A stretch of DNA of 64,000 bases from Geobacter sp. DSM 9736 (GTDB taxonomy: Bacteria; Desulfobacterota; Desulfuromonadia; Geobacterales; Geobacteraceae), in contig NZ_LT896716.1 in assembly GCF_900187405.1 (NCBI RefSeq), positions 2,298,001 through 2,362,000 of the forward strand. Direction: 5' to 3'. This document shows positions 1-64,000 of the stretch, piece by piece (position 1 is the stretch's first letter; every line of letters begins with the position of its first letter). The position numbers and the translations under genes were made by a program. The notes beneath the pieces were generated by a model. It searched no databases. It was not told the origin of the DNA and worked only from the letters and a program-made list of their open reading frames with translations.

Positions 1-2
1 AG

Positions 3-737
3 TCAGCCGGTCTGGTTCCGGACACCCACCGGCAGCTTCTTGTCCTTGTCCCGGAGAAATACCACAAAGGCCCCCGAGCCACCCATCTGCCTGGGGGCAG
101 GCGAGAATTCAGCGACCATGCCCCGACCTTTGTCCCGTAGCCATCCTGCCACCGCGCGCTGCAGCACCGGCTCTCCCGGCGAGTTGTTACCCTTGCCTGT
201 TATCACGAGCACTGCCTGCTGCCGCCGGGTCCATGCTCCGGCAACGAAACTGGCAAGGCACTGCAGAGCCTCGTCACGCACCATCCCGTGGAGATCGAGT
301 TCATAGTCAATCCTGATCTCTCCCCGTTTGAGCTGCCTGGTCCGGCTCGCTGAGAGCGGACGCAGGGTATCGTCGTCACTTTCCTCCCTCTCTTCCTCAC
401 GGAACCGGACGTCAAGCTGAAGGTTCGCCAGCGCATCCAGAAATACGTTCCGCTCCTCCTGAGTGATGGGGGATGGCGCAGAGGCGGGTTTAACCGCGGA
501 TACCTCCTTGAAGGGCATCTTCCCGGAAAAAGGGCGAACGCCTTCCATAGCACGCAGAAAAATGTCCCTTTCCCTCGCCGAATCCACTTTCTCCTGCTCA
601 GGCTGGACCTGCCGCTCCTGCTTCACCTGAAGGGGGTCTGGCCCTTCTTCGGCAGGTTTATACCCTTTCAGTGAAGAGAACTGAGCCGCCTTGAAAGCAG
701 CCGGTTGCGGCTCCTGTTTTTTCTTCTTTTTCGCCAT
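3..737 (-). CDS. Smr-domain protein (putative DNA/RNA nicking endonuclease)
   Basis: A 244-residue protein with a charged, low-complexity N-terminal half (lysine-rich start, Gln/Glu/Pro stretches to about residue 130) and a C-terminal Smr domain of about 85 residues. The Smr hallmarks are visible: DLHGM near residue 148, where the family has LDLHG, and the nucleotide-contact loop ITGKGNNS near 178, where the family has HGxG. Stand-alone Smr proteins are known as endonucleases; the exact substrate here is unknown. The gene lies 21 bp downstream of the OmpA-like lipoprotein gene on the same strand, so the two are probably co-transcribed. The start is the ATG at 737. The stop is at 3-5, so the gene is complete. 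Confidence 0.85.
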   Translation of the reverse strand: MAKKKKKQEPQPAAFKAAQFSSLKGYKPAEEGPDPLQVKQERQVQPEQEKVDSARERDIFLRAMEGVRPFSGKMPFKEVSAVKPASAPSPITQEERNVFLDALANLQLDVRFREEEREESDDDTLRPLSASRTRQLKRGEIRIDYELDLHGMVRDEALQCLASFVAGAWTRRQQAVLVITGKGNNSPGEPVLQRAVAGWLRDKGRGMVAEFSPAPRQMGGSGAFVVFLRDKDKKLPVGVRNQTG

Positions 738-758
738 TGGTTATCACATTTCCCTAAG

Positions 759-1619
759 CTAGTCCCGAGGTACCAGAATGATCTCTATCCGCCTGTTTTT
801 AGCCCTCCCTGCATCGGAAGCGTTATCCGACACAGGCCTGTGCTCGGCATAGGCAACCGCCGCCAGATTGGCAGGATCGACTCCCTGGTCCTGCAGGTAC
901 CGCGTTACGTTGATTGCACGGGCAGCAGAAAGCTCCCAGTTGGTGGAAAACCTCCGCGCCAGCGCCCCCACTATCTGCACGTTGTCGGTATGCCCCTCGA
1001 TCCTGATCGATTTATCACGCACCGTCTTCAGAATCTCGACCACCTTCTGAAGTACCGCCACCCCTTCCGGCTTTACCTCCGCTTTTCCCGAATCGAACAG
1101 AATGGCATCCACCATATTGACGGTCAGCTTTCCTTTCAGTTCAGAGATCGTCACCTGGCCTTGGGCTATCTCATTCTTCATTTTATCCAGCAGGTCCTCA
1201 TAGGTTTTGCTAGTCTTCTGCACTTCCTCTTCCTTAGCTTTCTGGAGAGAAAGGACTTCTTTCGCGAGGCGTGCGTTCTCGTTCTCCAGATCGGCGATCT
1301 TCTGCCGAAGCTGGGTGATGGTAGTGGAAAGCGTGTCAGACTTCGCTTTCAGAACCTTTTCCAGCTCCCTGTTATCGACGGCCAGCTTCTCTTTATCTCG
1401 AAGCAGGTCAGCCCTCTCCCCTGACAGCTTCTCCACCTGCTCCCTGAGGGTGCTGTTATCCGCTGCCAGCTCACGATGCTTTTCCTGGAGTGCCGCCAGG
1501 TCCTTCATCAGGGCAGCGGTTTCGTCCACCTTTTTTAAGTAGGTGCTCTCCTTCACGAGGCACCCCCCGAGCGGCAGCGAAAAGGTCACCGCAAGCACGA
1601 GCAACAGTATTCTCTTCAT
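759..1619 (-). CDS. OmpA-family peptidoglycan-associated lipoprotein with coiled coil
   Basis: A 286-residue outer-membrane lipoprotein. The N-terminus is a lipoprotein signal peptide ending in the lipobox LGGC (Cys about residue 20). A long heptad-rich coiled coil follows (residues about 30-150), and the C-terminus is an OmpA-type peptidoglycan-binding domain with the typical IEGHTDN and LSAARA segments. Such proteins tie the outer membrane to the cell wall. The frame is open further upstream to 2150, but that would run antisense into the EF-G gene. The ATG at 1619 has a strong GGGAGGAGG ribosome binding site and begins a proper signal peptide, so it is chosen here. A good promoter lies at 1672-1700. 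The Smr gene follows directly. Confidence 0.9.
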   Translation of the reverse strand: MKRILLLVLAVTFSLPLGGCLVKESTYLKKVDETAALMKDLAALQEKHRELAADNSTLREQVEKLSGERADLLRDKEKLAVDNRELEKVLKAKSDTLSTTITQLRQKIADLENENARLAKEVLSLQKAKEEEVQKTSKTYEDLLDKMKNEIAQGQVTISELKGKLTVNMVDAILFDSGKAEVKPEGVAVLQKVVEILKTVRDKSIRIEGHTDNVQIVGALARRFSTNWELSAARAINVTRYLQDQGVDPANLAAVAYAEHRPVSDNASDAGRAKNRRIEIILVPRD

Positions 1620-1671
1620 CTTCAGCCTCCTCCCGCGGGTCTTGCAACTCCGGCCCCGCGTCACGTTTGGC

Positions 1672-1700
1672 ATAGTAACAACCGACCGGAGCAAAGTCAA
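1672..1700 (-). promoter_or_regulatory. Sigma-70-type promoter for the OmpA-like lipoprotein operon
   Basis: Read on the minus strand: TTGACT (1700-1695), a 17-bp spacer and TACTAT (1677-1672). It lies about 55 bp upstream of the lipoprotein start. Confidence 0.65.
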
Positions 1701-1730
1701 CGCAGGGGCTTTATTATCAAGATCCCTTCC

Positions 1731-1758
1731 TTGTGCTGTCAGGTTGTTTCGGTATAAT
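1731..1758 (+). promoter_or_regulatory. Sigma-70-type promoter for the EF-G gene
   Basis: TTGTGC (1731-1736), a 16-bp spacer and a perfect TATAAT (1753-1758), leaving a leader of only about 20-25 nt before the ATG at 1788. Confidence 0.65.
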
Positions 1759-1787
1759 GAGACAGCCTGAACAGTTTCGAGGTGAAC

Positions 1788-3854
1788 ATGTCCGGAGCAT
1801 CTCCCGAACAGATTCGCAACATCGGCATCATTTCCCATATCGACGCCGGCAAGACCACCGTTTCCGAGCGTATCCTCTTCTACAGCGGGGAAACGCACAA
1901 AATCGGCGAAGTGGACGAGGGGCTGGCGGTAATGGACTGGATGCCCCAGGAGCAGGAACGGGGCATCACCATCACGGCCACAAGCACCACCTGCCGATGG
2001 CGGGCATGGCAGATCAACCTCATAGACACACCCGGCCACATCGACTTCACCATCGAAGTCGAGCGGAGCATGCGGGTTCTGGACGGTGCTGTCGCCATCT
2101 TCAGTGCAGTTGAAGGTGTCCAGCCCCAAAGCGAATCGGTCTGGCGGCAAGCCGAGCGATACCGGGTGCCGCGTATCTGCTTCATAAACAAGATGGACCG
2201 GGTCGGCGCGGATTATTCTGGTGTGCTCGCTCAGATGAAGGAGCAGCTCGATGCGAAGCCTCTACTCATGCAGCTTCCGATAGGCACCGAGGGGAACTTC
2301 ACGGGGGTTGTCGATCTGATTGCCCAGGAAGCCCTCTATTTTCCTGAAAATGAAAGAGGAAAAGAGGTAGAGCGGCGGCCGGTGCCCTCCGAGATGATAG
2401 ACGAGGTCTGCCGTCAACGGGAGAAGCTTATGGAATCGCTGGCGGAGCAGGATGATGCTGTTTGCTCCCTGTTTCTCGCCGGAGACGCGATCCCCGCCGA
2501 AGCGGTTCATCAGGCAATACGCCGAGGGACCCTCGAATGCTCCATCTTTCCGGTATTCCTCGGTGCGGCTCTGCGCAACAAAGGGATTCAGCCCGTGCTC
2601 GACGCCGTAGGCCTTTTTCTCCCCTCGCCTCTCGACATACCGCCGGTAGCCGCACAAGAACCGGAGACAGGAGCGGAAGCGGCTGTAGGCTGCGGCACCT
2701 CCGGCCATTTCTGCGCCCTCGCCTTCAAGGTTCTCTCCGACGAAGGAAGAAAGCTCACCTACCTGCGCATCTACCAGGGGACGCTCCGCGTCAACGACAC
2801 TCTCCTCAACGCATCCCGCGGTTGCCTGGAAAAAGTATCCCGGATCTTTCGCATGCACGCCCACAAGCGCGAACGCCTCGACGAAATCGGATGCGGCGAA
2901 ATCGCTGCCGCTCTGGGCCTGAAGGAGACCCTCACCGGGGACACCCTCTGCCATCCCGATCAGCCTCTAATCCTGCCGGGAATCTCCGCCCCGGAACCTG
3001 TGGTCTCCCTCGCTGTGGAGCCGGTCGGGGCAGAGGACAGGGAGGCCCTTCCCGCTGCGCTCGAAAAGCTGCGCTGGGAGGATCCGACGTTTCGGGTCCG
3101 GGAGGACGAAGAGACCGGCCAGACAATACTTACGGGGATGGGGGAGTTGCACCTGGAAATAGTTGTGGACAGACTGGCCCGTGACTTCGGGGTAAAGGTG
3201 AAAACCGGATCGCCACGGGTGGTATACCGCGAAACGATCACGAAGGCCATCGACCACCGGGAAGTCTTCAGGCGCGAAGCGGAAGGAAAGATACAGGGAG
3301 GAGAGGTGCTTCTTCGGCTTACCCCCCTACCCCGCGGGTCGGGGCCGGCCATAGTTCTCTCTCCCTTGGAACACACCACGCTCCCCGCCGAACTGCGTGC
3401 AGCTCTAGACGACAGCCTGCGCCAGTCCTGCTCCGGCGGGCCTGCTACCGGCTATCCCCTCACAGATGTCGAAATTACGGTGCTGGAGGCGCCCCTCACT
3501 CCCGGAGTTACCACCGAACACGGAATTCGCGCTGCTGCACAGCGGGGCCTAATGATGGCGGTCCGCAGTGGAGCCCCGACCCTCCTAGAACCGGTCATTT
3601 CGCTGGAACTGCTGACGCCGGCCGAATTCGCAGGCAGAGTCCTTGGGTCGCTTCAGCAGAAGGGGGGACGGGTGGAAAATGTTGTCACCGGAGACTCGGT
3701 GCATACCATCCGAGCATTGGTCCCTCTTTCCGGCATGTTCGGCTACATGACCGAACTGCGCAGCGCCACCAAGGGACGAGGCACCTTCAGCATGGAATTC
3801 TCTCATTTCGATCAGGCATCCCCGGAAGTATTGCGGCGTTTCGGTCTTGGTTGA
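1788..3854 (+). CDS. fusA: Elongation factor G-type translational GTPase
   Basis: A 688-residue EF-G homologue, near the usual 690-700. The GTPase motifs are intact: HIDAGKT (residues 17-23), the switch II DTPGH (80-84) and NKMD (134-137). The effector region with QEQERGITI and the C-terminal domain IV/V segments ([23 protein letters not shown]) are also visible. EF-G translocates tRNA-mRNA on the ribosome. The gene stands alone and not beside rpsL/rpsG/tuf, so it is probably one of several paralogues; the cell's main EF-G may lie elsewhere. The ATG at 1788 follows GAGGTG closely. A GTG at 1782 is in frame but overlaps that ribosome binding site, so it is less likely. Confidence 0.88.
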
Positions 3855-3922
3855 GCCGCTGGGCCCGGATAACCCTCTCCCTCCGCTCCCCGTCATATAG
3901 TTTTTCTACCCTACTCTCACAT

Positions 3923-3951
3923 AAAAAAAGGGGGAAGCTGACGCTTCCCCC
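3923..3951 (-). terminator. Rho-independent terminator of the acetate symporter operon
   Basis: A 9-bp stem GGGGGAAGC (3930-3938) pairs with GCTTCCCCC (3943-3951) around a TGAC loop. Read on the minus strand it is followed by seven T residues (3929-3923). It sits about 50 bp beyond the symporter stop codon. Confidence 0.8.
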
Positions 3952-3999
3952 CCACTACATTGCAGTCGCCAATCAAGGCGTGATGAACCGAATCGGTTC

Positions 4000-5970
4000 C
4001 TAGTGATCGATGGCCTTGGCCATGCCGATGCCGGTGTTCTGGCGGACGTAGATCTCGTCGAACATCTCCTCCGAGCGGCGGCTCGGGAAGGCAAGTGCGG
4101 CGAAGATCGCAGCGAGGAACCCGATGGGGATCGAGATGATGCCCGGGTTCTTGAGGGTGATGAGCGGCTTGTCGAGACCAAGGATCGATTTTCCGTCCTT
4201 GTTCTTCTCGAAGTCGGTCTTCGCCTTGTCGTAAGCCTTGATCTCCTTCTCGGTCAGCACGGCACCCGGAGCGAGGGCTGCCATTTTCTTCTCGGTCGAC
4301 TCGATAACCTTCTTGGCGTCGGCTGCGACTATCTTCGGGTAGGTCATGTTCGGGGAGACCATAACGAGCCCGATGGAAACCAGCGTTCCCACCAGAAGCC
4401 CGGCAATGGTACCGGCGGTGTTGAACTTCCTCCAGAAGAGGGAGAGCACTACGACCGGCAGGTTGCCGGAGGAGGCGACGGCGAATGCCAGTGCCACGAG
4501 ATGGGCAACGTTCTGCTTCTCGGCGGCGATACCGATGATGATACCGCAGGTACCGACCACGAGGGAGGTGATGCGGGCAGCCATGACCTGCTCGTGCTGG
4601 TCGGCATGACCGTCTTTGATGACGTTTACGTAGATGTCGTGGCTGATCGCAGCGGAAGCAGCGAGAACGAGGCCCGAAACAACCGCCAGGATGGTTGCGA
4701 AGGCAACCGCACAGAGGAAGGCGAGTAGGAGGTCGCCGAGGAACGGAGAGATGTCGCCGCCGAGCTTCTGGGCGAGCATCATCGCCGCCATGTTGCCACC
4801 CTTGTCAACACCCATGATGCCCTGCGGGGTCAGGTGGATTGCAGCACCGAAACCGAGGAGGGTGGTGAGGATGTAGAAGGAGCCGATGATGAACATCGCC
4901 ACGATGACGGACTTGCGTGCGGCCTGGGCGGTCGGAACCGTGAAGAAGCGCATGAGGATGTGAGGCATCCCTGCAGTACCAAGAACAAGGGCCATCCCGA
5001 GGGAGATCTGGTCGAGCGGGTTCTTGAGGAAGAGGCCCGGCTCAAGGAAGCGCTGCCCGTAGTCCAATCCTGCCTGAACCTCCGTATGCTTGAGGAGGGT
5101 CTTCTGCACGTGCTCGATGATCATCGGGTTAGTGGAGATGTCGGTGAAGAACTGGAGCGGGTTCATGCCGGACTTGATCCCTACGAGGATCGACAGGAGG
5201 CCTGCGCCGGTCATGAGAAGACCCGCCTTGATGATCTGGACCCAGGTGGTTGCGGTCATGCCGCCGAAGACGACGTAGCCGACCATCAGGATGCCGACGC
5301 CGACTACGGCGCCTTTGTAGGGAATCCCAAGAAGTAGCTGCATGAGCTTTCCGGCGCCGACCATCTGCGCGGTTAGGTAGAAGGTGGAGACGGCGACGAC
5401 GGAGATGGCGGCAACTGCGCGAACCGGCTTCGGCTCCGTCCTGAAGGAGAGGATGTCCCCCAGGGTGTACTTGCCGGCGTTTCTGCACGGCTCCGCCACG
5501 ATGAGGAGCACCGTGATGTACGCCACGAGCCACCCTACCGAGTACATGAACCCGTCATACCCGTAGAGCGAAATCATCCCGGAAATACCCAGGAAGGAGG
5601 CCGCGGACATGTAGTCGCCGGCGATGGCCCAGCCGTTCTGGGTACCGGTTATGCCGCCGCCTGCGGTGTAGAAGTCGGCAGCCGACTTGGTCTTCCTTGC
5701 AGACCATATGACGACGCCGAGGGTGGCGCCGATGATGATGAGGAAGATCGGGATGGTGACCTTGGGGTTGGCCTTAAGCTTTGCCGGCTCGGCAGGCTTG
5801 GCGGCAGGAGTCGCAGCCGGAGCGGCCTGGACGGCGGCCGGAGCAGCAGCGGCGGCAGCAGGAGCAGTGACGGCGGCAGCGCCGGGTGCGGAAGCCTTGG
5901 CCGGGTCCTCGGCGTGGGCAAATGTTCCCAGCGAGAGAGACAGTGTTATGGCGACGAGTAATTTCTTCAT
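4000..5970 (-). CDS. actP: Sodium:solute symporter, acetate permease type
   Basis: A 656-residue inner-membrane transporter of the solute:sodium symporter family, subgroup of cation/acetate symporters. An N-terminal signal peptide (cleavage near AHA, residue 20) is followed by an unusually Ala/Pro-rich stretch (about residues 25-70), then roughly 13 membrane helices. Typical segments include GDYMSAASFLG near residue 120 and GTAGMPHILMRFF near 340. A cytoplasmic insertion rich in Lys/Asp lies at about 560-610. The gene follows the DUF485 gene by 18 bp, the standard pairing for acetate permeases, and a terminator closes the operon. Acetate is the expected substrate given the family and presumed organism, but short-chain monocarboxylates such as pyruvate or propionate are possible. 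Confidence 0.88.
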   Translation of the reverse strand: MKKLLVAITLSLSLGTFAHAEDPAKASAPGAAAVTAPAAAAAAPAAVQAAPAATPAAKPAEPAKLKANPKVTIPIFLIIIGATLGVVIWSARKTKSAADFYTAGGGITGTQNGWAIAGDYMSAASFLGISGMISLYGYDGFMYSVGWLVAYITVLLIVAEPCRNAGKYTLGDILSFRTEPKPVRAVAAISVVAVSTFYLTAQMVGAGKLMQLLLGIPYKGAVVGVGILMVGYVVFGGMTATTWVQIIKAGLLMTGAGLLSILVGIKSGMNPLQFFTDISTNPMIIEHVQKTLLKHTEVQAGLDYGQRFLEPGLFLKNPLDQISLGMALVLGTAGMPHILMRFFTVPTAQAARKSVIVAMFIIGSFYILTTLLGFGAAIHLTPQGIMGVDKGGNMAAMMLAQKLGGDISPFLGDLLLAFLCAVAFATILAVVSGLVLAASAAISHDIYVNVIKDGHADQHEQVMAARITSLVVGTCGIIIGIAAEKQNVAHLVALAFAVASSGNLPVVVLSLFWRKFNTAGTIAGLLVGTLVSIGLVMVSPNMTYPKIVAADAKKVIESTEKKMAALAPGAVLTEKEIKAYDKAKTDFEKNKDGKSILGLDKPLITLKNPGIISIPIGFLAAIFAALAFPSRRSEEMFDEIYVRQNTGIGMAKAIDH

Positions 5971-5988
5971 GGTAGCGTTACTCCTCCT

Positions 5989-6297
5989 TTAGGTGAGTTC
6001 CTCGACGAGCTCGCGGGTGAGCCTGTCGAAGTCCTTGTTGGCCACGTGGGCGTAGTACATCGCAAGTGCCCAGGAAACAAAGAACTGGGAAAGCGCGAAG
6101 AGGTAGCCGAAATTGATCGCTCCAAGAATCTTGATCTTGAACAATCCCGGCGTATACGCCGCTCCGATGGGAAGGAGGAAATAGTACACGGTGGAGAAAA
6201 TCCACCAGCCGAACAGAAACACCGTCTTCTTGTGGTGCAGTTCGATGAACTTCGGGTGCTTGGCAATTTTTGCCCAGTCATACTGCTTTTCAGACAT
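5989..6297 (-). CDS. DUF485 membrane protein, symporter partner
   Basis: A 102-residue protein with two membrane helices (about residues 25-45 and 60-82) typical of DUF485 proteins, which almost always precede an ActP-like symporter gene and are thought to form part of or stabilise the transporter. The start chosen is the ATG at 6297, six to seven bases after AAAGGAG. A GTG 33 bp upstream is in frame but has no ribosome binding site. The symporter gene starts 18 bp after the stop. Confidence 0.85.
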   Translation of the reverse strand: MSEKQYDWAKIAKHPKFIELHHKKTVFLFGWWIFSTVYYFLLPIGAAYTPGLFKIKILGAINFGYLFALSQFFVSWALAMYYAHVANKDFDRLTRELVEELT

Positions 6298-6592
6298 GTG
6301 AGTTACTCCTTTAGGTAAAGTTTCCACCAAAACGATTCATGCAGTTCTTCCTGTCACGTTAACATTCCAAGCTGCACTACGGGTAAAAGGTCACCTCCTT
6401 TTCTCATGGTTTTTTTGATAGATAGAGACAGCGCCGAGACCCGTTGTACCGGGGGCCGGACAGCAGCCCCTGCCGGCGCAATGATGTCCTCGGGGACTGC
6501 ATGCGGTTCATCGGGTGCGCGAAGATCGAACCGTCCGGCCCTGAGGAGAAGCGGGCGCCGGATCGCAGAGGACGCATTATCTCTTGACTCTT
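6298..6592. other. Intergenic region upstream of the acetate symporter operon
   Basis: About 295 bp between the DUF485 gene and the small gene at 6593. It should hold the minus-strand operon promoter. An orphan minus-strand AAAAGGAGG lies near 6390-6400 with only a very short reading frame behind it. I see no clear -10/-35 pair and no RNA gene. Confidence 0.4.
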
Positions 6593-6922
6593 TCAGCAGA
6601 AGGATTGTTCTCCGGGAGGAGATGCTCTGGCAGGAAAATGCGGGTTGCTGCCGGCAGTGACGGCGGAAACCGGGAACGCAGAAACCGCCTGTTCGAAAAA
6701 CATGGGGGGTTCCGGCAGGAGCGAATCGACCGCAGCAACCTCGTCAGCGGGCTTTACGACTACGGCACTCAATCTCTCCTTGGAAGCAGGATGCACGACA
6801 GGAAGGGGGGAGCCCTTCAGCTCGCACCCATCCTGCCACGACAGGACCGGCAGTCCCACCCCCAAACCGGTGACGAAAAGAGCGACCGTTATGACAAGTG
6901 CATGATAAGCTTTCTGAATCAC
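6593..6922 (-). CDS. Small hypothetical protein with N-terminal membrane segment
   Basis: A possible 109-residue protein starting at a GTG. Residues about 8-28 form one hydrophobic segment that could be a signal peptide or membrane anchor; the rest is a Pro/Ser/Val-rich tail with no motif I recognise. The ribosome binding site is weak (AGGT about 10 bases upstream). It is preferred to the plus-strand frames in the same place only because of the membrane segment and because the very A+T-rich stretch upstream looks like a promoter region. It may not be a real gene. Confidence 0.4.
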   Translation of the reverse strand: MIQKAYHALVITVALFVTGLGVGLPVLSWQDGCELKGSPLPVVHPASKERLSAVVVKPADEVAAVDSLLPEPPMFFEQAVSAFPVSAVTAGSNPHFPARASPPGEQSFC

Positions 6923-7199
6923 AGTTGTTTACCTAATACCTGAACGGTCATTTAATAATACAGTGTTCCGAAAATTCAACAAAACTGAACCCCACCAAAC
7001 ACCCGCGTCTTAACCGAATAAATTCAGGGATTTATACAACTACGAATAAATATAACAGCTTTATAAATCATTCGCAAGTTAAATATTTGAAAAAAAAATA
7101 AAACTTCTACACCCTTTATGGAGGCACAACCGGCTGCCACCCGCTTGCATCTTCCTCCCACTCGATTATTCTTATTAAAAATCAGCGGGAGGTCTACCC
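6923..7199. other. A+T-rich divergent promoter region
   Basis: A 277-bp stretch far richer in A+T than its surroundings, with many TAAATA and TTTATA words and a poly-A run near 7091-7102. It separates the minus-strand small gene from the SafE/ATPase pair and probably contains promoters for both directions. No single promoter stands out enough to place. Confidence 0.5.
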
Positions 7200-7922
7200 G
7201 TGACGAGTCTCTTCACCATCGGCTGCATAGGAGGGCTGTTCGCCTGCGGCCACTGCCTCGGCATGTGCGGAGGATTTGTCCTCCATCTTGCCAGGGAAGA
7301 CAACGGCCGCAGGATGCTGATCGATCAAACCCTGTGGCAGGCCGGAAGAATCACCATGTACATGTTCCTTGGCGCGCTGGCCGGGTACATGGGATCATCA
7401 TTCGAAAAGCTTCTACCTTCGTGGCTGCAAACGGGAATCGGCGTTACCACAGGGGCAGCCATGCTGCTGGCGGGTCTCTCCCTTCTGGGACTCCTGCCGC
7501 TGCGGGGGAAAAAATCTTCCGCGAATGGACTCGCAGGCCCTCTTCTCGCCCCTCTTTTCGCAACCCCCAACCCGGGAAGCGCGCTCCTCCTGGGATTTAC
7601 CACCGGAGTTCTCCCCTGCCCCGTAGTGCTCGGATTTCTAGCCTACGCACTTAACTCCGGTTCCGTCGCAGACGGGATTGCTGTCATGGCCGGCCTCGGC
7701 ATCGGCACACTCCTTCCGCTCCTCGCCCTCGGCACCGCCGGACGCCTTGCTGGGCTCCATTTCAGAAGGTGGGCCTCGGTGGCCAGTGGAGTAATCCTCG
7801 TTCTCCTCGGTACGGGCACAATGCTTCGCGGTACACCGCTCTACCACCAGCTCCTGGGCTGCTCGAACCAGGCTGCCGCCCCGACACCCGCCGCCAAACC
7901 GCACTGCTGTTCCGGAGAATAG
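7200..7922 (+). CDS. Sulfite exporter TauE/SafE-family membrane protein, cbb3 oxidase maturation type
   Basis: A 240-residue membrane protein with six or so helices. The N-terminal signature GHCLGMCGG (residues 17-25) is characteristic of the SafE/CcoH-associated subgroup found beside copper ATPases and cbb3 oxidase genes; the Cys and His residues may handle copper. The C-terminus carries a further Cys/His cluster (CCSGE end). It starts at a GTG preceded by CGGGAGGT with six bases spacing. The P-type ATPase gene starts two bases after its stop, so they are one operon, and the adjacent minus-strand cluster encodes a cbb3-type oxidase. A role in copper delivery to that enzyme is inferred from context. 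Confidence 0.82.
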   Translation: MTSLFTIGCIGGLFACGHCLGMCGGFVLHLAREDNGRRMLIDQTLWQAGRITMYMFLGALAGYMGSSFEKLLPSWLQTGIGVTTGAAMLLAGLSLLGLLPLRGKKSSANGLAGPLLAPLFATPNPGSALLLGFTTGVLPCPVVLGFLAYALNSGSVADGIAVMAGLGIGTLLPLLALGTAGRLAGLHFRRWASVASGVILVLLGTGTMLRGTPLYHQLLGCSNQAAAPTPAAKPHCCSGE

Positions 7923-7924
7923 TA

Positions 7925-10189
7925 ATGGGGTTCACTAAAGGTGGTCTCCGCACCTGCTGCGCTCACTGCGGACTACCATTAGCCGCCAGTGGAGCCGTTG
8001 ACAAACCGCTCTACTGTTGCCATGCCTGCCGGCTGGTGGCCGGCATCGTCGGCAGCGGCAATGATGGGGAGCGGGCGTGGCATACCCTGAGGCTGGGGAT
8101 AGGTGCGCTCCTCGCAATGAATATCATGATGATTTCCCTTCTACTCTATACGGATTGGGTCGAAGCGGGAGCCGTCGATATCTTCAGGCACGTGCTCCTC
8201 GCCCTCTCCCTCCCCGCGATGGGCATCCTCCTGTACCCTTTCGTCAGCGGCGCATTCCAGGAACTACGGGAAGGACGGACAAGCCTCGACACCCTCGTCG
8301 CAGGAGGATCTCTTGCAGCCTTTGCCGTCAGCGCCGTCAACACCCTGTCCCGAACGGGCCATATCTACTTCGATACGGCAACGATGCTTCCCGTCCTGGT
8401 GACGGTAGGCAGACTGATCGAGTCGAGCGCAAGGACGAAGGCGGCGCACCTGCTGCAGGCTGTCGACCTCCTTCTCCCGGCGACGGCCCTCCTAGTGGAT
8501 GGAGAGGGGACGCGGGAGGTCCCGGTGGGGGATCTCCGTCCGGGAGATATGGTCCGGATCAGGCCCGGAGAGCGGATAGCCGTGGACGGCCGGATAAGGG
8601 AAGGATGCACGGTCATAGAGGAGACGGCTTTCACCGGTGAGGCCGGCACGGCATTTCGTGGTTGCGGCGACCGCGTTCTCGCCGGCACGATCAACGGCCA
8701 CGGCAGCCTTTTGGTCGTCGCCGAAGAGGTTGGAGCGGAAGTCCTTCTCCAACGGATAGTGGCCCTCACCGAGGCGGCTCTCCGCAATCCTGCCAGGATC
8801 GAACGCCTTGCGGAAAAGCTCGCACGCGGGTTCGTCCCACTGGTGCTCCTGATCAGCGTTGCCGCCGCTGCCTACTGGTCCATGAGCGGCGATCCGGTCC
8901 GGGGTGGGCTCAGCGCACTCGCCATACTCGTGGTAGCCTGTCCCTGCACTCTGGGGATAGCCACGCCCCTTGCAACCTCTCTGGCTATAGCCTGTGCCGC
9001 ACGGGCCGGGGTCGCCGTGCGGGGAGGAGACGTGATGGAGCGGATCGGCGAAATCGGCGTCGTCTTCTTCGACAAGAGCGGTACCGTCACGGAAAGCGAT
9101 TTCCATCTCCAACGCATAGAAATACTAGATCCGGAAACACCGGAGACGGAACTACTCGGAAAGCTTGCGGCGCTGGAGTCCGGAAGCGAACATGTTATCG
9201 CCGGGGCGATCGTGGCGGCCGCCCGATCGCGCGGGATACCAGTAGGGACTGCAAGCGGGATCGTCGTCACCCCCGGAAAGGGCATCAGCGGCACGGTGAT
9301 ATGGGAGGGGAAAGAATGTACGGTCAACGCGGAAACAGCGCGCAGCACAGAAGCGGATATGGCGGAAGAATGGGGATCGCTGACGGTTGTAACCGTCTCC
9401 TGGGGAGGAACGGCACGGGGGAGGTTGTCTCTTTCCGCTCCTCTTCGCGCAGACGCAGCAGCTTGCGTTTCAGCTCTGCATCAGCAGGGGATCGCAACCG
9501 TACTCCTCTCGGGAGACCGCTACGAAGCGGCAGCGGCCGTTGCGCAAAAGACGGGAATCGAAAAGGTGGAAGCACCGAGGACGCCCGAAGAGAAGCAGGC
9601 GGTGATCCGGAATGCCATGGGGGGGAGCGGTGTGGTCGCCATGGTGGGTGACGGCATAAACGACGCCCCTGCCCTGGCCCTGGCGCCTGTCGGCTTCGCC
9701 CTCGGCCCCATAGACCTGGCGCGGCACTCTGCCAATGTAGCGCTTCTCTCGGGCCGCCTCACCCTCATCCCCTGGGTTATCGGTCTCAGCAGGAGTTCGA
9801 GGAGAATCGTCCGGCAGAATTTCGCCTGGAGCTTCGGCTACAACGCCATTGCTATCTGCGCGGCGGCAGCGGGAATTCTCCACCCCCTCATTGCAGCCGG
9901 CGCCATGGTCGCCTCCAGTATTTCGGTCATATGCAATTCCCTGAGGATCAGTAACTACACTTCCGGGCGAGCGCTGCGTCCGGAAGCCCACCAGAGCAGG
10001 ATGCCGAACGAAGGCTCACGGAGCTGCCGCGAGGGAGCGGACGTAGAGGACGATATGCCAGCGGTGCCTGGGAGACACTACCCGTTCGAGCACGGGACCG
10101 TGCCCCGCTCCGGTCAGCATCCGTCGCAGCAGCTGCCCGTCCCGATAACCGCGGACCCTGGCGGAACGGAGATCGGCGGGGACAGGTGA
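7925..10189 (+). CDS. ccoI: CcoI/FixI-like copper-translocating P-type ATPase with divergent motifs
   Basis: A 754-residue P1B-type ATPase. The N-terminus has a Cys-rich metal-binding segment (CCAHC at 11-15, CCHAC at 31-35). The transmembrane metal site CPC is at 339-341, the phosphorylation motif at 383-387 and GDGIND at 575-580. Several signatures deviate: TGEA (237-240) replaces TGES, DKSGT replaces DKTGT, and SEHV (421-424) replaces the SEHP nucleotide-binding motif. The start is the ATG two bases after the SafE stop; upstream in-frame codons lie inside that gene. The last 58 codons (10016-10189) run antisense through the end of the ActE-like cytochrome gene and contain no recognisable domain. 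The likely job is copper export to the periplasm for oxidase assembly. Confidence 0.85.
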   Translation: MGFTKGGLRTCCAHCGLPLAASGAVDKPLYCCHACRLVAGIVGSGNDGERAWHTLRLGIGALLAMNIMMISLLLYTDWVEAGAVDIFRHVLLALSLPAMGILLYPFVSGAFQELREGRTSLDTLVAGGSLAAFAVSAVNTLSRTGHIYFDTATMLPVLVTVGRLIESSARTKAAHLLQAVDLLLPATALLVDGEGTREVPVGDLRPGDMVRIRPGERIAVDGRIREGCTVIEETAFTGEAGTAFRGCGDRVLAGTINGHGSLLVVAEEVGAEVLLQRIVALTEAALRNPARIERLAEKLARGFVPLVLLISVAAAAYWSMSGDPVRGGLSALAILVVACPCTLGIATPLATSLAIACAARAGVAVRGGDVMERIGEIGVVFFDKSGTVTESDFHLQRIEILDPETPETELLGKLAALESGSEHVIAGAIVAAARSRGIPVGTASGIVVTPGKGISGTVIWEGKECTVNAETARSTEADMAEEWGSLTVVTVSWGGTARGRLSLSAPLRADAAACVSALHQQGIATVLLSGDRYEAAAAVAQKTGIEKVEAPRTPEEKQAVIRNAMGGSGVVAMVGDGINDAPALALAPVGFALGPIDLARHSANVALLSGRLTLIPWVIGLSRSSRRIVRQNFAWSFGYNAIAICAAAAGILHPLIAAGAMVASSISVICNSLRISNYTSGRALRPEAHQSRMPNEGSRSCREGADVEDDMPAVPGRHYPFEHGTVPRSGQHPSQQLPVPITADPGGTEIGGDR

Positions 10190-10516
10190 GTAGCTTTCAC
10201 CTACCGGGCCGTTCCCCCTCCCCTCCTCACCATGACAGAATATGCAGTAGTAGCCGTAGTAGACCTTTCCCCTTTCAATATTGAGATCCGTCGCCTCCAG
10301 AGGGTTCGTCGCGAGCGCCGCCTGAGCGGAAGAGGGAATACCTTCCGGCACGTGAACGGCGACGGTCCCTTCCGGTGGAAGCGGAGCCACCGTTTGGTAG
10401 GCGCGTATGTGGGGCTGCTCTTTCATCCGAGGGCCCGTGTAGAGAACGTACCCGAAGAGTGATGCGAGGATGAGCGCAGGAACGGCGACGGCGACGACGA
10501 TTATCGCTTTCCTCAT
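10016..10516 (-). CDS. actE: Monohaem cytochrome c, ActE-like subunit
   Basis: A 166-residue protein with an N-terminal membrane or signal segment (residues 3-27) and one c-type haem site CIFCH (91-95). The segment after the membrane anchor (GPRMKEQP, then APLPPEGTVAV) resembles the ActE subunit of alternative complex III, a small cytochrome c that passes electrons onward to the oxidase. It is the last gene of the respiratory cluster and its start overlaps the preceding gene by ATGA. Its 3' end overlaps the convergent ATPase gene by 174 bp. The alternative is a generic class I cytochrome c of the oxidase, but position and sequence favour ActE. Confidence 0.72.
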   Translation of the reverse strand: MRKAIIVVAVAVPALILASLFGYVLYTGPRMKEQPHIRAYQTVAPLPPEGTVAVHVPEGIPSSAQAALATNPLEATDLNIERGKVYYGYYCIFCHGEEGRGNGPVGESYSPVPADLRSARVRGYRDGQLLRRMLTGAGHGPVLERVVSPRHRWHIVLYVRSLAAAP

Positions 10517-10818
10517 CGCGCCCCTCCCCTTTCACGCAACTGTTCGTTGCGTGGCTTCGGCGGCAGCCCCTTTTTCGCTTCCGGAAGCCTTTGCAGCTGC
10601 CGTTGCGGAGCCCGGCTCTCCCACGGCTGCTCCGTGGAATAGATGGATTCGGCCGGAGTGTCGGGAAGCTGCCCCACATCCCAGTAGCGCGGCCCTTCCG
10701 GCACGATCCGGTAAACGAACCATCCGAAAGCGGCAATCGCGATGCTGAACAGGGTGATTATCACCCACTCCCACGGGGAAGGGATCTCCCGGTCTTCGTC
10801 GTACTTTCTCATCGCCAT
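10513..10818 (-). CDS. Small single-helix membrane protein of the respiratory cluster
   Basis: A 101-residue protein with a charged N-terminus, one membrane helix (about residues 17-38) and a Pro/Arg-rich tail. The short DREIPSPWEW segment before the helix recalls the start of CcoP, but there is no haem site, so it may be a haem-free CcoP-like or CcoQ-like subunit. It starts 7 bp after the previous gene (GAGG upstream) and overlaps the next by four bases. Membership in the oxidase or ACIII assembly is inferred from this tight packing. Confidence 0.65.
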   Translation of the reverse strand: MAMRKYDEDREIPSPWEWVIITLFSIAIAAFGWFVYRIVPEGPRYWDVGQLPDTPAESIYSTEQPWESRAPQRQLQRLPEAKKGLPPKPRNEQLRERGGAR

Positions 10819-10825
10819 CCTCGCC

Positions 10826-11110
10826 TCACCAGTTGGGAACGGTCGTTGCGGCCAAGTAGAGGTGGGTTATGGTATAGAGGGTCGTGCCGATTATCACCAG
10901 CACCAGAACCCACGGCATGAAAGTCAGCACCCACCTGAAGAAGCTCCCCGGCCCCCTGATCTCTATCCTGGGTTCCCGGACGCTCTCATGCCGCCGGGGC
11001 CGCCACATGGCCCAGTAGGTAAGCCACAGCATGATCGTCAGGATTATTCCCGCCAGCAGCGAGACGACGATCCACTGGTTCTGCTGGACATAGAGGCTGA
11101 AATACATCAT
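10826..11110 (-). CDS. Two-helix membrane protein of the respiratory cluster
   Basis: A 94-residue protein with two predicted membrane helices (about residues 12-36 and 60-85) joined by a basic loop (RPRRHESVREPR). I do not recognise the family. The start is the ATG at 11110, nine bases after GGAGG; a GTG at 11146 is in frame but falls within an inverted repeat and lacks a ribosome binding site. It lies between ccoS and the single-helix protein in the same direction. It is probably a small structural or assembly subunit of the oxidase. Confidence 0.65.
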   Translation of the reverse strand: MMYFSLYVQQNQWIVVSLLAGIILTIMLWLTYWAMWRPRRHESVREPRIEIRGPGSFFRWVLTFMPWVLVLVIIGTTLYTITHLYLAATTVPNW

Positions 11111-11141
11111 GTCGCCAAACCTCCATTGATTCTGCAACTCC

Positions 11142-11236
11142 GCCACAGAGACCCAGAGACGCGGAGGGAAGACTGCAAGTCAGACTTCCTGCCTCGCAAC
11201 CTGCCTGTTTTCCCTGTGCCCCTGTGTCTCACTGGC
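11142..11236. repeat. GAGACACAGAG-type inverted repeat, copy 1
   Basis: The left arm (11142-11170, starting GCCACAGAGACCCAGAGA) is an imperfect reverse complement of the right arm (11208-11236, ending CCCCTGTGTCTCACTGGC). The same family occurs at 13810-13929. The right arm overlaps the last codons of ccoS. Confidence 0.7.
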
Positions 11237-11413
11237 AGATTGGAGAAGGTCTCGGTTTTCGTCATCCAGCGGCAGATAGCGCGCCCGCTCCTGGTCGCTG
11301 AACTGCCTCGTCCTGACTCCCCACAGAAAGATGAGTCCGATGCAGACGATCATCAAAGCGGTGAAGCCGATCCAGATGAAGAGGAACGCGCTGCTGTGAG
11401 TGATCTCCGCCAT
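11180..11413 (-). CDS. ccoS: CcoS-like cbb3 oxidase maturation protein
   Basis: A 77-residue protein. One membrane helix (about residues 8-30) is followed by FLWGVRTRQFSD and an acidic LDDEN segment, the signature layout of CcoS, which assists insertion of haem and copper into cbb3 oxidases. The ATG at 11413 sits one base after the ccoO stop and behind AGAGGTGAG. CcoS is usually about 50-60 residues. The extra C-terminal tail here (from about residue 57, SASETQGHRENR) is encoded by the right arm of an inverted repeat, so the original stop codon seems to have been replaced by repeat sequence. Confidence 0.78.
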   Translation of the reverse strand: MAEITHSSAFLFIWIGFTALMIVCIGLIFLWGVRTRQFSDQERARYLPLDDENRDLLQSASETQGHRENRQVARQEV

Positions 11414-11414
11414 C

Positions 11415-12401
11415 TTACTCACCTCTATTCGCCGGCGTTTCGTGGGTATTCTCCCAGGTGTTCTCGTAAGAAGCATCGATTCCCCGGGGCTCGATGCCTG
11501 CGTCGGTATAACCCAAAAAATAGACCGCCAGATAGTTGGAGACGTCCCAGATCTTTTCCGATTCAAGGTGCTTCTTGAAGTACGGCATGGCCGTACCCGT
11601 GATTCCGTTCATGACCTGGTAATAGAAGAGGCCGCCGATGTACTTCCCGTCCACCAGGTGGCGGCGAAGCGTGGTGAAGTTGAGCGGCGGCGGGTAGACA
11701 TGTTTCGCTGCCAGCCCCATGCCGTCACCGATGGGACCGTGGCAGTTGATGCAGAAATCCTGGTAGATCCGCTTCCCGCGTGCCAGGGCCACCTCCGTCG
11801 CCGGATAGGGATTGGGCATCCGTCGCCACACGTCCGGCACCTGGGCATGCAGCCATTCGACGTTGCGGTCGGGTCCTGACTCGTAGGCAGCTATGGCCGG
11901 GGCCTTCCACCTGTTCTGCCGGGCGACCCTCTCGTCCGCCATCTTCCCGCCAAGCGCCTGCATGAAGGAGGTCAGCTGGCGGATCTCCTCATCCCCCAGA
12001 AATTCCCACGACGGCATGAGAGATATCGGACTCGTATGTCGCGGGTTCTTGAAATGGGCTATGTGCCAGTCATCGGGATGCTCCCCACCTTCCTGGGAGA
12101 GGTCCGGCCCCGTCCTCTCGGTGCCGAGAATTATCGGCTCCATTCCTACATAGTCCCCCGCGGCCGCTATCCGCTCGGCGCCGATGTCCCAGTCATTGAT
12201 CCGGATGTAGAGGGAGTGGCAGTAGCCGCAGCCATTGCGGTTGTAGAGCCGGTGGCCGGCAGCCTCGGCCGGGGTCCATTCCCGCCATATTTCGGAAGGG
12301 GTCTCTTTCATCGTCATTGATGGAATTCCGACAATGATGAAGGAGGAAGCCCAGAAAACCATGAGTGCCCCGATGATGAGGAGGGCCGGCGACATCTTCA
12401 T
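11415..12401 (-). CDS. ccoO: Dihaem CcoO-type cytochrome c subunit of cbb3-type oxidase
   Basis: A 328-residue membrane-anchored cytochrome c. The N-terminal helix (residues 5-27) precedes a CcoO/FixO domain: the haem site CGYCH (58-62) lies in the family context (NRNGCGYCHSLYIR), and GTERTGPDLS is the CcoO signature near 93-102. A second class I cytochrome c domain with CINCH (217-221) follows. This looks like CcoO joined to a CcoP-like haem domain, so one polypeptide may do the work of two subunits. Its start overlaps the ccoN stop by ATGA and ccoS follows after one base. It should carry electrons to the CcoN active site. Confidence 0.85.
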   Translation of the reverse strand: MKMSPALLIIGALMVFWASSFIIVGIPSMTMKETPSEIWREWTPAEAAGHRLYNRNGCGYCHSLYIRINDWDIGAERIAAAGDYVGMEPIILGTERTGPDLSQEGGEHPDDWHIAHFKNPRHTSPISLMPSWEFLGDEEIRQLTSFMQALGGKMADERVARQNRWKAPAIAAYESGPDRNVEWLHAQVPDVWRRMPNPYPATEVALARGKRIYQDFCINCHGPIGDGMGLAAKHVYPPPLNFTTLRRHLVDGKYIGGLFYYQVMNGITGTAMPYFKKHLESEKIWDVSNYLAVYFLGYTDAGIEPRGIDASYENTWENTHETPANRGE

Positions 12402-13780
12402 AGCGGCTCCTCCGCCTGTCTCAGTTCGTCAGCATCGACGGCCCCGGACCGGAACATGCTCATCATTATGTTCAGTAGCCCGACCAGCGCCCCGGTGAGG
12501 ATGAATATGCCGAGAGCGGCCCGTGACACCATGTAGGGGCGCAGTTGCGGCAGTGTGCGGTAGACCGTCTCACCACTGTTCCAGGCATTCCCCTGGTTCA
12601 CGCCGGCTGCGGTCAGGACGAGAAAGAAGCCGACGAGCCCGAAGGTGATGAGCCCGAACTGGAGGTTTACCAGCTTCGTGGACCAGAGCTTCCTCCCCGT
12701 GATCTGGGGGAGGATGTGCCAGGCTGCCCCCAGCGCAATGTAGCCGGCGAACCCCAACATGGCGATGTGGGAATGGCCGACAGTCCAGTTGTTGAAATGG
12801 GTGACCCTCTGCAGGTAGGGAAGCGACTGCACCGGCCCCTGAATGCAAGTTATCAGGTACCAGACGATTCCCGCCATCACAAGCCTTCCCCCAGGATCGT
12901 GCCAGACCTGGGCCCCCCGCTGCCTCGCAGTGAGCCACAGGTTCATCACGACGATTCCGACCGGAATCACCATCGCCACGGAATCTACGATGGAAACCGC
13001 CTTCAGCCAGTTCGGTATCGGGGACTGGAGTATGTGGTGCCCCCCGATGTGGGTGTACATCGCCACCAGCAGCCAGAACCCGAGAAGCGAGAGGGTGTGG
13101 GAATTGAGCGGCGTTTTCGTGACGCGGGGAATTATGTAATAGGCAGCGCCGGTGGCAAGCGGCGTGATGAAGAGTCCCGGGAGGTTGTGCCCCCAGTACC
13201 AGAGGAAGATGGAATCGATGAGGCCCGGCATCGCCCCGGTTTCCGGATGCCACATCACGTTGCCGATGGGGTAGTTGCCGGCGGTCCAGAGAAAGGTAGC
13301 CATGAAATACCAGACCGAGACGTAGAGCTGCTGCTCCGTGCGGTTGACGATGGTCATCACCATGTTCACGATGAGCAGCGTCACCGCTAGCATGAGGAGG
13401 ACATCCGCCCACCAGACATACTCACTGTACTCCCGCCCCTGCGTATATCCGAAGGAGAAGCAGATCGGGCCGCTCAGGATGACGGTGTTCCAGAGGAAAA
13501 AGCTCCCCCATGCAAGGGGCTCGGACCAGAGCTTTGTCCGGAGAAGCCTTGGAACGTAATAGAGGCCGCAGCCGATGAGGGTAGTACCCACGAAGCCGTA
13601 AAGCATCGTTTGCACGTGGATCGGCCGCTCCCGGCCGAACACGAGCCATGGGATGTTGGTAAAAAACTCCGGCGACACCAGGTGAATGGCCGACACCATC
13701 CCATAGAGAGCGCCCACCACGAACCATACGGCGCCCGCTACCATGAAGGCGAGGGCTGTGGAGTTGGGTTTGTTGAACAT
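12398..13780 (-). CDS. ccoN: cbb3-type cytochrome oxidase catalytic subunit I
   Basis: A 460-residue haem-copper oxidase subunit with about 12 membrane helices. Metal ligands are visible: H55 in RPIHVQ (low-spin haem), H198 in WGHN and the H248-H249 pair (copper B), and H336/H338 in VGHSH (haems). The layout and the absence of the aa3-type signatures place it with cbb3 (C-family) oxidases. It reduces oxygen to water at low oxygen tension. The RBS is AAAGGAAAAGG before the ATG at 13780. It begins the oxidase part of the cluster; a 411-bp repeat-filled gap separates it from the ACIII genes upstream. A nitric oxide reductase is the main alternative but fits less well because the partner is CcoO-like rather than NorC. 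Confidence 0.85.
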   Translation of the reverse strand: MFNKPNSTALAFMVAGAVWFVVGALYGMVSAIHLVSPEFFTNIPWLVFGRERPIHVQTMLYGFVGTTLIGCGLYYVPRLLRTKLWSEPLAWGSFFLWNTVILSGPICFSFGYTQGREYSEYVWWADVLLMLAVTLLIVNMVMTIVNRTEQQLYVSVWYFMATFLWTAGNYPIGNVMWHPETGAMPGLIDSIFLWYWGHNLPGLFITPLATGAAYYIIPRVTKTPLNSHTLSLLGFWLLVAMYTHIGGHHILQSPIPNWLKAVSIVDSVAMVIPVGIVVMNLWLTARQRGAQVWHDPGGRLVMAGIVWYLITCIQGPVQSLPYLQRVTHFNNWTVGHSHIAMLGFAGYIALGAAWHILPQITGRKLWSTKLVNLQFGLITFGLVGFFLVLTAAGVNQGNAWNSGETVYRTLPQLRPYMVSRAALGIFILTGALVGLLNIMMSMFRSGAVDADELRQAEEPL

Positions 13781-13809
13781 GCCTTTTCCTTTAGGTTCCT
13801 AGCTGCGTT

Positions 13810-13929
13810 TGCCACGGAGACACAGAGACACAGAGGACGTATTTGGCCATAGGCCTTGTCCGTACAGGATCCCTCACCAGCGAATTACACAGAACAACGA
13901 TTCCTCCGTGTCTCTGTGCCTCTGTGGCA
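13810..13929. repeat. GAGACACAGAG-type inverted repeat, copy 2
   Basis: Arms at 13810-13837 (starting TGCCACGGAGACACAGAGAC) and 13902-13929 (ending CTGTGCCTCTGTGGCA) are near-perfect reverse complements around a 64-bp centre. Same family as 11142-11236. It lies just upstream of ccoN, in the gap between the ACIII and oxidase genes. Confidence 0.8.
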
Positions 13930-13945
13930 GGGCCGGCCCTTCGAG

Positions 13946-14180
13946 GTTGTTCAAAAACAGTCAGATCGTCGCACCGCAAAAGCCCACGAAGCAGAGCTAC
14001 GCAGACTAGCTGAGACTAGCGGCGTCAGATTCGCGAAGATTCCGTCGTCGGCTACGACCGATGGCCCGCAGGCGTAGCAGCGCTACGTCGAGGAGCCTGA
14101 GGAGAAGCCGGCGGCGGAAGGGCGCGAATATGACGTCGCCTCAGAAGAGGACGGCGGCGAGATGGCTGTTTTTCAACAAC
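13946..14180. repeat. MITE-like dispersed repeat, copy 1 (module A ends with module B inside)
   Basis: Terminal inverted repeats GTTGTTCAAAAACAG (13946-13960) and CTGTTTTTCAACAAC (14166-14180) differ at one base. The left inner part (TCAGATCGTCGCACC) matches the other copies; the middle (14021-14140) is module B, also found at 31642-31780. It ends 11 bp before the actA stop codon. Confidence 0.8.
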
Positions 14181-14191
14181 CCCCCAGATCC

Positions 14192-14743
14192 TCACCGGTG
14201 GCAGGTGAAGCAGTCATGGGTCGCATGACTGTCCCGGTGACACTGGATGCAGAAACCCATCTGAAACTCATGCGCCGCCACCACCCGGTCCATCATGGCC
14301 ACGTTGCCGTGGCACCTGCCGCAGTCGATACCCCGCTGCACGTGAACCGAGTGGTTGAAGTAAACGAATTCAGGCACCCAGTTCACCCGTTCCCAGACAA
14401 TCGGCTTACCCTGATCGTAGTGGCGCCGCAGATCCTGAATGTACGGAAAAGTCCGGATGATCCGGTCGTGGCAGAGGATACAGGTCTGCAGGGGAGGTAT
14501 CCCTGCCCGGGCCGAGTCCGTCACCTGGGTATGGCACATCAGGCAGCTGATCTTCTTGACGTGCACGTGCACCCGGTGGCTGAAGGGAATCGGCTGGCGC
14601 GGCCCGAGACCGTGCGGATAGAGCCGGTCAAAGAGGATGAGGACGATGAGCGCCAGAAGCAGGAGTACGGCCACCACTGCTATGGCCGGCCTATTCTCGA
14701 ACTTTTTGGCAAGTTCCTGCTCGTTGTCCACGCGCTCCGTCAC
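14192..14743 (-). CDS. actA: Pentahaem cytochrome c, ActA-like subunit of alternative complex III
   Basis: A 183-residue membrane-anchored multihaem cytochrome. A helix at about residues 19-40 is followed by five CXXCH sites (CLMCH, CILCH, CGRCH, CIQCH, CFTCH) and several extra His residues for bis-His ligation. This is the layout of ActA, the pentahaem subunit of alternative complex III. It starts at a GTG preceded by GAGGAGAAACC and overlaps the actF stop by GTGA, so it is translationally coupled. In most ACIII operons actA comes first; here it follows actF. A class III or NrfH-like cytochrome is the alternative. Confidence 0.8.
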   Translation of the reverse strand: MTERVDNEQELAKKFENRPAIAVVAVLLLLALIVLILFDRLYPHGLGPRQPIPFSHRVHVHVKKISCLMCHTQVTDSARAGIPPLQTCILCHDRIIRTFPYIQDLRRHYDQGKPIVWERVNWVPEFVYFNHSVHVQRGIDCGRCHGNVAMMDRVVAAHEFQMGFCIQCHRDSHATHDCFTCHR

Positions 14744-15813
14744 GGTTTCTCCTCACCCACGGCGGTCCGCGGCACGTACCGCTCGAACAGCTCCATTCCA
14801 AGCCCGAGGAACCCCGCGAAAGCCGCCGCTGTGGCCAATTCCTCCGCTCCAAGCATCAGTTCCTTTTCGAAGGTGGGCACCACAAGCCACCACCGCTCCA
14901 CCCACATCCCGGCAAGAATCAGGAAAGAAACGCCGCCGAGCCACCAGCGGCTGCGCTTCGCCCGCTCCATCAACAGGAGGACGAGAGGCCCCAAGTAGAC
15001 AACGGCAAGCAGCGCCATGCTCACCGACTTCCAGGGCTGGAAGTTCATGCGCGGCGCCACGAAGCGGACCTCGTGAGGAAGGGCTTCGTACCAGATGGGG
15101 AGCAGGTGGGCATACATGAAGTACGTCGTCATGAGACTGAAAGCGACCACCAGCCGCCCTAGGTCGTGCAGGTGTCCCGGCTGCGCCTCCGGCCGCCACA
15201 CTGCCATGAACGTCCAGCAGGTGATGGCAATGTAGAGGCCGGAGATGAAGAAGTAGCCCCCCGCGAGGGTACTGAACCAGTGAGGATCCAGCGCCATCAC
15301 CAAATCCATGCCGAGGAGGGAGAAGACCAGCGCATACAGGGCGATCAGTATTCCCCCTGCCACCATGCCGTTCCCTTTTCTTCTCGCGGTATAATGCACC
15401 GCCGCCCCCCAGAACAGGAGCAGAGCCAGCCCGTCCCTGGCGAAGATGAACGAGTTGTCGAGCCAGATCCCCTGGTGGAACCTGGAGATGTACCAGGGAG
15501 ACCAGTGCGGGCTTCCTATCCAGAGGACGAGAAGGGCCAGGAGCGACGGGACGGAAAATCCGATCCCCGCGGCCGCCAACCGCTCGATCCCTGTATGCCA
15601 CGACCCGTTGCAGGCCCTGACGATGGCAGGCCATACCGCCAGTCCGCCGGCAAGGGAGGTAAAGAAGATGAAGTTTACCAGCAGGGCACGCCACGCCCGG
15701 GGGCTATCATCCCCCACCGCAAACTTCAGCCAGATGAGCCAGCCGCCGACGGCGAGCAGTGCCCAGAGGAGGGTTCGTAGGGAGACACCGTGATAACGGT
15801 TACCGGTGGACAT
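14740..15813 (-). CDS. actF: ActF-like integral membrane subunit of alternative complex III
   Basis: A 357-residue protein with about ten membrane helices. The segment MDLVMALDPHWFST (near residue 170) is a marker of ActF, and the paired Glu/His residues in the later helices fit the family. The start is the ATG at 15813 behind GGAGGAGATGC; it lies 14 bp inside the end of the preceding ActC-ActD gene, so the two are coupled. ActF is a membrane subunit of the quinol:electron carrier oxidoreductase and may contribute to proton movement. It is followed by actA with a four-base overlap. Confidence 0.83.
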   Translation of the reverse strand: MSTGNRYHGVSLRTLLWALLAVGGWLIWLKFAVGDDSPRAWRALLVNFIFFTSLAGGLAVWPAIVRACNGSWHTGIERLAAAGIGFSVPSLLALLVLWIGSPHWSPWYISRFHQGIWLDNSFIFARDGLALLLFWGAAVHYTARRKGNGMVAGGILIALYALVFSLLGMDLVMALDPHWFSTLAGGYFFISGLYIAITCWTFMAVWRPEAQPGHLHDLGRLVVAFSLMTTYFMYAHLLPIWYEALPHEVRFVAPRMNFQPWKSVSMALLAVVYLGPLVLLLMERAKRSRWWLGGVSFLILAGMWVERWWLVVPTFEKELMLGAEELATAAAFAGFLGLGMELFERYVPRTAVGEEKP

Positions 15814-17674
15814 GCATCTCCTCCGGCGAAGCCGCAGCAAGCAGCTGTTGCAGTCGTTCCGTCTCCCCCCCCTTGCATGAGACGAGAAGCCCGAACATGT
15901 CGCGGCTGAAGCGCGTGTCGTAGTACGGCTCGGTCTTCATGCGGAAGAGCCGGGTGTGGAAGAGCAGGCCGAGGAAGTTCCCCAGGCTTCCCAGAAGGAT
16001 GGTTCCCTCGAAGCCGACGACACAGTAGGGGATTATGGATACAGCGGGTTTGCCGCCGACGATGAGTGAATTGACGAGACCCGTGCCGATAGCGAGCCAG
16101 AATCCTCCCACCAGGCCGCACAATGCCCCGCCGAGGGTCCAGAACCGTACCGGGCTTTTCGGCAGCGTCATCACCTTCTCGGCCTCATCCACCTTGACGG
16201 GCGAGAAGGTCTCCATGGTGCCGAAACCGCCGTCGCACGCAGCCTTCAGCGCCTGCACCATCCGCCCGGCATTGGAAAACAGGGCGAGGACCGCCGGCTG
16301 TCCCGGCTCGATCTTAGTCTTCACGCAGCAGGCGCATGGGGCGGTGGGTTCGATTTCCTCGTCGGCTATCCTCATCTTCAGATCGCTGAGGGGCACCGTG
16401 GGAAGGAGCTTGCTGAACCCGAAGAACCAGAAGAAAAAGAAGGCGAAGGAGCCGGTGGTTATGACGACTTCGACCCATGTCGGAAAGTAGGTCCCCCAGT
16501 TGTGGGGGAGGAAATCGTGGGCAAGAGAGGTGACCACGAGGAAAACCCGCTCAAGCCACATCCCGATGTTGATGATGAGTGAGATCACGAAGAGAGCCAC
16601 CATATTGGTCCGCACCCGCTTGAAGACGAACAGGAGCGGGATCAGCACATTAAAGGGGATCAGCAGCCAGAAGATCAGGGCCGCATCCCCCGTCATCCGC
16701 CATTTGTAGAGCTGCCACTCGAATACGTCCCCCGAGTACCACGCGATGAAGACCTCCATGGCATAGGCATAACCTACTATCGAGGCCGTAAGTATGATGG
16801 TTTTTGCGATAGCCTCGAAATGCAGCGGGGTTATCAGCCGCTCCAGTTTCAGCAGCTTTCGCATCGGAATAAGGAGCGTCAGCACCATTGCAAGGCCGGA
16901 ATGGATCGCGCCGGCGACGAAGTAGGGAGGAAAGATGGTGCTGTGCCACCCCGGCAGGTTGCTAATGGCGAAGTCCCACGAAACTACGGAGTGGACGGAG
17001 ATCACCAGCGGTGTCGCCAGGGCTGCAAAGAAAAGGTACGAACGGCCGTAGTGGTGCCACTGCCTCCCTGTACCAGACCAGCCGAGAGCCATTAATCGAT
17101 AGAGCCGGCTGCGGAAGGCGTCGCGGCCGAGTTCCGCCTCGTACCGGTCCCGGGCCGCCGCCATGTCGGGAATCAGGCCGACAAACCAGAAGATTAGGCT
17201 TACGGTGAAATAGGTGGTCACGGCACAGACATCCCAGATGAGGGGGCTCATGAAAGTAGGCCAGATCTGCCGCTGCGACGGGTACGGTATTATGTAGTAG
17301 AAGACCCAGGTGCGGCCGAGATGGATTATCGGAAATAGTCCCGCCGTCATCACGGCAAATATCGTCATCGCCTCGGACGAGCGGGAGACCGCATCGCGCC
17401 AGTTGGCGCGCAACAGGTAGAGAATGGCGGAGATGAGGGTGCCGGAGTGTGCGATTCCGACCCAGAAAACAAAGTTTCCTATATAAGTGGCCCAGCCCAC
17501 AGGATTGTTCAGGCCGGTAACCCCCATCCCCATCCGCATCTGGTACAGCCAGGCGAGGGCAGCAAGGCCTATGACGGCGGCAAGTGCACTGATGGCCAAC
17601 AGGTAAGGCAGATGGGGCTTTCGCATGGCCACGAGGACGTCATCATTGATCTGGCCGTAGTTCAGTTCAGGCAC
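15800..17674 (-). CDS. actC: Fused ActC-ActD subunit of alternative complex III (NrfD + DUF3341)
   Basis: A 624-residue fusion. Residues 1 to about 440 form an NrfD-type quinol-interacting membrane domain with about ten helices, matching ActC (IAHSGTLISA and HLGRTWVFYY segments). After a linker with a CACCVKTK cysteine cluster, residues about 460-624 match ActD, a DUF3341 protein with two helices (LFSNAGRMVQAL, FETMETFSPV-like region). In characterised operons ActC and ActD are separate, so the fusion is a notable variant. The start is the GTG at 17674 after GGAGGAGCC. A repeat element separates it from actB upstream. Confidence 0.83.
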   Translation of the reverse strand: MPELNYGQINDDVLVAMRKPHLPYLLAISALAAVIGLAALAWLYQMRMGMGVTGLNNPVGWATYIGNFVFWVGIAHSGTLISAILYLLRANWRDAVSRSSEAMTIFAVMTAGLFPIIHLGRTWVFYYIIPYPSQRQIWPTFMSPLIWDVCAVTTYFTVSLIFWFVGLIPDMAAARDRYEAELGRDAFRSRLYRLMALGWSGTGRQWHHYGRSYLFFAALATPLVISVHSVVSWDFAISNLPGWHSTIFPPYFVAGAIHSGLAMVLTLLIPMRKLLKLERLITPLHFEAIAKTIILTASIVGYAYAMEVFIAWYSGDVFEWQLYKWRMTGDAALIFWLLIPFNVLIPLLFVFKRVRTNMVALFVISLIINIGMWLERVFLVVTSLAHDFLPHNWGTYFPTWVEVVITTGSFAFFFFWFFGFSKLLPTVPLSDLKMRIADEEIEPTAPCACCVKTKIEPGQPAVLALFSNAGRMVQALKAACDGGFGTMETFSPVKVDEAEKVMTLPKSPVRFWTLGGALCGLVGGFWLAIGTGLVNSLIVGGKPAVSIIPYCVVGFEGTILLGSLGNFLGLLFHTRLFRMKTEPYYDTRFSRDMFGLLVSCKGGETERLQQLLAAASPEEMHVHR

Positions 17675-17713
17675 GGCTCCTCCGACAGATAATGCCTAAC
17701 TTTCCGGTCCAAT

Positions 17714-17745
17714 GTTTAACAGGATGGACAGGATAGGCAGGAGAA
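17714..17745. repeat. Short tandem CAGGAT repeat
   Basis: Three near-identical units reading ACAGGATGG, ACAGGATAGG and CAGGAGA in a row, just upstream of the ActC-ActD gene. No function can be assigned. Confidence 0.4.
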
Positions 17746-17828
17746 CTTCAAAAAACCTAGCCGCTGCAAATGTCGCGAGTTCAAATCGGTCTCTAAAGCA
17801 TTCAGGAAGCTGCTTAAAACCCCAGGGA

Positions 17829-17961
17829 TGTTCAAAAATAGCCGGATCGTCGCACCCGCAGAAAGTCCCATGGAGGCGTAGTACCCTCTAGGGCATAAAC
17901 AGCGCTACGCCGCACACGGCGGCATTCGAGGAGGGCGGCGAGATGGCTGTTTTTCAACAGC
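17829..17961. repeat. MITE-like dispersed repeat, copy 2 (module A)
   Basis: Starts TGTTCAAAAATAG and ends CTGTTTTTCAACAGCC, so the ends are inverted repeats. Inside lies CGGATCGTCGCACCCGCAG, a central GGCGTAG...CTACGCC palindrome with the 18-bp cassette, and GGCGGCGAGATGGCTG. It ends three bases before the actB stop codon and splits actB from actC-actD. Confidence 0.8.
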
Positions 17962-17964
17962 CCC

Positions 17965-20892
17965 CTATGCACTAACATCCACATCGTTCTCCACACGCCG
18001 CAGGTAAACCACCGCCGGCTTCGTGTTAAGTTCCTTGAGTACCTGATAGCGCCGCGGGTCCGTGCGGATCAGCCTGGACACCTGCGATTGCGGATCAAGC
18101 AGATCTCCGAAGGTGAAGACCTTTGTCGGGCATGTCTGTGCACAGGCCGGAACGACCTCGCCGTCTCGGACGTCACGGTTTTCCACCATCGCCCGGTACT
18201 CCGCCTGCCGGATACGCTGAACGCAGAAAGTGCACTTCTCCATGACCCCCCGCGACCGTACCGTCACTTCGGGGTTGAGCTGCATGTCGAGGGGCTTCTC
18301 CCACTTCGTGTCGAGCCAGTTGAAACGCCGGACCTTGTACGGACAGTTGTTGGAGCAGTAGCGGGTGCCGATGCAGCGGTTGTATACCTGCGCATTGAGC
18401 CCTTCCTCATTGTGCACCGACGCGTACACCGGGCACACCGGTTCACACGGTGCGGTATCGCAGTGCTGGCAGAGCATCGGAAGCCAGGCAAGCCGCAGCC
18501 CTGGTCCCGGTTCTTTCCGGTAGGGAACTACCCGAAGCCATGCCATCTCCAGTTGCCGCGCCACCTGCTTCTTTCCCATCACCGGAATATTGTTTTCGGC
18601 ATAGCAGGCAACCGTGCAGGCCCCGCAGCCGATACATCGGTGGAGATCGATAACCATCGCCCACCGGTGCCGGAGATACTCCCGCTTGGGGTAGAAATCC
18701 CGTTCCTTTCTGTACCCCTCCGGGAGAGGAAGAAAGAGCTCCTCACCCTCCCCCGGCTTCATCATGCGCAGAAGAGACTGGGAAACCCATTGTACGATAC
18801 GACGCCCGTGCTGCTCTCGGGTAGGTACGGTATAGGTCGGATCGTTTTCCCGCCGCTCTCCAGTCCGGCGTATGCGGCAGGAGGGGAATATCCGCCCCGA
18901 CTCCGGCGCCCCGAGCAGCAGAAATGCGTTGGCGCCGGTCTTGCGGGCATTCCGCCCCATTGCCTGATGTCCCTGTCCGAACGCAATCGCCGCAACATTT
19001 TCAGCGACCTCGTCGGTAATCCGTACCGGCGCCCTCAGCGTGCCTGCCGCAGTTGTCAGCTCTGCCACCTCTCCGTTTGCAAGTTTCAGGGCAGATGCCC
19101 TCCTGGGATGGATATCGATCCAGTTCCCCCAGGCAATGGAGGTAACCGGATCAGGAGTTTCCTGAATCCATCCGCGGTTGGCGGTCCTTCCGTCGTAGAG
19201 CATGACCGAGGCCCATGGCCAAAGCTCTACGGTCTCCGGGTCCGTTGACTGACGAGGGACTCCCGTAAGCATACCGGCGGCACCGGCATTGAACCTCACC
19301 TCTGCTGCAGGGACAGATTCCTGCCAGTATCCACCGCCACGCAATGCATCAGTCCAGAATCCGTCTCTGGAGCGGCCGGGGGCAGCCGCCCGCCGCACCT
19401 CATCCCACCGCGCCGCGAGCCATCCACGAAATCCCGACTCCTGGCTGAAGCCGGGGCGGGACAGGGGACGCCCCGCCCGCCGGGCAAGAGAAAGAAATAT
19501 GTCACCCGCCGACATGCTGTCGGTGATTCGCGCCATCCCCGGCTGCAGAAGGCCGTTAACCCCGGGGTAAGGCGCGTATTCGCCCCACGCCTCCAGTGGG
19601 GAGTCTATGGGGAGCACCCAATCCGCGGCTTCGGCGGTTTCATCAGGCATCGTGCCGAGGAAGACTACGAGCCCCGCACGGCGTATCAGATCCAGTGTGC
19701 CGGGACGGGTATAAACAGGGTTGGTGTCGTGGATGAAGAGGATGTCGCTGGGGCCGAGAGTGCCGAAAAAACGCTGCAGCTCTTCCTCCGTAGCGGCATT
19801 CGAAAGCGCATGAGGACGCGAGAAATCCACGGTTTCGCCGATACGGCCGGCGGCGTAGTTGAGAAGGGCGCAGGCGACCGCCGTCTCCAGAGCCTGCGGA
19901 GCGGAACTTCCCACCGGGCCGGCGAGGGCCACACTTCCTTCCGCCTCCACGAACAGACGGGCAAATTGTGTAACGGTCTCACCGGAAACACCGGGAATAG
20001 CGCCAGTGTCCTGAAGCACCCGGTCGATTGCCGGACGAACAGCCGACAGGTCCCGCCGCGACCAGCCTCGGTCGATGATTACCTTGAGCATCGCCACCGC
20101 CACCGCGCGCTCGTACCCCGGTGGCACCTGCAGGAAATCGTCGGCATTGGCAGCAGTCATCGAAAAGCGTGGGCCGACGTACGCCATCCTGCTTGCCCTG
20201 CCCTGCGTCTGGGCACCACGGAACTCCCCGAATCGTGAAGCATATGCCACGGGTGAAATCCAGCTCTCGAGGAAATCGGCGGCAAAGCTGATGACGAACC
20301 GGCACCGGTCGATCCGGTAGTCGGGGACCAGCGGCAAGCCGAAGAGAGCGCCGTGAGCCTTTTTCAGCGTTTCGTAGTGAAACGGCTCGTACAGAAGGAA
20401 CCTTTTGGAGCCGAATGTCGCCGTGAATCGGCGCATGACCTCCGAGAGCGAACCGGTCTGCAGGCTGGAAAGCACGGCAACACTGCGCCCGGGCAAACTT
20501 CCAGCTATCTCCCTTAGCGCCTCCTCCCAGCTCCGCTCCCTCTTCCTCCCGCCCCTTGGGCGGTGCCAGACGCCTTTGATCCTGTCGGGATCGTAGAGAC
20601 CCTGGACCGACGACTGCCCCCTGGGGCAGAGGGCCCCGGCGTTCACCGGGTGAGCAGGATTCCCCTCCGCCTTTGTCACCCTTCCGTCGCGGTGCCACAG
20701 CATCATGCCGCACCCTGCGGGACACTCGCGGCAGGTTGTGGCGAAATGGCTCCATTCTCCGGGGCGGGTCTGTTCAGGTGGATTGACGTAGGGGACGAGC
20801 TTGTTGACGAGCTTGCGTCCGGGCTCGGCGGCAAGAGCCGCTCCGGCTCCGCCGGAAAGCCACATGAAGGTGCGTCTCGTCATTTTCGGCAT
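17965..20892 (-). CDS. actB: ActB-like molybdopterin-oxidoreductase/ferredoxin fusion subunit of alternative complex III
   Basis: A 975-residue periplasmic protein. A twin-arginine signal (TRRTFMWLSGG, residues 4-14) starts the protein. A molybdopterin-oxidoreductase-like domain follows (about 50-690) and retains a four-Cys motif (CRECPAGC and a later LCPRG) near 60-95. The C-terminal part (about 735-960) is a four-cluster ferredoxin-type domain with CIGCGACTVAC, CQHC/CEPVC, CSNNC and CTFC. This two-part layout is that of ActB, which does not bind molybdenum in studied ACIII and relays electrons through its Fe-S clusters. The ATG at 20892 has AGGAG five bases away. It is the first gene of the ACIII-cbb3 cluster. 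Confidence 0.85.
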   Translation of the reverse strand: MPKMTRRTFMWLSGGAGAALAAEPGRKLVNKLVPYVNPPEQTRPGEWSHFATTCRECPAGCGMMLWHRDGRVTKAEGNPAHPVNAGALCPRGQSSVQGLYDPDRIKGVWHRPRGGRKRERSWEEALREIAGSLPGRSVAVLSSLQTGSLSEVMRRFTATFGSKRFLLYEPFHYETLKKAHGALFGLPLVPDYRIDRCRFVISFAADFLESWISPVAYASRFGEFRGAQTQGRASRMAYVGPRFSMTAANADDFLQVPPGYERAVAVAMLKVIIDRGWSRRDLSAVRPAIDRVLQDTGAIPGVSGETVTQFARLFVEAEGSVALAGPVGSSAPQALETAVACALLNYAAGRIGETVDFSRPHALSNAATEEELQRFFGTLGPSDILFIHDTNPVYTRPGTLDLIRRAGLVVFLGTMPDETAEAADWVLPIDSPLEAWGEYAPYPGVNGLLQPGMARITDSMSAGDIFLSLARRAGRPLSRPGFSQESGFRGWLAARWDEVRRAAAPGRSRDGFWTDALRGGGYWQESVPAAEVRFNAGAAGMLTGVPRQSTDPETVELWPWASVMLYDGRTANRGWIQETPDPVTSIAWGNWIDIHPRRASALKLANGEVAELTTAAGTLRAPVRITDEVAENVAAIAFGQGHQAMGRNARKTGANAFLLLGAPESGRIFPSCRIRRTGERRENDPTYTVPTREQHGRRIVQWVSQSLLRMMKPGEGEELFLPLPEGYRKERDFYPKREYLRHRWAMVIDLHRCIGCGACTVACYAENNIPVMGKKQVARQLEMAWLRVVPYRKEPGPGLRLAWLPMLCQHCDTAPCEPVCPVYASVHNEEGLNAQVYNRCIGTRYCSNNCPYKVRRFNWLDTKWEKPLDMQLNPEVTVRSRGVMEKCTFCVQRIRQAEYRAMVENRDVRDGEVVPACAQTCPTKVFTFGDLLDPQSQVSRLIRTDPRRYQVLKELNTKPAVVYLRRVENDVDVSA

Positions 20893-21043
20893 CGCTGCTC
20901 CTGCAAGGTGTCTGTCATTCAAACCTTTAATAAGTTTCGTCCATTTCTTAATCTTGTCAAGGCTCCCAGCCGTGACCTTTCCGGACAACCTGCTAGACTT
21001 TAGAAAGAATCGTGCAGACTGCCGCCGTCGAGAGGAGAGAATC

Positions 21044-22837
21044 ATGGCAACTACGACCAGCGACTTTCTCGTCCATCGCCTTCACGAATGGGGGATTCGC
21101 CGGGTGTACGGCTATCCGGGTGATGGAATAAACGGCGTCATGGGAGCCTTGAACCGCTCAAGGGAGCGGATCGAGTTCATTCAGACCAGGCACGAGGAGG
21201 ATGCGGCACTGATGGCTTGTGCCCATGCCAAATTCACTGGAGAGGTGGGAATTTGCATCGCGACATCGGGCCCCGGCGCCATACACCTGCTGAACGGCCT
21301 TTACGACGCTAAGCTGGACCACCAGCCGGTGGTGGCGATCGTCGGTCAGCAGGCAACCTCCGCCCTGGGGTCCGATTACCAGCAGGAGGTCGACCTAATC
21401 TCCCTCTTCAAAGACGTGGCGGGGCACTATGTCCACATGGCGAGCACCCCCTCCCAGATCCGCCACCTGGTAGATCGCGCCATACGCATCGCGCTCGCCG
21501 AACGCACCGTGACCTGCATCATTCTCCCCAACGACATTCAGGAGATGGATGCAGTCGCCTTCCCGGAAAGGAAGCACGGGACGACCTTCACGGGCACCGG
21601 CTTCAGCCATCCTGAAGTAGTGCCGGCACGAGAAGACCTGCGTCGGGCAGCCGAGGTTCTCAACGCCGGAAACAGAGTGGCTGTTCTCGTAGGGGCAGGG
21701 GCAAGCGGCGCGGCCTATGAAGTCATGGAGGTTGCCGAACGGCTCGGAGCCGGTGTCGCCAAGGCACTGCTGGGCAAAACCGTCCTTCCCGATGAACTCC
21801 CCTATGTCACCGGCTCCATCGGCCTCCTCGGCACAAAGCCGAGCTGGGACATGATGATGAACTGCGACACCCTCTTCATGATCGGCAGCGGCTTTCCGTA
21901 TGCGGAGTTTCTGCCCAGGGAAGGCCAGGCTCGCGGAGTCCAGATCGACATCAGCGCAAGGATGCTCGGGCTGCGATACCCCATGGAGGTGAACCTGCAG
22001 GGGGACAGCGCCCTCACGCTGCGGGCGCTCATCCCGCTCCTGGAGAAGAAGACCGATGGCAGATGGAGGGAGCAGATCGAGGAGGGTGTGAAAGAGTGGT
22101 GGGACGTTATGCATGCAAGGGCGATGCTTGATGCAAACCCTGTCAACCCGCAGCGGCTTTTCTGGGAGCTCTCACCCAAACTCCCCAACAACTGCATCCT
22201 CACCTGCGACTCCGGTTCCGCCGCCAACTGGTATGCCCGTGATATCAGGGTACGCCACGGCATGATGGCATCCCTTTCCGGCAATCTCGCCACCATGTGT
22301 CCGGCGGTCCCCTACGCGCTGGCCGCCAAGATGAATCACCCGAAGCGGCCTGTGATCGCCATGGTCGGCGACGGAGCCATGCAGATGCTCGGCATCAACG
22401 GACTCATCACAGTATCCAAGTACTGGAAGAGGTGGGGAGACCCGCGCCTTATCTTCCTGGTCCTCGACAACCTCGACCTCAACCAGGTGACCTGGGAGCA
22501 GCGGGTGATGAACGCGGACCCGAAGTTCTCGGCCAGCCAGGACCTTCCACCCTTTCCCTACGCCAAATATGCCGAAATGATAGGCCTGCGCGGCATCGAG
22601 GTCCGCAGCCCGGAGCAGATCAGCAGGGCGTGGGACATGGCCCTCAACTGCGACCGCCCCGCAGTGATAGACGCGCACTGCGACCCCGACGTCCCCCCCC
22701 TGCCCCCGCATATCACTTTAGAGCAGGCAAAAGGATACATGTTCTCCATCTTCAAGGGGGACCCGAACCTCGGCGGAATGGTTAAGCAGTCAGCCAGGCA
22801 GATGATGGCGACATGGCTGTCGCGGAATGAGAAATAA
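21044..22837 (+). CDS. Thiamine diphosphate-dependent enzyme, pyruvate oxidase-like
   Basis: A 597-residue member of the acetolactate synthase/pyruvate oxidase family. The N-terminal domain has the TPP-activating glutamate (E51 in TRHEEDAA) and GYPGDGING, and the C-terminal domain has the TPP/Mg motif starting GDG (442-444) and ending in LDN. It most resembles the YdaP/PoxB-type 'TPP-requiring enzyme' group rather than IlvB, because no small regulatory subunit gene follows. Substrate is probably pyruvate. The ATG at 21044 follows AGAGGAGAG. It is divergent from actB, and a DUF2231 gene follows by 33 bp, so these may form an operon. Confidence 0.8.
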   Translation: MATTTSDFLVHRLHEWGIRRVYGYPGDGINGVMGALNRSRERIEFIQTRHEEDAALMACAHAKFTGEVGICIATSGPGAIHLLNGLYDAKLDHQPVVAIVGQQATSALGSDYQQEVDLISLFKDVAGHYVHMASTPSQIRHLVDRAIRIALAERTVTCIILPNDIQEMDAVAFPERKHGTTFTGTGFSHPEVVPAREDLRRAAEVLNAGNRVAVLVGAGASGAAYEVMEVAERLGAGVAKALLGKTVLPDELPYVTGSIGLLGTKPSWDMMMNCDTLFMIGSGFPYAEFLPREGQARGVQIDISARMLGLRYPMEVNLQGDSALTLRALIPLLEKKTDGRWREQIEEGVKEWWDVMHARAMLDANPVNPQRLFWELSPKLPNNCILTCDSGSAANWYARDIRVRHGMMASLSGNLATMCPAVPYALAAKMNHPKRPVIAMVGDGAMQMLGINGLITVSKYWKRWGDPRLIFLVLDNLDLNQVTWEQRVMNADPKFSASQDLPPFPYAKYAEMIGLRGIEVRSPEQISRAWDMALNCDRPAVIDAHCDPDVPPLPPHITLEQAKGYMFSIFKGDPNLGGMVKQSARQMMATWLSRNEK

Positions 22838-22870
22838 CCGGCACCGCCACTATGGACAGCGGAGGTACCA

Positions 22871-23317
22871 ATGATCAGCATGGCCAGTATCGCGAAACAC
22901 CCGGTCCATCCTATGCTCATCCCGCTCCCCATCGGGCTCTGGATATTTTCCCTCGTGTGCGACATCATAATGCTCTCTACCGGGAACCCCCTCTGGAGCA
23001 TTCTCTCCCTCTACACCATGGCGGGGGGGATCATCGGCGCCCTGTTCGCCGCACTGCCGGGATTGGTGGACTTGTTCACCCTGAACCCCTCATTCGTGAA
23101 ACGGCTGGGCATCTGGCACATGGGCGTCAACCTCATCATTGTCCTTCTCTATGTGATCAACTTTCTGTGGCGCCGAGAAATCCTCACCGAAAGCGCCGGG
23201 CCTTTCATACTCTCCCTCATATCCGTCATGCTGCTCGGAATTTCGGGGTGGCTCGGGGGTGAGCTTGTGTACGTGCACGGAGTGGCGGTGGAACCGGTAG
23301 GAAGGCAGCGCCTCTGA
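22871..23317 (+). CDS. DUF2231 membrane protein
   Basis: A 148-residue protein with four membrane helices. The early KHPVHPMLIPLPIGLW segment (residues 8-23) is the DUF2231 signature, with paired His residues that could bind haem or metal. The function is unknown; relatives often sit next to redox genes. It has a GGAGG ribosome binding site and follows the pyruvate oxidase-like gene by 33 bp. Confidence 0.8.
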   Translation: MISMASIAKHPVHPMLIPLPIGLWIFSLVCDIIMLSTGNPLWSILSLYTMAGGIIGALFAALPGLVDLFTLNPSFVKRLGIWHMGVNLIIVLLYVINFLWRREILTESAGPFILSLISVMLLGISGWLGGELVYVHGVAVEPVGRQRL

Positions 23318-23460
23318 GCGGCGGAATCTCCTCACCTCCAGCCCGTGGCACCTGCCCCGGAACCGGAGGCCGGCCATAATTTGTTTACCCCACTGTTGTA
23401 ACCCGGCGGCCAATTGTTAGAATGTTTACATTTAATTGCGAATGAAATGCAGGAGGTTCC

Positions 23461-24402
23461 ATGAAGGCGATGGTGATCGACCGGTACGGAGGGGCCGACG
23501 AGCTGCGCCTCCGTGACGTGCCTGTTCCGGAGATGGGGGAAACGGACGTGCTGATCGAGGTTCGTGCCGCTTCAGTGAACCCCGTGGACTGGAAGATCCG
23601 GGAAGGCTACCTCAAGGAAATGATACCGCACCGATTCCCGCTCATTCTCGGATGGGATGCCGCCGGAGTGGTCGCCGCCGCAGGTCCGCGTGCGGGCCGG
23701 TTTACCGTTGGAGACCATGTCTTCGCCTGCACGGATATCCGCCGCAACGGCTGCTACGCAGAGTATGTTTCCGTCGACGAAAACCTCGTCTCGATGAAGC
23801 CGCACAACCTTAGTTTCGAGGAGGCGGCATCGGTGCCGCTGGCAGGCCAGACTGCGTGGCAGGCCCTTATGGAGCATGCCGCAGTCGCAGAAGGCCAGCG
23901 GGTGCTCATCCATGCCGGGTCGGGGGGCGTCGGCAGCCTGGCGATCCAGATTGCGAAAAGTCGCGGCGCATACGTAGTCGCAACCTGCAGCACCCTCCAC
24001 CTGAGCTTTGTACGTGAGCTCGGCGCCGATCAGGTAATCGATTACACCAGATCCGATTTCACGGAAACCTTGAGCGATTTCGACGTAGTCCTCGATTCGG
24101 TAGGAGGAGAGACCCACCGCAAAAGCTTTCAGGTACTCAAACCGAAGGGGGTGCTCGTCTCTATCGTGGAGCATCCCGATGATGAACTGGCCCAGAAGAC
24201 AGGGGTAAGGGCCGAATACATGTTCATGCAGCCGGAGGGAAAGCGGCTGGCAAGGTTAGGTCAGATGTTGTCGGACCGGGTGATTCGTCCCATGGTGACC
24301 AAGACCTACCCCCTCAACGAAGTTAGGAAGGCGCATGAGCTCAGCTCATCCCGGCATGCGGAGGGAAAGCTCGTTTTGCAGATAAGGAATCATGTGACCT
24401 GA
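23461..24402 (+). CDS. NADP-dependent quinone oxidoreductase-like protein (zinc-independent MDR family)
   Basis: A 313-residue medium-chain reductase. The N-terminal GroES-like domain (PVDWKIREG near residue 43) and the Rossmann motif AGSGGVGSLAIQIAK (about 155-169) are typical of quinone oxidoreductases; the zinc-binding cysteines of alcohol dehydrogenases are absent. It probably reduces quinones or enones with NADPH in the cytoplasm. AGGAGG lies six to seven bases before the ATG. A small membrane-protein gene follows by 21 bp. Confidence 0.85.
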   Translation: MKAMVIDRYGGADELRLRDVPVPEMGETDVLIEVRAASVNPVDWKIREGYLKEMIPHRFPLILGWDAAGVVAAAGPRAGRFTVGDHVFACTDIRRNGCYAEYVSVDENLVSMKPHNLSFEEAASVPLAGQTAWQALMEHAAVAEGQRVLIHAGSGGVGSLAIQIAKSRGAYVVATCSTLHLSFVRELGADQVIDYTRSDFTETLSDFDVVLDSVGGETHRKSFQVLKPKGVLVSIVEHPDDELAQKTGVRAEYMFMQPEGKRLARLGQMLSDRVIRPMVTKTYPLNEVRKAHELSSSRHAEGKLVLQIRNHVT

Positions 24403-24423
24403 CGGAGAAAGGAGGAGAGCCTG

Positions 24424-24732
24424 GTGGTATATGTCGACCTTTTATTTTCCATCGCAATCGCATTCGGGCTCACCGTCGTACAGGGTGCCGTTTTCCTAAA
24501 CCTGGGGCTTCGTTTCCCCGCAGTTTCCCTTTTCGCCATACTGGTCGGTGGCACATGGGGAGGGGGGCAGCTCATGGTGCCGATGGGACCGCCACTCTGG
24601 GGAGTAACATGGCTATCGCTTTTCGTTGCCGGCTTCCTCTGCGCCGTTGTGAGCGGTGCAATCCTTCTCCTGCCGCACGCTGGAAGCGTACGCAGCATGA
24701 ACAGGACCGGACGCCATCACAGGGCCGCCTGA
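24424..24732 (+). CDS. Small membrane protein of unknown function
   Basis: A 102-residue protein with three likely membrane helices and a short basic tail. It starts at a GTG eight bases after GGAGG. No family recognised. The Gly-rich loop GGTWGGGQLM lies between helices two and three. It lies directly downstream of the quinone oxidoreductase-like gene and is probably co-transcribed. Confidence 0.6.
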   Translation: MVYVDLLFSIAIAFGLTVVQGAVFLNLGLRFPAVSLFAILVGGTWGGGQLMVPMGPPLWGVTWLSLFVAGFLCAVVSGAILLLPHAGSVRSMNRTGRHHRAA

Positions 24733-24839
24733 CCCGGCAGGACTCGGGAACAGGAACCATTCGCACCTGGCGGATCGCCAGAAACATACGAACTCAACCC
24801 CCACCCCCTCTGTTCAGGGGGATGAAACCAGGAGGGAAC

Positions 24840-25295
24840 ATGTACGTAAATACGCTTCGTACTACAGTCCATTCTCAGATGGATACCATGCGCCGGCTCC
24901 TCCTAGATTCCATCGATCATCCTCAGAAATACCAGAAGAAGGTTCAGGACGCCCGGGTTGTTGAATTCATGACCGACGGCGTCATCAGGGAGGTGAGAAA
25001 GGATGGATCGACCATTCGTGAGGGGATATCTGTGGCGGAACGCAAGAACGAGTTCCTACTTACCAACGAGCTCCTGGAACACCCGCTCTACTCCGGGAGG
25101 ATACTCACCCGCATCGTCCCCACTTCGGTGCAGAATCCGATGAGTCCCATCTCTCTCGAAGTTACCCTGGAACTGGAGCGGAAAGATTTCAAGGTGGAGG
25201 GGATGCTGCCGGGGGAGGAAGCGATCGTGAAGGAGGTGGAGGAGGAACTGGAAGTCTTCAGGAAGAAGGCCGAGGAGATGGAAGTGCATGCCTGA
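24840..25295 (+). CDS. SRPBCC/AtaL-like protein of unknown function
   Basis: A 151-residue soluble protein with a short helical N-terminus and an alternating strand pattern ending in a long acidic helix (EEEL..EVFRKKAEEME). The arrangement (KVQDARVVEF, IREVRKDGS, LTRIVPTS) resembles SRPBCC-fold proteins such as the AtaL-like group, but this is a weak match. The ATG at 24840 has AGGAGGGAAC immediately upstream; longer in-frame versions overlap the previous gene. The next gene overlaps its end by eight bases, so the two are coupled. Confidence 0.55.
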   Translation: MYVNTLRTTVHSQMDTMRRLLLDSIDHPQKYQKKVQDARVVEFMTDGVIREVRKDGSTIREGISVAERKNEFLLTNELLEHPLYSGRILTRIVPTSVQNPMSPISLEVTLELERKDFKVEGMLPGEEAIVKEVEEELEVFRKKAEEMEVHA

Positions 25296-25476
25296 CAGGT
25301 CACCGCCGCCAAAGGGAGAAAAGTGTCCCGCGGGAATCTGCACGCCGGAGGCCGGAAACGGGTGCCCCCACTGCGGCGGCCGGGAGGAAAAGGTCTACTG
25401 GTGTGACGTCTGCAGGGAGTTCTTTGAAACCAAGCGATGCCCACAATGCGGGCTGAAACTGAAACGGGCGGGGTGA
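25288..25476 (+). CDS. Small double zinc-ribbon protein
   Basis: A 62-residue protein with eight cysteines arranged as KCPAGIC, CPHCG, CDVC and CPQCG, which would make one or two zinc ribbons. Such small proteins may bind nucleic acid or metal. The ATG lies within the last codons of the SRPBCC-like gene, indicating translational coupling. Its stop lies seven bases from the convergent chemoreceptor gene. Confidence 0.65.
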   Translation: MPDRSPPPKGEKCPAGICTPEAGNGCPHCGGREEKVYWCDVCREFFETKRCPQCGLKLKRAG

Positions 25477-25482
25477 GGAGTC

Positions 25483-27198
25483 TTAACCCGGTGCGTCTAA
25501 TTCTGGCACCTCCCCCTTCGCCAGCCTGAAACCAGCCATTTCCTTTTGCAGCAGATCGATCTGGCGCGCAAGGCCGGAGACGGCCCCGTTCATGACACGG
25601 GTCACATCCTGGCTGGTCTCCGTCGTTCCCCGGAAATCCTCAACCGCCTTCACGATCCGCTGGCTGCTCTCCATCTGCTGCTCGCACGCCTGTCCGATAT
25701 TGCCGATCATCATGGTTATGTCTTCGGTGGCGTGGACGATGGAAGTGCCGGCGGCACTCTGTTCCTGGGTGGACCGCCGGACCTGGCTCGTGAGCTCTTT
25801 CATCCTCTCGGCGGCACTCATGATCAGCTCCCCCCCGCGCTCCTGTTCACGTGTCGAACGAGCGATCTGCTTTACCATCTCCGCAACCCGCTCCATGGCC
25901 AGGTGCATCTCCTGACTCCCCTTCGTCTGCTCGACAGTGGTTGCCGCAATTTCGGTGACCTGCGTGGTTGCCTGCACCACCCCGCTCACGATCTTGGCAA
26001 GCGCTTCCCCCGACCGCTGGGAAAGCTTCTCACCTTCGGCAATCCGTTTCTCCGACTGTGCAATGGCCTCGACCGCCCGCTGGGTCTCCTCCTGCACCCC
26101 CTTGATTATCCCGGTGATCTCACGGGTCGAGTTGGTTGTACGCTTGGCGAGCCCCTTGATCTCGTCGGCCACCACCGCGAAACCCTTGCCGTGCTCTCCA
26201 GCCTGGGCTGCAATGATGGAGGCGTTGAGGGCGAGGAGATTGGTCTGCTCGGCCAGCTCATCGATGACGAGGAGTATCTTCCCGATGTTTGAGACGCGTC
26301 CCGAAAGGTTGTCGATGGCGTCGAAAGTGATGCGTGAGGAACGGCCGATCTCGCTCATACCGAAGATGGTCTCCATCACCGTCTCCTGTCCGCTCTCCGC
26401 ATCGGTACGCACTGTCTGGGTGATGTCGGCCGCAGCCATGGCGTTCTTGCCTACCTGCATTATGGAGGCGTCCATCTGGGCCACCCTGGCGGCCGTGGAG
26501 GTCGCTTCCTCCATAAGGCTGTTGACGTTGCGGCCGATCTCCTTTTCCGCTTCCGCCATCTCGATGATCGAGGCGCTCACTTCCTCCACAGCGGCAGAGA
26601 GTGTCTCGACGTGAACGATCACCTCCTCGATGCTCGCCGACATCTGCAGGATTGAGGACGCATTCTCCCCGGCGGAGCGCGAAAGTCCGTCCACCGCCTG
26701 AGCCACCTCGTTCACCGACTGGTTGATCTCCTGCACCGCTGTGAAAGTCTGTTGAACCCCTTCCGATTGAAGTTGTGAGGCGTTGACTCCCCGGCGGGAA
26801 ACCTCGCGAATGTTTCCCGCGATCTGGCGCAACTCTCCGATGGAGCCGTTCACCCGGGCCGCCATTCCCAGGAGGCGCTCCATCATCGTGTTGAAGTTGT
26901 CGTTGAGCATCCCCAGCTCATCATGGGAGGTTGATAAGACCTTAACCGTCAGATCCCCCTCAGCCCCCCTGTCCATGGCGGCTGCCAGCTCCTTGACCCG
27001 GTGTACGAGCCGACGCCTGGTGTGGAGCCAGAGTACCAGCCCGATCGCACAGATGTCTATTACCAGCGCCGCCAGGACCGCGGGCGGGACGTCGGGTCCG
27101 GACATCAGTGATAGTCCGGTGCCGAACAGGGCGCTTACGAGGCCGACGAGAAGGGAAGAACGGATGATTGTGGAGCCGAGCCGCAGGTTTCTAGCCAT
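25483..27198 (-). CDS. Methyl-accepting chemotaxis protein without a periplasmic sensor
   Basis: A 571-residue chemoreceptor. Two membrane helices at about residues 12-32 and 38-56 are separated by only a few residues, so there is no periplasmic ligand domain. A HAMP domain (about 60-112) and a long coiled-coil signalling domain follow. The hairpin tip is near residue 350 ([12 protein letters not shown]...[15 protein letters not shown]); the usual NAAIEAARAGE is [11 protein letters not shown] here. It should signal to CheA/CheW, perhaps sensing membrane or cytoplasmic state. The ATG at 27198 follows GAGGTATGT; an ATG 24 bp upstream lacks a ribosome binding site. Confidence 0.88.
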
Positions 27199-27413
27199 AC
27201 ATACCTCTGACGTTGAGGTCATCGTTGGTCGGGTATCCCGGTCTGTTCTGCAGGAAAGGGGATTTTCTTGTTATCGGATTGCACCTGTGAAAGTGAAGGA
27301 AAAGCTGCACGTGCCGGCGAAGGTTCAGAACTGCAGGATGAGTATTTTGCAGGGGGGCAGCCGGATGGTCCGGGCGGCTCCCCCCGCGGCAGGAGGTACA
27401 GTGGAAGGAATGC

Positions 27414-28142
27414 CTATCTGCGGATGATCCGCCTTTTCATTCCACCCATGGCTGCTGCCTGCTGTTTCATGACGGCGCTCGGCTTTTCAAGATGGAACTG
27501 GAGCCACATCTCCCCGTAGTTCTTCATCTTCATCCGTTTGCCTTCGCGAAGGGCTTCCAGATTGTGCTGGAGCCGCTCTTCCCCCGGCATCTTCTTGAGC
27601 CCCTTTTCGAGGACATCCTTCGCCTTCCCGATATCGCCGATTTCGACGAGGCAGTAAGCATAGAGGTTCCATAGGAGGGATTCTTTGGGCGAACCCTGGA
27701 GGGCCTTTTCGAATGTTTCCTTCATCTTCTCCGGCTTGCTGCGCTTCATGTAGGTTATGGCGAGCATCCCCATGGCGGGCCAGTTCTTAAAGAAGGCCTT
27801 TTCCAGATAGGGAAAGGCTGCGGCGAAATCCCGCTTCATGTAATAGATCATACCTATCTGGGCGTTCAGCTGGCCGGTTACGTAAATCTGCCACTTCCCG
27901 TACTTGAACGCTTTCTGAAGCTCCCGTATTCCCTTCTCGACCCGCTGGCCCTGGAGATCCTTGGTAACCGTTTCCATCACCTCGGTAATCTTCTTCATGA
28001 CGATACGGGATATGAGGTAGAACACCCCCACGAATACCAGCATGGCAATGAAGAGCGACATGAGCCAGTGGAGATCGAGGGCGAACTTGAGGGGTATGAA
28101 CACCGCGACGGCTGCGGCGAGGGAAATGAGCAGGTTGTACAT
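27414..28142 (-). CDS. TPR-repeat membrane protein
   Basis: A 242-residue protein with two N-terminal membrane helices (about residues 4-50) and then several tetratricopeptide-like repeats (for example YMKRDFAAAFPYLEKAFF and YCLVEIGDIGKAKDVLEKGL). TPR proteins act as scaffolds; nothing indicates the partner. The ATG at 28142 has AAGGA upstream. It lies in a run of minus-strand genes between mltD and the chemoreceptor. Confidence 0.75.
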   Translation of the reverse strand: MYNLLISLAAAVAVFIPLKFALDLHWLMSLFIAMLVFVGVFYLISRIVMKKITEVMETVTKDLQGQRVEKGIRELQKAFKYGKWQIYVTGQLNAQIGMIYYMKRDFAAAFPYLEKAFFKNWPAMGMLAITYMKRSKPEKMKETFEKALQGSPKESLLWNLYAYCLVEIGDIGKAKDVLEKGLKKMPGEERLQHNLEALREGKRMKMKNYGEMWLQFHLEKPSAVMKQQAAAMGGMKRRIIRR

Positions 28143-28215
28143 CGATGGTCCTTTCGTTGGATTGATGCTTTGAAAAGTATAATACAAGAGAGCCGAAGGT
28201 CAGGCTCGAAACGGA

Positions 28216-29679
28216 TTAACCGTCCACTGCGGCGAGGGTGCCCTTTTTCTCCATGTACTTGGCCACGATAAGCCGTTTTCCGGGACGCAGGGCGACCCGT
28301 TGTTTCAGGTTGTTCCACGACGTGAGGAGCTTGGTTGAGACGTTGAACTTCTTTGCGAGAGCGGAGAGAGTGTCACCCTTCTTAACCGTGTAGTACTTGT
28401 TGAACTCCTTTGGCGCCGCCTTCCGTGATGCCACAACTTGCCGTTTATCTGATGGTTCGTCCGTGGCCGGCACAGGAACAAGAAGCACCTTTCCCCGAAG
28501 TTTTTTGGTGCTTTTGAGGTGGTTGAGCTCCGTGAGGGCCTCGGCTGTGGTGCCGTAACGCCGGGCCACCGCAGCCAGTGTGTCCTTCTTCTTCATCCGG
28601 TACCGGGCGTAGACAATCTTCTCGGTGAACCGCTTATCCTCGGGCACCTTAGCATATTCCGTCTCGAAAAGAGCCTTTTTACCCTTCGGAATCTTTAGCT
28701 GGTAGTCCTGGTAATCGGGAGGCGTGCACCAGCGGCGCAGCTCCGGGTTAAGGTCACGCAAGGTCTGGTAGGGAATTTCGATGAGCCGCGCAACCAGTTC
28801 CAGATCGGTACGTGACGGAATGGCAACCGTATCGAACTCGATGGGTGGGAGATAGGCTACATCTGCAAATCCGTACTTGGCCGGCTCCTTGGCGATGATC
28901 GCAGCAGCCAGGAGCTTCGGCACGTAGTCCTTTGTCTCCGGCTTCAGGTACGATCCCTTGGTCAGCTGCCAGAAGTCCCGGCTGTCGTACATGTTGATGG
29001 CGCGCATGATCTTGTTCTCGCCGGCGTTATAGCCGGCCGCCGCCAGGTACCAGTCCTTGTTGAAGAGATCGTATAGCTCTTTCAGGTAGAGGGCGGCCGC
29101 CACCGTCGACTTCAGAGGGTCGCGGCGCTCGTCGATCCAGGAGTCGATCCGGAGGGAATAGCGTTTCCCGGTGCCGGACATGAACTGCCACGGCCCAACG
29201 GCACTCGCCACCGAGTATGCATGGGGAGAGAAGCCGCTCTCTATCATTGCAAGATAGACAAGATCCTCCGGAAGCCCCTCCCTGCGCAGCACTTCCCGCA
29301 TCATGGGAATGTAGCGCTCGGATCGGGAAAGCCACCGGGCGAAGGTGTTCCTGGCCTTCGTCTGGAAGTAATTGACGAAGTAATCAACCTTGCTGTTGAG
29401 GGTGAGGGGAATGTCGGATTCGGGGAGGACGTCTTCAGGCAGAAGCAGCTCGAAGTCCCCGTCATCCTGGCTTTCATCGACAACGAAGAAATCGGATGCA
29501 GCCAGGTCGAGTCCTTCGATAAGCAGAGCCTCCCTCGCCGATGCGATCTGGGTCCGCCCCGCCTCTTCCACGGCTGCGGGAAGGGAGGGAGATGGCTCCT
29601 GCGGCAGTGAGGGCTCCTCTGCGAAAGCCGCTGCGGCCCAAAACAGCCCTGCTATAGAGAGCAGCTTATGCTTTATCAT
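28216..29679 (-). CDS. mltD: Membrane-bound lytic murein transglycosylase D with two LysM domains
   Basis: A 487-residue cell-wall enzyme. A signal peptide (1-20, ending FAE) is followed by a short variable region and an SLT domain at about residues 120-240, with the catalytic glutamate E147 in AMIESGF and the AVGPWQFM and AAGYNAGE motifs. Two LysM modules for peptidoglycan binding lie near the C-terminus (about 355-400 and 425-475). It cleaves glycan strands to give anhydro-muropeptides. A strong promoter lies at 29742-29770, and the transcript would begin with a stem-loop. Confidence 0.92.
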   Translation of the reverse strand: MIKHKLLSIAGLFWAAAAFAEEPSLPQEPSPSLPAAVEEAGRTQIASAREALLIEGLDLAASDFFVVDESQDDGDFELLLPEDVLPESDIPLTLNSKVDYFVNYFQTKARNTFARWLSRSERYIPMMREVLRREGLPEDLVYLAMIESGFSPHAYSVASAVGPWQFMSGTGKRYSLRIDSWIDERRDPLKSTVAAALYLKELYDLFNKDWYLAAAGYNAGENKIMRAINMYDSRDFWQLTKGSYLKPETKDYVPKLLAAAIIAKEPAKYGFADVAYLPPIEFDTVAIPSRTDLELVARLIEIPYQTLRDLNPELRRWCTPPDYQDYQLKIPKGKKALFETEYAKVPEDKRFTEKIVYARYRMKKKDTLAAVARRYGTTAEALTELNHLKSTKKLRGKVLLVPVPATDEPSDKRQVVASRKAAPKEFNKYYTVKKGDTLSALAKKFNVSTKLLTSWNNLKQRVALRPGKRLIVAKYMEKKGTLAAVDG

Positions 29680-29719
29680 TATTCCGCCGTCTGCATTAGG
29701 ATAGATTTGGAGGGAAGTT

Positions 29720-29739
29720 CCGTCCCGATTGGGGACGGG
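29720..29739 (-). promoter_or_regulatory. Stem-loop at the 5' end of the mltD leader
   Basis: CCGTCCC (29720-29726) pairs with GGGACGG (29732-29738). Given the -10 at 29747-29742, transcription on the minus strand would start at or just before this hairpin. It may protect the mRNA 5' end. Confidence 0.4.
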
Positions 29740-29741
29740 CC

Positions 29742-29770
29742 AGTATAGAAAACTACAGCCGCCTTGTCAA
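29742..29770 (-). promoter_or_regulatory. Sigma-70 promoter of mltD
   Basis: On the minus strand, a perfect TTGACA (29770-29765), a 17-bp spacer and TATACT (29747-29742). It lies between hflX and mltD. Confidence 0.75.
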
Positions 29771-29795
29771 TTATCACGGGACCTGGAGCAGCGTC

Positions 29796-31376
<1,581 letters not shown>

Positions 31377-31472
31377 ACGGCGCCTGTAGAGCTTCTCCAG
31401 CGCCCGGAGCTGGCTCGGTTTCAGACCGGTAAGGTTGCCGTGCAGCTGTTTTATGGATACCTCACTTCGCCG

Positions 31473-31587
31473 GTCGCTGAAAAACGGTATCTCGCCGCCG
31501 TCCTCGAAAGCCTCCTTGTACGGCGTAGCGCTGCTACGCCTCCGCGGGGCTTTCTACGGTGCGACGATCTAACCGTTTTTGAGCAAC
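31473..31587. repeat. MITE-like dispersed repeat, copy 3 (module A, inverted orientation)
   Basis: Ends GTCGCTGAAAAACGG (31473-31487) and CCGTTTTTGAGCAAC (31573-31587) are inverted repeats. Read on the minus strand it matches copies 2 and 4 through TTAGATCGTCGCACCG, GGAGGCGTAGCAGCGCTACG and GGACGGCGGCGAGAT. It lacks the 18-bp cassette. It lies 18 bp upstream of the probable hflX start. Confidence 0.8.
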
Positions 31588-31641
31588 CTGTTTTGAATGA
31601 ATCTTCAAAGTCGTGTTAGCAACCCGAGAACCCTTGCAAGC

Positions 31642-31780
31642 GGCACCAGATTCGCGATGATTCCGTTGAAGGCGACGACCGATGGCCCGCAGGCGTAGTA
31701 CCCTCTGGGGCATAAACAGCGCTACGTCGAGGAGCCTGAGGAGGAGCCGGCGGCGGAAGCGCGCGAATATGGCGTCGCCT
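31642..31780. repeat. Dispersed repeat module B, stand-alone copy
   Basis: From GGCACCAGATTCGCGATGAT to GAATATGGCGTCGCC it parallels 14021-14140 closely, including ACGACCGATGGCCCGCAGG, CTACGTCGAGGAGCCTGAGG and GCCGGCGGCGGAAG. Unlike 14021-14140 it contains the 18-bp cassette TACCCTCTGGGGCATAAA. It ends 12 bp before the fabI stop codon. Confidence 0.75.
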
Positions 31781-31792
31781 AGAGAAAGTGTA

Positions 31793-32563
31793 TCACAGAC
31801 CGATGACGTTGTACCCGCTATCAACAAAGTGTATTTCGCCGGTTACGCCGCGGGCGAGGGAGCTGCAAAGGTAGACGGCCGACCCCGCGACCTCTTCCTG
31901 GGTGATGTTGCGACGAAGAGGGGCCTTTTCCTCCACGTGTCCAGCGATCTGATTGAAACCGCCGACCCCCGCGGCAGCCAGCGTCTTTATCGGCCCGGCT
32001 GAGATGGCGTTGACCCGGATCCCCTCAGGCCCCACCGCTTCGGCCAGGTACCGCACGCTCATTTCAAGGGCCGCTTTGGCAACCCCCATCACATTGTAGT
32101 TAGGGAACACTTTCTGGCCCCCGTAGTAGCTCATGGTGAGAACGCTCGCCTCGCGCCCCTTCATCAGGGGTGCCGCTCCCCTCGTAAGGCCGATGAGTGA
32201 GTACGCACTGATGTCCAGCGCGGTGGCGAATCCCTCTCTCGTCGTGTTGAGAAACGATCCTTTCAGCTCCTCCTTGTTGGCGAAGGCAACGGAATGGACG
32301 AGAATGTCGAGCCCCCCCCAGGCGCTGCCGACCTGATCGAAAGCAGTCTTTATATCCTCATCGCTGCGAACGTCGCACGGCAGCACGAGCTTCGCTCCCA
32401 CGCTCTCCGCAAGCGGCATTACCCTTTTGGCCACCGTCTCGTTGGCATACGTCAGAATCAGCTCCGCACCTTCCCGTCGAAATGCCTCGGCAATGGCCCA
32501 GGCGATACTCTTATCGTTGGCGACACCGAAAATGACCGCTTTCTTACCCTTCAGCAAGCCCAT
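31793..32563 (-). CDS. fabI: Enoyl-[acyl-carrier-protein] reductase (NADH)
   Basis: A 256-residue enoyl reductase for the last step of each fatty-acid elongation cycle. It has the FabI-type nucleotide loop GVANDKSIAW (13-22) and the catalytic residues Y146, Y156 and K163 at the same positions as in the Escherichia coli enzyme. The ATG at 32563 follows GGAGG by seven bases; a TTG one codon earlier is less likely. A good promoter lies at 32657-32685. Repeat sequences begin right after the stop. Confidence 0.93.
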   Translation of the reverse strand: MGLLKGKKAVIFGVANDKSIAWAIAEAFRREGAELILTYANETVAKRVMPLAESVGAKLVLPCDVRSDEDIKTAFDQVGSAWGGLDILVHSVAFANKEELKGSFLNTTREGFATALDISAYSLIGLTRGAAPLMKGREASVLTMSYYGGQKVFPNYNVMGVAKAALEMSVRYLAEAVGPEGIRVNAISAGPIKTLAAAGVGGFNQIAGHVEEKAPLRRNITQEEVAGSAVYLCSSLARGVTGEIHFVDSGYNVIGL

Positions 32564-32656
32564 CAAAAATCCTCCTTGTTCCTTTCTTACGGCAGCCGTC
32601 CATTGCTGCTCCTCGCCGTCGGCAACCAGAGCCGTCCCGGGCGGCGGGGATTCGTG

Positions 32657-32685
32657 ATACTAATAAAAAAAGGCACGATTCGCAA
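32657..32685 (-). promoter_or_regulatory. Sigma-70-type promoter of fabI
   Basis: On the minus strand TTGCGA (32685-32680), a 17-bp spacer and TAGTAT (32662-32657), about 95 bp upstream of fabI. Confidence 0.55.
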
Positions 32686-32718
32686 GAAATATGGCTTTTT
32701 TTGTGATAAAGAAAGGGC

Positions 32719-34326
32719 ATGGAACCTTTCAGCCCGAAAATCAAGGGAGCAGCACACCTGGCAAGCCTGGCCGATGTGGACGAGGTGGTGAAGAACCTTA
32801 CCCGGCTTCTGCACAAATCGGTAAGAAGCGGCTGGGTGGCCGCATATCTGCTGGATCGCGAACGAAGAGCCTTCGGGACATGCCTGAAGTGCGAGCTGCC
32901 GGAACGGTATGCCCCGCTGCTCGACACAATGCCTCTCCCTCTCGACAAGGTCCGGCGCCTCTTCCGGAAAAACCGGCACCTGTTCCTGGACGATCAGTCG
33001 GTCCGTAATCTCCTTCCCGAAACCTTCGACAAGATGTTGCAGAGACTGCGACTGCTGCTCGTACCCATGATGGTGAGGAACCAGGTAATGGGGGTACTTC
33101 TCATAGCCCGCAGCCGCCGGCTCCCCTCCTTCAGCGCCGACGAACTCGGGTTCGTACGTGATATGGTTTCGCACGCCGCGCTTGTCGTCAGCCACATGAG
33201 GCTGTTCGACGAATCCCTCGATATGGCCGTTGAGATGGCCAAGGGTATCGACATCATCCTGACCATCGACGAGATCAACAAAGCCATATCCTCGTCGCTG
33301 AGCCGCGACAAGATCATCGAGACAGCCATGCAAAGCATAGAGCGGATCGTCAGGTGCGAAGTGGCGGCGCTATTCCAAGAGGACAGGAAGGGACTCCACG
33401 TGATCTCCTCTCATGCCTACGGCCCGGAGATACCTCCGGAACTCATGGCAGGGGCGCGACCGGGCAATGGGAGCTCCGCCGTCTGCACTGCCTTCCGCAG
33501 CGGCAAGAGCCACTACATTCCCTCCACCAGCCAAACCAGGCACATGGGGATTCTTGACAGAGCCCTGTCGCAAGCGGGGATGCAGTCGCTTCTGGCAATC
33601 CCGCTCATCGGCCGGGGAGAGTCGAAAGGAGTACTGCTCCTGGCGCACCGAAAGAGCGAGCAGTTCGGCGGAGAAGCCACATTCGCCATCGAAAAGGTCG
33701 CTGCGCAGATGGCGGTGGCACTGGAAAACGCGAAACTCTACGAAGACATGCGGAGCCTCTTCATCAGCACGATTTCCAGCCTTACTAATGTCATAGACGC
33801 AAAATCGCCATGGACCAAGGGGCACTCGGAGCGGGTCATGCACATCGCCAGCTCCATCGCGAAGGAAATGGGGCTTCCGGAAGCGGTGGTCGAGCGGGTC
33901 AGACTGGGGGGTCTGCTTCACGATATCGGCAAAATAGGCATAATGGAAGCCTTGCTGGAAAAGCCGGAGGTCCTGTCGGAAGACGAGTTCCCCCCGCTTC
34001 GCCTCCACCCTGAAAAGGGAGTTGCGATCCTAGCGCCCATCGAGCAGCTCCAGGACGTTCTCTCCGCGATCCTCTACCACCATGAGCGGTACGACGGGAC
34101 CGGCTACCCGAAAGGGCTCAAGGGAGAGGACATCCCTCTGGAGGCCCGCATAGTGACCGTTGCGGACTCCTTCGACGCGATGGTCGAGGACCGTCCGTAC
34201 CACAAGGCGCTGACGGTCCAGGAAGCTCTGGAAGAATTAGGAAAAAACGCTGGCACGCAGTTCGACCCGGTGGTGGTCGAGCGTTTCACCACCTACGTCA
34301 GGCGGAAGCTCACCGGCGCATCGTGA
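32719..34326 (+). CDS. GAF-GAF-HD-GYP protein, putative cyclic-di-nucleotide phosphodiesterase
   Basis: A 535-residue cytoplasmic protein. Two GAF-like sensor domains (about residues 15-165 and 185-345) precede an HD-GYP domain (about 350-530). The metal site HD is at 401-402 (HDIGKIG), with further HHERYDG near 454-460 and GYP at 462-464, so it should be active in breaking down c-di-GMP or a related nucleotide. The ligand of the GAF domains is unknown. The Shine-Dalgarno is weak (AAAGGG close to the ATG). It is divergent from fabI. Confidence 0.87.
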   Translation: MEPFSPKIKGAAHLASLADVDEVVKNLTRLLHKSVRSGWVAAYLLDRERRAFGTCLKCELPERYAPLLDTMPLPLDKVRRLFRKNRHLFLDDQSVRNLLPETFDKMLQRLRLLLVPMMVRNQVMGVLLIARSRRLPSFSADELGFVRDMVSHAALVVSHMRLFDESLDMAVEMAKGIDIILTIDEINKAISSSLSRDKIIETAMQSIERIVRCEVAALFQEDRKGLHVISSHAYGPEIPPELMAGARPGNGSSAVCTAFRSGKSHYIPSTSQTRHMGILDRALSQAGMQSLLAIPLIGRGESKGVLLLAHRKSEQFGGEATFAIEKVAAQMAVALENAKLYEDMRSLFISTISSLTNVIDAKSPWTKGHSERVMHIASSIAKEMGLPEAVVERVRLGGLLHDIGKIGIMEALLEKPEVLSEDEFPPLRLHPEKGVAILAPIEQLQDVLSAILYHHERYDGTGYPKGLKGEDIPLEARIVTVADSFDAMVEDRPYHKALTVQEALEELGKNAGTQFDPVVVERFTTYVRRKLTGAS

Positions 34327-34350
34327 ACCGGGACCGGTGAATGAAGATGA

Positions 34351-34581
34351 TCAGTGTAAAGTGTCGTGATCAGAGGAATCCACCACCGAACCCGAAGGCG
34401 GAAGTCTATCGTTGTTCCGCTCCAGGAGGGCCAGGCGGCGGTCGATCTCCTCGACGATGAGATGGGTCCTGTCGAGCTTTATCTTCATCCCGATGATCAC
34501 GAACGGCAGAACCAGCCAAACCATGGCCAGCAGAAACCCGAGGATGCCCATCATAACCATCAAACCGCTGAAAAGTTCCAT
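34351..34581 (-). CDS. Small single-pass membrane protein
   Basis: A 76-residue protein. The N-terminal 32 residues are strongly hydrophobic, and the rest is a charged helix (EEIDRRLALLERNND) and a short acidic tail. GGGGAG lies upstream of the ATG. No family recognised. It follows the TSCPD gene on the same strand by 10 bp, so both are probably one transcript. Confidence 0.6.
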   Translation of the reverse strand: MELFSGLMVMMGILGFLLAMVWLVLPFVIIGMKIKLDRTHLIVEEIDRRLALLERNNDRLPPSGSVVDSSDHDTLH

Positions 34582-34591
34582 GAACGCTCCC

Positions 34592-34831
34592 CTACTCCGC
34601 TGCCTGCAGCGCCCTCGCCAGCTGATCCGGGCATGAGGTATCCCCCTGGCACGCGATGCCCTTCAGCCGCCGCACCGCCTCCGACACCTGCATACCCTGC
34701 ACCAGCGCGGCCACTGCCCTTGTATTGCCCGGGCAGCCGTCAACGAATTCCGTGCTGAGGATTACACCGTCGATGATCTCTATTTCAATGCGCCGGGCGC
34801 ACGACCCTTCCGTAACGTAGCTGATTCGCAT
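34592..34831 (-). CDS. TSCPD-domain protein
   Basis: A 79-residue protein matching the small TSCPD family of about 80 residues. It contains the naming motif TSCPDQLARAL near the C-terminus, a central GCPGN, and CQGD, giving a set of conserved cysteines that may bind metal. Related domains occur at the end of some ribonucleotide reductases; the role of the free-standing form is unknown. The ATG at 34831 follows GGGGGGAG. Confidence 0.82.
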   Translation of the reverse strand: MRISYVTEGSCARRIEIEIIDGVILSTEFVDGCPGNTRAVAALVQGMQVSEAVRRLKGIACQGDTSCPDQLARALQAAE

Positions 34832-34975
34832 TTTTTCTCCCCCCAGAACTTCCGGTGTATATCCCCGTGCAGGAAAAGTCAACGTCATCTTTACCGCAAT
34901 TCCGGGCAAAATAGGCTTTCGCTTTTAGGGAAGGGTGTGCTAGTATGCCTAAAAAATAGGCAGACCCGACTTACC

Positions 34976-35947
34976 ATGACATCAAAACTTCGTATAGGCG
35001 CGCTTACGCTCGCCAACAATCTGATACTCGCGCCGATGGCAGGAATAACCAATCTGCCGGCGCGCCTCCTGGCCCGCCGGTACGGGGCTTCCCTCTGCTT
35101 CACCGAAATGGTCAGTGTGAACGGCCTGGTGCGGGAAGGACGAAAAACCTTCGACCTTTTGCGCAGTTCCCCCGACGATCGCCCCCTCGGTGTTCAACTC
35201 TTCGGCGACGAGCCCGGCATTCTTGCCGAAGCAGCCCGCCTGGTAGAGGGGTACGCCGACCTTGTCGACATCAATATGGGATGCCCCGTGAAAAAGGTTG
35301 TCGGCACCGGAGCCGGTAGCGCACTGCTGCGCGAGCCCAAAAAGGTTGCAGACATTCTCAGGGCTGTCCGCAGAGCTACTAAGCTCCCACTGACCATCAA
35401 GATCCGCACCGGGTGGCAGGCTGGCCAGCATACCTTCCACGAGATCGGGCGGATCGCTGCCGAAGAGGGGTGCGACGCGCTTACCCTCCACCCCCGGACG
35501 AGGGCGCAGATGTTCGAAGGCCACGCGGATTGGGAGCTGATACGGGAACTCAAGGACGCCATTTCCATTCCGATCATCGGCAGCGGTGACATCTTTTCGC
35601 CTCACGATGTAGTTGCGATGCTTGAGCGTACCGGTTGCGACGGCGTCATGATCGCCCGCGGGGGGCTCGGCAATCCTTGGATTTTCAAACAGGCCCAGGC
35701 ACTGCTTGAGGGCAGGGAGGCACATCCGCCCGACGCTCGTGAACGGCTTGCGGTGGCGCAGCTCCACCTCGACCTCTTCACGGAGCTGGCTGGAGAGCCG
35801 GTGGCGGTACGGGAAATGCGAAAACACCTGGCATGGTACGTGAAAGGTCTGCCCGGGGCTGCCCCCTTCCGGGCAGCGGCGAATACTATCCAGACGAAGG
35901 ATGAAATGCTGGCTGCAATGAACAGCTTCTTCGGTCGCGCCTCGTGA
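34976..35947 (+). CDS. dusB: tRNA-dihydrouridine synthase B
   Basis: A 323-residue FMN enzyme that reduces uridines in the tRNA D-loop. The APMAGITN start (19-26), the catalytic cysteine C103 in INMGCPVKK and the IGSGDIFS and MIARGGLGNPW segments are visible. The ATG at 34976 is chosen because the upstream GTG at 34937 lies in what looks like promoter sequence (TAGTAT at 34941). The ribosome binding site is poor. ntrB overlaps its stop by four bases. The order dusB-ntrB-ntrC recalls the nifR3-ntrBC operons of alphaproteobacteria. Confidence 0.9.
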   Translation: MTSKLRIGALTLANNLILAPMAGITNLPARLLARRYGASLCFTEMVSVNGLVREGRKTFDLLRSSPDDRPLGVQLFGDEPGILAEAARLVEGYADLVDINMGCPVKKVVGTGAGSALLREPKKVADILRAVRRATKLPLTIKIRTGWQAGQHTFHEIGRIAAEEGCDALTLHPRTRAQMFEGHADWELIRELKDAISIPIIGSGDIFSPHDVVAMLERTGCDGVMIARGGLGNPWIFKQAQALLEGREAHPPDARERLAVAQLHLDLFTELAGEPVAVREMRKHLAWYVKGLPGAAPFRAAANTIQTKDEMLAAMNSFFGRAS

Positions 35948-37041
35948 CAGAGAAAACAGGTACACTGCTGCAGGATTATTATGCGAACGTCATCGACAGC
36001 GTAGGCGACGGGGTCGTAGTCCTTGATCGGGACGGACTGGTGACGCTCATCAATCCTGCAGCAGAGGAACTTCTCGGTGTCTCCGGACGGCAGGGACGTG
36101 GTGTCCACTTCTCGCTTCTTTTTCGAGGAGAGGAACTGCTGCTGGAAATGGTGGCCAAAACCGCCGCTACGAGGATGATCATCTCCGACCACGAGAACAT
36201 CATCCTAAAGCGCGGCTCCCAACCCAAGCCTGTGAGCGCAACCACATCACCGCTCCTGCTCGCCAGCGGCGAAACCATCGGGACCATCGTCGTGCTGCGC
36301 GACCTGACTAACGTGCGTGAGCTGGAGGAAGCGGTAAGGCAGGCAGACAGGCTCTCCACCATAGGGACCCTGGCAGCGGGCCTTGCGCACGAGATCAAGA
36401 ATCCCCTCGGGGGGATAAAGGGCGCCGCCCAGCTTCTCGAACAGGAGCTTCCAGAAGGAAGCGAGCTGCGGGAATACACTGACGTCGTCATTCGGGAAGT
36501 GCAGCGGGTGAACCGGATCGTCGAGGAGCTCCTCGAGCTGGCCGCGCCGCGGAAGCTGCAGTTTTCTCCGGTCAACCTGCACCGGATCATAGGCGACATA
36601 ATCATCCTCCAGAAGCGGTCCGCTGCAGACCGGAACGTGCGTTTCCAGCAGCAGTTCGATCCCAGCATTCCTGCGATACTCGCAGACGAGCCGCTCCTTA
36701 TCCAGCTCTTCCTCAACCTCATTAAAAATGCGGTGGAAGCAGTCGGAGATAGTGGGCTGATCAGGGTTACGACCCGCGTCTGGTCCGACTACAGCATGAC
36801 GCATAAGGGAGAGGGGCGCTCGCGCATGCTGGCCGTGGAAATCCATGACGACGGACCAGGCATTCAGAAGGAACAGATGGAGCAGCTTTTCACTCCCTTC
36901 TTCACGACCAAGACCAAAGGGACAGGCCTCGGCCTCCCCATCTGCCACAAGATAGTCTCCGAGCATCGGGGCATGATCAAAGCAGAGTCCGAACCTGGAC
37001 GCGGGACCACCTTCACGGTCATGCTTCCGCTCATGCAATGA
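35944..37041 (+). CDS. ntrB: NtrB-like PAS sensor histidine kinase
   Basis: A 365-residue cytoplasmic kinase. A PAS domain (about residues 10-120) precedes the dimerisation/phosphoacceptor domain with H149 in GLAHEIKNPLGG, a form typical of NtrB, and then an ATPase domain with NLIKNAVEA and DDGPGI. It should phosphorylate the NtrC protein encoded next. It starts at a GTG overlapping the dusB stop (GTGA). No membrane segment, which fits the cytoplasmic nitrogen sensor; the actual signal in this organism is not shown by the sequence. Confidence 0.87.
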   Translation: MTEKTGTLLQDYYANVIDSVGDGVVVLDRDGLVTLINPAAEELLGVSGRQGRGVHFSLLFRGEELLLEMVAKTAATRMIISDHENIILKRGSQPKPVSATTSPLLLASGETIGTIVVLRDLTNVRELEEAVRQADRLSTIGTLAAGLAHEIKNPLGGIKGAAQLLEQELPEGSELREYTDVVIREVQRVNRIVEELLELAAPRKLQFSPVNLHRIIGDIIILQKRSAADRNVRFQQQFDPSIPAILADEPLLIQLFLNLIKNAVEAVGDSGLIRVTTRVWSDYSMTHKGEGRSRMLAVEIHDDGPGIQKEQMEQLFTPFFTTKTKGTGLGLPICHKIVSEHRGMIKAESEPGRGTTFTVMLPLMQ

Positions 37042-37046
37042 AAAAC

Positions 37047-37122
37047 AGGTAAAGGTACAGGTAAAGGTAAAGAAAAAGCTTTTCGATTCTTCTCTCTACC
37101 TTTACCTCCACATCTACCTGAG
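37047..37122. repeat. GGTAAAGGTA inverted repeat between ntrB and ntrC
   Basis: A left arm of iterated GGTAAAGGTA units (about 37047-37075) is an imperfect reverse complement of the right arm (about 37094-37122, CTACCTTTACCTCC). It would fold into a hairpin in the ntrB-ntrC transcript. Confidence 0.6.
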
Positions 37123-37136
37123 TCTAGAGGTTTCCC

Positions 37137-38579
37137 ATGTCACTGAACAGAATACTTGTCGCCGATGACGAAGAAAGCATGCGCTGGGTCCTTTCGAAGG
37201 CTCTTCGGAAAAAAGGGTTCACCGTAGATCTGGCGAGGGACGGCAATGAGGCGCTGCGCCTCATTCAGGCAGGCCCATACGATATGGCCATCCTTGACAT
37301 AAAAATGCCGGGACTGTCTGGGCTGGACCTCCTCGACCGGGTCAAGGAGCTGAAGCAGGACCTGCTGGTCGTCATCATGACAGCCGAAGCCAGCATGAAA
37401 AACGCTGTCGAGGCAATGAAGCGGGGCGCCTACGATTATCTGACAAAGCCCTTCGACCTTGACGTCATCGATGCCATCATCGAAAAGGTTCTCCGCGCGC
37501 GGGAGATGACGCGGCAGGTAAGCCTGCTCAAGGAGGAGCTGAAGGACCGGTACCAGCTTGAAAAAACGATCATCGGAAACTCCCATGCCATGAGGGACGT
37601 CTACAAGACCATCGGCAAGGTCGCACCGAGCGACGTAACCGTTCTCATCCAGGGGGAATCGGGAACGGGAAAAGAGCTGATCGCACGGGCCATACACTTC
37701 AACTCCAGACGGCTCGGCAAGCCGTTCATCGCCCTGAACTGCGCAGCAATACCGAAGGAGCTCCTCGAAAGCGAGCTGTTCGGTTTCGAAAAGGGGGCTT
37801 TTACCGGGGCTGTGGAGCGCAAGCTCGGCAAGTTCGAGCAGGCCAACGGCGGGACTATATTCCTTGACGAAATCGGGGACATGCCTGTCGACCTGCAGGC
37901 AAAGATTCTCAGGGTGCTTCAGGAAAAAGAGGTTACGCGCACCGGAGGAAGCCAGAACATTGCGGTCGATGTGCGCATTGTGGCTGCCACCAACCAGGAT
38001 CTTGAGGATAAGGTTCGGCAAAAGGCATTCCGCGAAGACCTCTTCTACCGGCTCAATGTGGTGCCTATCCAGCTTGTCCCCCTTCGGGAGCGGAAGGAGG
38101 ACATACCGCTACTCGTTGATTATTTTCTTGAAAAGATCTGTTCCGAGCTTGAGGTTCCTATTCGCCGGTGCTCCGCCGACGCCCAGAAACTACTTTCCGC
38201 CTGGAGCTGGCCCGGCAACGTACGGGAGCTGGAAAACACATTGAAACGCGCAGTAATACTTTCGTCCGACCAGCTACTCACCTCCGCCGACTTCCCTGGG
38301 CAGGTCAACCAGAAGGGCAGTGAGCGCCACCTGAGCGAAGAGCTCTCCCTGGAAGGAATAGTCGACATCAAGCTACGTAACAGCTTCGCCAACATGGACA
38401 AGATGGAGCGTGGAGATGTCTACACCATGGTACTGGAACAGGTGGAACGCCCTCTGATCAGGTTCGTTCTGGAGAAGACCCGGGGAAACCAGGTGCGCGC
38501 CGCGGACATACTGGGTATCAACCGCAACACTCTCCGCAAAAAGATCAACGATCTCGGAGTCGAGATAAAAAAGGATTGA
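37137..38579 (+). CDS. ntrC: NtrC-family sigma-54-dependent response regulator
   Basis: A 480-residue regulator. The receiver domain has the phosphorylation site D54 (LDIKMPG). The AAA+ domain has Walker A GESGTGKE (173-180) and the sigma-54 contact loop GAFTGA (220-225). The C-terminus ends in a Fis-type helix-turn-helix (RAADILGINRNTLRKK). It activates sigma-54 promoters when phosphorylated, probably by the adjacent NtrB. AGAGG precedes the ATG. A hairpin-forming repeat lies between the two genes and could lower or delay expression of this one. Confidence 0.9.
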   Translation: MSLNRILVADDEESMRWVLSKALRKKGFTVDLARDGNEALRLIQAGPYDMAILDIKMPGLSGLDLLDRVKELKQDLLVVIMTAEASMKNAVEAMKRGAYDYLTKPFDLDVIDAIIEKVLRAREMTRQVSLLKEELKDRYQLEKTIIGNSHAMRDVYKTIGKVAPSDVTVLIQGESGTGKELIARAIHFNSRRLGKPFIALNCAAIPKELLESELFGFEKGAFTGAVERKLGKFEQANGGTIFLDEIGDMPVDLQAKILRVLQEKEVTRTGGSQNIAVDVRIVAATNQDLEDKVRQKAFREDLFYRLNVVPIQLVPLRERKEDIPLLVDYFLEKICSELEVPIRRCSADAQKLLSAWSWPGNVRELENTLKRAVILSSDQLLTSADFPGQVNQKGSERHLSEELSLEGIVDIKLRNSFANMDKMERGDVYTMVLEQVERPLIRFVLEKTRGNQVRAADILGINRNTLRKKINDLGVEIKKD

Positions 38580-38646
38580 GCAGCAAGACATGGGGTTGAA
38601 CAACCTCCCGTGTATCCTCGATCCGATTCTAATGGAGGTATTCCGT

Positions 38647-39210
38647 ATGGGAGTAATGGACAAGTTTTTTCTTGAGCGGGACAAAGCGGTGCTGGTGGTG
38701 ATCGATGTCCAGGAAAAGCTGTGCAGGGCCATGGACGAGAAAGTCCTCGAAAAGCTGACGGCCAACGTCTCAGTACTGATGGAGGCTGCAACTGAGCTGG
38801 CAATCCCCATTGTGGCAACCGAGCAATACGTAAAGGGACTGGGTGAAACCCTCCTCCCGTTGCGGGAGAAGCTATGCTCTCCCGCACTGGAGAAGATGAC
38901 GTTCAGCTGCTGCGGCGACAGCCTCTTCCTCGACCGGCTCAACGAACTGAAGCGCCCGCAGATCATTATCGCCGGCATGGAAACCCACGTGTGCGTTCTT
39001 CAGACCGTACTGGAACTTCTGGCGAAAGGGTACGTCGTCCACCTTGTCAAGGATGCAGTAATGAGCAGAAAAAAAGATAACTGGCAGGTAGGGATAGATG
39101 CCGCCGCTGCAGCAGGAGCGGTCGTTACTTCCACGGAAGCAGCCCTCTTTCAGTTGCTTCGAACCGCGGGAACAGAGGAATTCAGGAAGCTGTCGAAACT
39201 GGTACGCTGA
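38647..39210 (+). CDS. Isochorismatase-family cysteine hydrolase
   Basis: A 187-residue cytoplasmic enzyme with the family's catalytic triad positions: D20 (VIDVQ), K83 and C116 (ETHVCVLQT), and the usual cis-peptide region before the Cys. The family includes isochorismatases, nicotinamidases and other amidases; the substrate cannot be told. The ATG at 38647 lies eight bases after GGAGG; an upstream in-frame ATG has no ribosome binding site. A stable hairpin follows the stop. Confidence 0.82.
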   Translation: MGVMDKFFLERDKAVLVVIDVQEKLCRAMDEKVLEKLTANVSVLMEAATELAIPIVATEQYVKGLGETLLPLREKLCSPALEKMTFSCCGDSLFLDRLNELKRPQIIIAGMETHVCVLQTVLELLAKGYVVHLVKDAVMSRKKDNWQVGIDAAAAAGAVVTSTEAALFQLLRTAGTEEFRKLSKLVR

Positions 39211-39482
39211 TGACAAAAAAGGGCGCCACGGATCTCGTGGCGCCAAATAACGGATGAAGGAGGTCCACCCGCAAAAGTACTGACCAGCCTTAATATCCTT
39301 TAATTATTATTCACTATATCCCAACTCCTACCTGTGTCAACTGATTCCCTAAAAATAATCCAGCGATTGCCGATACTACCTTTAAGCGAGTCTTCTTCCC
39401 AAAATCCTGCTTGATATTTCCTAGATTAATTGAGATTATATTCTACACTGCACAGCTTGATTTTCTTTAATGGAAGGTCCGT
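39211..39482. other. Intergenic region with GC-rich hairpin and A+T-rich promoter segment
   Basis: A 9-bp stem GGCGCCACG/CGTGGCGCC (39222-39244) lies 11 bp after the isochorismatase-family stop. It has an A run on its left side but no T run on its right, so in the plus direction it is at best a weak terminator. The remaining 230 bp are A+T-rich and should hold the promoter of the next gene; no clear -35/-10 pair was found. Confidence 0.5.
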
Positions 39483-40796
39483 ATGCACCGTTCAACCACT
39501 ACGCAGTCGGTCCCCGCGAATCCAGTAGCATCAGCAACAGAGGGGGGGGTCAAGCTTTGCTTCCCATCATTCAATCCTCGCCGGTGGAAGAAGGTTGCTG
39601 TCTTCGGGGCGATTGCAGTCGCGGTCAGCGTCCTCCTATTAAGCACCGTACGCATCAATTTGAAGGGACACTTTGACGGCCTTTTTCTTCTTCGAGGAGA
39701 GAATGGATGGCTGTACGAAATATCTGACGATCTGTATGCCGGGGACGGAGAAAGGCTGATCCACGGTTTCGATTTCGAAGATCCCCAATACCGCCTCTCG
39801 CTTATGCTTCACGGGGAACCGAAGCGCCCATCCCTCTATTACGAGTGGGATACGGAAACGGGGGCAGGATACATCAGGAATTTTCTTCCTGACGGAGGAG
39901 TACTTTTCACCTCGTTCGCACGCTACAAGGATGATGACAAAAAAGAAGTCAATGGCCTCTTCGTCGGAGGCACCCTTCCCGCCAACGTCATCAGCAACGA
40001 CAACGTCTTCATGAATGAAAGCGGCATGGCCTACAATGACGGCTCCAGGTGGTACCATATCTGGTGCAACGTCAACGAAGGCATCATTTCCCCCTTCACG
40101 AGGAAAACCAGCACCCCCTCTTCATGGGAATTCCTCGGAAGCAAGATCATCGATGCCGACAGTCACACACTCGCCCTATCGAGCGCTCATCGCACGGAGA
40201 TTGATGGTGTTCCTCTGCGGGTCGACAGGTATGCATACTTTCATGCAGGCGACCCGTATTTCATCCTCACCGTGAAGGTCACCAACATCGGCACAAGCCT
40301 CGCGCACTACTATTATGTCTATGGAGATGAACCGTGGACCGGCAACTACGGGACTTCAAGAGGTAACGTGGGGTGGGTGGAAGACCGACTGGTCGAGCAC
40401 GAAACTAATATCGACAGCAGAAAATACTCGTATGCCGGCATGTTTGATTATGGCAACAGCGCCATCGGAGAAGGACGCAATTTCACCGGCGCCGCCAACT
40501 TCATCGAATGGCTGGGGAATGACAAGCCGGATGTCTACTTCGCCAACGACGGCAACGGGGTTTCGGGAGCGAAAGAACCTCTCCCGCTCAGCAGCAACAC
40601 CCGGTTCATAGGCCTTCAGTGGGGCCCGAAACAGCTGGCTCCCGGCAGATCAGCTTCGTATCAGATGGCAATAGGAATGGCAGGGCACGATCCCAGGACG
40701 GGACTTCCCGTTAAACCGGTTATCCGGCTCAAGCCAGAGGAGCTCTACCATCACTCGCAGGGGCTCCCCCTTCTGAGAAAGAAAGATTTGGGATAG
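39483..40796 (+). CDS. Membrane-anchored protein of unknown function
   Basis: A 437-residue protein with a cytoplasmic tail of about 35 residues, one membrane helix (about 37-57) and a large periplasmic part rich in aromatic residues and predicted strands. Segments such as HFDGLFLL, WYHIWCNVNEG and YYYVYGDEPWTGNYG suggest a beta-sandwich, possibly carbohydrate-related, but no catalytic motif is recognisable. GGAAGG lies upstream of the ATG. Its 3' end overlaps the convergent histidine kinase gene by 68 bp. It stands alone between an A+T-rich leader and the kinase. Confidence 0.75.
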   Translation: MHRSTTTQSVPANPVASATEGGVKLCFPSFNPRRWKKVAVFGAIAVAVSVLLLSTVRINLKGHFDGLFLLRGENGWLYEISDDLYAGDGERLIHGFDFEDPQYRLSLMLHGEPKRPSLYYEWDTETGAGYIRNFLPDGGVLFTSFARYKDDDKKEVNGLFVGGTLPANVISNDNVFMNESGMAYNDGSRWYHIWCNVNEGIISPFTRKTSTPSSWEFLGSKIIDADSHTLALSSAHRTEIDGVPLRVDRYAYFHAGDPYFILTVKVTNIGTSLAHYYYVYGDEPWTGNYGTSRGNVGWVEDRLVEHETNIDSRKYSYAGMFDYGNSAIGEGRNFTGAANFIEWLGNDKPDVYFANDGNGVSGAKEPLPLSSNTRFIGLQWGPKQLAPGRSASYQMAIGMAGHDPRTGLPVKPVIRLKPEELYHHSQGLPLLRKKDLG

Positions 40797-42363
40797 TAAA
40801 GAATATGGTGGCACCCTGGTCGATAGCGCCCTCGGCCCAGACTTCCCCACCATGACGCTGTATGATTCGTTCCACCGAAGCGAGGCCGATGCCGAAGCCG
40901 CGGAACTCATGAGCTCCATGAAGCCGCTGGAACGGCACGAATAGAAGGGAGGCGGCTTCCGGTTCGAAACCGGCACCATTATCCCGTACATAGCAAAAAC
41001 GCCTTCCCTCAGCCTCGCCTGCGCCGAACTCTATGACCGCACGGTCCTTTCCTGCGGTAAACTTCCAGGCATTCCCCATCAGGTTCTCCAGCACGGCGCG
41101 CAGCAGGCCGGGGTCACCTTCCCCCCGGACGTCTTCCTGTATGCGGAACTCCACCTCTCTCTCCATGTCGTTCATTCTAAGGCTCCCCGCAATGCTGCGG
41201 GCGATGAGGCTGAGGTCGGCCAGTTCCCGCTTCAGTTCGCATTTTCCGAGACGTGAAAAGTCCAGCATCTGGGAAATGAACTGATTCATTCGCGTGCAGG
41301 TCTTGAATATCTCCCCGATGTAGTCCCTGCACTCCGTGTCGATCCGACTGGAGCAAGGCCCCAGCAGCAACTGGCAATAGCCGCTTATGCCGGTAAGAGG
41401 AGAACGGAGATCGTGGGACACGGTGTAGTTGAACGCTTCCAGTTCCTGGTTCGCCTGCTCAAGCTGAAAAGCACGGTCAGCCAAGTGAGTGTTCAGTGCC
41501 TCGATCTCCCCCTCGAGTTCCTTCAGATGGGAGACATCGTTGAGGATCACGACCGTCCCCTGGTATTTTCCGCTTACATCAAGCATCCGCTGCATCAGGA
41601 TGATACATTGCGCTTTCCTGCCTGCAGCCGTTATCTCCTTTTCAAAACCTGTCGTAATATCCGCCGCTACGGCAAACGCAGCAATTTCCGCCGCCAGCGA
41701 AGGTGGTGGGGAAGGCCTTGCTTCTTCACCGTAGTAATGTAGCTCCGAAGCGTCCTGGCCGTAGAAAAGGCGGGCGGCCGCACGGTTCAGGTTGACGACC
41801 TTCCCTTCACCATCAACGAACAGCACCGGGTTTGGAAGACTCTCGAAAATCGTCAGGAACTTGTTCTTTTCGTTTGTGATGCGCAGGTTGGCCTGCTGCA
41901 AATCACGGATCTGCTCGACCTGATCAACACGCATCCATTCCGCAGAAAATCCGACTTCGATCCGGTCGAAGAAGTTGTCCAGGCGCTCCCGGAAGTCCTG
42001 CGTATCGGCAAGGGAGAAACCGCCCTTCATGAGAAGATCGATGTACCCCTTGCGGTAGTGCTTCATTAGACCGAGGAACAGGGGAAGGGATACACCGCGT
42101 TTCCGGTGCTTTCCCGCTTCCTTCACTCCGAACAGCGCCACGGGATCGGAGACATAATCGACATCCGCCGTGATGGGCCTGAGACATTCTTCAGACTCGA
42201 GAGCCTCGATAATGGGAGCCGAAAGTCCGGCAATGGACGCGCGCCACGCTTCCACCAGCGTGGACGTATAGGCAGTATAGCCATGCAGCTTTGCATACCC
42301 CAGCACACGCTGCATAAGCCACTGCTCGTTCGTCGTAATCAGATTTCGTAACGCTTCCATCAT
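40729..42363 (-). CDS. PAS sensor histidine kinase with RsbR-like N-terminal domain
   Basis: A 544-residue cytoplasmic kinase. Residues about 1-150 are helical and resemble globin-like or RsbRD-type sensor regions. A PAS domain follows (about 170-290), then a coiled coil, the phosphoacceptor histidine in YTVSHDLRSPLTG (near 325) and an ATPase domain with NAWKFTAG and GFGIGLASV. Its response regulator is not adjacent. Two tandem ATGs (42363 and 42360) follow a run of G residues; either could be used. It overlaps the neighbouring convergent gene at its C-terminus. Confidence 0.83.
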   Translation of the reverse strand: MMEALRNLITTNEQWLMQRVLGYAKLHGYTAYTSTLVEAWRASIAGLSAPIIEALESEECLRPITADVDYVSDPVALFGVKEAGKHRKRGVSLPLFLGLMKHYRKGYIDLLMKGGFSLADTQDFRERLDNFFDRIEVGFSAEWMRVDQVEQIRDLQQANLRITNEKNKFLTIFESLPNPVLFVDGEGKVVNLNRAAARLFYGQDASELHYYGEEARPSPPPSLAAEIAAFAVAADITTGFEKEITAAGRKAQCIILMQRMLDVSGKYQGTVVILNDVSHLKELEGEIEALNTHLADRAFQLEQANQELEAFNYTVSHDLRSPLTGISGYCQLLLGPCSSRIDTECRDYIGEIFKTCTRMNQFISQMLDFSRLGKCELKRELADLSLIARSIAGSLRMNDMEREVEFRIQEDVRGEGDPGLLRAVLENLMGNAWKFTAGKDRAVIEFGAGEAEGRRFCYVRDNGAGFEPEAASLLFVPFQRLHGAHEFRGFGIGLASVERIIQRHGGEVWAEGAIDQGATIFFTIPNLSFSEGGAPASDGRAPLA

Positions 42364-42465
42364 CCCCCCCGGCCGGATGCCGCACTAGAAAGAGCAGGAA
42401 CTGAGTCAAGAAAGATATGCACGTTGCGGCTTTCACTGTCAATACAAAACGGTTTTTGCGAGCTG

Positions 42466-42493
42466 TTGCAGAGTCGGGATTGCTGATTATAAT
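42466..42493 (+). promoter_or_regulatory. Sigma-70 promoter of the FN3-like secreted protein
   Basis: TTGCAG (42466-42471), a 16-bp spacer and a perfect TATAAT (42488-42493), about 45 bp upstream of the start. Confidence 0.65.
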
Positions 42494-42537
42494 ATGTTAA
42501 TTGATTGGTGGGCATTCGAGCACTGTCGGAGGAACAC

Positions 42538-42957
42538 ATGAAGACAAAAATATTGCTTGCTGCCGCAACCATCACTGCCACCCTGGCTGGTGTACCGGCG
42601 ATCGCAGCACCACCCGCTCCGCCAGGGGAGGTCCGTGTGAGAGAGCTTTATGGTGGGGTCGTCGTGAGCTGGCTGAAGTCGCCAGACGATCCCCTCAACG
42701 TCTCGGGCTACGAGGTCGTCCGATCAGTGTTCACAAACGGCCCGTACCAGCCGGTCTGCGTCACACTCAAGGGTGCTGTCAGTTGCTGTGACAGGAAGAT
42801 CAAACCTGACCAGACATATTACTACAGAGTTCGCGCCCTGGGGATCGGAGGGGATGCCGCTTCCGAGATGACCCGCCACGCGTCCATAGAGGTCCCTGCA
42901 CCTGCGCCACCGCCGGTATATGAGCCCAACCCTCCACGACCGGCGCTGTCGCAATAG
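42538..42957 (+). CDS. Secreted protein with one fibronectin type III-like domain
   Basis: A 139-residue exported protein. A signal peptide (1-23, ending IAA) precedes a single FN3-like domain (about 28-120; GVVVSWLKSPD, YEVVRS, YYYRVRALG) and a Pro-rich tail. A Cys pair (CC at about 82-83) and another upstream Cys may form a disulfide. GGAGGAACAC precedes the ATG at 42538. It is probably a small periplasmic or surface protein; no partner is evident. A strong bidirectional terminator follows. Confidence 0.75.
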   Translation: MKTKILLAAATITATLAGVPAIAAPPAPPGEVRVRELYGGVVVSWLKSPDDPLNVSGYEVVRSVFTNGPYQPVCVTLKGAVSCCDRKIKPDQTYYYRVRALGIGGDAASEMTRHASIEVPAPAPPPVYEPNPPRPALSQ

Positions 42958-42979
42958 TATCCTGCAGCGGTCTCGACGG

Positions 42980-43027
42980 CAGTTACACAAAAAGGGCGCC
43001 CGTAACGGCGCCCTTTTTGTGTAACTG
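42980..43027. terminator. Bidirectional Rho-independent terminator
   Basis: A perfect 21-bp palindrome: CAGTTACACAAAAAGGGCGCC (42980-43000) and its reverse complement (43007-43027) with a 6-base loop. The GGGCGCC core is followed by TTTTT on either strand. It separates the FN3-like gene from the convergent gene at 43043. Confidence 0.88.
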
Positions 43028-43042
43028 CTAAAAAAGAAAGAA

Positions 43043-44353
43043 CTATCGAGTCAAGAGCCGCTTCGCTATGACATCATGACTTACCCAGTAGACAGGTTCG
43101 GAAGAGCTCCACATGGTGTCGAGCATCAGCCAGCCCACCCCGGTGAAAACCGCCCGCGACAGTGCCGCGCAGACAATCTCTTTAGGGTTCCGGCTCATTT
43201 CCATGAGCCGCGCCGAGCTGTTGAGCATCAGCTCCATCTGCTCCCGCGTATTGTGGTGCGGCCAGGTGGCGTACTCACGAAACGGCGCGTGAAGGGGCGA
43301 AGAGAGGTACGCGTTGGCTTCGGCGAGCAGGGTCTCCAGCGAAACATCGTCGCGAAGGAGCTGTCGACATTCCTCTTTTATCGATTCCGCCACAGGACCT
43401 CCACCCTCCCGGTCGAGGGCTGCGAGGAGCGGATAGAGCGACAGCTCGACCCCGAGAAACAGGGCGCTTGAATTCGTCTGGATCTCGGGGGAATTGAATA
43501 CCGCAGCGGTTATACCCTCTGCGCACGCAGCCGCGGCATGCTGTTCCAGGAGGATCTTCGCCCAGCCGGTGAGGTAGGGTGTATAAGACTGCCATATATA
43601 GTCGCCGTCGACGAGAACCTCGCAGCCATGGTAGCCGTAGGCTGCGTAAGCGACTCTTCCTCCGGCGCCGGAGACGCGCTGCCGCACGCCTTCCGTCTCC
43701 TTAACGAGATGCCGGAAGGTCTCGGCAGTTACCTCGGCAAAGTTATCGCGGCATAACACGCCCAGGTCGGATTGCCAGAATGCTTCGGAGGAGATGAAAC
43801 GATCCCCCTGCCCCTTGAAGACACGGTTCAGGAGCGGCATGTAAACCCGTGCCCTCGGAACGCCTCCCGCCATGGCATGAACAAACAGGACGTTTGCCCC
43901 TGGCGGAATCATTGCGTCGAGCTCGCGTGCGAAGCGGCCCATATTGGCTGTGAAGCGTTCAACCCCCTTCTGCCGGGATTCCGCTAGAAGCGCTCCATCG
44001 AGGCGGAAGGAATCCCAGTCGTCGGGCTTCACTCCTTTAAGGCGATCAGCCGGCGTAAGGCCGTCAGCTGCCTGCTCCAGATCGAAACCCGCCTCAAGAG
44101 CGACGTTCACGATTTTAGCCCCAAGAAGTGACTCTGCCGCTGCCAGTTCTTCCGGGTTCAATGGTCGCAGACTGCCGTCGGAGTCGCGCCGGCCGACGCT
44201 TGAACCGATGATGGTCATCCCCCTGTTCCGGGCCTCTTCGACGATGCCGTTGGCATACCCGCGCCCGAACAGCTCCCCCACGAGGACTAGCACGTCCCCT
44301 TTCCCGTATCCAGCCCTTTCCGGCAGCTGCCGCAGCGGATTGTATGGCGTCAT
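43043..44353 (-). CDS. Conserved hypothetical protein with Rossmann-like N-terminus
   Basis: A 436-residue cytoplasmic protein. The N-terminal 60 residues look like a nucleotide-binding beta-alpha unit (GDVLVLVGELFGRGYANG and then GMTIIGSSVGRRD), followed by a helical body with an AMAGGVPRARVY segment near 165. It may be an NAD(P)-dependent reductase or a related enzyme, but I cannot identify it. Two ATGs are present: 44353 is chosen because AAGGAG lies six bases upstream, while 44359 overlaps that site. It lies downstream of dnaB on the same strand, but a dispersed repeat separates them. Confidence 0.72.
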   Translation of the reverse strand: MTPYNPLRQLPERAGYGKGDVLVLVGELFGRGYANGIVEEARNRGMTIIGSSVGRRDSDGSLRPLNPEELAAAESLLGAKIVNVALEAGFDLEQAADGLTPADRLKGVKPDDWDSFRLDGALLAESRQKGVERFTANMGRFARELDAMIPPGANVLFVHAMAGGVPRARVYMPLLNRVFKGQGDRFISSEAFWQSDLGVLCRDNFAEVTAETFRHLVKETEGVRQRVSGAGGRVAYAAYGYHGCEVLVDGDYIWQSYTPYLTGWAKILLEQHAAAACAEGITAAVFNSPEIQTNSSALFLGVELSLYPLLAALDREGGGPVAESIKEECRQLLRDDVSLETLLAEANAYLSSPLHAPFREYATWPHHNTREQMELMLNSSARLMEMSRNPKEIVCAALSRAVFTGVGWLMLDTMWSSSEPVYWVSHDVIAKRLLTR

Positions 44354-44419
44354 ATCCATCTCCTTTACAAGCTCAATTAAACAGGCATTAGAAGAACAAA
44401 AACTCCTGCGGTATCACAG

Positions 44420-44555
44420 ATTGTTCAAAAGCAGTCAGATCGTCGCACCCGCAGAAAGCACCGCGGAGACGTAGTACCCTCTGGGGCATAAACAGCGATA
44501 CGCCGCACACGGGTCTTTCGAGGAGAGTGGCGAGATGACTGGCTTTCGGCAATCT
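44420..44555. repeat. MITE-like dispersed repeat, copy 4 (module A)
   Basis: The left end TTGTTCAAAAGCAGTCAGAT and the inner CGTCGCACCCGCAGAAAGC match copies 1 and 2, and the 18-bp cassette is present. The right end is degenerate (GACTGGCTTTCGGCAA instead of GGCTGTTTTTCAACA). It ends two bases before the dnaB stop codon. Confidence 0.75.
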
Positions 44556-44556
44556 G

Positions 44557-45903
44557 TTATGCATCCCGATGGCTCGCGTTCTCGAACCGGGTAAATTCCC
44601 CGCGGAATACGAGATCGACTTTACCGATGGGACCGTTACGCTGCTTACCGATGATGATCTCGGCCTTGCCCTTGAGATCTTCGCTCTCCTTGTCATAGAC
44701 CTCGCCACGGTAGACGAACATGATTACGTCGGCATCCTGTTCGATGGCTCCAGATTCACGGAGGTCGCTCATCATCGGTCGTTTGTCGGTTCGGCTCTCA
44801 AGACCCCGGTTAAGCTGGGAGAGGGCGACAACCGGAACATTGAGCTCCTTGGCCAGCGCCTTGAGCGACCGGGATATCTCAGATATCTCCTGCTGTCGCG
44901 ACTCAGGGTTGGTTCCTCCCCGCATCAACTGGAGGTAGTCTACGACGATCATTCCGATATCGTGTTCGGCCTTCATTCTGCGGCATTTGGCGCGCATTTC
45001 GAGAACCGTGATCGCAGGGGTGTCGTCGATATATATCTTCGACTCATGGAGCTTTCCAGCGCCCTTCATAAGCCGTCCCCAATCGGCGTCCGCAAAATGG
45101 CCCGTGCGCAGACGCCCTGCATCCACCCTGGCTTCTGAGCAAAGAAGCCTCGTGACCAGCTGCTCCTTCCCCATCTCAAGAGAGAATACAGCCACCGGCG
45201 TAGCAGGCTCCGCATGTATTGCCGCATGCTGGGCGATGTTGAGTGCAAAAGCCGTCTTTCCCATGGAAGGGCGCCCGGCGATGATGATGAGATCCCCCGG
45301 CTGAAACCCTGCCGTCATCTCATCGAGATCGATGAATCCGGTAGGCACTCCGGTGACGTGCTCCTTCCTCTCGTAGAGGAGTTCGATATTGCGGATGGTG
45401 TCTTTCAGAATCGAACTGACGGGATAAAAAGCCGGTTTCAGCTTGTTTTCCGATATCTCGAAGATCACCTTCTGGGCCGAATCGAGGAGTTCCTCGACCG
45501 CTATCTGTTCATCGAAGCCCTGGGTGACGATTTCAGTCGCGGCGGTGATAAGCTTGCGGGTTATCGCCTTCTCCCGCACGATACGGCAATAGTAGGCAAT
45601 ATTGGCGGCAGTGGGAACGTAATCAACGAGAGTGACTAGATAGGCTCCTCCCCCCACCTCTTCCAGCTCGCCTTTGCTTCTCAGGATGTTATTGAGAGTG
45701 ATGAGGTCGCACGGCTCGTTCCGCTCCGAGAGTTCGATCATGGAGCGGAAGATTTTCCGGTGGTTCTCCCGGTACATATCGTCAGGAACAATAATTTCCA
45801 GGGCGCGGTTGATTGCTTCATTATCGAGGAGGACCCCCCCCAGAATGGACATCTCGGCTTCGATGCTTTGCGGAGGGAGCTTTCTCATATCTACTGCGGG
45901 CAT
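44557..45903 (-). CDS. dnaB: Replicative DNA helicase DnaB
   Basis: A 448-residue hexameric helicase. The N-terminal primase-interaction domain covers about residues 8-110. The RecA-like C-terminal domain has Walker A GRPSMGKT (210-217), a Walker B-type VVDYLQLM and the ALSQLNR and GKQRNGP segments. No intein is present. It unwinds DNA ahead of the replication fork. The ATG at 45903 follows AAAGGTG. The stop codon abuts a dispersed repeat. Confidence 0.94.
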   Translation of the reverse strand: MPAVDMRKLPPQSIEAEMSILGGVLLDNEAINRALEIIVPDDMYRENHRKIFRSMIELSERNEPCDLITLNNILRSKGELEEVGGGAYLVTLVDYVPTAANIAYYCRIVREKAITRKLITAATEIVTQGFDEQIAVEELLDSAQKVIFEISENKLKPAFYPVSSILKDTIRNIELLYERKEHVTGVPTGFIDLDEMTAGFQPGDLIIIAGRPSMGKTAFALNIAQHAAIHAEPATPVAVFSLEMGKEQLVTRLLCSEARVDAGRLRTGHFADADWGRLMKGAGKLHESKIYIDDTPAITVLEMRAKCRRMKAEHDIGMIVVDYLQLMRGGTNPESRQQEISEISRSLKALAKELNVPVVALSQLNRGLESRTDKRPMMSDLRESGAIEQDADVIMFVYRGEVYDKESEDLKGKAEIIIGKQRNGPIGKVDLVFRGEFTRFENASHRDA

Positions 45904-45989
45904 TATTCACCTTTACTTACAAACACTTAACCGCCTGAAGGGGCGAAGGGAGGGTACTATAACGCGGGAGGTGCGCAGCGGTCAACAGT

Positions 45990-46718
45990 TTACTCTCCCA
46001 ACTCGCGGAGAAACGCGAGGGAACGAAGTGGCCTGCCGAGATGAGCTGCAATAGCCGCATCCAGAAGCCTGCCTGCTTCTTCGAGGGATGAAGGGCTGAA
46101 TGCTACAACACCGAATCTGCCTGTCCGTAATGCTCGGCCAAGGAGGGTGAGCGTCTCGGAGGAAAGCAGTCTTCCGCCGGTACTGCACCGGCCACAGAGA
46201 ATCGCTCCATTCCCCCCCAACCTGGCAGCGGAAGCCACCAGATCCGTTCCGCATCCGGAGCAGTTGTCGAGTGCCGGCCGGTATCCAAGGATGTTGAGGA
46301 GGTTGATCTCGAAGAAGCGCCTGTCGGTGCCGTCAGCCTCTGCTATTTCGAGACGCTCCAGGTAAGCGATCAACAGACGGTAGAGACGGGGATTCGGAAG
46401 CCCCTCTGGCAACAGGGCATCGACCAGTTCGCATGCGTAACCGGCACAGCCGATCTTAGGCAGGTCATCCCTGATTTGGGGGTAAACCGTCAGCGCATCC
46501 GCCTCCCGCACGGAACTGAGACCCTCCCGCAGGACCAGCTGAACATTGATCCTGGCAAAGAGCTCCAGAGTTCCTCCGAAACGGCGGGCGCTTCTCTTCG
46601 CTCCGCGGGCAATGCCCCGGATTTTTCCATGTTCCCGGCAGAACAGGGTGACGAGCTTATCGCTTTCCCGATAATCGGAGAGGCGCAAGACAACGGCTTC
46701 GCTGGTTACGACTTCCAT
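45990..46718 (-). CDS. recO: DNA repair protein RecO
   Basis: A 242-residue recombination mediator for the RecFOR pathway. An N-terminal OB fold (EAVVLRLSDYRESDKLVTLF) is followed by a helical domain with a zinc site: CSGCG near 147 and CGRC near 171. The family signature GIARGAKRS is present. The ATG at 46718 gives the usual N-terminus; an upstream start at 46754 would add 12 residues without a better ribosome binding site. It lies upstream of dnaB on the same strand with an 86-bp gap. Confidence 0.9.
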   Translation of the reverse strand: MEVVTSEAVVLRLSDYRESDKLVTLFCREHGKIRGIARGAKRSARRFGGTLELFARINVQLVLREGLSSVREADALTVYPQIRDDLPKIGCAGYACELVDALLPEGLPNPRLYRLLIAYLERLEIAEADGTDRRFFEINLLNILGYRPALDNCSGCGTDLVASAARLGGNGAILCGRCSTGGRLLSSETLTLLGRALRTGRFGVVAFSPSSLEEAGRLLDAAIAAHLGRPLRSLAFLRELGE

Positions 46719-46838
46719 GCCCCTCACCCTATCACCCACGCGTTCACGAGTCAAATGCAGACAAAATGACAGAAAAATAATTTAAAACCTGTTGACCTCC
46801 AGAACGCTACGGTGATATTGAAATCTAAATTCATCGCA

Positions 46839-46868
46839 GCGGGGGCACTGTTTGACCCCCGCATTTTT
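46839..46868 (+). terminator. Terminator-like hairpin in the porin leader
   Basis: GCGGGGG (46839-46845) pairs with CCCCCGC (46856-46862), followed by ATTTTTAT. It lies 90 bp upstream of the porin start and downstream of a possible TTGACC -35 at 46792. Confidence 0.55.
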
Positions 46869-46957
46869 ATCTGAGTTTACTGAAAATGGTATTCATCTCC
46901 AATTTATTGCATTTCAGCCTGACCAGTGCAGGCGCAACAACACCACAGGAGGGAAAG

Positions 46958-48175
46958 ATGAAACGCGTTGCAACAATGTTCGCGATGGCTACGATGCTGT
47001 CCATCCCGGCAGTCGAAGGCCGTGCAGCAACAGTGGAGGAACTGGAAAGAAAAGTGCTCGACCTTAGCAGGGAAGTGGACCAGCTGAAAGGAGAAGGCGA
47101 TGCACCTGCCGTAAAGACCGGCAGTGGAAACTTCAGAAGGATTCTCGACAGGACCTCGATCGGAGGATACGGGGAGCTGGACTTCATATCACGAAGCAAT
47201 AACGGCAACGGCAAAGGCGCCAGCGTCTTCGACCCGCACCGGATAGTGCTTTACGTCAATTCCGACCTCTCAGACTGGGTGAACTTTTACACCGAGCTCG
47301 AATGGGAGCACGGAGGCGACGGCAAGAACGGGAAGATCCCCGTGGAGCAGGCGTTTCTCAACTTCAAGCTCGACCCCTCCTTCAATGTGAGGGCTGGGGT
47401 ACTCCTCGCTCCGCTGGGGGCAGTAAATCTCTACCATGAGCCAAATAACTTCAACTCGACCGAGCGGCCGGACCTGGACCGGATACTTATTCCGAGCACC
47501 TGGCGCGAGATGGGGGCCGGTATTTACGGCGCACTCGGCGAAAGGGTGAATTATGAACTCTACGTTCTCAACGGGCTGGATGGCTCTAAATTCTCAGCCG
47601 AGAGCGGGATCCGCGGCGGAAGGCAGGACCTGGACGCCGACATGAACAGGGGCAAGGCGGTGGCGGGGCGCCTTGAAGTCCGCCCCATCACCAACCTCTA
47701 TACCAACTTCTCCTTCTATACCGGCAACTCCGCCAAAGTCGGAACGGCCTATACGACCATAGGAGCTTTCGACGGCAAATACCGCATGGGCGATCTTGAA
47801 GTGGCGGGCGAGTACGTTCATGTCTATCAGGATGATCCCGGTTCACTCGGGATGGATCCGGCCAAGGGAGCTATCGGCAACACCATGTCGGGCTATTGGT
47901 TGGAAGGCGCATACCACGTCATGCCCTCGGCCCTGAAGAAAGGGAAGCTTGCGGAAGCCGACGCAATCGCATTTGCCCGATACTCCGAGATCGACACCCA
48001 GCAGGGAATTTCCGACAGGAGCTACAACCGCTCGTATACAACCGTGGGCCTCTCCTTCAAGCCGATCCCGACCGTAGCAGTAAAAGCAGATTATCAATGG
48101 TACGATGACGGGCGCCCCTATGGGAAAACCCTCGATAACGACAAGTTCCAGATAACTCTCGGGTTCGTCTTCTGA
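46958..48175 (+). CDS. Outer-membrane porin, OprP/phosphate-selective type
   Basis: A 405-residue beta-barrel protein. A signal peptide (1-25, ending RAA) precedes a short coiled-coil segment (VEELERKVLDLSREVDQLKG), typical of trimeric porins in this group, and a barrel of alternating strands that ends in the outer-membrane signature phenylalanine (LGFVF). Substrate is unknown. The ATG at 46958 follows AGGAGGGAAAG; an upstream start at 46886 would spoil the signal peptide. A terminator-like hairpin lies in the leader and a strong terminator after the stop. Confidence 0.83.
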   Translation: MKRVATMFAMATMLSIPAVEGRAATVEELERKVLDLSREVDQLKGEGDAPAVKTGSGNFRRILDRTSIGGYGELDFISRSNNGNGKGASVFDPHRIVLYVNSDLSDWVNFYTELEWEHGGDGKNGKIPVEQAFLNFKLDPSFNVRAGVLLAPLGAVNLYHEPNNFNSTERPDLDRILIPSTWREMGAGIYGALGERVNYELYVLNGLDGSKFSAESGIRGGRQDLDADMNRGKAVAGRLEVRPITNLYTNFSFYTGNSAKVGTAYTTIGAFDGKYRMGDLEVAGEYVHVYQDDPGSLGMDPAKGAIGNTMSGYWLEGAYHVMPSALKKGKLAEADAIAFARYSEIDTQQGISDRSYNRSYTTVGLSFKPIPTVAVKADYQWYDDGRPYGKTLDNDKFQITLGFVF

Positions 48176-48216
48176 CGCTAGAACAGCAATTCGCCTTAAC
48201 CTACAACCCAATTAAA

Positions 48217-48246
48217 GAAAAATGCCCGGATTTCCGGGCATTTTTT
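48217..48246. terminator. Rho-independent terminator after the porin gene
   Basis: ATGCCCGG (48222-48229), loop ATTT and CCGGGCAT (48234-48241), followed by TTTTTT; the A run on the left side makes it usable from the minus strand too, where a TPR gene ends at 48269. Confidence 0.85.
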
Positions 48247-48268
48247 GTAGAATCTTCTGGAAGTTTTC

Positions 48269-48736
48269 TCAGCTCTCGGTGGAGCCGGCATTCGGGCTCA
48301 AGCCAAGGCAGGCGAGGAGTTTGCCCAGGAGTTTGTTCACAGGATGTTCTCTTGCGAGCCATCGGATCACAGGCTTCCTGCGCGTTCCGAGGATTTCCAG
48401 CTCCTGCAGTATCTCCGGATTCCTGTCCAGCCTAGCTCCAGTACGGAAAGCATCGATAGCCTCCTCCCTTTGCCCGGCAGCAACGAAAATCCTCCCCAGA
48501 TTCAGGTAGTGAAGGGAGTTTGCCGGCTCGGCGCGAAGTGCCTCCTGCGCCAGCGTGAGTGCTCCATCGAAATCACCCCGTGACTTGGCGAGCGCTACGG
48601 CGAGATAGGAGCAATAGGCCGGCTTGCGTTCTTCATTCACTGCATTCTCAAGGCAGACCCGTGCCAGATAGGTATGGTCGTGATACAGTGCATCCCTTCC
48701 CTTATTAAAAAATTCCACTGCCGCTTTCGATGACAT
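48269..48736 (-). CDS. TPR-repeat protein
   Basis: A 155-residue cytoplasmic protein built mainly of tetratricopeptide repeats (AVEFFNKGRDALYHDH, ALTLAQEALRAEPAN, YLNLGRIFVAAGQREEAIDAF). The C-terminal 45 residues are basic and not repeat-like. The frame is open further upstream, but the ATG at 48736 is the first with a ribosome binding site (AAGGA) and begins the repeat region. The function is unknown. It converges on the porin gene. Confidence 0.7.
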   Translation of the reverse strand: MSSKAAVEFFNKGRDALYHDHTYLARVCLENAVNEERKPAYCSYLAVALAKSRGDFDGALTLAQEALRAEPANSLHYLNLGRIFVAAGQREEAIDAFRTGARLDRNPEILQELEILGTRRKPVIRWLAREHPVNKLLGKLLACLGLSPNAGSTES

Positions 48737-49043
48737 GAGTGCCTGTCCTTTGGGGCGGAGAACCTTTAGCAATCTCCGGAGCGAGTAACTGTTGGTTCCT
48801 ATGCACGCGGAATAGCCAAGACAGCCGCCATTCCACTTAGGGAAACTCAGATTTAGAAGCAGGCCCCTCTTCCGTGGGGCACTCGCAGCTCGCAACCTCC
48901 CGCTCCCGCTTCTACTGCAAAACCGATACCTTCCTAATACGCACTCCTCACCACGGCCGCGCTTCACAGTATGTGCACCCCCATGTTGCATTTTGGAAAA
49001 TTGGATGTATAAAAAATAATTAACAAAACAGAAGGAGGCGTCA
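48737..49043. other. Intergenic region between TPR gene and coiled-coil lipoprotein gene
   Basis: About 307 bp. The right end holds the lipoprotein promoter (48986-49013). In the rest I see no convincing reading frame with a start site, no RNA gene and no repeat shared with the other regions. Confidence 0.4.
48986..49013 (+). promoter_or_regulatory. Sigma-70 promoter of the coiled-coil lipoprotein
   Basis: TTGCAT (48986-48991), a 16-bp spacer and TATAAA (49008-49013), about 30 bp upstream of the start codon. Confidence 0.65.
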
Positions 49044-49448
49044 ATGCGACGTTCAGCCATGGTGGGTCTTCTTTGTCTGGTAGGATTGTGGTCTGCCGGC
49101 TGCTCAACCAAGAGTTACGTGCTGGAGCAGGTCGATCCGCTCTCGGAACGGCTTGGGAAGATTGAATCGCGGGTTACCGGAATAGAAACGAGGCTGGGTG
49201 ACATCCAGAAGCAGAACGAGACGGGGCAGGAGGCAGTCAGAAAGGACCTTGGCGACATCAGGAACCAGCTGCAACAGTCGTCAGGAGCCCAGAGCGCCGC
49301 CAGTCGTGCAGAAACGGCAGCCACAAGGGCCGAAGCGGCTTCAGGCAAAGCGGAAGCGGCTGCTACCCGTGCCGAGAATGCCGCGACCCGGGCCGACAGC
49401 TCTGCACAGAAATCCTCGAAAGCATTTGAACTCGGGCAACGAAAGTAG
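49044..49448 (+). CDS. Alanine-rich coiled-coil lipoprotein
   Basis: A 134-residue lipoprotein. The signal peptide ends in the lipobox SAGC (Cys 20). The mature part is one continuous coiled coil: a mixed heptad region (SERLGKIESRVTGIETRLGD) and then an Ala-rich zipper with the repeated unit AATRAEAA / AATRAENAATRA. It resembles Lpp-type and other alanine-zipper lipoproteins and may span the periplasm. AAGGAGG lies upstream of the ATG and a promoter just before. Confidence 0.78.
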   Translation: MRRSAMVGLLCLVGLWSAGCSTKSYVLEQVDPLSERLGKIESRVTGIETRLGDIQKQNETGQEAVRKDLGDIRNQLQQSSGAQSAASRAETAATRAEAASGKAEAAATRAENAATRADSSAQKSSKAFELGQRK

Positions 49449-49539
49449 CTTCCTCCCGATAAAGCGACGACGTCGCTGAGGGTTAGTTGCGAAGCACTTT
49501 CGATTTCGCCTCAGTTGATTCATGCCGGGCCGGAGGGGG

Positions 49540-50415
49540 TTATTCGGTAACGTCCACGGGAACACCCCGTTTTTCCGCCAGCGCCCGGAACAGTTTCTCC
49601 AGGCTCACCTTTTCGGTCAATTCCTTTTTCGCCAGCAGATGAACAAGGTGATTGAGGTAATCTTCCTCTGCCGGGTCATCGTGAACCTCCACGAAGACCC
49701 GGCCCTTCAGCTCCCCCACTTTCACCGGCTGGCGGACGATTATCACTCCGTCCTCGATGCGCACTTTGTCATACAAACGGGGTATATCCTCAGGGTAAAG
49801 CCGCAGGCACCCGTGGCTGGCCCTTCTTCCGACCCCCCACGGTCTGTTGGTGCCGTGAATAAGTATCGACATCCGGGACAGGCGCAGTGCATGAGTACCG
49901 AGAGGGTTTTCGGGACCGGGGGGAACGACTTCAGGCAACTCCGGCTGCTCCTCACGTATCGATGGAGGAACCCGCCAGCTTGGCGCTTCCTTCTTCTCCT
50001 TCACACGATAAAAACCTAGAGGCGTGTCGTTCCCCTCGCTGCCGATTCCTACGGGGAAGGTCACAACCCGGCGCTTCCCAGCGGAATCGAAGAAGAAATA
50101 GTAGAGCCTGAGTTCCGAAACGTTGATCAGAAGGTCCACCGTAGGCTCAGCATCGGGAACGACCCAGGAGGTGGGAATGACAAGCATGGTGCCTGGGACC
50201 GGAACGAAGGGATCGATCCCCGGATTCGCGTCCGCAAGCTCGTTGAAACCCAGTCCGAAGATGCGTGCTATCTCCACCAGCGAATCACCCGGCTTCACCA
50301 GGTAGGTGCCGCTGTCTCCGATAACCTTTGCTGCGGAGTCAAACGTCCGCCCGCTTACCGGCGCAACAAGCAGTGCCATCTCCAGCGCCAGAAACAGGAG
50401 CAAAACGCCCTTCAC
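49540..50415 (-). CDS. L,D-transpeptidase with LysM domain
   Basis: A 291-residue exported cell-wall enzyme. A signal peptide (1-22) precedes a LysM module (about 37-82) and a YkuD domain (about 92-220) with the catalytic site H187 and H201/C203 in ASHGCLR. It should form 3-3 peptidoglycan cross-links or anchor lipoproteins. The C-terminal 70 residues are extra and charged. It begins at a GTG overlapping the folA stop (GTGA), so translation is coupled to folA. Confidence 0.88.
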   Translation of the reverse strand: MKGVLLLFLALEMALLVAPVSGRTFDSAAKVIGDSGTYLVKPGDSLVEIARIFGLGFNELADANPGIDPFVPVPGTMLVIPTSWVVPDAEPTVDLLINVSELRLYYFFFDSAGKRRVVTFPVGIGSEGNDTPLGFYRVKEKKEAPSWRVPPSIREEQPELPEVVPPGPENPLGTHALRLSRMSILIHGTNRPWGVGRRASHGCLRLYPEDIPRLYDKVRIEDGVIIVRQPVKVGELKGRVFVEVHDDPAEEDYLNHLVHLLAKKELTEKVSLEKLFRALAEKRGVPVDVTE

Positions 50416-50909
50416 CTCGCCTGTCTCCGTTCGTATGTGATATACGAGTGACGCGGCGGCCCCTCGTGCTCCACCCGCTCCGCCTCGACGAAGTCGGAGG
50501 GGATCACTGGAAAGGACACATCACCATCGTACTTCCGGTGGACAACGGTAAGGTAGATACGGTCCGCCACCGCAAGGAAAGCCTCGTACACTTCCCTTCC
50601 TCCTCCGACGAACACCTCTTCCGCATCACCAGCCAGCTGCAGCGCCTCATCGACGTTGTGCGCCAGAAGGCACCCCTGCACCCGGCGCGACTGCTGCCGG
50701 GAGAGCACTATCATCCTACGCCCCGGCAGGGGACGGCCTATCGATTCGAATGTGCGCCGGCCGACGATGAGGGGGTGCCCCATGGTGAGCGACTTGAATC
50801 GAGCCAGATCGGCCGGCAGATGCCAGGGAATCCCTCCCCTGCACCCGATCACCCCATTTTCCGATACTGCGGCAATGATGGAAATGACAGGAGCATTCAT
50901 GCGGCGCAT
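50412..50909 (-). CDS. folA: Dihydrofolate reductase
   Basis: A 165-residue enzyme reducing dihydrofolate to tetrahydrofolate with NADPH. Visible are the substrate-loop IGCRGGIPWHLPADL (about 21-35), VGRRTFESIGRPLPGR and VGGGREVYEAF. Length is typical. Two starts are possible (50909 or 50897-50900, MNAPVIS); AAGG/AGGA sits suitably for either. It lies downstream of mutS2 and overlaps the transpeptidase gene by four bases. Confidence 0.92.
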   Translation of the reverse strand: MRRMNAPVISIIAAVSENGVIGCRGGIPWHLPADLARFKSLTMGHPLIVGRRTFESIGRPLPGRRMIVLSRQQSRRVQGCLLAHNVDEALQLAGDAEEVFVGGGREVYEAFLAVADRIYLTVVHRKYDGDVSFPVIPSDFVEAERVEHEGPPRHSYITYERRQAR

Positions 50910-50940
50910 CCTAACCTTGACGAGACTGCGGCGACTCTCC

Positions 50941-53295
50941 TCATCTCAGCGTCACCACTGTCACTCCGCTCCCACCTTCCGCCTGCTCGCCGGAGCGCAG
51001 CTCCCGCACGAGGGGATGAGAGTCCAGATACTCCCTGACAGCTCTCATCAGAGCTCCTGTGCCGACTCCGTGAATGACAGTGACCTCGCTCATCCCCGCA
51101 AGGGACGCGTGGTTCAGGAAGGGCTCTATCCGGGATATGGCGTCGTCCACCCGCAAACCGACGAGGTTGAGCCGTGACTCTGCCTCAGGCTCCTCTACCT
51201 GTTGTTTCCCCCTGCGCGGGGCCGGGCGAGCAGCCTTCCCCCTGCGCGGCGCCACTCCTGCCATGGGCACATCGATCTCCAGCGCTCCCGCTTTTACCCG
51301 AACCCGCTCATGACGCTGATCTACCGCCAGCACCTGTGCATCATACCCGAGGGACGTAACGAAGACGGTGTCACCTACTCCGATCTCGCCGGCGGGTAGA
51401 GCCTCCTCAGGATGTATGGCCCGCAGCTGCCCGTTAATCCTGCGCTCCCGCTCGTCCAGCACCTTCAAAGCCTCGCGCCGCTTTTCCCGTTTTACCTCGT
51501 CGAGCACCCCGCGTGCTTCGCGCCGTGCATCCTGCACGACCTGCCGGGCCTCTTGCAGAGCCTTCTCCAGGGCATTCCGCCGTTCCTGTTCCGCCGCCGC
51601 CCGCCGATCCGCCGCCCGCCGCGCCTCTTCGGCGAGCTGCCGCCTGATCTTCTCGGCATCCTCCAGGGCTTCGTGCTGAAGACGCCGTTGCTCCTGCAGC
51701 TCAGCCAGCAGTTCGTGGAACTCCGTATCCATTCGTCCCAACATTCCTGTGGCAAATTCGATGATCCGTTCGGGGAGACCATACCTGCGTGCGATTTCTA
51801 TGGCGTGGGATTGACCGGGGAGTCCTGTCCGCAGACGGTAGAGAGGGGTGAGCCGCTCTCTGTCGAAGTCCATGGAGGCGTTGACCATACCCGTAGATTT
51901 GTGAACGAAGCCGACAATCTCCGTCAGGTGCGTCGTGGCAATCACGAGAGACCCCTGATCCCGAAGATCATTGAGAATGGCGCAGGCAAGGGCGGCACCC
52001 TGAAGGGGTTCGGTGCCGGTGCCGAGTTCGTCCAGGAGCACGAGAGTGCGCCTTCCTGCCCTCCGGAGAAAACGGCTGATGGTGGAAATGTGCCCGGAAA
52101 AAGTGGAAAGGCTGCTGTCGATGGACTGCTCGTCGCCAATATCCACGAGGAGATCGTCCACCAGGGGAAAGGTCGAGGTGGAAGCGGCACTCACCGGAAT
52201 GCCGGACAGCGCCATGAGAAGCAGAAGCCCCGTTGTTTTAAGGGCGATGGTCTTGCCGCCGGCATTGGGGCCAGTTATCACCATAGTTGTCGACTCATCC
52301 CGCTCCGTTCCCAGCGTCAAATCGAGAGGGACCACTTCCTCCCCCTTCTCTTTCCTCAGGAGGAGCAGAAGGGGGTGGCGAGCCTGCACGAGACGGATTG
52401 CGGCTGCTTCTCCGATTGAGGGTATTTCGGCGCCGAGCCGTTCGGCAAAAACGGAAATGGCATACAGGCAGTCGAGCTTGACGAGGGCTTCGAACTCCCG
52501 CTCGATACCGTCGGCCTCTTCCCTGATCCAGCGGGAGATCTCGCGCACAATGCGGATCTCCTCGACCTTGACCTCGGCGATCAGGTTTTCCAGCTCGTTG
52601 GCAAGGCTGATTATCTCTATCGGCTCCATGAACGCTGTTTCGCCGGAGCCGGAAACGTCATGGACCACCCCCTGCACCATCCCCTTGGAGTCCATGCGGA
52701 CCGGGATGACCCACCGGCCGTTGCGCTGCGTGATGAAGTCGTCCTGAAGAAATATCGCCACCTGCTTCTCCCGGACGATCTCCTCGAGCCTCTTTCTGAT
52801 ACGCGCGGTAAGGTTCCGTTTCCGGGTGCGAAGCTCGAAGAGGAGCTTCGAAGCGGTGTCGAGAATGTGCCCTTCACGATCGATGGAATGCGACAGGGTT
52901 TCCAGTATTTCGGGAAACCCGGTGACGAATCCCCCCACTTCCTGGAGCAGGGGTATGTCGGTCCTGTAGGCGAACTGCCTCGACAGCACGGTAAGAACTT
53001 CCAGGACCGGGATCAATACCACCAGGTCCCGCGGGTCGAGCACCGCCCCTTCCGGCCTCACGTGGGCCAGAAGGGGAGCGATGTCCTCAAAAGCGGCGAT
53101 CCGGAGCGGAACGCCGATTTGATGAAGCCTGCGGATCTCCTCCACCTGCCCGAATCGCTCCTCAATCTGCGCTCTGGCAGGAAGCGGAGCAATCTCACGG
53201 ATAACCCGGGCCGATGGCTCACTGTGGGTAAACGCCGCAATGGTCTGGAGGATGCGGTTGAATTCAAGTGCGCGCAAGGCGTCGTTGTCTATCAT
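50941..53295 (-). CDS. mutS2: Endonuclease MutS2
   Basis: A 784-residue protein with the MutS2 order: helical core, ATPase with Walker A GPNAGGKT (342-349) and DELGTGTEP, a long coiled-coil segment rich in Arg/Glu/Ala (about 515-640), and a C-terminal Smr nuclease domain (LVGLRVDDA, IHGVGTGAL). MutS2 acts on branched DNA and on collided ribosomes in other bacteria. The ATG at 53295 is 21 bp downstream of the release-factor-like gene. This is the second Smr-domain protein of the window. Confidence 0.92.
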   Translation of the reverse strand: MIDNDALRALEFNRILQTIAAFTHSEPSARVIREIAPLPARAQIEERFGQVEEIRRLHQIGVPLRIAAFEDIAPLLAHVRPEGAVLDPRDLVVLIPVLEVLTVLSRQFAYRTDIPLLQEVGGFVTGFPEILETLSHSIDREGHILDTASKLLFELRTRKRNLTARIRKRLEEIVREKQVAIFLQDDFITQRNGRWVIPVRMDSKGMVQGVVHDVSGSGETAFMEPIEIISLANELENLIAEVKVEEIRIVREISRWIREEADGIEREFEALVKLDCLYAISVFAERLGAEIPSIGEAAAIRLVQARHPLLLLLRKEKGEEVVPLDLTLGTERDESTTMVITGPNAGGKTIALKTTGLLLLMALSGIPVSAASTSTFPLVDDLLVDIGDEQSIDSSLSTFSGHISTISRFLRRAGRRTLVLLDELGTGTEPLQGAALACAILNDLRDQGSLVIATTHLTEIVGFVHKSTGMVNASMDFDRERLTPLYRLRTGLPGQSHAIEIARRYGLPERIIEFATGMLGRMDTEFHELLAELQEQRRLQHEALEDAEKIRRQLAEEARRAADRRAAAEQERRNALEKALQEARQVVQDARREARGVLDEVKREKRREALKVLDERERRINGQLRAIHPEEALPAGEIGVGDTVFVTSLGYDAQVLAVDQRHERVRVKAGALEIDVPMAGVAPRRGKAARPAPRRGKQQVEEPEAESRLNLVGLRVDDAISRIEPFLNHASLAGMSEVTVIHGVGTGALMRAVREYLDSHPLVRELRSGEQAEGGSGVTVVTLR

Positions 53296-53316
53296 CTTAG
53301 GAAACCCTTCTCTGAT

Positions 53317-53679
53317 TCAGCTCTGCTTGCCGTACTTAAGCGCGGTCTTCCGCTTTCGCCGCGCCTTCTGCTTCCTGATCCGCTCCTGCTCGAAATCGGT
53401 GGCGGTCTTTCCACCATCGAGGGCAGCCAGCCGCTCCAGAAGCTCGCGTCTCGCCAGGAATCGGTTGACCGACTGGCTCCGGTCCTTCATGCACTTCACT
53501 TCCAGCCCGGTTGGTTTGTGGCGGAGATGGACGCAGGTAGAGGTCTTGTTGACATGCTGGCCGCCGGCGCCGGAAGAACGGATGAAGCTCTCCTCTATCT
53601 CCTCCTCGCGCAGGCCGAGCTCAGCCATCTTTTCCTTCAGCCAACGGTTCTTTTCTTCACTCACTGCAAAGGTAGGCAC
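53317..53679 (-). CDS. Peptide chain release factor-like protein (ArfB-type)
   Basis: A 120-residue protein with the GGQ motif (39-41, in SSGAGGQHVN) that triggers peptidyl-tRNA hydrolysis, and a basic C-terminal tail (RKQKARRKRKTALK) like that of ArfB/YaeJ, which enters the mRNA channel of stalled ribosomes. It lacks a codon-recognition domain. Thus it is likely a ribosome rescue factor. Interestingly it lies just upstream of mutS2, whose homologues can also handle stalled ribosomes. Confidence 0.85.
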   Translation of the reverse strand: MPTFAVSEEKNRWLKEKMAELGLREEEIEESFIRSSGAGGQHVNKTSTCVHLRHKPTGLEVKCMKDRSQSVNRFLARRELLERLAALDGGKTATDFEQERIRKQKARRKRKTALKYGKQS

Positions 53680-53751
53680 GACAGCAACTCCACCGAAGAA
53701 AAAATTACATTTATGAGACTATCACAAGACGGGAGAAAGCGAAAGGCAGGC

Positions 53752-54762
53752 TCAGGATTCGGCGACGACGATGACCGCCGCTCCGCAGAGCCGGCCGCTG
53801 CGCAGGTCTTCGAGGGCGTTATTGGCTGCTTCGAGGGGGTAGGGGGTAACTTCGGTCCTCACCGGCACCTGGGGTGCGAGCCGCAGGAACTCTTCCCCGT
53901 CCCGGCGGGTCAGGTTCGCAACGGACCTGACCGTACGCTCCCCCCAGAGAAGACTGTAGGGAAAAGAAGGGATGTCGCTCATGTGGATGCCGCCACAGAC
54001 GACGGTACCGCCGGGGGCGACCGCGCGGAGGGCTGCCGGGACCAATTCCCCGGCCGGTGCAAAGATAATGGCCGCGTCCAGCATTTCAGGAGGAAGCGCA
54101 TCGGCGTCGCCGGCCCATTCCGCGCCCATCTCCAGTGCGAACCGCCGCGCCTCCAGATCTCCCGGGCGGGAGAAGGCGAATATCCGGCGCCCCTGGAAAC
54201 GTGCTACCTGCGCGACGATGTGGGCGGCGGCACCGAATCCGTAGAGTCCAATTACCCCGGCATCTCCAGCCATGCATAGGGAACGGTAGCCGATAAGGCC
54301 GGCACAGAGGAGGGGCGCAGCCTGCAGGTCGGGATATCCTTCGGGAATCGGAAAACAGAAGCGGTGGTCGGCAACGGCATAGTCGGCGAAGCCGCCGTCG
54401 AACTGGTAACCCGTGAAGCGGGCCCGCTCGCAGAGGTTCTCCCGGCCGCTCCGGCAGTAGGAACATTCACTGCAAGTGGAGCCGAGCCACGGCACACCGA
54501 CCCTCATTCCCGGACCGAATGCTCCCGCATTGCTTCCGACTGCAGCAATCCGTCCCACGATCTGGTGGCCCGGAACCAGAGGAAGCTTTGGCTCGGTGAG
54601 TTCACCATCGACGATATGGAGGTCGGTCCTGCACAGACCGCATGCATGAACCCGGATGAGGATCTCCCCCTCCCGCGGCTGCGGAACCGGCAGCTCCATC
54701 AGGCGAAGAGGCTCACCCGCCCGTTCAAGAACCATTGCCCGCATAACCGTACCGGCCGTCAC
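53752..54762 (-). CDS. Zinc-dependent alcohol dehydrogenase
   Basis: A 336-residue medium-chain dehydrogenase. The catalytic zinc ligands are C41 and H66 (PGHQ replaces the more common PGHE), and the structural zinc cysteines are C97, C100, C103 and C111. The nucleotide-binding loop is YGFGAAAH near 194. It should interconvert an alcohol and an aldehyde with NAD(P). It starts at a GTG overlapping the 2H-phosphoesterase stop by four bases (GTGA). An internal ATG at 54744 is an alternative start. Confidence 0.87.
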   Translation of the reverse strand: MTAGTVMRAMVLERAGEPLRLMELPVPQPREGEILIRVHACGLCRTDLHIVDGELTEPKLPLVPGHQIVGRIAAVGSNAGAFGPGMRVGVPWLGSTCSECSYCRSGRENLCERARFTGYQFDGGFADYAVADHRFCFPIPEGYPDLQAAPLLCAGLIGYRSLCMAGDAGVIGLYGFGAAAHIVAQVARFQGRRIFAFSRPGDLEARRFALEMGAEWAGDADALPPEMLDAAIIFAPAGELVPAALRAVAPGGTVVCGGIHMSDIPSFPYSLLWGERTVRSVANLTRRDGEEFLRLAPQVPVRTEVTPYPLEAANNALEDLRSGRLCGAAVIVVAES

Positions 54763-55307
54763 AGCTCCCCCCCCTTCCCCAGCACCACTTCATGTATTGT
54801 TCGCCAGTCGCCGGTATCGCGCCAACCTTCCCGGATGTTCCCCGGCGTCGCCACCTTTATGCGGTCGAACAGAAGTTCTTCCCGGTCCAGCCGCACCTGC
54901 CGCGCCAGTTCCCGCTTCTCCTCCAGCGGCATATCACGGTAGAGGAGGCTCAGGTGTGGAAACAGCCGATAGCCTGAATCGTTGCCCATACGCGATTTGA
55001 TTCCGTCATGAATCTTTCGCAGCGTCACGCTCTCGTCTAACTCGATGAAGAGGGTCTTGAAATATTCTTCCATCGCCCCCACCCGCCGGCAATGCAGCGA
55101 AAACGGGTCCACCCCCCGTACCGCCTCAGTCACCGCCCGCTTCAACTCCTCTGGGTCCGTGAGTAGGACCGAGTAGACGGTGACATGGGGCTCGAAGGGA
55201 GTCATGCCGAAGCGCGCGCACCACGCCCGTACCAGTGCCTCCGTGTAGGCCAGGTCATCCCCTGCAGGGGCAAGGAAAACGGAATATTTACGTTCGTCTG
55301 TCTGCAT
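54759..55307 (-). CDS. 2H phosphoesterase (cyclic phosphodiesterase-like)
   Basis: A 182-residue protein with the two HxT/S signatures of 2H phosphoesterases: H41-V-T43 (PHVTVY) and H118-L-S120 (PHLSLLY). Members open 2',3'-cyclic phosphates on nucleotides or RNA. The sequence resembles the plant/fungal cyclic phosphodiesterase group rather than LigT. It is coupled to the alcohol dehydrogenase gene by a four-base overlap. The natural substrate is unknown. Confidence 0.75.
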   Translation of the reverse strand: MQTDERKYSVFLAPAGDDLAYTEALVRAWCARFGMTPFEPHVTVYSVLLTDPEELKRAVTEAVRGVDPFSLHCRRVGAMEEYFKTLFIELDESVTLRKIHDGIKSRMGNDSGYRLFPHLSLLYRDMPLEEKRELARQVRLDREELLFDRIKVATPGNIREGWRDTGDWRTIHEVVLGKGGEL

Positions 55308-55353
55308 ATCAGTAAACTGTGTCGTTATTCCGGGTACACCTGATTGCTAATCG

Positions 55354-56250
55354 TCATTCTCCGATCCATGCGGCTCCGAGGACGCCGGCGGAATCGCCGA
55401 GACTGTTTTTTAGGATGGGGGTGCGGAGATCGCCATGAAATACATATTTGCGGACCCGATCCACTCCCTCGGTGTATAATTCATCGATATTGGAAAGGCC
55501 ACCGCCGAGAACAACGGCATCGGGATCGAGCACTGAGATGAGTCCGCCGAGAGAGCGCCCGAAATCGTCAAGGAACCGGTCGAAAATGGCGACGCAACGC
55601 GGCTCGCGGCTACGCCACCCCTCGGTTATCAACTCCATCGAGAGCTCCTCGCCATAAGCCGCCCGAAAGGCCGCTTCAACTCCGGACCCGCTGATCTTAG
55701 TTTCCACGCACCCACGATTTCCGCAATAACAGGAAGCACCGGCAGGGTCCACCGAGAAATGCCCCCATTCCCCCGCGATCCGGTGAGGCCCCGGCCTCAC
55801 CTGCCCTTCAATGAAGAGCCCGCCGCCGCAACCGGTCCCCATGATCACGCCGAACACCAGGTCGTACCCCCGGCCGCTACCCAGCACTGCTTCGGCGAGA
55901 ACGAAGCAGTTGGCGTCGTTATCGATGGCTACACGACGGCCGATACGCGCCTCGATGTCCCGTTGGAGGGGCTGGCCGATCAGACAGGTCGAGTTGGCGT
56001 TCTGGACGAGACCGGTCCTGCCGTTGATGGACCCGGGAATGCCGATGCCGATGGTGAAGGAAGCTCCGGAGGGAATTCCGTCTCGGACCGTTTCAAAAAG
56101 GTGCACGATCGAATCGAGCATCGCTCCGTAGCCACTGCGTGAGGGGGAAGCAACGCGGCGGCGCGTGATCTCGCCCCCCTCCGGCGCAAGAAGGACCGCT
56201 TCGATCTTGCTCCCGCCGACGTCGATCCCGACCCTGTAAGGCTCCATCAT
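55354..56250 (-). CDS. ROK-family sugar kinase
   Basis: A 298-residue kinase with the ATP loop DVGGSK (10-15), the catalytic aspartate D112 (IDNDANCF) and the ROK zinc motif H164, C174, C176, C181 (WGHF, CYCGNRGC). It probably phosphorylates glucose, fructose or N-acetylglucosamine. No DNA-binding domain is present, so it is not a repressor. Its start overlaps the histidine kinase stop by four bases. Confidence 0.87.
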   Translation of the reverse strand: MMEPYRVGIDVGGSKIEAVLLAPEGGEITRRRVASPSRSGYGAMLDSIVHLFETVRDGIPSGASFTIGIGIPGSINGRTGLVQNANSTCLIGQPLQRDIEARIGRRVAIDNDANCFVLAEAVLGSGRGYDLVFGVIMGTGCGGGLFIEGQVRPGPHRIAGEWGHFSVDPAGASCYCGNRGCVETKISGSGVEAAFRAAYGEELSMELITEGWRSREPRCVAIFDRFLDDFGRSLGGLISVLDPDAVVLGGGLSNIDELYTEGVDRVRKYVFHGDLRTPILKNSLGDSAGVLGAAWIGE

Positions 56251-57422
56251 AGGTCGGCTGCTGCCAGAGCTATCTTGGGGAGGGTAAAGGTGAAGGTGGT
56301 ACCGGCAGGCTCGTTGCTTTCAAACTCTATCTTCCCGTTAAGGTAGCGTTCTCCGAAGAGTTTCACGCTGTATGTGCCGATGCCGCGCCCGGTCTGCTCC
56401 TTGGTGCTGAAGGAGCGCTGAAAAAGCTGCAGCTGCACCTCCCTCGGCATCTCGCCGGGATTGTGGATCGTGAAGCCTACGTGCTCCTCCAGGTCCTTCC
56501 CGGAAATGGTCACTGTGCCCCCGCGGGGTGTTGCCTCCAGGGCGTTCTTAAGCAGGTTGCCGAGGATCCTGCGCAGTATGGCGGAGTCGCTGATTATCTT
56601 GCAGTCCGGCACCTCCCCGAGAAGGAGGCTGCGTCCTTCGGCAATGTCATGATGCGCATAGAGCGCATGCAGATCCCGCAGCAGGTCGGGAACAATCACG
56701 AGCCCGAGCACCGGCTTGAATTCCCCACGCTCGGCGGCGAGCAGCTTACGCTGGTGGTTGATCTCGTCGATAAGCGTTTCGGTTAGAGTTATCATCCACT
56801 GCTTGTACTCCGCCTCCCGGTCCACATCCATTTCGGCATGCTCGGCGAGCATTGATGCTATCCCGTGGATTCCCCCGGCGGTATTTATGACGTCGTGAAA
56901 AAAGACGCGCTCCAGCACGGAGCGGCGCTTCTCGGCGCTTATATCCTTCAGGACGCAGATCGTCAACGGCACCCCATCGACTACTGTCGGGGTTGCAATG
57001 ACTTTCAGGTCGAGAGAGACGGGTCTCTCCCGGTTGAGGGTCAGGCGACATTCGAAGGCGGTTCTGCTGCAGCTCTTCTGGCTTTCCAGAATGCTCGCTA
57101 CGGCTCCGCAGGTTGAACAGTGATCGCCGGTGCCGCATCCTGCGGGTCCTTCGCTGGCGAAAACGCATCCGGCGGCCTCTCCGGGGCGCTTGCCGATGAT
57201 CTGTTCTATATCTTCAAGATTGAATGCGCGCAGGACGAGACTGTTGGCTGCAACGATCTGGCGCTCCTTGTTCAGGACAAGGACGTAATCGGGAAACGCT
57301 TCCAGCGTGGCGACGAAGGCAGGAGAGAGGAGCACCTTTTCACGCGCCTCCCGAACAAGGCGTAAAGGTGTGCGGTCGGGTGGGGCGAATCTGGTCTGCG
57401 ATGCGGCGTCAGCATATTTCAT
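56247..57422 (-). CDS. PAS sensor histidine kinase with cysteine cluster
   Basis: A 391-residue cytoplasmic kinase. A PAS domain (about residues 30-150) carries an unusual set of six cysteines (C86, C96, C102, C105, C118, C125; core CGTGDHCSTCGA), which could bind a metal or respond to redox state. The phosphoacceptor is H176 in FFHDVINTAGG, a variant of the usual HE motif, and the ATPase domain has NLLKNALEA and GRGIGTYSV. The ATG at 57422 follows AGAGGAG. It overlaps the ROK gene by four bases, and no response regulator is adjacent. Confidence 0.82.
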   Translation of the reverse strand: MKYADAASQTRFAPPDRTPLRLVREAREKVLLSPAFVATLEAFPDYVLVLNKERQIVAANSLVLRAFNLEDIEQIIGKRPGEAAGCVFASEGPAGCGTGDHCSTCGAVASILESQKSCSRTAFECRLTLNRERPVSLDLKVIATPTVVDGVPLTICVLKDISAEKRRSVLERVFFHDVINTAGGIHGIASMLAEHAEMDVDREAEYKQWMITLTETLIDEINHQRKLLAAERGEFKPVLGLVIVPDLLRDLHALYAHHDIAEGRSLLLGEVPDCKIISDSAILRRILGNLLKNALEATPRGGTVTISGKDLEEHVGFTIHNPGEMPREVQLQLFQRSFSTKEQTGRGIGTYSVKLFGERYLNGKIEFESNEPAGTTFTFTLPKIALAAADL

Positions 57423-57601
57423 GGGTGCTCCTCTGCCCAGGATAAAGGGGGCCAACTGCCAGGATCGTGATGTTCCCATATCGGTTCATGCTGGAGACAG
57501 GAGGTGTGAGGATTGCCATAATACCATCTTCACGATGCGGGTACCAGCTTCAAGTGCGGGGAAGAGCGTCCATGAGGTAGAAACGACGAGCGAGAGAGGC
57601 T

Positions 57602-58927
57602 TCAGAACCCCGCTACTCCCGCGGTGATCTGGTCCCAGTATGTCACCTTATCCTGGTGCCAGGTTACGAGACGGGCACTGCCGTCATGGGAAAGGACTAT
57701 TACGATGGCGTCATGGAGGTCGTGGCACAGCCGGTAGGCGGCCCGATGACGGGTACCGACCCGCTCGCTCCCCTCCATCATCGTGTGGGAACCCTCCACG
57801 TCCATCGCACGCGCCACCGCCTCCACCTTGTCTATATCCCCCGAGATCACTGCGCCGAAGCCCAGGAGTTCCTGCCGCTTCGATATCACCACGGCGCCGT
57901 CTATTGAAGCGAAACCGGCAATGAGGTGAGCGACGTCGAATAGAGCCTCGTCAAGGAGTGCCAGCTTTTCGCTCCGGCAAAGGATGTAATGCTCCCACCC
58001 CACCACCCGGTCAGGCTCCGATGCGCTGCCTGCCGCCTCGGCAAAGGCATTCATGATGTTAACGATCAGGGTCCTCAGCCGTTGCCTCGGCTCTTCCTCG
58101 ACGAACTGGTACTTGATGGACATGAACTGGTTGTCGCAGCAGAGTGCTGCGGCCTGCTCCTCGGGAAGGTAGACCAGGGTGCCTCCATGATGGGAATTCC
58201 GGATACTGCCGATGATACGCTTCACGACCTGCTGCACCAGCTTCCTTACAAAATCGGGAGCCAGTACGGCCCAGGGGGAGGAAGCCTGGGCACGGGCCTT
58301 CTGGTGCAGGGCGTACAGCTCGCTGCGGACCTCGTCGAAACTCGCCCGCAGCCAGGGTGCATTGAAAACATCCCGGGAGGCGCGGGTAATCTTGCCGCCG
58401 TTGAGGGAAGCGACGATCTCCGAGCCGCGGCAGACGGCGATGCGGCCGGGTCCGGCTACATACACCACAAGCGCCGGCGGAAGTGGAGCCGCAGTTCTTC
58501 GCCCACCGAACACCGACTGCATCCATCGGGGACCGGAGTGGACGATACCCCACATCTGCAGCCCCAGGATGGGATCGAACCTCACACCGATGAGGGATCG
58601 GTAGAAATCCACGGCCGGGGAAAGACGCTGAAGTTCGTACTCGTTGAAGGGCCTCGGCTGCGTGAAAATAAGCCGGTGCAGCCCGTCGGGTGTCCCCTCT
58701 TCGGCGGGGAAAAGGGAAGGTTCGCGGAGGATCAGCCGGAAATCAACCGTGCGTTCCTCCTCCCGGAGCAGGCTCGCCTGATAGCAGATCGACAAGAGAC
58801 GCTGCAGCGTGCGCTGGTCCGGAAGCTCTTCCGGGATTTCACCCGTTTCCTCGTCCACGGATGGCCACTTGGCGAGTACGAACCTCATCAGCTCTCTCGG
58901 ATATGAATGGCTTTCGCGTGATGGCAC
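57602..58927 (-). CDS. DisA_N (DAC)-domain protein, putative diadenylate cyclase with DACNV-like sensor
   Basis: A 441-residue cytoplasmic protein. The first 300 residues form a large uncharacterised region, perhaps a DACNV-type sensor. The C-terminal segment resembles the diadenylate cyclase (DAC) domain: the DGA motif (D343, in IDGAVVISK) and the RHR motif (393-395, in GTRHRAA) are both intact and 47 residues apart, as in known c-di-AMP synthases. It would make c-di-AMP from two ATP. It starts at a GTG with GAGG eight bases upstream. It is not adjacent to a known c-di-AMP phosphodiesterase. The call is by motif only. Confidence 0.75.
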   Translation of the reverse strand: MPSRESHSYPRELMRFVLAKWPSVDEETGEIPEELPDQRTLQRLLSICYQASLLREEERTVDFRLILREPSLFPAEEGTPDGLHRLIFTQPRPFNEYELQRLSPAVDFYRSLIGVRFDPILGLQMWGIVHSGPRWMQSVFGGRRTAAPLPPALVVYVAGPGRIAVCRGSEIVASLNGGKITRASRDVFNAPWLRASFDEVRSELYALHQKARAQASSPWAVLAPDFVRKLVQQVVKRIIGSIRNSHHGGTLVYLPEEQAAALCCDNQFMSIKYQFVEEEPRQRLRTLIVNIMNAFAEAAGSASEPDRVVGWEHYILCRSEKLALLDEALFDVAHLIAGFASIDGAVVISKRQELLGFGAVISGDIDKVEAVARAMDVEGSHTMMEGSERVGTRHRAAYRLCHDLHDAIVIVLSHDGSARLVTWHQDKVTYWDQITAGVAGF

Positions 58928-59067
58928 TGTTAGATCCCTCTTTTTTCCATTATACCGGAAGTACGGAACGCGGCAGAGGACGGAAGGGGATATGAAAAAA
59001 AGGCGTGTGACCGTTGCCGATCATCACGCCTTTCCACTCCGCTCTTCACGGCACTCCTTTTGCGGCA

Positions 59068-60528
59068 TCAGATGGAGGACGAGACGGCCGCCTTCTTCAC
59101 CACCATATCCACCACCGGCAGCGGCGGTACCTTTTCAAGCCCGTATATTTCCTTGAGGTCGATGTCCTTGGGAACCGCACCGAGCAATGCCTCGGCGACC
59201 TGCTGGTCCGCCTGGCGGTAACGGAGCTTGACCTCCAGGTTCACCTGGGCCACCCCCGGAGGAACGCTGAGGCCATAGAAGACATCCTTGTACCCGCGGG
59301 GGGGTATTGTGTCGTGACGGGAGAATGCGGTGACAACCCAGGGATCGACGGCGAAGTGGAAGTCATTCCCCATACCGTCGGAGTTGAACATGCGGACGTT
59401 CTCCGGCAACTTCCCGGACGGGTCCACTGTGCCGCTTTCGAACAGCACTGCCCCCTTCTCGTCCCGTGCCGTCACCTCCAGCCACATCTGCCTCACGTTG
59501 GTAAGAGATGTGGGGAGATTGTGGCCCGCCCTTATGTTCTTCACCCGCACCCTGACTTCTGCCAGCTTCCCCTCCCGGTACACCGGTGACACCTCCAGGT
59601 CGGCCGCGCTCTTCAACCGCGTCACCGCCATTTCGTATTTTTTCATGATATCGGCAGCCAGTTCCGGGTTGCCCGCTTTCTTCACTGCACCCGCCGCCAG
59701 ATACTGGAGCAGATAATTGGCTCCGCTGAAGTAATGGCGGTACTCTTTGCGCCCCGGCTTCTTGAACTCATCCGCAGAGCGGAGGAAAGTTTCGACATCC
59801 ACCATGTGGCAGTCCTGGCAGAGTATTTCCTTCTGAGCGTAGGGACCGTGCTTCCATTCCAGGTAAGTGGCCTCCAGCGGGAAATGCGCATCATAGTGGT
59901 AGACCTGGTGGCAGGATGCACAGAGGTCGGCCCTCAAGTGCAGGCTCGATTCCTCGCATGAATGGAAGCCCCCGCCGCACCCGTCCTTCGGCTTGAAGGG
60001 TCCACGCTTCACCAGGGTCGTCCCCTTCGTTCCCTGAACCCCCGGAGTCAGGATCATCGAACCGTTCTCCGGTTCGTGGGAAGGGGTCTGCCAGTGTGTC
60101 GTTCCGCTGATGGAATGGCATATGTCGCATGAAACCCCGGCCTTGGCCATATCGCTCAGTCCTGCAAGTCCCGGCCCTTTGATCTCGCCGGTGACCATCC
60201 CGGCAGGAGAATGACACCCCTCGCACTGCCTCGCAATATCATGCCCGACCGCCTTAACCGCCTTGTTGAGTTCCCCCTGGTAGATGGGGTCATGGAAGGC
60301 CAGACTGTGCACGGAGCCGGTCCACTCCTGATGCTGGAGAGGGTGACAGTTGGCACACGTATCGGGTGGAGTGAAGGGAGCATTCGACTTGTTCCACTTT
60401 ATAAGTGACGGGTAGTATGGGTAGAACTCCCGGTCGACATCGAATACACCCGAGGCGGATCGGGCCGATCCCGACGCACAGCAGACGATCAGAGTTACAG
60501 CAGCAAGAATTGCATTGATGCGCTTCAT
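59068..60528 (-). CDS. Pentahaem cytochrome c
   Basis: A 486-residue exported multihaem cytochrome. A signal peptide (1-25, ending ARSA) precedes five CXXCH sites: CANCH, CEGCH, CDICH, CASCH and CQDCH, all in the first 250 residues. Extra His residues (HSLAFHDP, HYDAHFP) can serve as distal ligands. The C-terminal half has no haem and looks like a beta-rich domain. It resembles cytochrome c554-type multihaem proteins. It should act in periplasmic or extracellular electron transfer. The ATG at 60528 follows AAAGGGAGGAG; the upstream in-frame ATG would lengthen the signal peptide. Confidence 0.87.
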   Translation of the reverse strand: MKRINAILAAVTLIVCCASGSARSASGVFDVDREFYPYYPSLIKWNKSNAPFTPPDTCANCHPLQHQEWTGSVHSLAFHDPIYQGELNKAVKAVGHDIARQCEGCHSPAGMVTGEIKGPGLAGLSDMAKAGVSCDICHSISGTTHWQTPSHEPENGSMILTPGVQGTKGTTLVKRGPFKPKDGCGGGFHSCEESSLHLRADLCASCHQVYHYDAHFPLEATYLEWKHGPYAQKEILCQDCHMVDVETFLRSADEFKKPGRKEYRHYFSGANYLLQYLAAGAVKKAGNPELAADIMKKYEMAVTRLKSAADLEVSPVYREGKLAEVRVRVKNIRAGHNLPTSLTNVRQMWLEVTARDEKGAVLFESGTVDPSGKLPENVRMFNSDGMGNDFHFAVDPWVVTAFSRHDTIPPRGYKDVFYGLSVPPGVAQVNLEVKLRYRQADQQVAEALLGAVPKDIDLKEIYGLEKVPPLPVVDMVVKKAAVSSSI

Positions 60529-60556
60529 GTTACTCCTCCCTTTAATTAGATAGCTT

Positions 60557-60585
60557 AAGTAAAACAACCATTTTCAGCTTGTCAA
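60557..60585 (-). promoter_or_regulatory. Sigma-70-type promoter of the pentahaem cytochrome
   Basis: On the minus strand a perfect TTGACA (60585-60580), a 17-bp spacer and TTACTT (60562-60557). The -10 is weak, so regulation by an activator is possible. Confidence 0.5.
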
Positions 60586-60649
60586 CCTGCAAAAAAGCAA
60601 GAAGCGAAGGCCTTTAGTTAAAGAAATATAATTTTTTACCGCTATCGCC

Positions 60650-60677
60650 TTGACAGGGCAGGCGGAGAAGGTACCAT
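60650..60677 (+). promoter_or_regulatory. Sigma-70 promoter of the cold-shock protein gene
   Basis: A perfect TTGACA (60650-60655), a 16-bp spacer and TACCAT (60672-60677), about 50 bp before the start codon. Confidence 0.6.
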
Positions 60678-60725
60678 TTCTGAAAAATTACCAACGGGAA
60701 ACCAGCGACCAGGAGGAGAAAAAAG

Positions 60726-60926
60726 ATGGTAAACGGCGTAGTGAAGTGGTTCAACGACAGCAAGGGGTTCGGGTTTATTCAGCAGGAAAATGGAGAAGAT
60801 GTCTTCGTGCATTTTTCTGCCATCCAGAGTGATGGTTTCAAGACCCTCACCGAAGGGGAGAAGGTCAAGTTCGACGTCCAGAAAGGGCCGAAGGGCCTCC
60901 AGGCCGCAAACGTCTCCCGCGCGTAG
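60726..60926 (+). CDS. cspA: CspA-family cold-shock protein
   Basis: A 66-residue RNA-binding protein with both ribonucleoprotein motifs, KGFGFI (13-18) and VFVHF (26-30). Length and sequence are typical for the family, which melts RNA structure. GAGGAG precedes the ATG. The leader is short (about 40 nt), unlike the long leader of cold-induced E. coli cspA, so it may be expressed at normal temperature. A terminator follows at 60950. Confidence 0.94.
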
Positions 60927-60949
60927 CAATTCCTCGAAAATCCCAACTG

Positions 60950-60977
60950 AAAGGCCCCGGCACCCCCGGGGCTTTTC
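60950..60977 (+). terminator. Rho-independent terminator of the cold-shock gene
   Basis: AAGGCCCCGG pairs with CCGGGGCTTTT around a short C-rich loop, ending in TTTT. It lies 24 bp beyond the stop codon. Confidence 0.75.
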
Positions 60978-61195
60978 GCGTTTCCAGCCTATCCCCTTCA
61001 CGCACAGGCAGCTCCCTCTACTGTTCATGTTTCACCTGAGCGACTGATATTTCCTGATAAAAAAACCTCTTACTCCGGTCAAGTTCGGCTCGTTCGCTCC
61101 GATTATTACGCCATGAGCTGCTCCGCCACCGATCATTACATGCCGGGCGGGGCCTGCTTTCGCAACAATGCCCACCACAGTCGGAGACCAATGCC

Positions 61196-64000
61196 ATGAA
61201 CCGTCTTTCAGGACACGTTTTCTACAAGCGCCTCTCATCCCTCAGCATCTCTGCCTTCCTTGTCATCGCGCTCTTTGCCTGCGTCTTCGGCAGCCCTCCC
61301 GCAGCGCTTGCGCAATCGGACTGGCCATTTCTCGACGAGCTGCGCCCTTCTGAAAACGAGGTGATGGAGTCGGTCGCCGAAGGGGTGAAGTCGCCCCTCG
61401 GCGCAGTCGTCCAGGAATACATCAAGGAAAATTACGGAAACCTGCAGGGGCATGGAGTACCCGTTGCCAGCGTGGTGGCAGTCTGGGCCGCCAAGGGACC
61501 CGAGGCCGCCGGGACGGAGCTGGTGGATCAGATCGTATCCTACGTAATCGGGCTGGGACAGGATGCTCTCGTCGGAGAAGCGGGAACAGCGGTTTCACTC
61601 ACCGGGGCGCTCATCAACTTCACCATCGACTCGATGATCGTGAAGCCGTTCGTCGGGGCGACCTCGAAGACGGAATACATGAACTACCTCAACTACATGC
61701 TCAAGAACCCGTCTGCTCCCTACTCGGAGCCGGTGGAAAAATCCCGGAACGACTTCCATTTCCTTACCGAAAAGTTCCTGGACGACGATCATGGGGACAT
61801 CGACAACCGCACCCGCCAAAAGTTCGGCCTCCCCGCAGACAAACCCATCGGGTACACCCGTTTCTTTTCCAACGACCCCCTTCAACTCGAGATAGACAGG
61901 TTCGTCCGCGCTGAGATGTCGAAACAGCTCTACTTCGACTACAAGGATTACCGGGCAGCCATCGAAAAGCAGCTGGCAACCTTCAAGAACAGCATCCCGG
62001 GCGAAAAACTCGCCAAGATGAAGCGGGAAATCGACGAGGCGAAACGGATGCTCAAAGAGGGGGAAAAGAACCTGGAGGATATCGAGGCGCAGCTCAAGAA
62101 GTTGCGGGAGACCCTCAAACAGGGCCCGGTCCTCATGCCGGAAACACCGGCAGTCCGGGTTAAAAGCGCGCTGGAGCTGGATGCGTGGGAGCGCAACGCA
62201 AAGGAGCAGCAGAGAGTGGAGGCGGCTAAGAAGGCTTTCGATTCGGCCCGCTCCGGTCTCGCTGAGGAATCAGGCAGGCTGCGCCAGTTCCCCTACATCT
62301 CCCCGAAACAGCTGGTCGAATTTCTTGATGCAGCACAGAAGCAGGTCCGGGAGGGGGAGAAGGCGGCGTTCGAAGCCACACACCAGGAAGAGCACTGGGT
62401 GAATACCAACTGCGGCAAGACCTACCTTCTGTACGTGAAAGTCGACGGCAGCGACTGGAAGCTTGTCGAAAGGGTGTTCGACCCGATGAAGGCGACCGAA
62501 TGGGAGATGGGGAGCACCAAGGGCGTCCAAAGGCGTGCCGAGGTGCGCACCGATTCGTGCCTCGCCTCCAAAACCGTCAGTGACGAAAAACGGTTCGCGT
62601 TGATGATGAACGAGCTTATGGCGAACTATCGGCAGAGGGTCGAGGGAGCGATTTCGGCGCGGCACGACAAATGGGAGAAGAAGATCGGGGCGGAGCGGAA
62701 GAAGCTTTCCGGCTGGCTTGCAGGAAAGAGCGGAGGAAACCGCTTCGTTACCATCGACGAGCACCTCAATGTCCAGGCAACCGACCATGTGCGGATGAAG
62801 GCTGAGCAGGGGCCTCTCATCCACGAGATAAATTCAGCACTCTTGGATGCCGTATATGACGCACCGGACGAGCAGCGGGCAGTGGCGGAACTGGAGAAGG
62901 TCATACAGGATGGCCTGGCAAGGCTTGAGACAGCAGAGCCTCGTACCGTGGCGGAGATGCTGAATCGGATCGCAAGGGAGGCTACGGAAAAACAGCTGGC
63001 CCTACGCGGATCGCTGGAGGAGCTGAACGAAGCGCCGGTACAGCTTAAGCAGGCCGCGCTGCTTCTGAAGACCCTGAAGACGCTGGAAGGAGAAGGAAAC
63101 GAGGAAGCCCCCCTGACAATACGCCTCGAACGCGCGATGCCCGGCATGCAGGAGCCTGCCGCGCTGTATGAGCCGAGCAGGGCGTATGAGGAACAGTGGA
63201 TGCGGGTTCTCTCTGCAGCCGAGTTCCCCGTCTTCGCTCCCGAGACGCTAACGCAAGGGGACCCTGCCGGCATTCCCGGTGCCACTGCTCCAGCAGGGAA
63301 CTCCGGGACCTTCTTCACCACCACCCAGTCCGGAACAAGGCTGGGCTACCGGAAAACAGTCCGTCCGGAAGTCGGCGAGCTCCTGAGAAAGGAGCAGGAA
63401 CTCTCCGTGAAGCGGCTGAAGGAAATCTCCGACGACCTTTCCACACTCACCAGGCTCGTGGCCGCCCAGCGTGTCCTTACAGCCCTTGCCCCCCACTATT
63501 CATATCTCGCCGGAAAGACGCAGGTCGTAGCGGAGCAGGTTTCCCGCGGAGACTATGCTCCCTTTGGAGGAATGCTGTCGGGCCCCGGCGTCGAAGCAGC
63601 CGTCTGGCAGGTTGCCCAGGACCTGCGGCAAGCCTACGAAACCGGCGACCTGCGGGGGTTCATGCGCAATGTGGACGACGGATTCTCCTCCTCACAGTCC
63701 AGAATATCCAACGGCATGCGGCTGGAGGATTCACTGAGGGAAGACTTCTTCAACCTGCGGAACATCCAGTTCGTTCTCTGGACCAAGAACGGCTTCAGCC
63801 GGCACGAAAAGGGTGACAGGCTTTACGCCGTGCTCTCGGTCCGCTGGACACGCCGCGCCTATCTGGGAAACACGCTGAACGAATGGCTCCTGGAGCGGCG
63901 GGAGACCGATCTTTCTTTTATCCGCGAAAAAGGGGGCACCGCCTTCCGGCTCGTGGGCATAGACGGGGACGACATTTTCGGCATCTCCAGCCCGGTAACC
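61196..64000 (+). CDS. Large secreted coiled-coil protein with C-terminal NTF2-like region (partial)
   Basis: An open frame of 935 codons running off the window. A signal peptide (1-39, ending ALA) is followed by a region with hydrophobic helices (about 65-150), a long charged coiled coil (about 265-310), further helical segments, and near residues 840-935 a region with the look of an NTF2/SnoaL-like fold (YETGDLRGFMRNVDDGF, then SLREDFFNL). I do not recognise the whole protein. GGAG lies about ten bases upstream of the ATG. The gene is plus-strand and follows the cold-shock gene by 270 bp. The stop lies beyond 64000. Confidence 0.75.
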   Translation, partial: MNRLSGHVFYKRLSSLSISAFLVIALFACVFGSPPAALAQSDWPFLDELRPSENEVMESVAEGVKSPLGAVVQEYIKENYGNLQGHGVPVASVVAVWAAKGPEAAGTELVDQIVSYVIGLGQDALVGEAGTAVSLTGALINFTIDSMIVKPFVGATSKTEYMNYLNYMLKNPSAPYSEPVEKSRNDFHFLTEKFLDDDHGDIDNRTRQKFGLPADKPIGYTRFFSNDPLQLEIDRFVRAEMSKQLYFDYKDYRAAIEKQLATFKNSIPGEKLAKMKREIDEAKRMLKEGEKNLEDIEAQLKKLRETLKQGPVLMPETPAVRVKSALELDAWERNAKEQQRVEAAKKAFDSARSGLAEESGRLRQFPYISPKQLVEFLDAAQKQVREGEKAAFEATHQEEHWVNTNCGKTYLLYVKVDGSDWKLVERVFDPMKATEWEMGSTKGVQRRAEVRTDSCLASKTVSDEKRFALMMNELMANYRQRVEGAISARHDKWEKKIGAERKKLSGWLAGKSGGNRFVTIDEHLNVQATDHVRMKAEQGPLIHEINSALLDAVYDAPDEQRAVAELEKVIQDGLARLETAEPRTVAEMLNRIAREATEKQLALRGSLEELNEAPVQLKQAALLLKTLKTLEGEGNEEAPLTIRLERAMPGMQEPAALYEPSRAYEEQWMRVLSAAEFPVFAPETLTQGDPAGIPGATAPAGNSGTFFTTTQSGTRLGYRKTVRPEVGELLRKEQELSVKRLKEISDDLSTLTRLVAAQRVLTALAPHYSYLAGKTQVVAEQVSRGDYAPFGGMLSGPGVEAAVWQVAQDLRQAYETGDLRGFMRNVDDGFSSSQSRISNGMRLEDSLREDFFNLRNIQFVLWTKNGFSRHEKGDRLYAVLSVRWTRRAYLGNTLNEWLLERRETDLSFIREKGGTAFRLVGIDGDDIFGISSPVT

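Follow-up and report, generated by a model that had tools for sequence, protein, structure and literature searches.

The gene at 57602..58927 on the minus strand of the window, that is, of the whole 64,000-nucleotide stretch of Geobacter sp. DSM 9736 DNA that was analysed, raises the question of whether a protein carrying the motifs of a diadenylate cyclase (DAC) makes c-di-AMP, and of what its long N-terminal part contributes. An earlier note had described the product as a putative c-di-AMP synthase with a large unknown sensor domain. The reading preferred here, and held with reasonable confidence, is that the gene encodes a soluble DACNV–DAC diadenylate cyclase, the third DAC protein of its genome, whose N-terminal domain would control the dimer.

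The reading frame comprises 441 codons, with a GTG start at 58927 and a stop codon ending at 57602, giving a protein of 441 aa. The next in-frame ATG would yield a 428-aa product, but the GTG start is favoured because the homologue alignment places the family-conserved Y9-P10 upstream of that ATG. No strong membrane segment is predicted; the hydropathy maximum over 19 residues, 1.63, falls at residue 330, within the helix that precedes the DGA motif, whereas a CdaA of the same genome reaches 2.20. The N-terminal domain spans residues ~36–187 (58367..58822, minus strand), as judged from Pfam DACNV and a model of residues 1–225, and both DGA and GTRHR are absent from it. The C-terminal catalytic DAC domain spans residues ~226–441 (57605..58252, minus strand) on the evidence of Pfam DAC, a CdaA/DisA fold and hhalign.

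The motifs that had been pointed out in the C-terminal segment are both present: DGAVV occupies residues 343–347, with DGA itself at 343–345 (57893..57901), and GTRHRAA lies at 391–397 (57737..57757), all on the minus strand. An HMM search, which had been proposed as a check, gives matches above the cut-off of 27 for both halves, with 108.2 bits for DACNV (residues 33–130) and 27.4 bits for DAC (residues 358–416), the latter only 0.4 bits above it. A phmmer search of PDB with the single protein sequence found no DAC. A 32-row profile of the catalytic half (alignment A5, 31 of 66 listed homologues plus the window protein) matched CdaA chains in PDB with a best E of 3e-4, and hhalign of these 32 catalytic halves against 13 CdaA sequences returned 95% probability and E 2e-8 over 46 columns around GTRHR. 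The predicted structure also agrees with the expectation that this half folds as a DAC. An AlphaFold2 model of the whole protein from 20 rows (pLDDT 81, pTM 0.70) was used in a structure search, in which the best 40 entries are all DACs of the CdaA or DisA type, with Z 9.2–11.7 over 131–142 aligned residues within model residues 173–439. Altogether 72 chains reach Z of at least 8, the 40 entries shown among them all being DACs, and the other listed rows never exceed Z 3.3. Together, Pfam and the whole model place the start of the DAC fold at about residue 190–226. The statement that the N-terminal 300 residues have no recognised function thus fails on two counts, as Pfam assigns residues 33–130 to DACNV with 108 bits, and residue 300 already lies well inside the DAC fold.

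Residue conservation was assessed in homologues. No relative could be confirmed when species genomes were scanned with the protein sequence by itself; an alignment-based scan found 182 stretches encoding one, of which the best 80 were kept. The homologue set counted here omits L003 and L007, which are the gene under study, as well as L106, which is interrupted by Ns, giving 103 homologues; removal of five proteins of a second type (L024–L028) left 98. Nineteen main-type homologues were found with the N-terminal DACNV profile alone; the other 79 came partly through the pattern GTRHR[AS]AYR, so that conservation of GTRHR can be judged without bias in the 19 only. Section 2.3 of the review PMC7288161 lists the side chains of Listeria CdaA that contact ATP or metal as Leu31, Asp71, Thr102, Arg103, His104, Ser122 and Glu124. 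Mapped by motif and alignment, their counterparts are L251, D343, T392, R393, H394, S413 and D415, with Glu124 of CdaA replaced by Asp415. Among the 98 homologues D343, R393, H394 and S413 are invariant, T392 is found in 97 and R395 in 95, and position 415 is Asp in 95 and Glu in three. Position 251 varies among Leu (75), Ile (16), Val (6) and Phe (1). D343, T392, R393, H394, R395, S413 and D415 are each present in 19/19 of the proteins found from the N-terminal profile, and every position of DGAV and GTRHR is kept in 19/19 of these and in at least 76 of the 79 others. The DGA and GTRHRAA motifs are therefore not chance matches.

Three features set this DAC domain apart from that of CdaA. The first is spacing: DGA and GTRHR are 48 residues apart in the window protein and 30 apart in 13/13 aligned CdaA copies (alignment A4, 13 of 30 distinct extracted copies, L127 having been lost as a duplicate or non-match). 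The distance from the Asp to the Thr is 49 residues in 96/98 homologues, so the earlier note was right to remark on the spacing. In the AlphaFold2 model, short strands at 370–374 and 382–386 lie inside this longer stretch. The second is the (V/I)SEE phosphate/metal motif, whose counterpart is S413-H414-D415 (57683..57691, minus strand). It reads LSHD in the window protein and mostly SQD across the family, with the Ser kept throughout; the motif is thus a variant one, although the protein remains above the Pfam cut-off for a DAC. The third is the residue preceding DGA, which in the 98 homologues is V (63), I (18), T (8), A (6) or C (3) and never His. Passages of PMC12974146 state that His precedes DGA in CdaA types and is lacking in DisA types, which use Mg2+; the His found in all 13 CdaA copies here is not evidence, because the extraction pattern demanded it.

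The window protein shares the DAC fold, DGA, GTRHRAA and the conserved Ser with the membrane cyclase CdaA/DacA. It differs in the wider spacing, in S-[Q/H/K]-D in place of SEE, in the absence of CdaA-like membrane segments and of the His before DGA, and in the N-terminal DACNV domain. With DisA it shares the DAC fold (Z up to 11.7) and a non-His residue before DGA, but the DAC lies at the C-terminus here and at the N-terminus in DisA. CdaS is soluble, with a regulatory part ahead of a C-terminal DAC. The window protein resembles it in layout, being predicted soluble with an N-terminal part before the C-terminal DAC. NCBIfam scores are 12.4 for CdaA (cut-off 188.8), 10.7 for DisA (cut-off 201) and 18.7 for CdaS (cut-off 225). 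As these fall far below the cut-offs, the protein is a DAC unlike all three, in agreement with what had been claimed from the motif surroundings. Instead it matches the DACNV–DAC proteins (PF21751 plus PF02457) in having both domains above the Pfam cut-offs, and the 19 main-type homologues share its domain order at 434–456 aa. Nothing essential sets it apart from this family, and judged by its sequence it is an ordinary member of one already catalogued under Pfam DACNV.

Because the Pfam profile, the predicted fold and the residue conservation agree, the window protein is very likely a diadenylate cyclase, which upholds the earlier designation as a putative c-di-AMP synthase. The mechanism we infer is that of an active, metal-dependent dimer. 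In it the C-terminal DAC domains of two subunits would face each other with one ATP apiece, bound through L251, D343, T392-R393-H394 and S413, and D415 would hold the metal as the paired ATPs are closed into c-di-AMP. The N-terminal domain would decide whether this face-to-face dimer forms or works.

The nature of the N-terminal domain is less clear. The earlier label, a large unknown sensor domain, holds in part: the domain is named in Pfam as DACNV, a 'probable sensor domain', and is as conserved as the catalytic half. The DACNV model has 98 positions and accounts for just the front portion of the predicted domain, which extends to about residue 187. DACNV is matched by 69/69 rows of the N-terminal alignment (A3, consisting of 68 of 69 non-redundant homologues, the truncated L092 being left out, and the window protein), and two other families are matched weakly, by three rows and one row. 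PDB sequences gave no match to this half (best E 0.51). Residues 1–225 were modelled alone from the 69 rows (pLDDT 87, pTM 0.78). Foldseek of this model against PDB returned nothing significant; the best match (E 2.4) is not a DAC, DACs are absent from the 50 rows shown, and the top-ranked chains have many other folds. A likeness to fructose-1,6-bisphosphatase was rejected as too weak, with Z 2.7–3.3 for the whole model and 3.0 for the domain alone.

A second look with VIA gave a different picture. It aligned 846 of the 851 chains top-ranked by Foldseek, 46 of them with Z of at least 5. The 28 best listed entries are all DACs (DacM, CdaM, DisA, CdaA) with Z 5.8–7.9, a range that by the tool's own note (Z under 8) can mean a common arrangement, and the next row has Z 3.0. 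The aligned stretches are 113–122 residues long, at 3.5–4.3 Å, and for the most part fall within residues 36–180 of the model. This likeness is not an echo of the catalytic domain, because the query held nothing of it beyond residue 225. Given the 72 chains at Z of at least 8 with the whole model, a large part of the DAC chains in the library seems to have reached the pool of 851 out of 350,542, more than chance would give. In the models, the order of the main elements agrees between the N-terminal domain and the DAC half, bar extra elements in the latter. The resemblance to the DAC fold may be considered real but unproven.

Profile comparison counts against this likeness. No significant similarity between the N-terminal domain and DAC was found with hhalign, the scores lying within the shuffled range: column shuffles reached the observed score in 56/150 cases for the C-terminal domain and 64/150 for CdaA. 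The best match to CdaA pairs N-terminal residues 148–177 with positions 128–158 of the CdaA profile. Its position agrees with the structural diagonal, since in converted numbering it differs from the VIA end point by no more than one residue, and a BLASTP segment (E 0.066) is in the same register. Nine of 300 shuffles fell equally on the diagonal, three with matches as long, in a test that was chosen after the match had been seen. The best match to the C-terminal domain falls off the structural diagonal.

These data leave two readings of the N-terminal domain within an active cyclase. In the first, which we put at nearly an even chance, the domain has the DAC fold but neither DGA nor RHR, and its present role is that of a regulatory pseudo-domain that perhaps still binds a nucleotide in the old pocket. 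A nucleotide bound there could regulate synthesis; alternatively, the pseudo-domain could act as a decoy that docks on the active face and controls assembly of the working dimer. The corresponding idea for the whole DACNV family, a tandem of pseudo-cyclase and active cyclase in which the former regulates c-di-AMP synthesis, has the same probability; this pseudo-DAC/DAC tandem is proposed on the strength of one structural comparison. The second reading, a serious alternative of slightly lower probability, is that the domain is an ordinary small-molecule sensor with its own fold, the resemblance to DAC being a common alpha/beta arrangement. The absence of a significant Foldseek match in PDB, profile comparisons with DAC no better than shuffled and the Pfam name are all consistent with such a sensor, and 19/158 columns at least 95% invariant are what a binding pocket might show. 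Set against it, every one of the 28 listed entries above Z 3.0 is a DAC, although the Foldseek-top chains from which they came have many folds.

Conservation was similar in the two halves. The mean modal fraction is 0.645 for residues 33–190, with those 19 columns including R64, W126, G127, G132, W135, P150 and G161, and 0.635 for residues 236–433, with 28/197 columns at least 95% invariant; in some of these columns (CYQAS, GTRHR), which formed part of the search patterns, conservation is inflated for the 79 pattern-found rows. From the alignment, the N-terminal domain looks as conserved as the catalytic half and not like a fast-changing sensor. The name DACNV reportedly comes, in all likelihood, from Galperin 2023, 'All DACs in a row'. 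That work lay outside the literature search, which found no statement on the DACNV fold, and the pseudo-DAC idea may have been published already.

By record title, the relatives of the protein include Geobacteraceae, Nitrospirae, Rubrobacter, Melainabacteria/Obscuribacterales, Cyanobacteria, Polyangiaceae, Verrucomicrobia, Desulfopila and Desulfobulbus, the nearest named one being a Geobacteraceae protein 66% identical to the window protein. The tree joins the window protein to two rows of its own family (99/93) and places a single set of four Nitrospirota rows and one Syntrophaceae row (100/100) inside a set of Geobacterales rows. The position of this set suggests gene transfer, with the proviso that several rows are metagenome bins. 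The second-type DACNV–DAC proteins (L024–L028) have DGL for DGA together with GTRHRS and come from five genomes of the same family, in which the main type is present too; the three rows aligned are 22–23% identical to the window protein.

Among 395 genomes drawn from the phylum, 22 carry DACNV, 20 of them above the cut-off. The N-terminal profile matches 18 of 20 further phylum loci, leaving L157 and L159 without a match. L158, which is below the cut-off and has neither DGA nor RH motifs, looks like a false match. The 17 loci L140–L156 encode a DGA- or DGC-type motif followed by an RH-type motif (KH in one), and 10/17 have H, N, Q or C in place of the second Arg of RHR, so not every DACNV member need be active. 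L148–L156 keep DGA and have Asn, Gln or Cys as the third RHR residue; the activity of these proteins may be altered or lost.

Such changes raise the possibility that the DAC of the window protein itself is catalytically dead or altered, binding nucleotide only or forming another product. The change of SEE to S-[Q/H/K]-D, a DGA–RHR spacer 18 residues longer than in CdaA, the borderline Pfam DAC score and the altered third RHR residue of the more distant relatives would fit this view. It is nonetheless improbable, as the family retains the catalytic side chains, still has an acidic residue in place of the metal Glu (Asp in 95 and Glu in three of 98) and keeps the third Arg in 95/98.

The genes downstream of the active cyclase proposed here, on the same strand, encode a histidine kinase, a ROK kinase, a 2H phosphoesterase (CPDase/LigT-like, 54759-55307, minus strand) and an alcohol dehydrogenase. 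The kinase gene is 122 bp from the cyclase gene and overlaps the ROK gene, and the 2H phosphoesterase could act on cyclic or linear nucleotides. In L030, the closest relative among the best 80 of 182, a 2H phosphoesterase fused to a HAD domain (L030:7454-8707) lies directly downstream of the cyclase and is 52% identical to that of the window. That the cyclase works with the downstream kinase, ROK kinase and phosphoesterase as a local operon is less probable still, despite the shared strand, the 122-bp gap and the L030 arrangement, since in the flanks of the 80 loci (up to 6 kb per side, some shortened by contig ends) the 2H gene occurs in L030 only, kinases weakly like that of the window (27–31% identical) occur in five loci in mixed places and strands, and the ROK gene occurs in none.

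More generally, a conserved operon partner was rejected after the neighbours of the 80 loci (longest-ORF rule) were clustered and 35 clusters listed. Strand and place vary within the widest cluster (14 loci) and within another of 9 loci, those with a steady strand (5–12 loci) come from Geomonas and close relatives, and the remainder cover 2–4 loci. Ten selected neighbours, when scanned, had unrelated functions. A DAC beside CBASS is reported in a passage of PMC13092281; here an anti-phage link was rejected, as neither the cyclase nor three neighbours matched a PADLOC family at E 0.01 and no CBASS-like context was seen. A BFVD search gave nothing at E ≤ 0.001. An Rfam scan of the window gave nothing at the gathering score, and promoter- or terminator-like sites between 53600 and 59300 are no more frequent than in shuffles. 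Elsewhere in the window are a MutS2-like gene (50941-53295) whose product combines MutS domain V with a C-terminal Smr domain, a FabMG-type enoyl-ACP reductase gene (43043-44359, 657 bits), and genes with NrfD, ActD and molybdopterin Fe4S4 domains (15800-21045) suggestive of an alternative complex III-like cluster.

The genome, 3.96 Mb in one contig, has three DAC matches. The first CdaA lies between folP-like (before) and YbbR-like (after) ORFs, and the second (L002:769-2247) has a long YbbR-like C-terminal tail and adjoins a ubiE-like gene, the names being given by inspection. In the same order, none of the 58 genomes searched lacks a DAC match; two matches above 100 bits are found in 52 (this genome included) and one in the other six. 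Many genomes of the order have a second DAC match whose open frame exceeds that of CdaA in length. DACNV is carried by 19/58, again counting this genome. Judged from these sequences, c-di-AMP synthesis is not special to this genome, and DACNV is a patchy extra. Because of the two CdaA-type cyclases here and the two strong DACs in most of the order, the window gene would seem to be an accessory synthase, the group having other sources of c-di-AMP. Sequence and model together make it very probably an active one.

Other parts of c-di-AMP metabolism are also represented. The genome encodes one PgpH-type 7TM-HD protein and has six TrkA_C matches, five of them above the cut-off, so a degrading enzyme and possible effectors exist. 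A ydaO riboswitch was looked for and not found. That c-di-AMP is little studied in this group, as the earlier note held, accords with a Geobacter paper in which the four c-di-AMP or diadenylate passages seen all fall in the reference list. With two strong DACs in most genomes of the order and a soluble extra one in some, these bacteria offer a simple system in which to study the role of an accessory synthase. If the N-terminal domain is indeed a pseudo-DAC, a family so far described as a 'probable sensor' would gain a mechanism, through nucleotide binding or control of the dimer.
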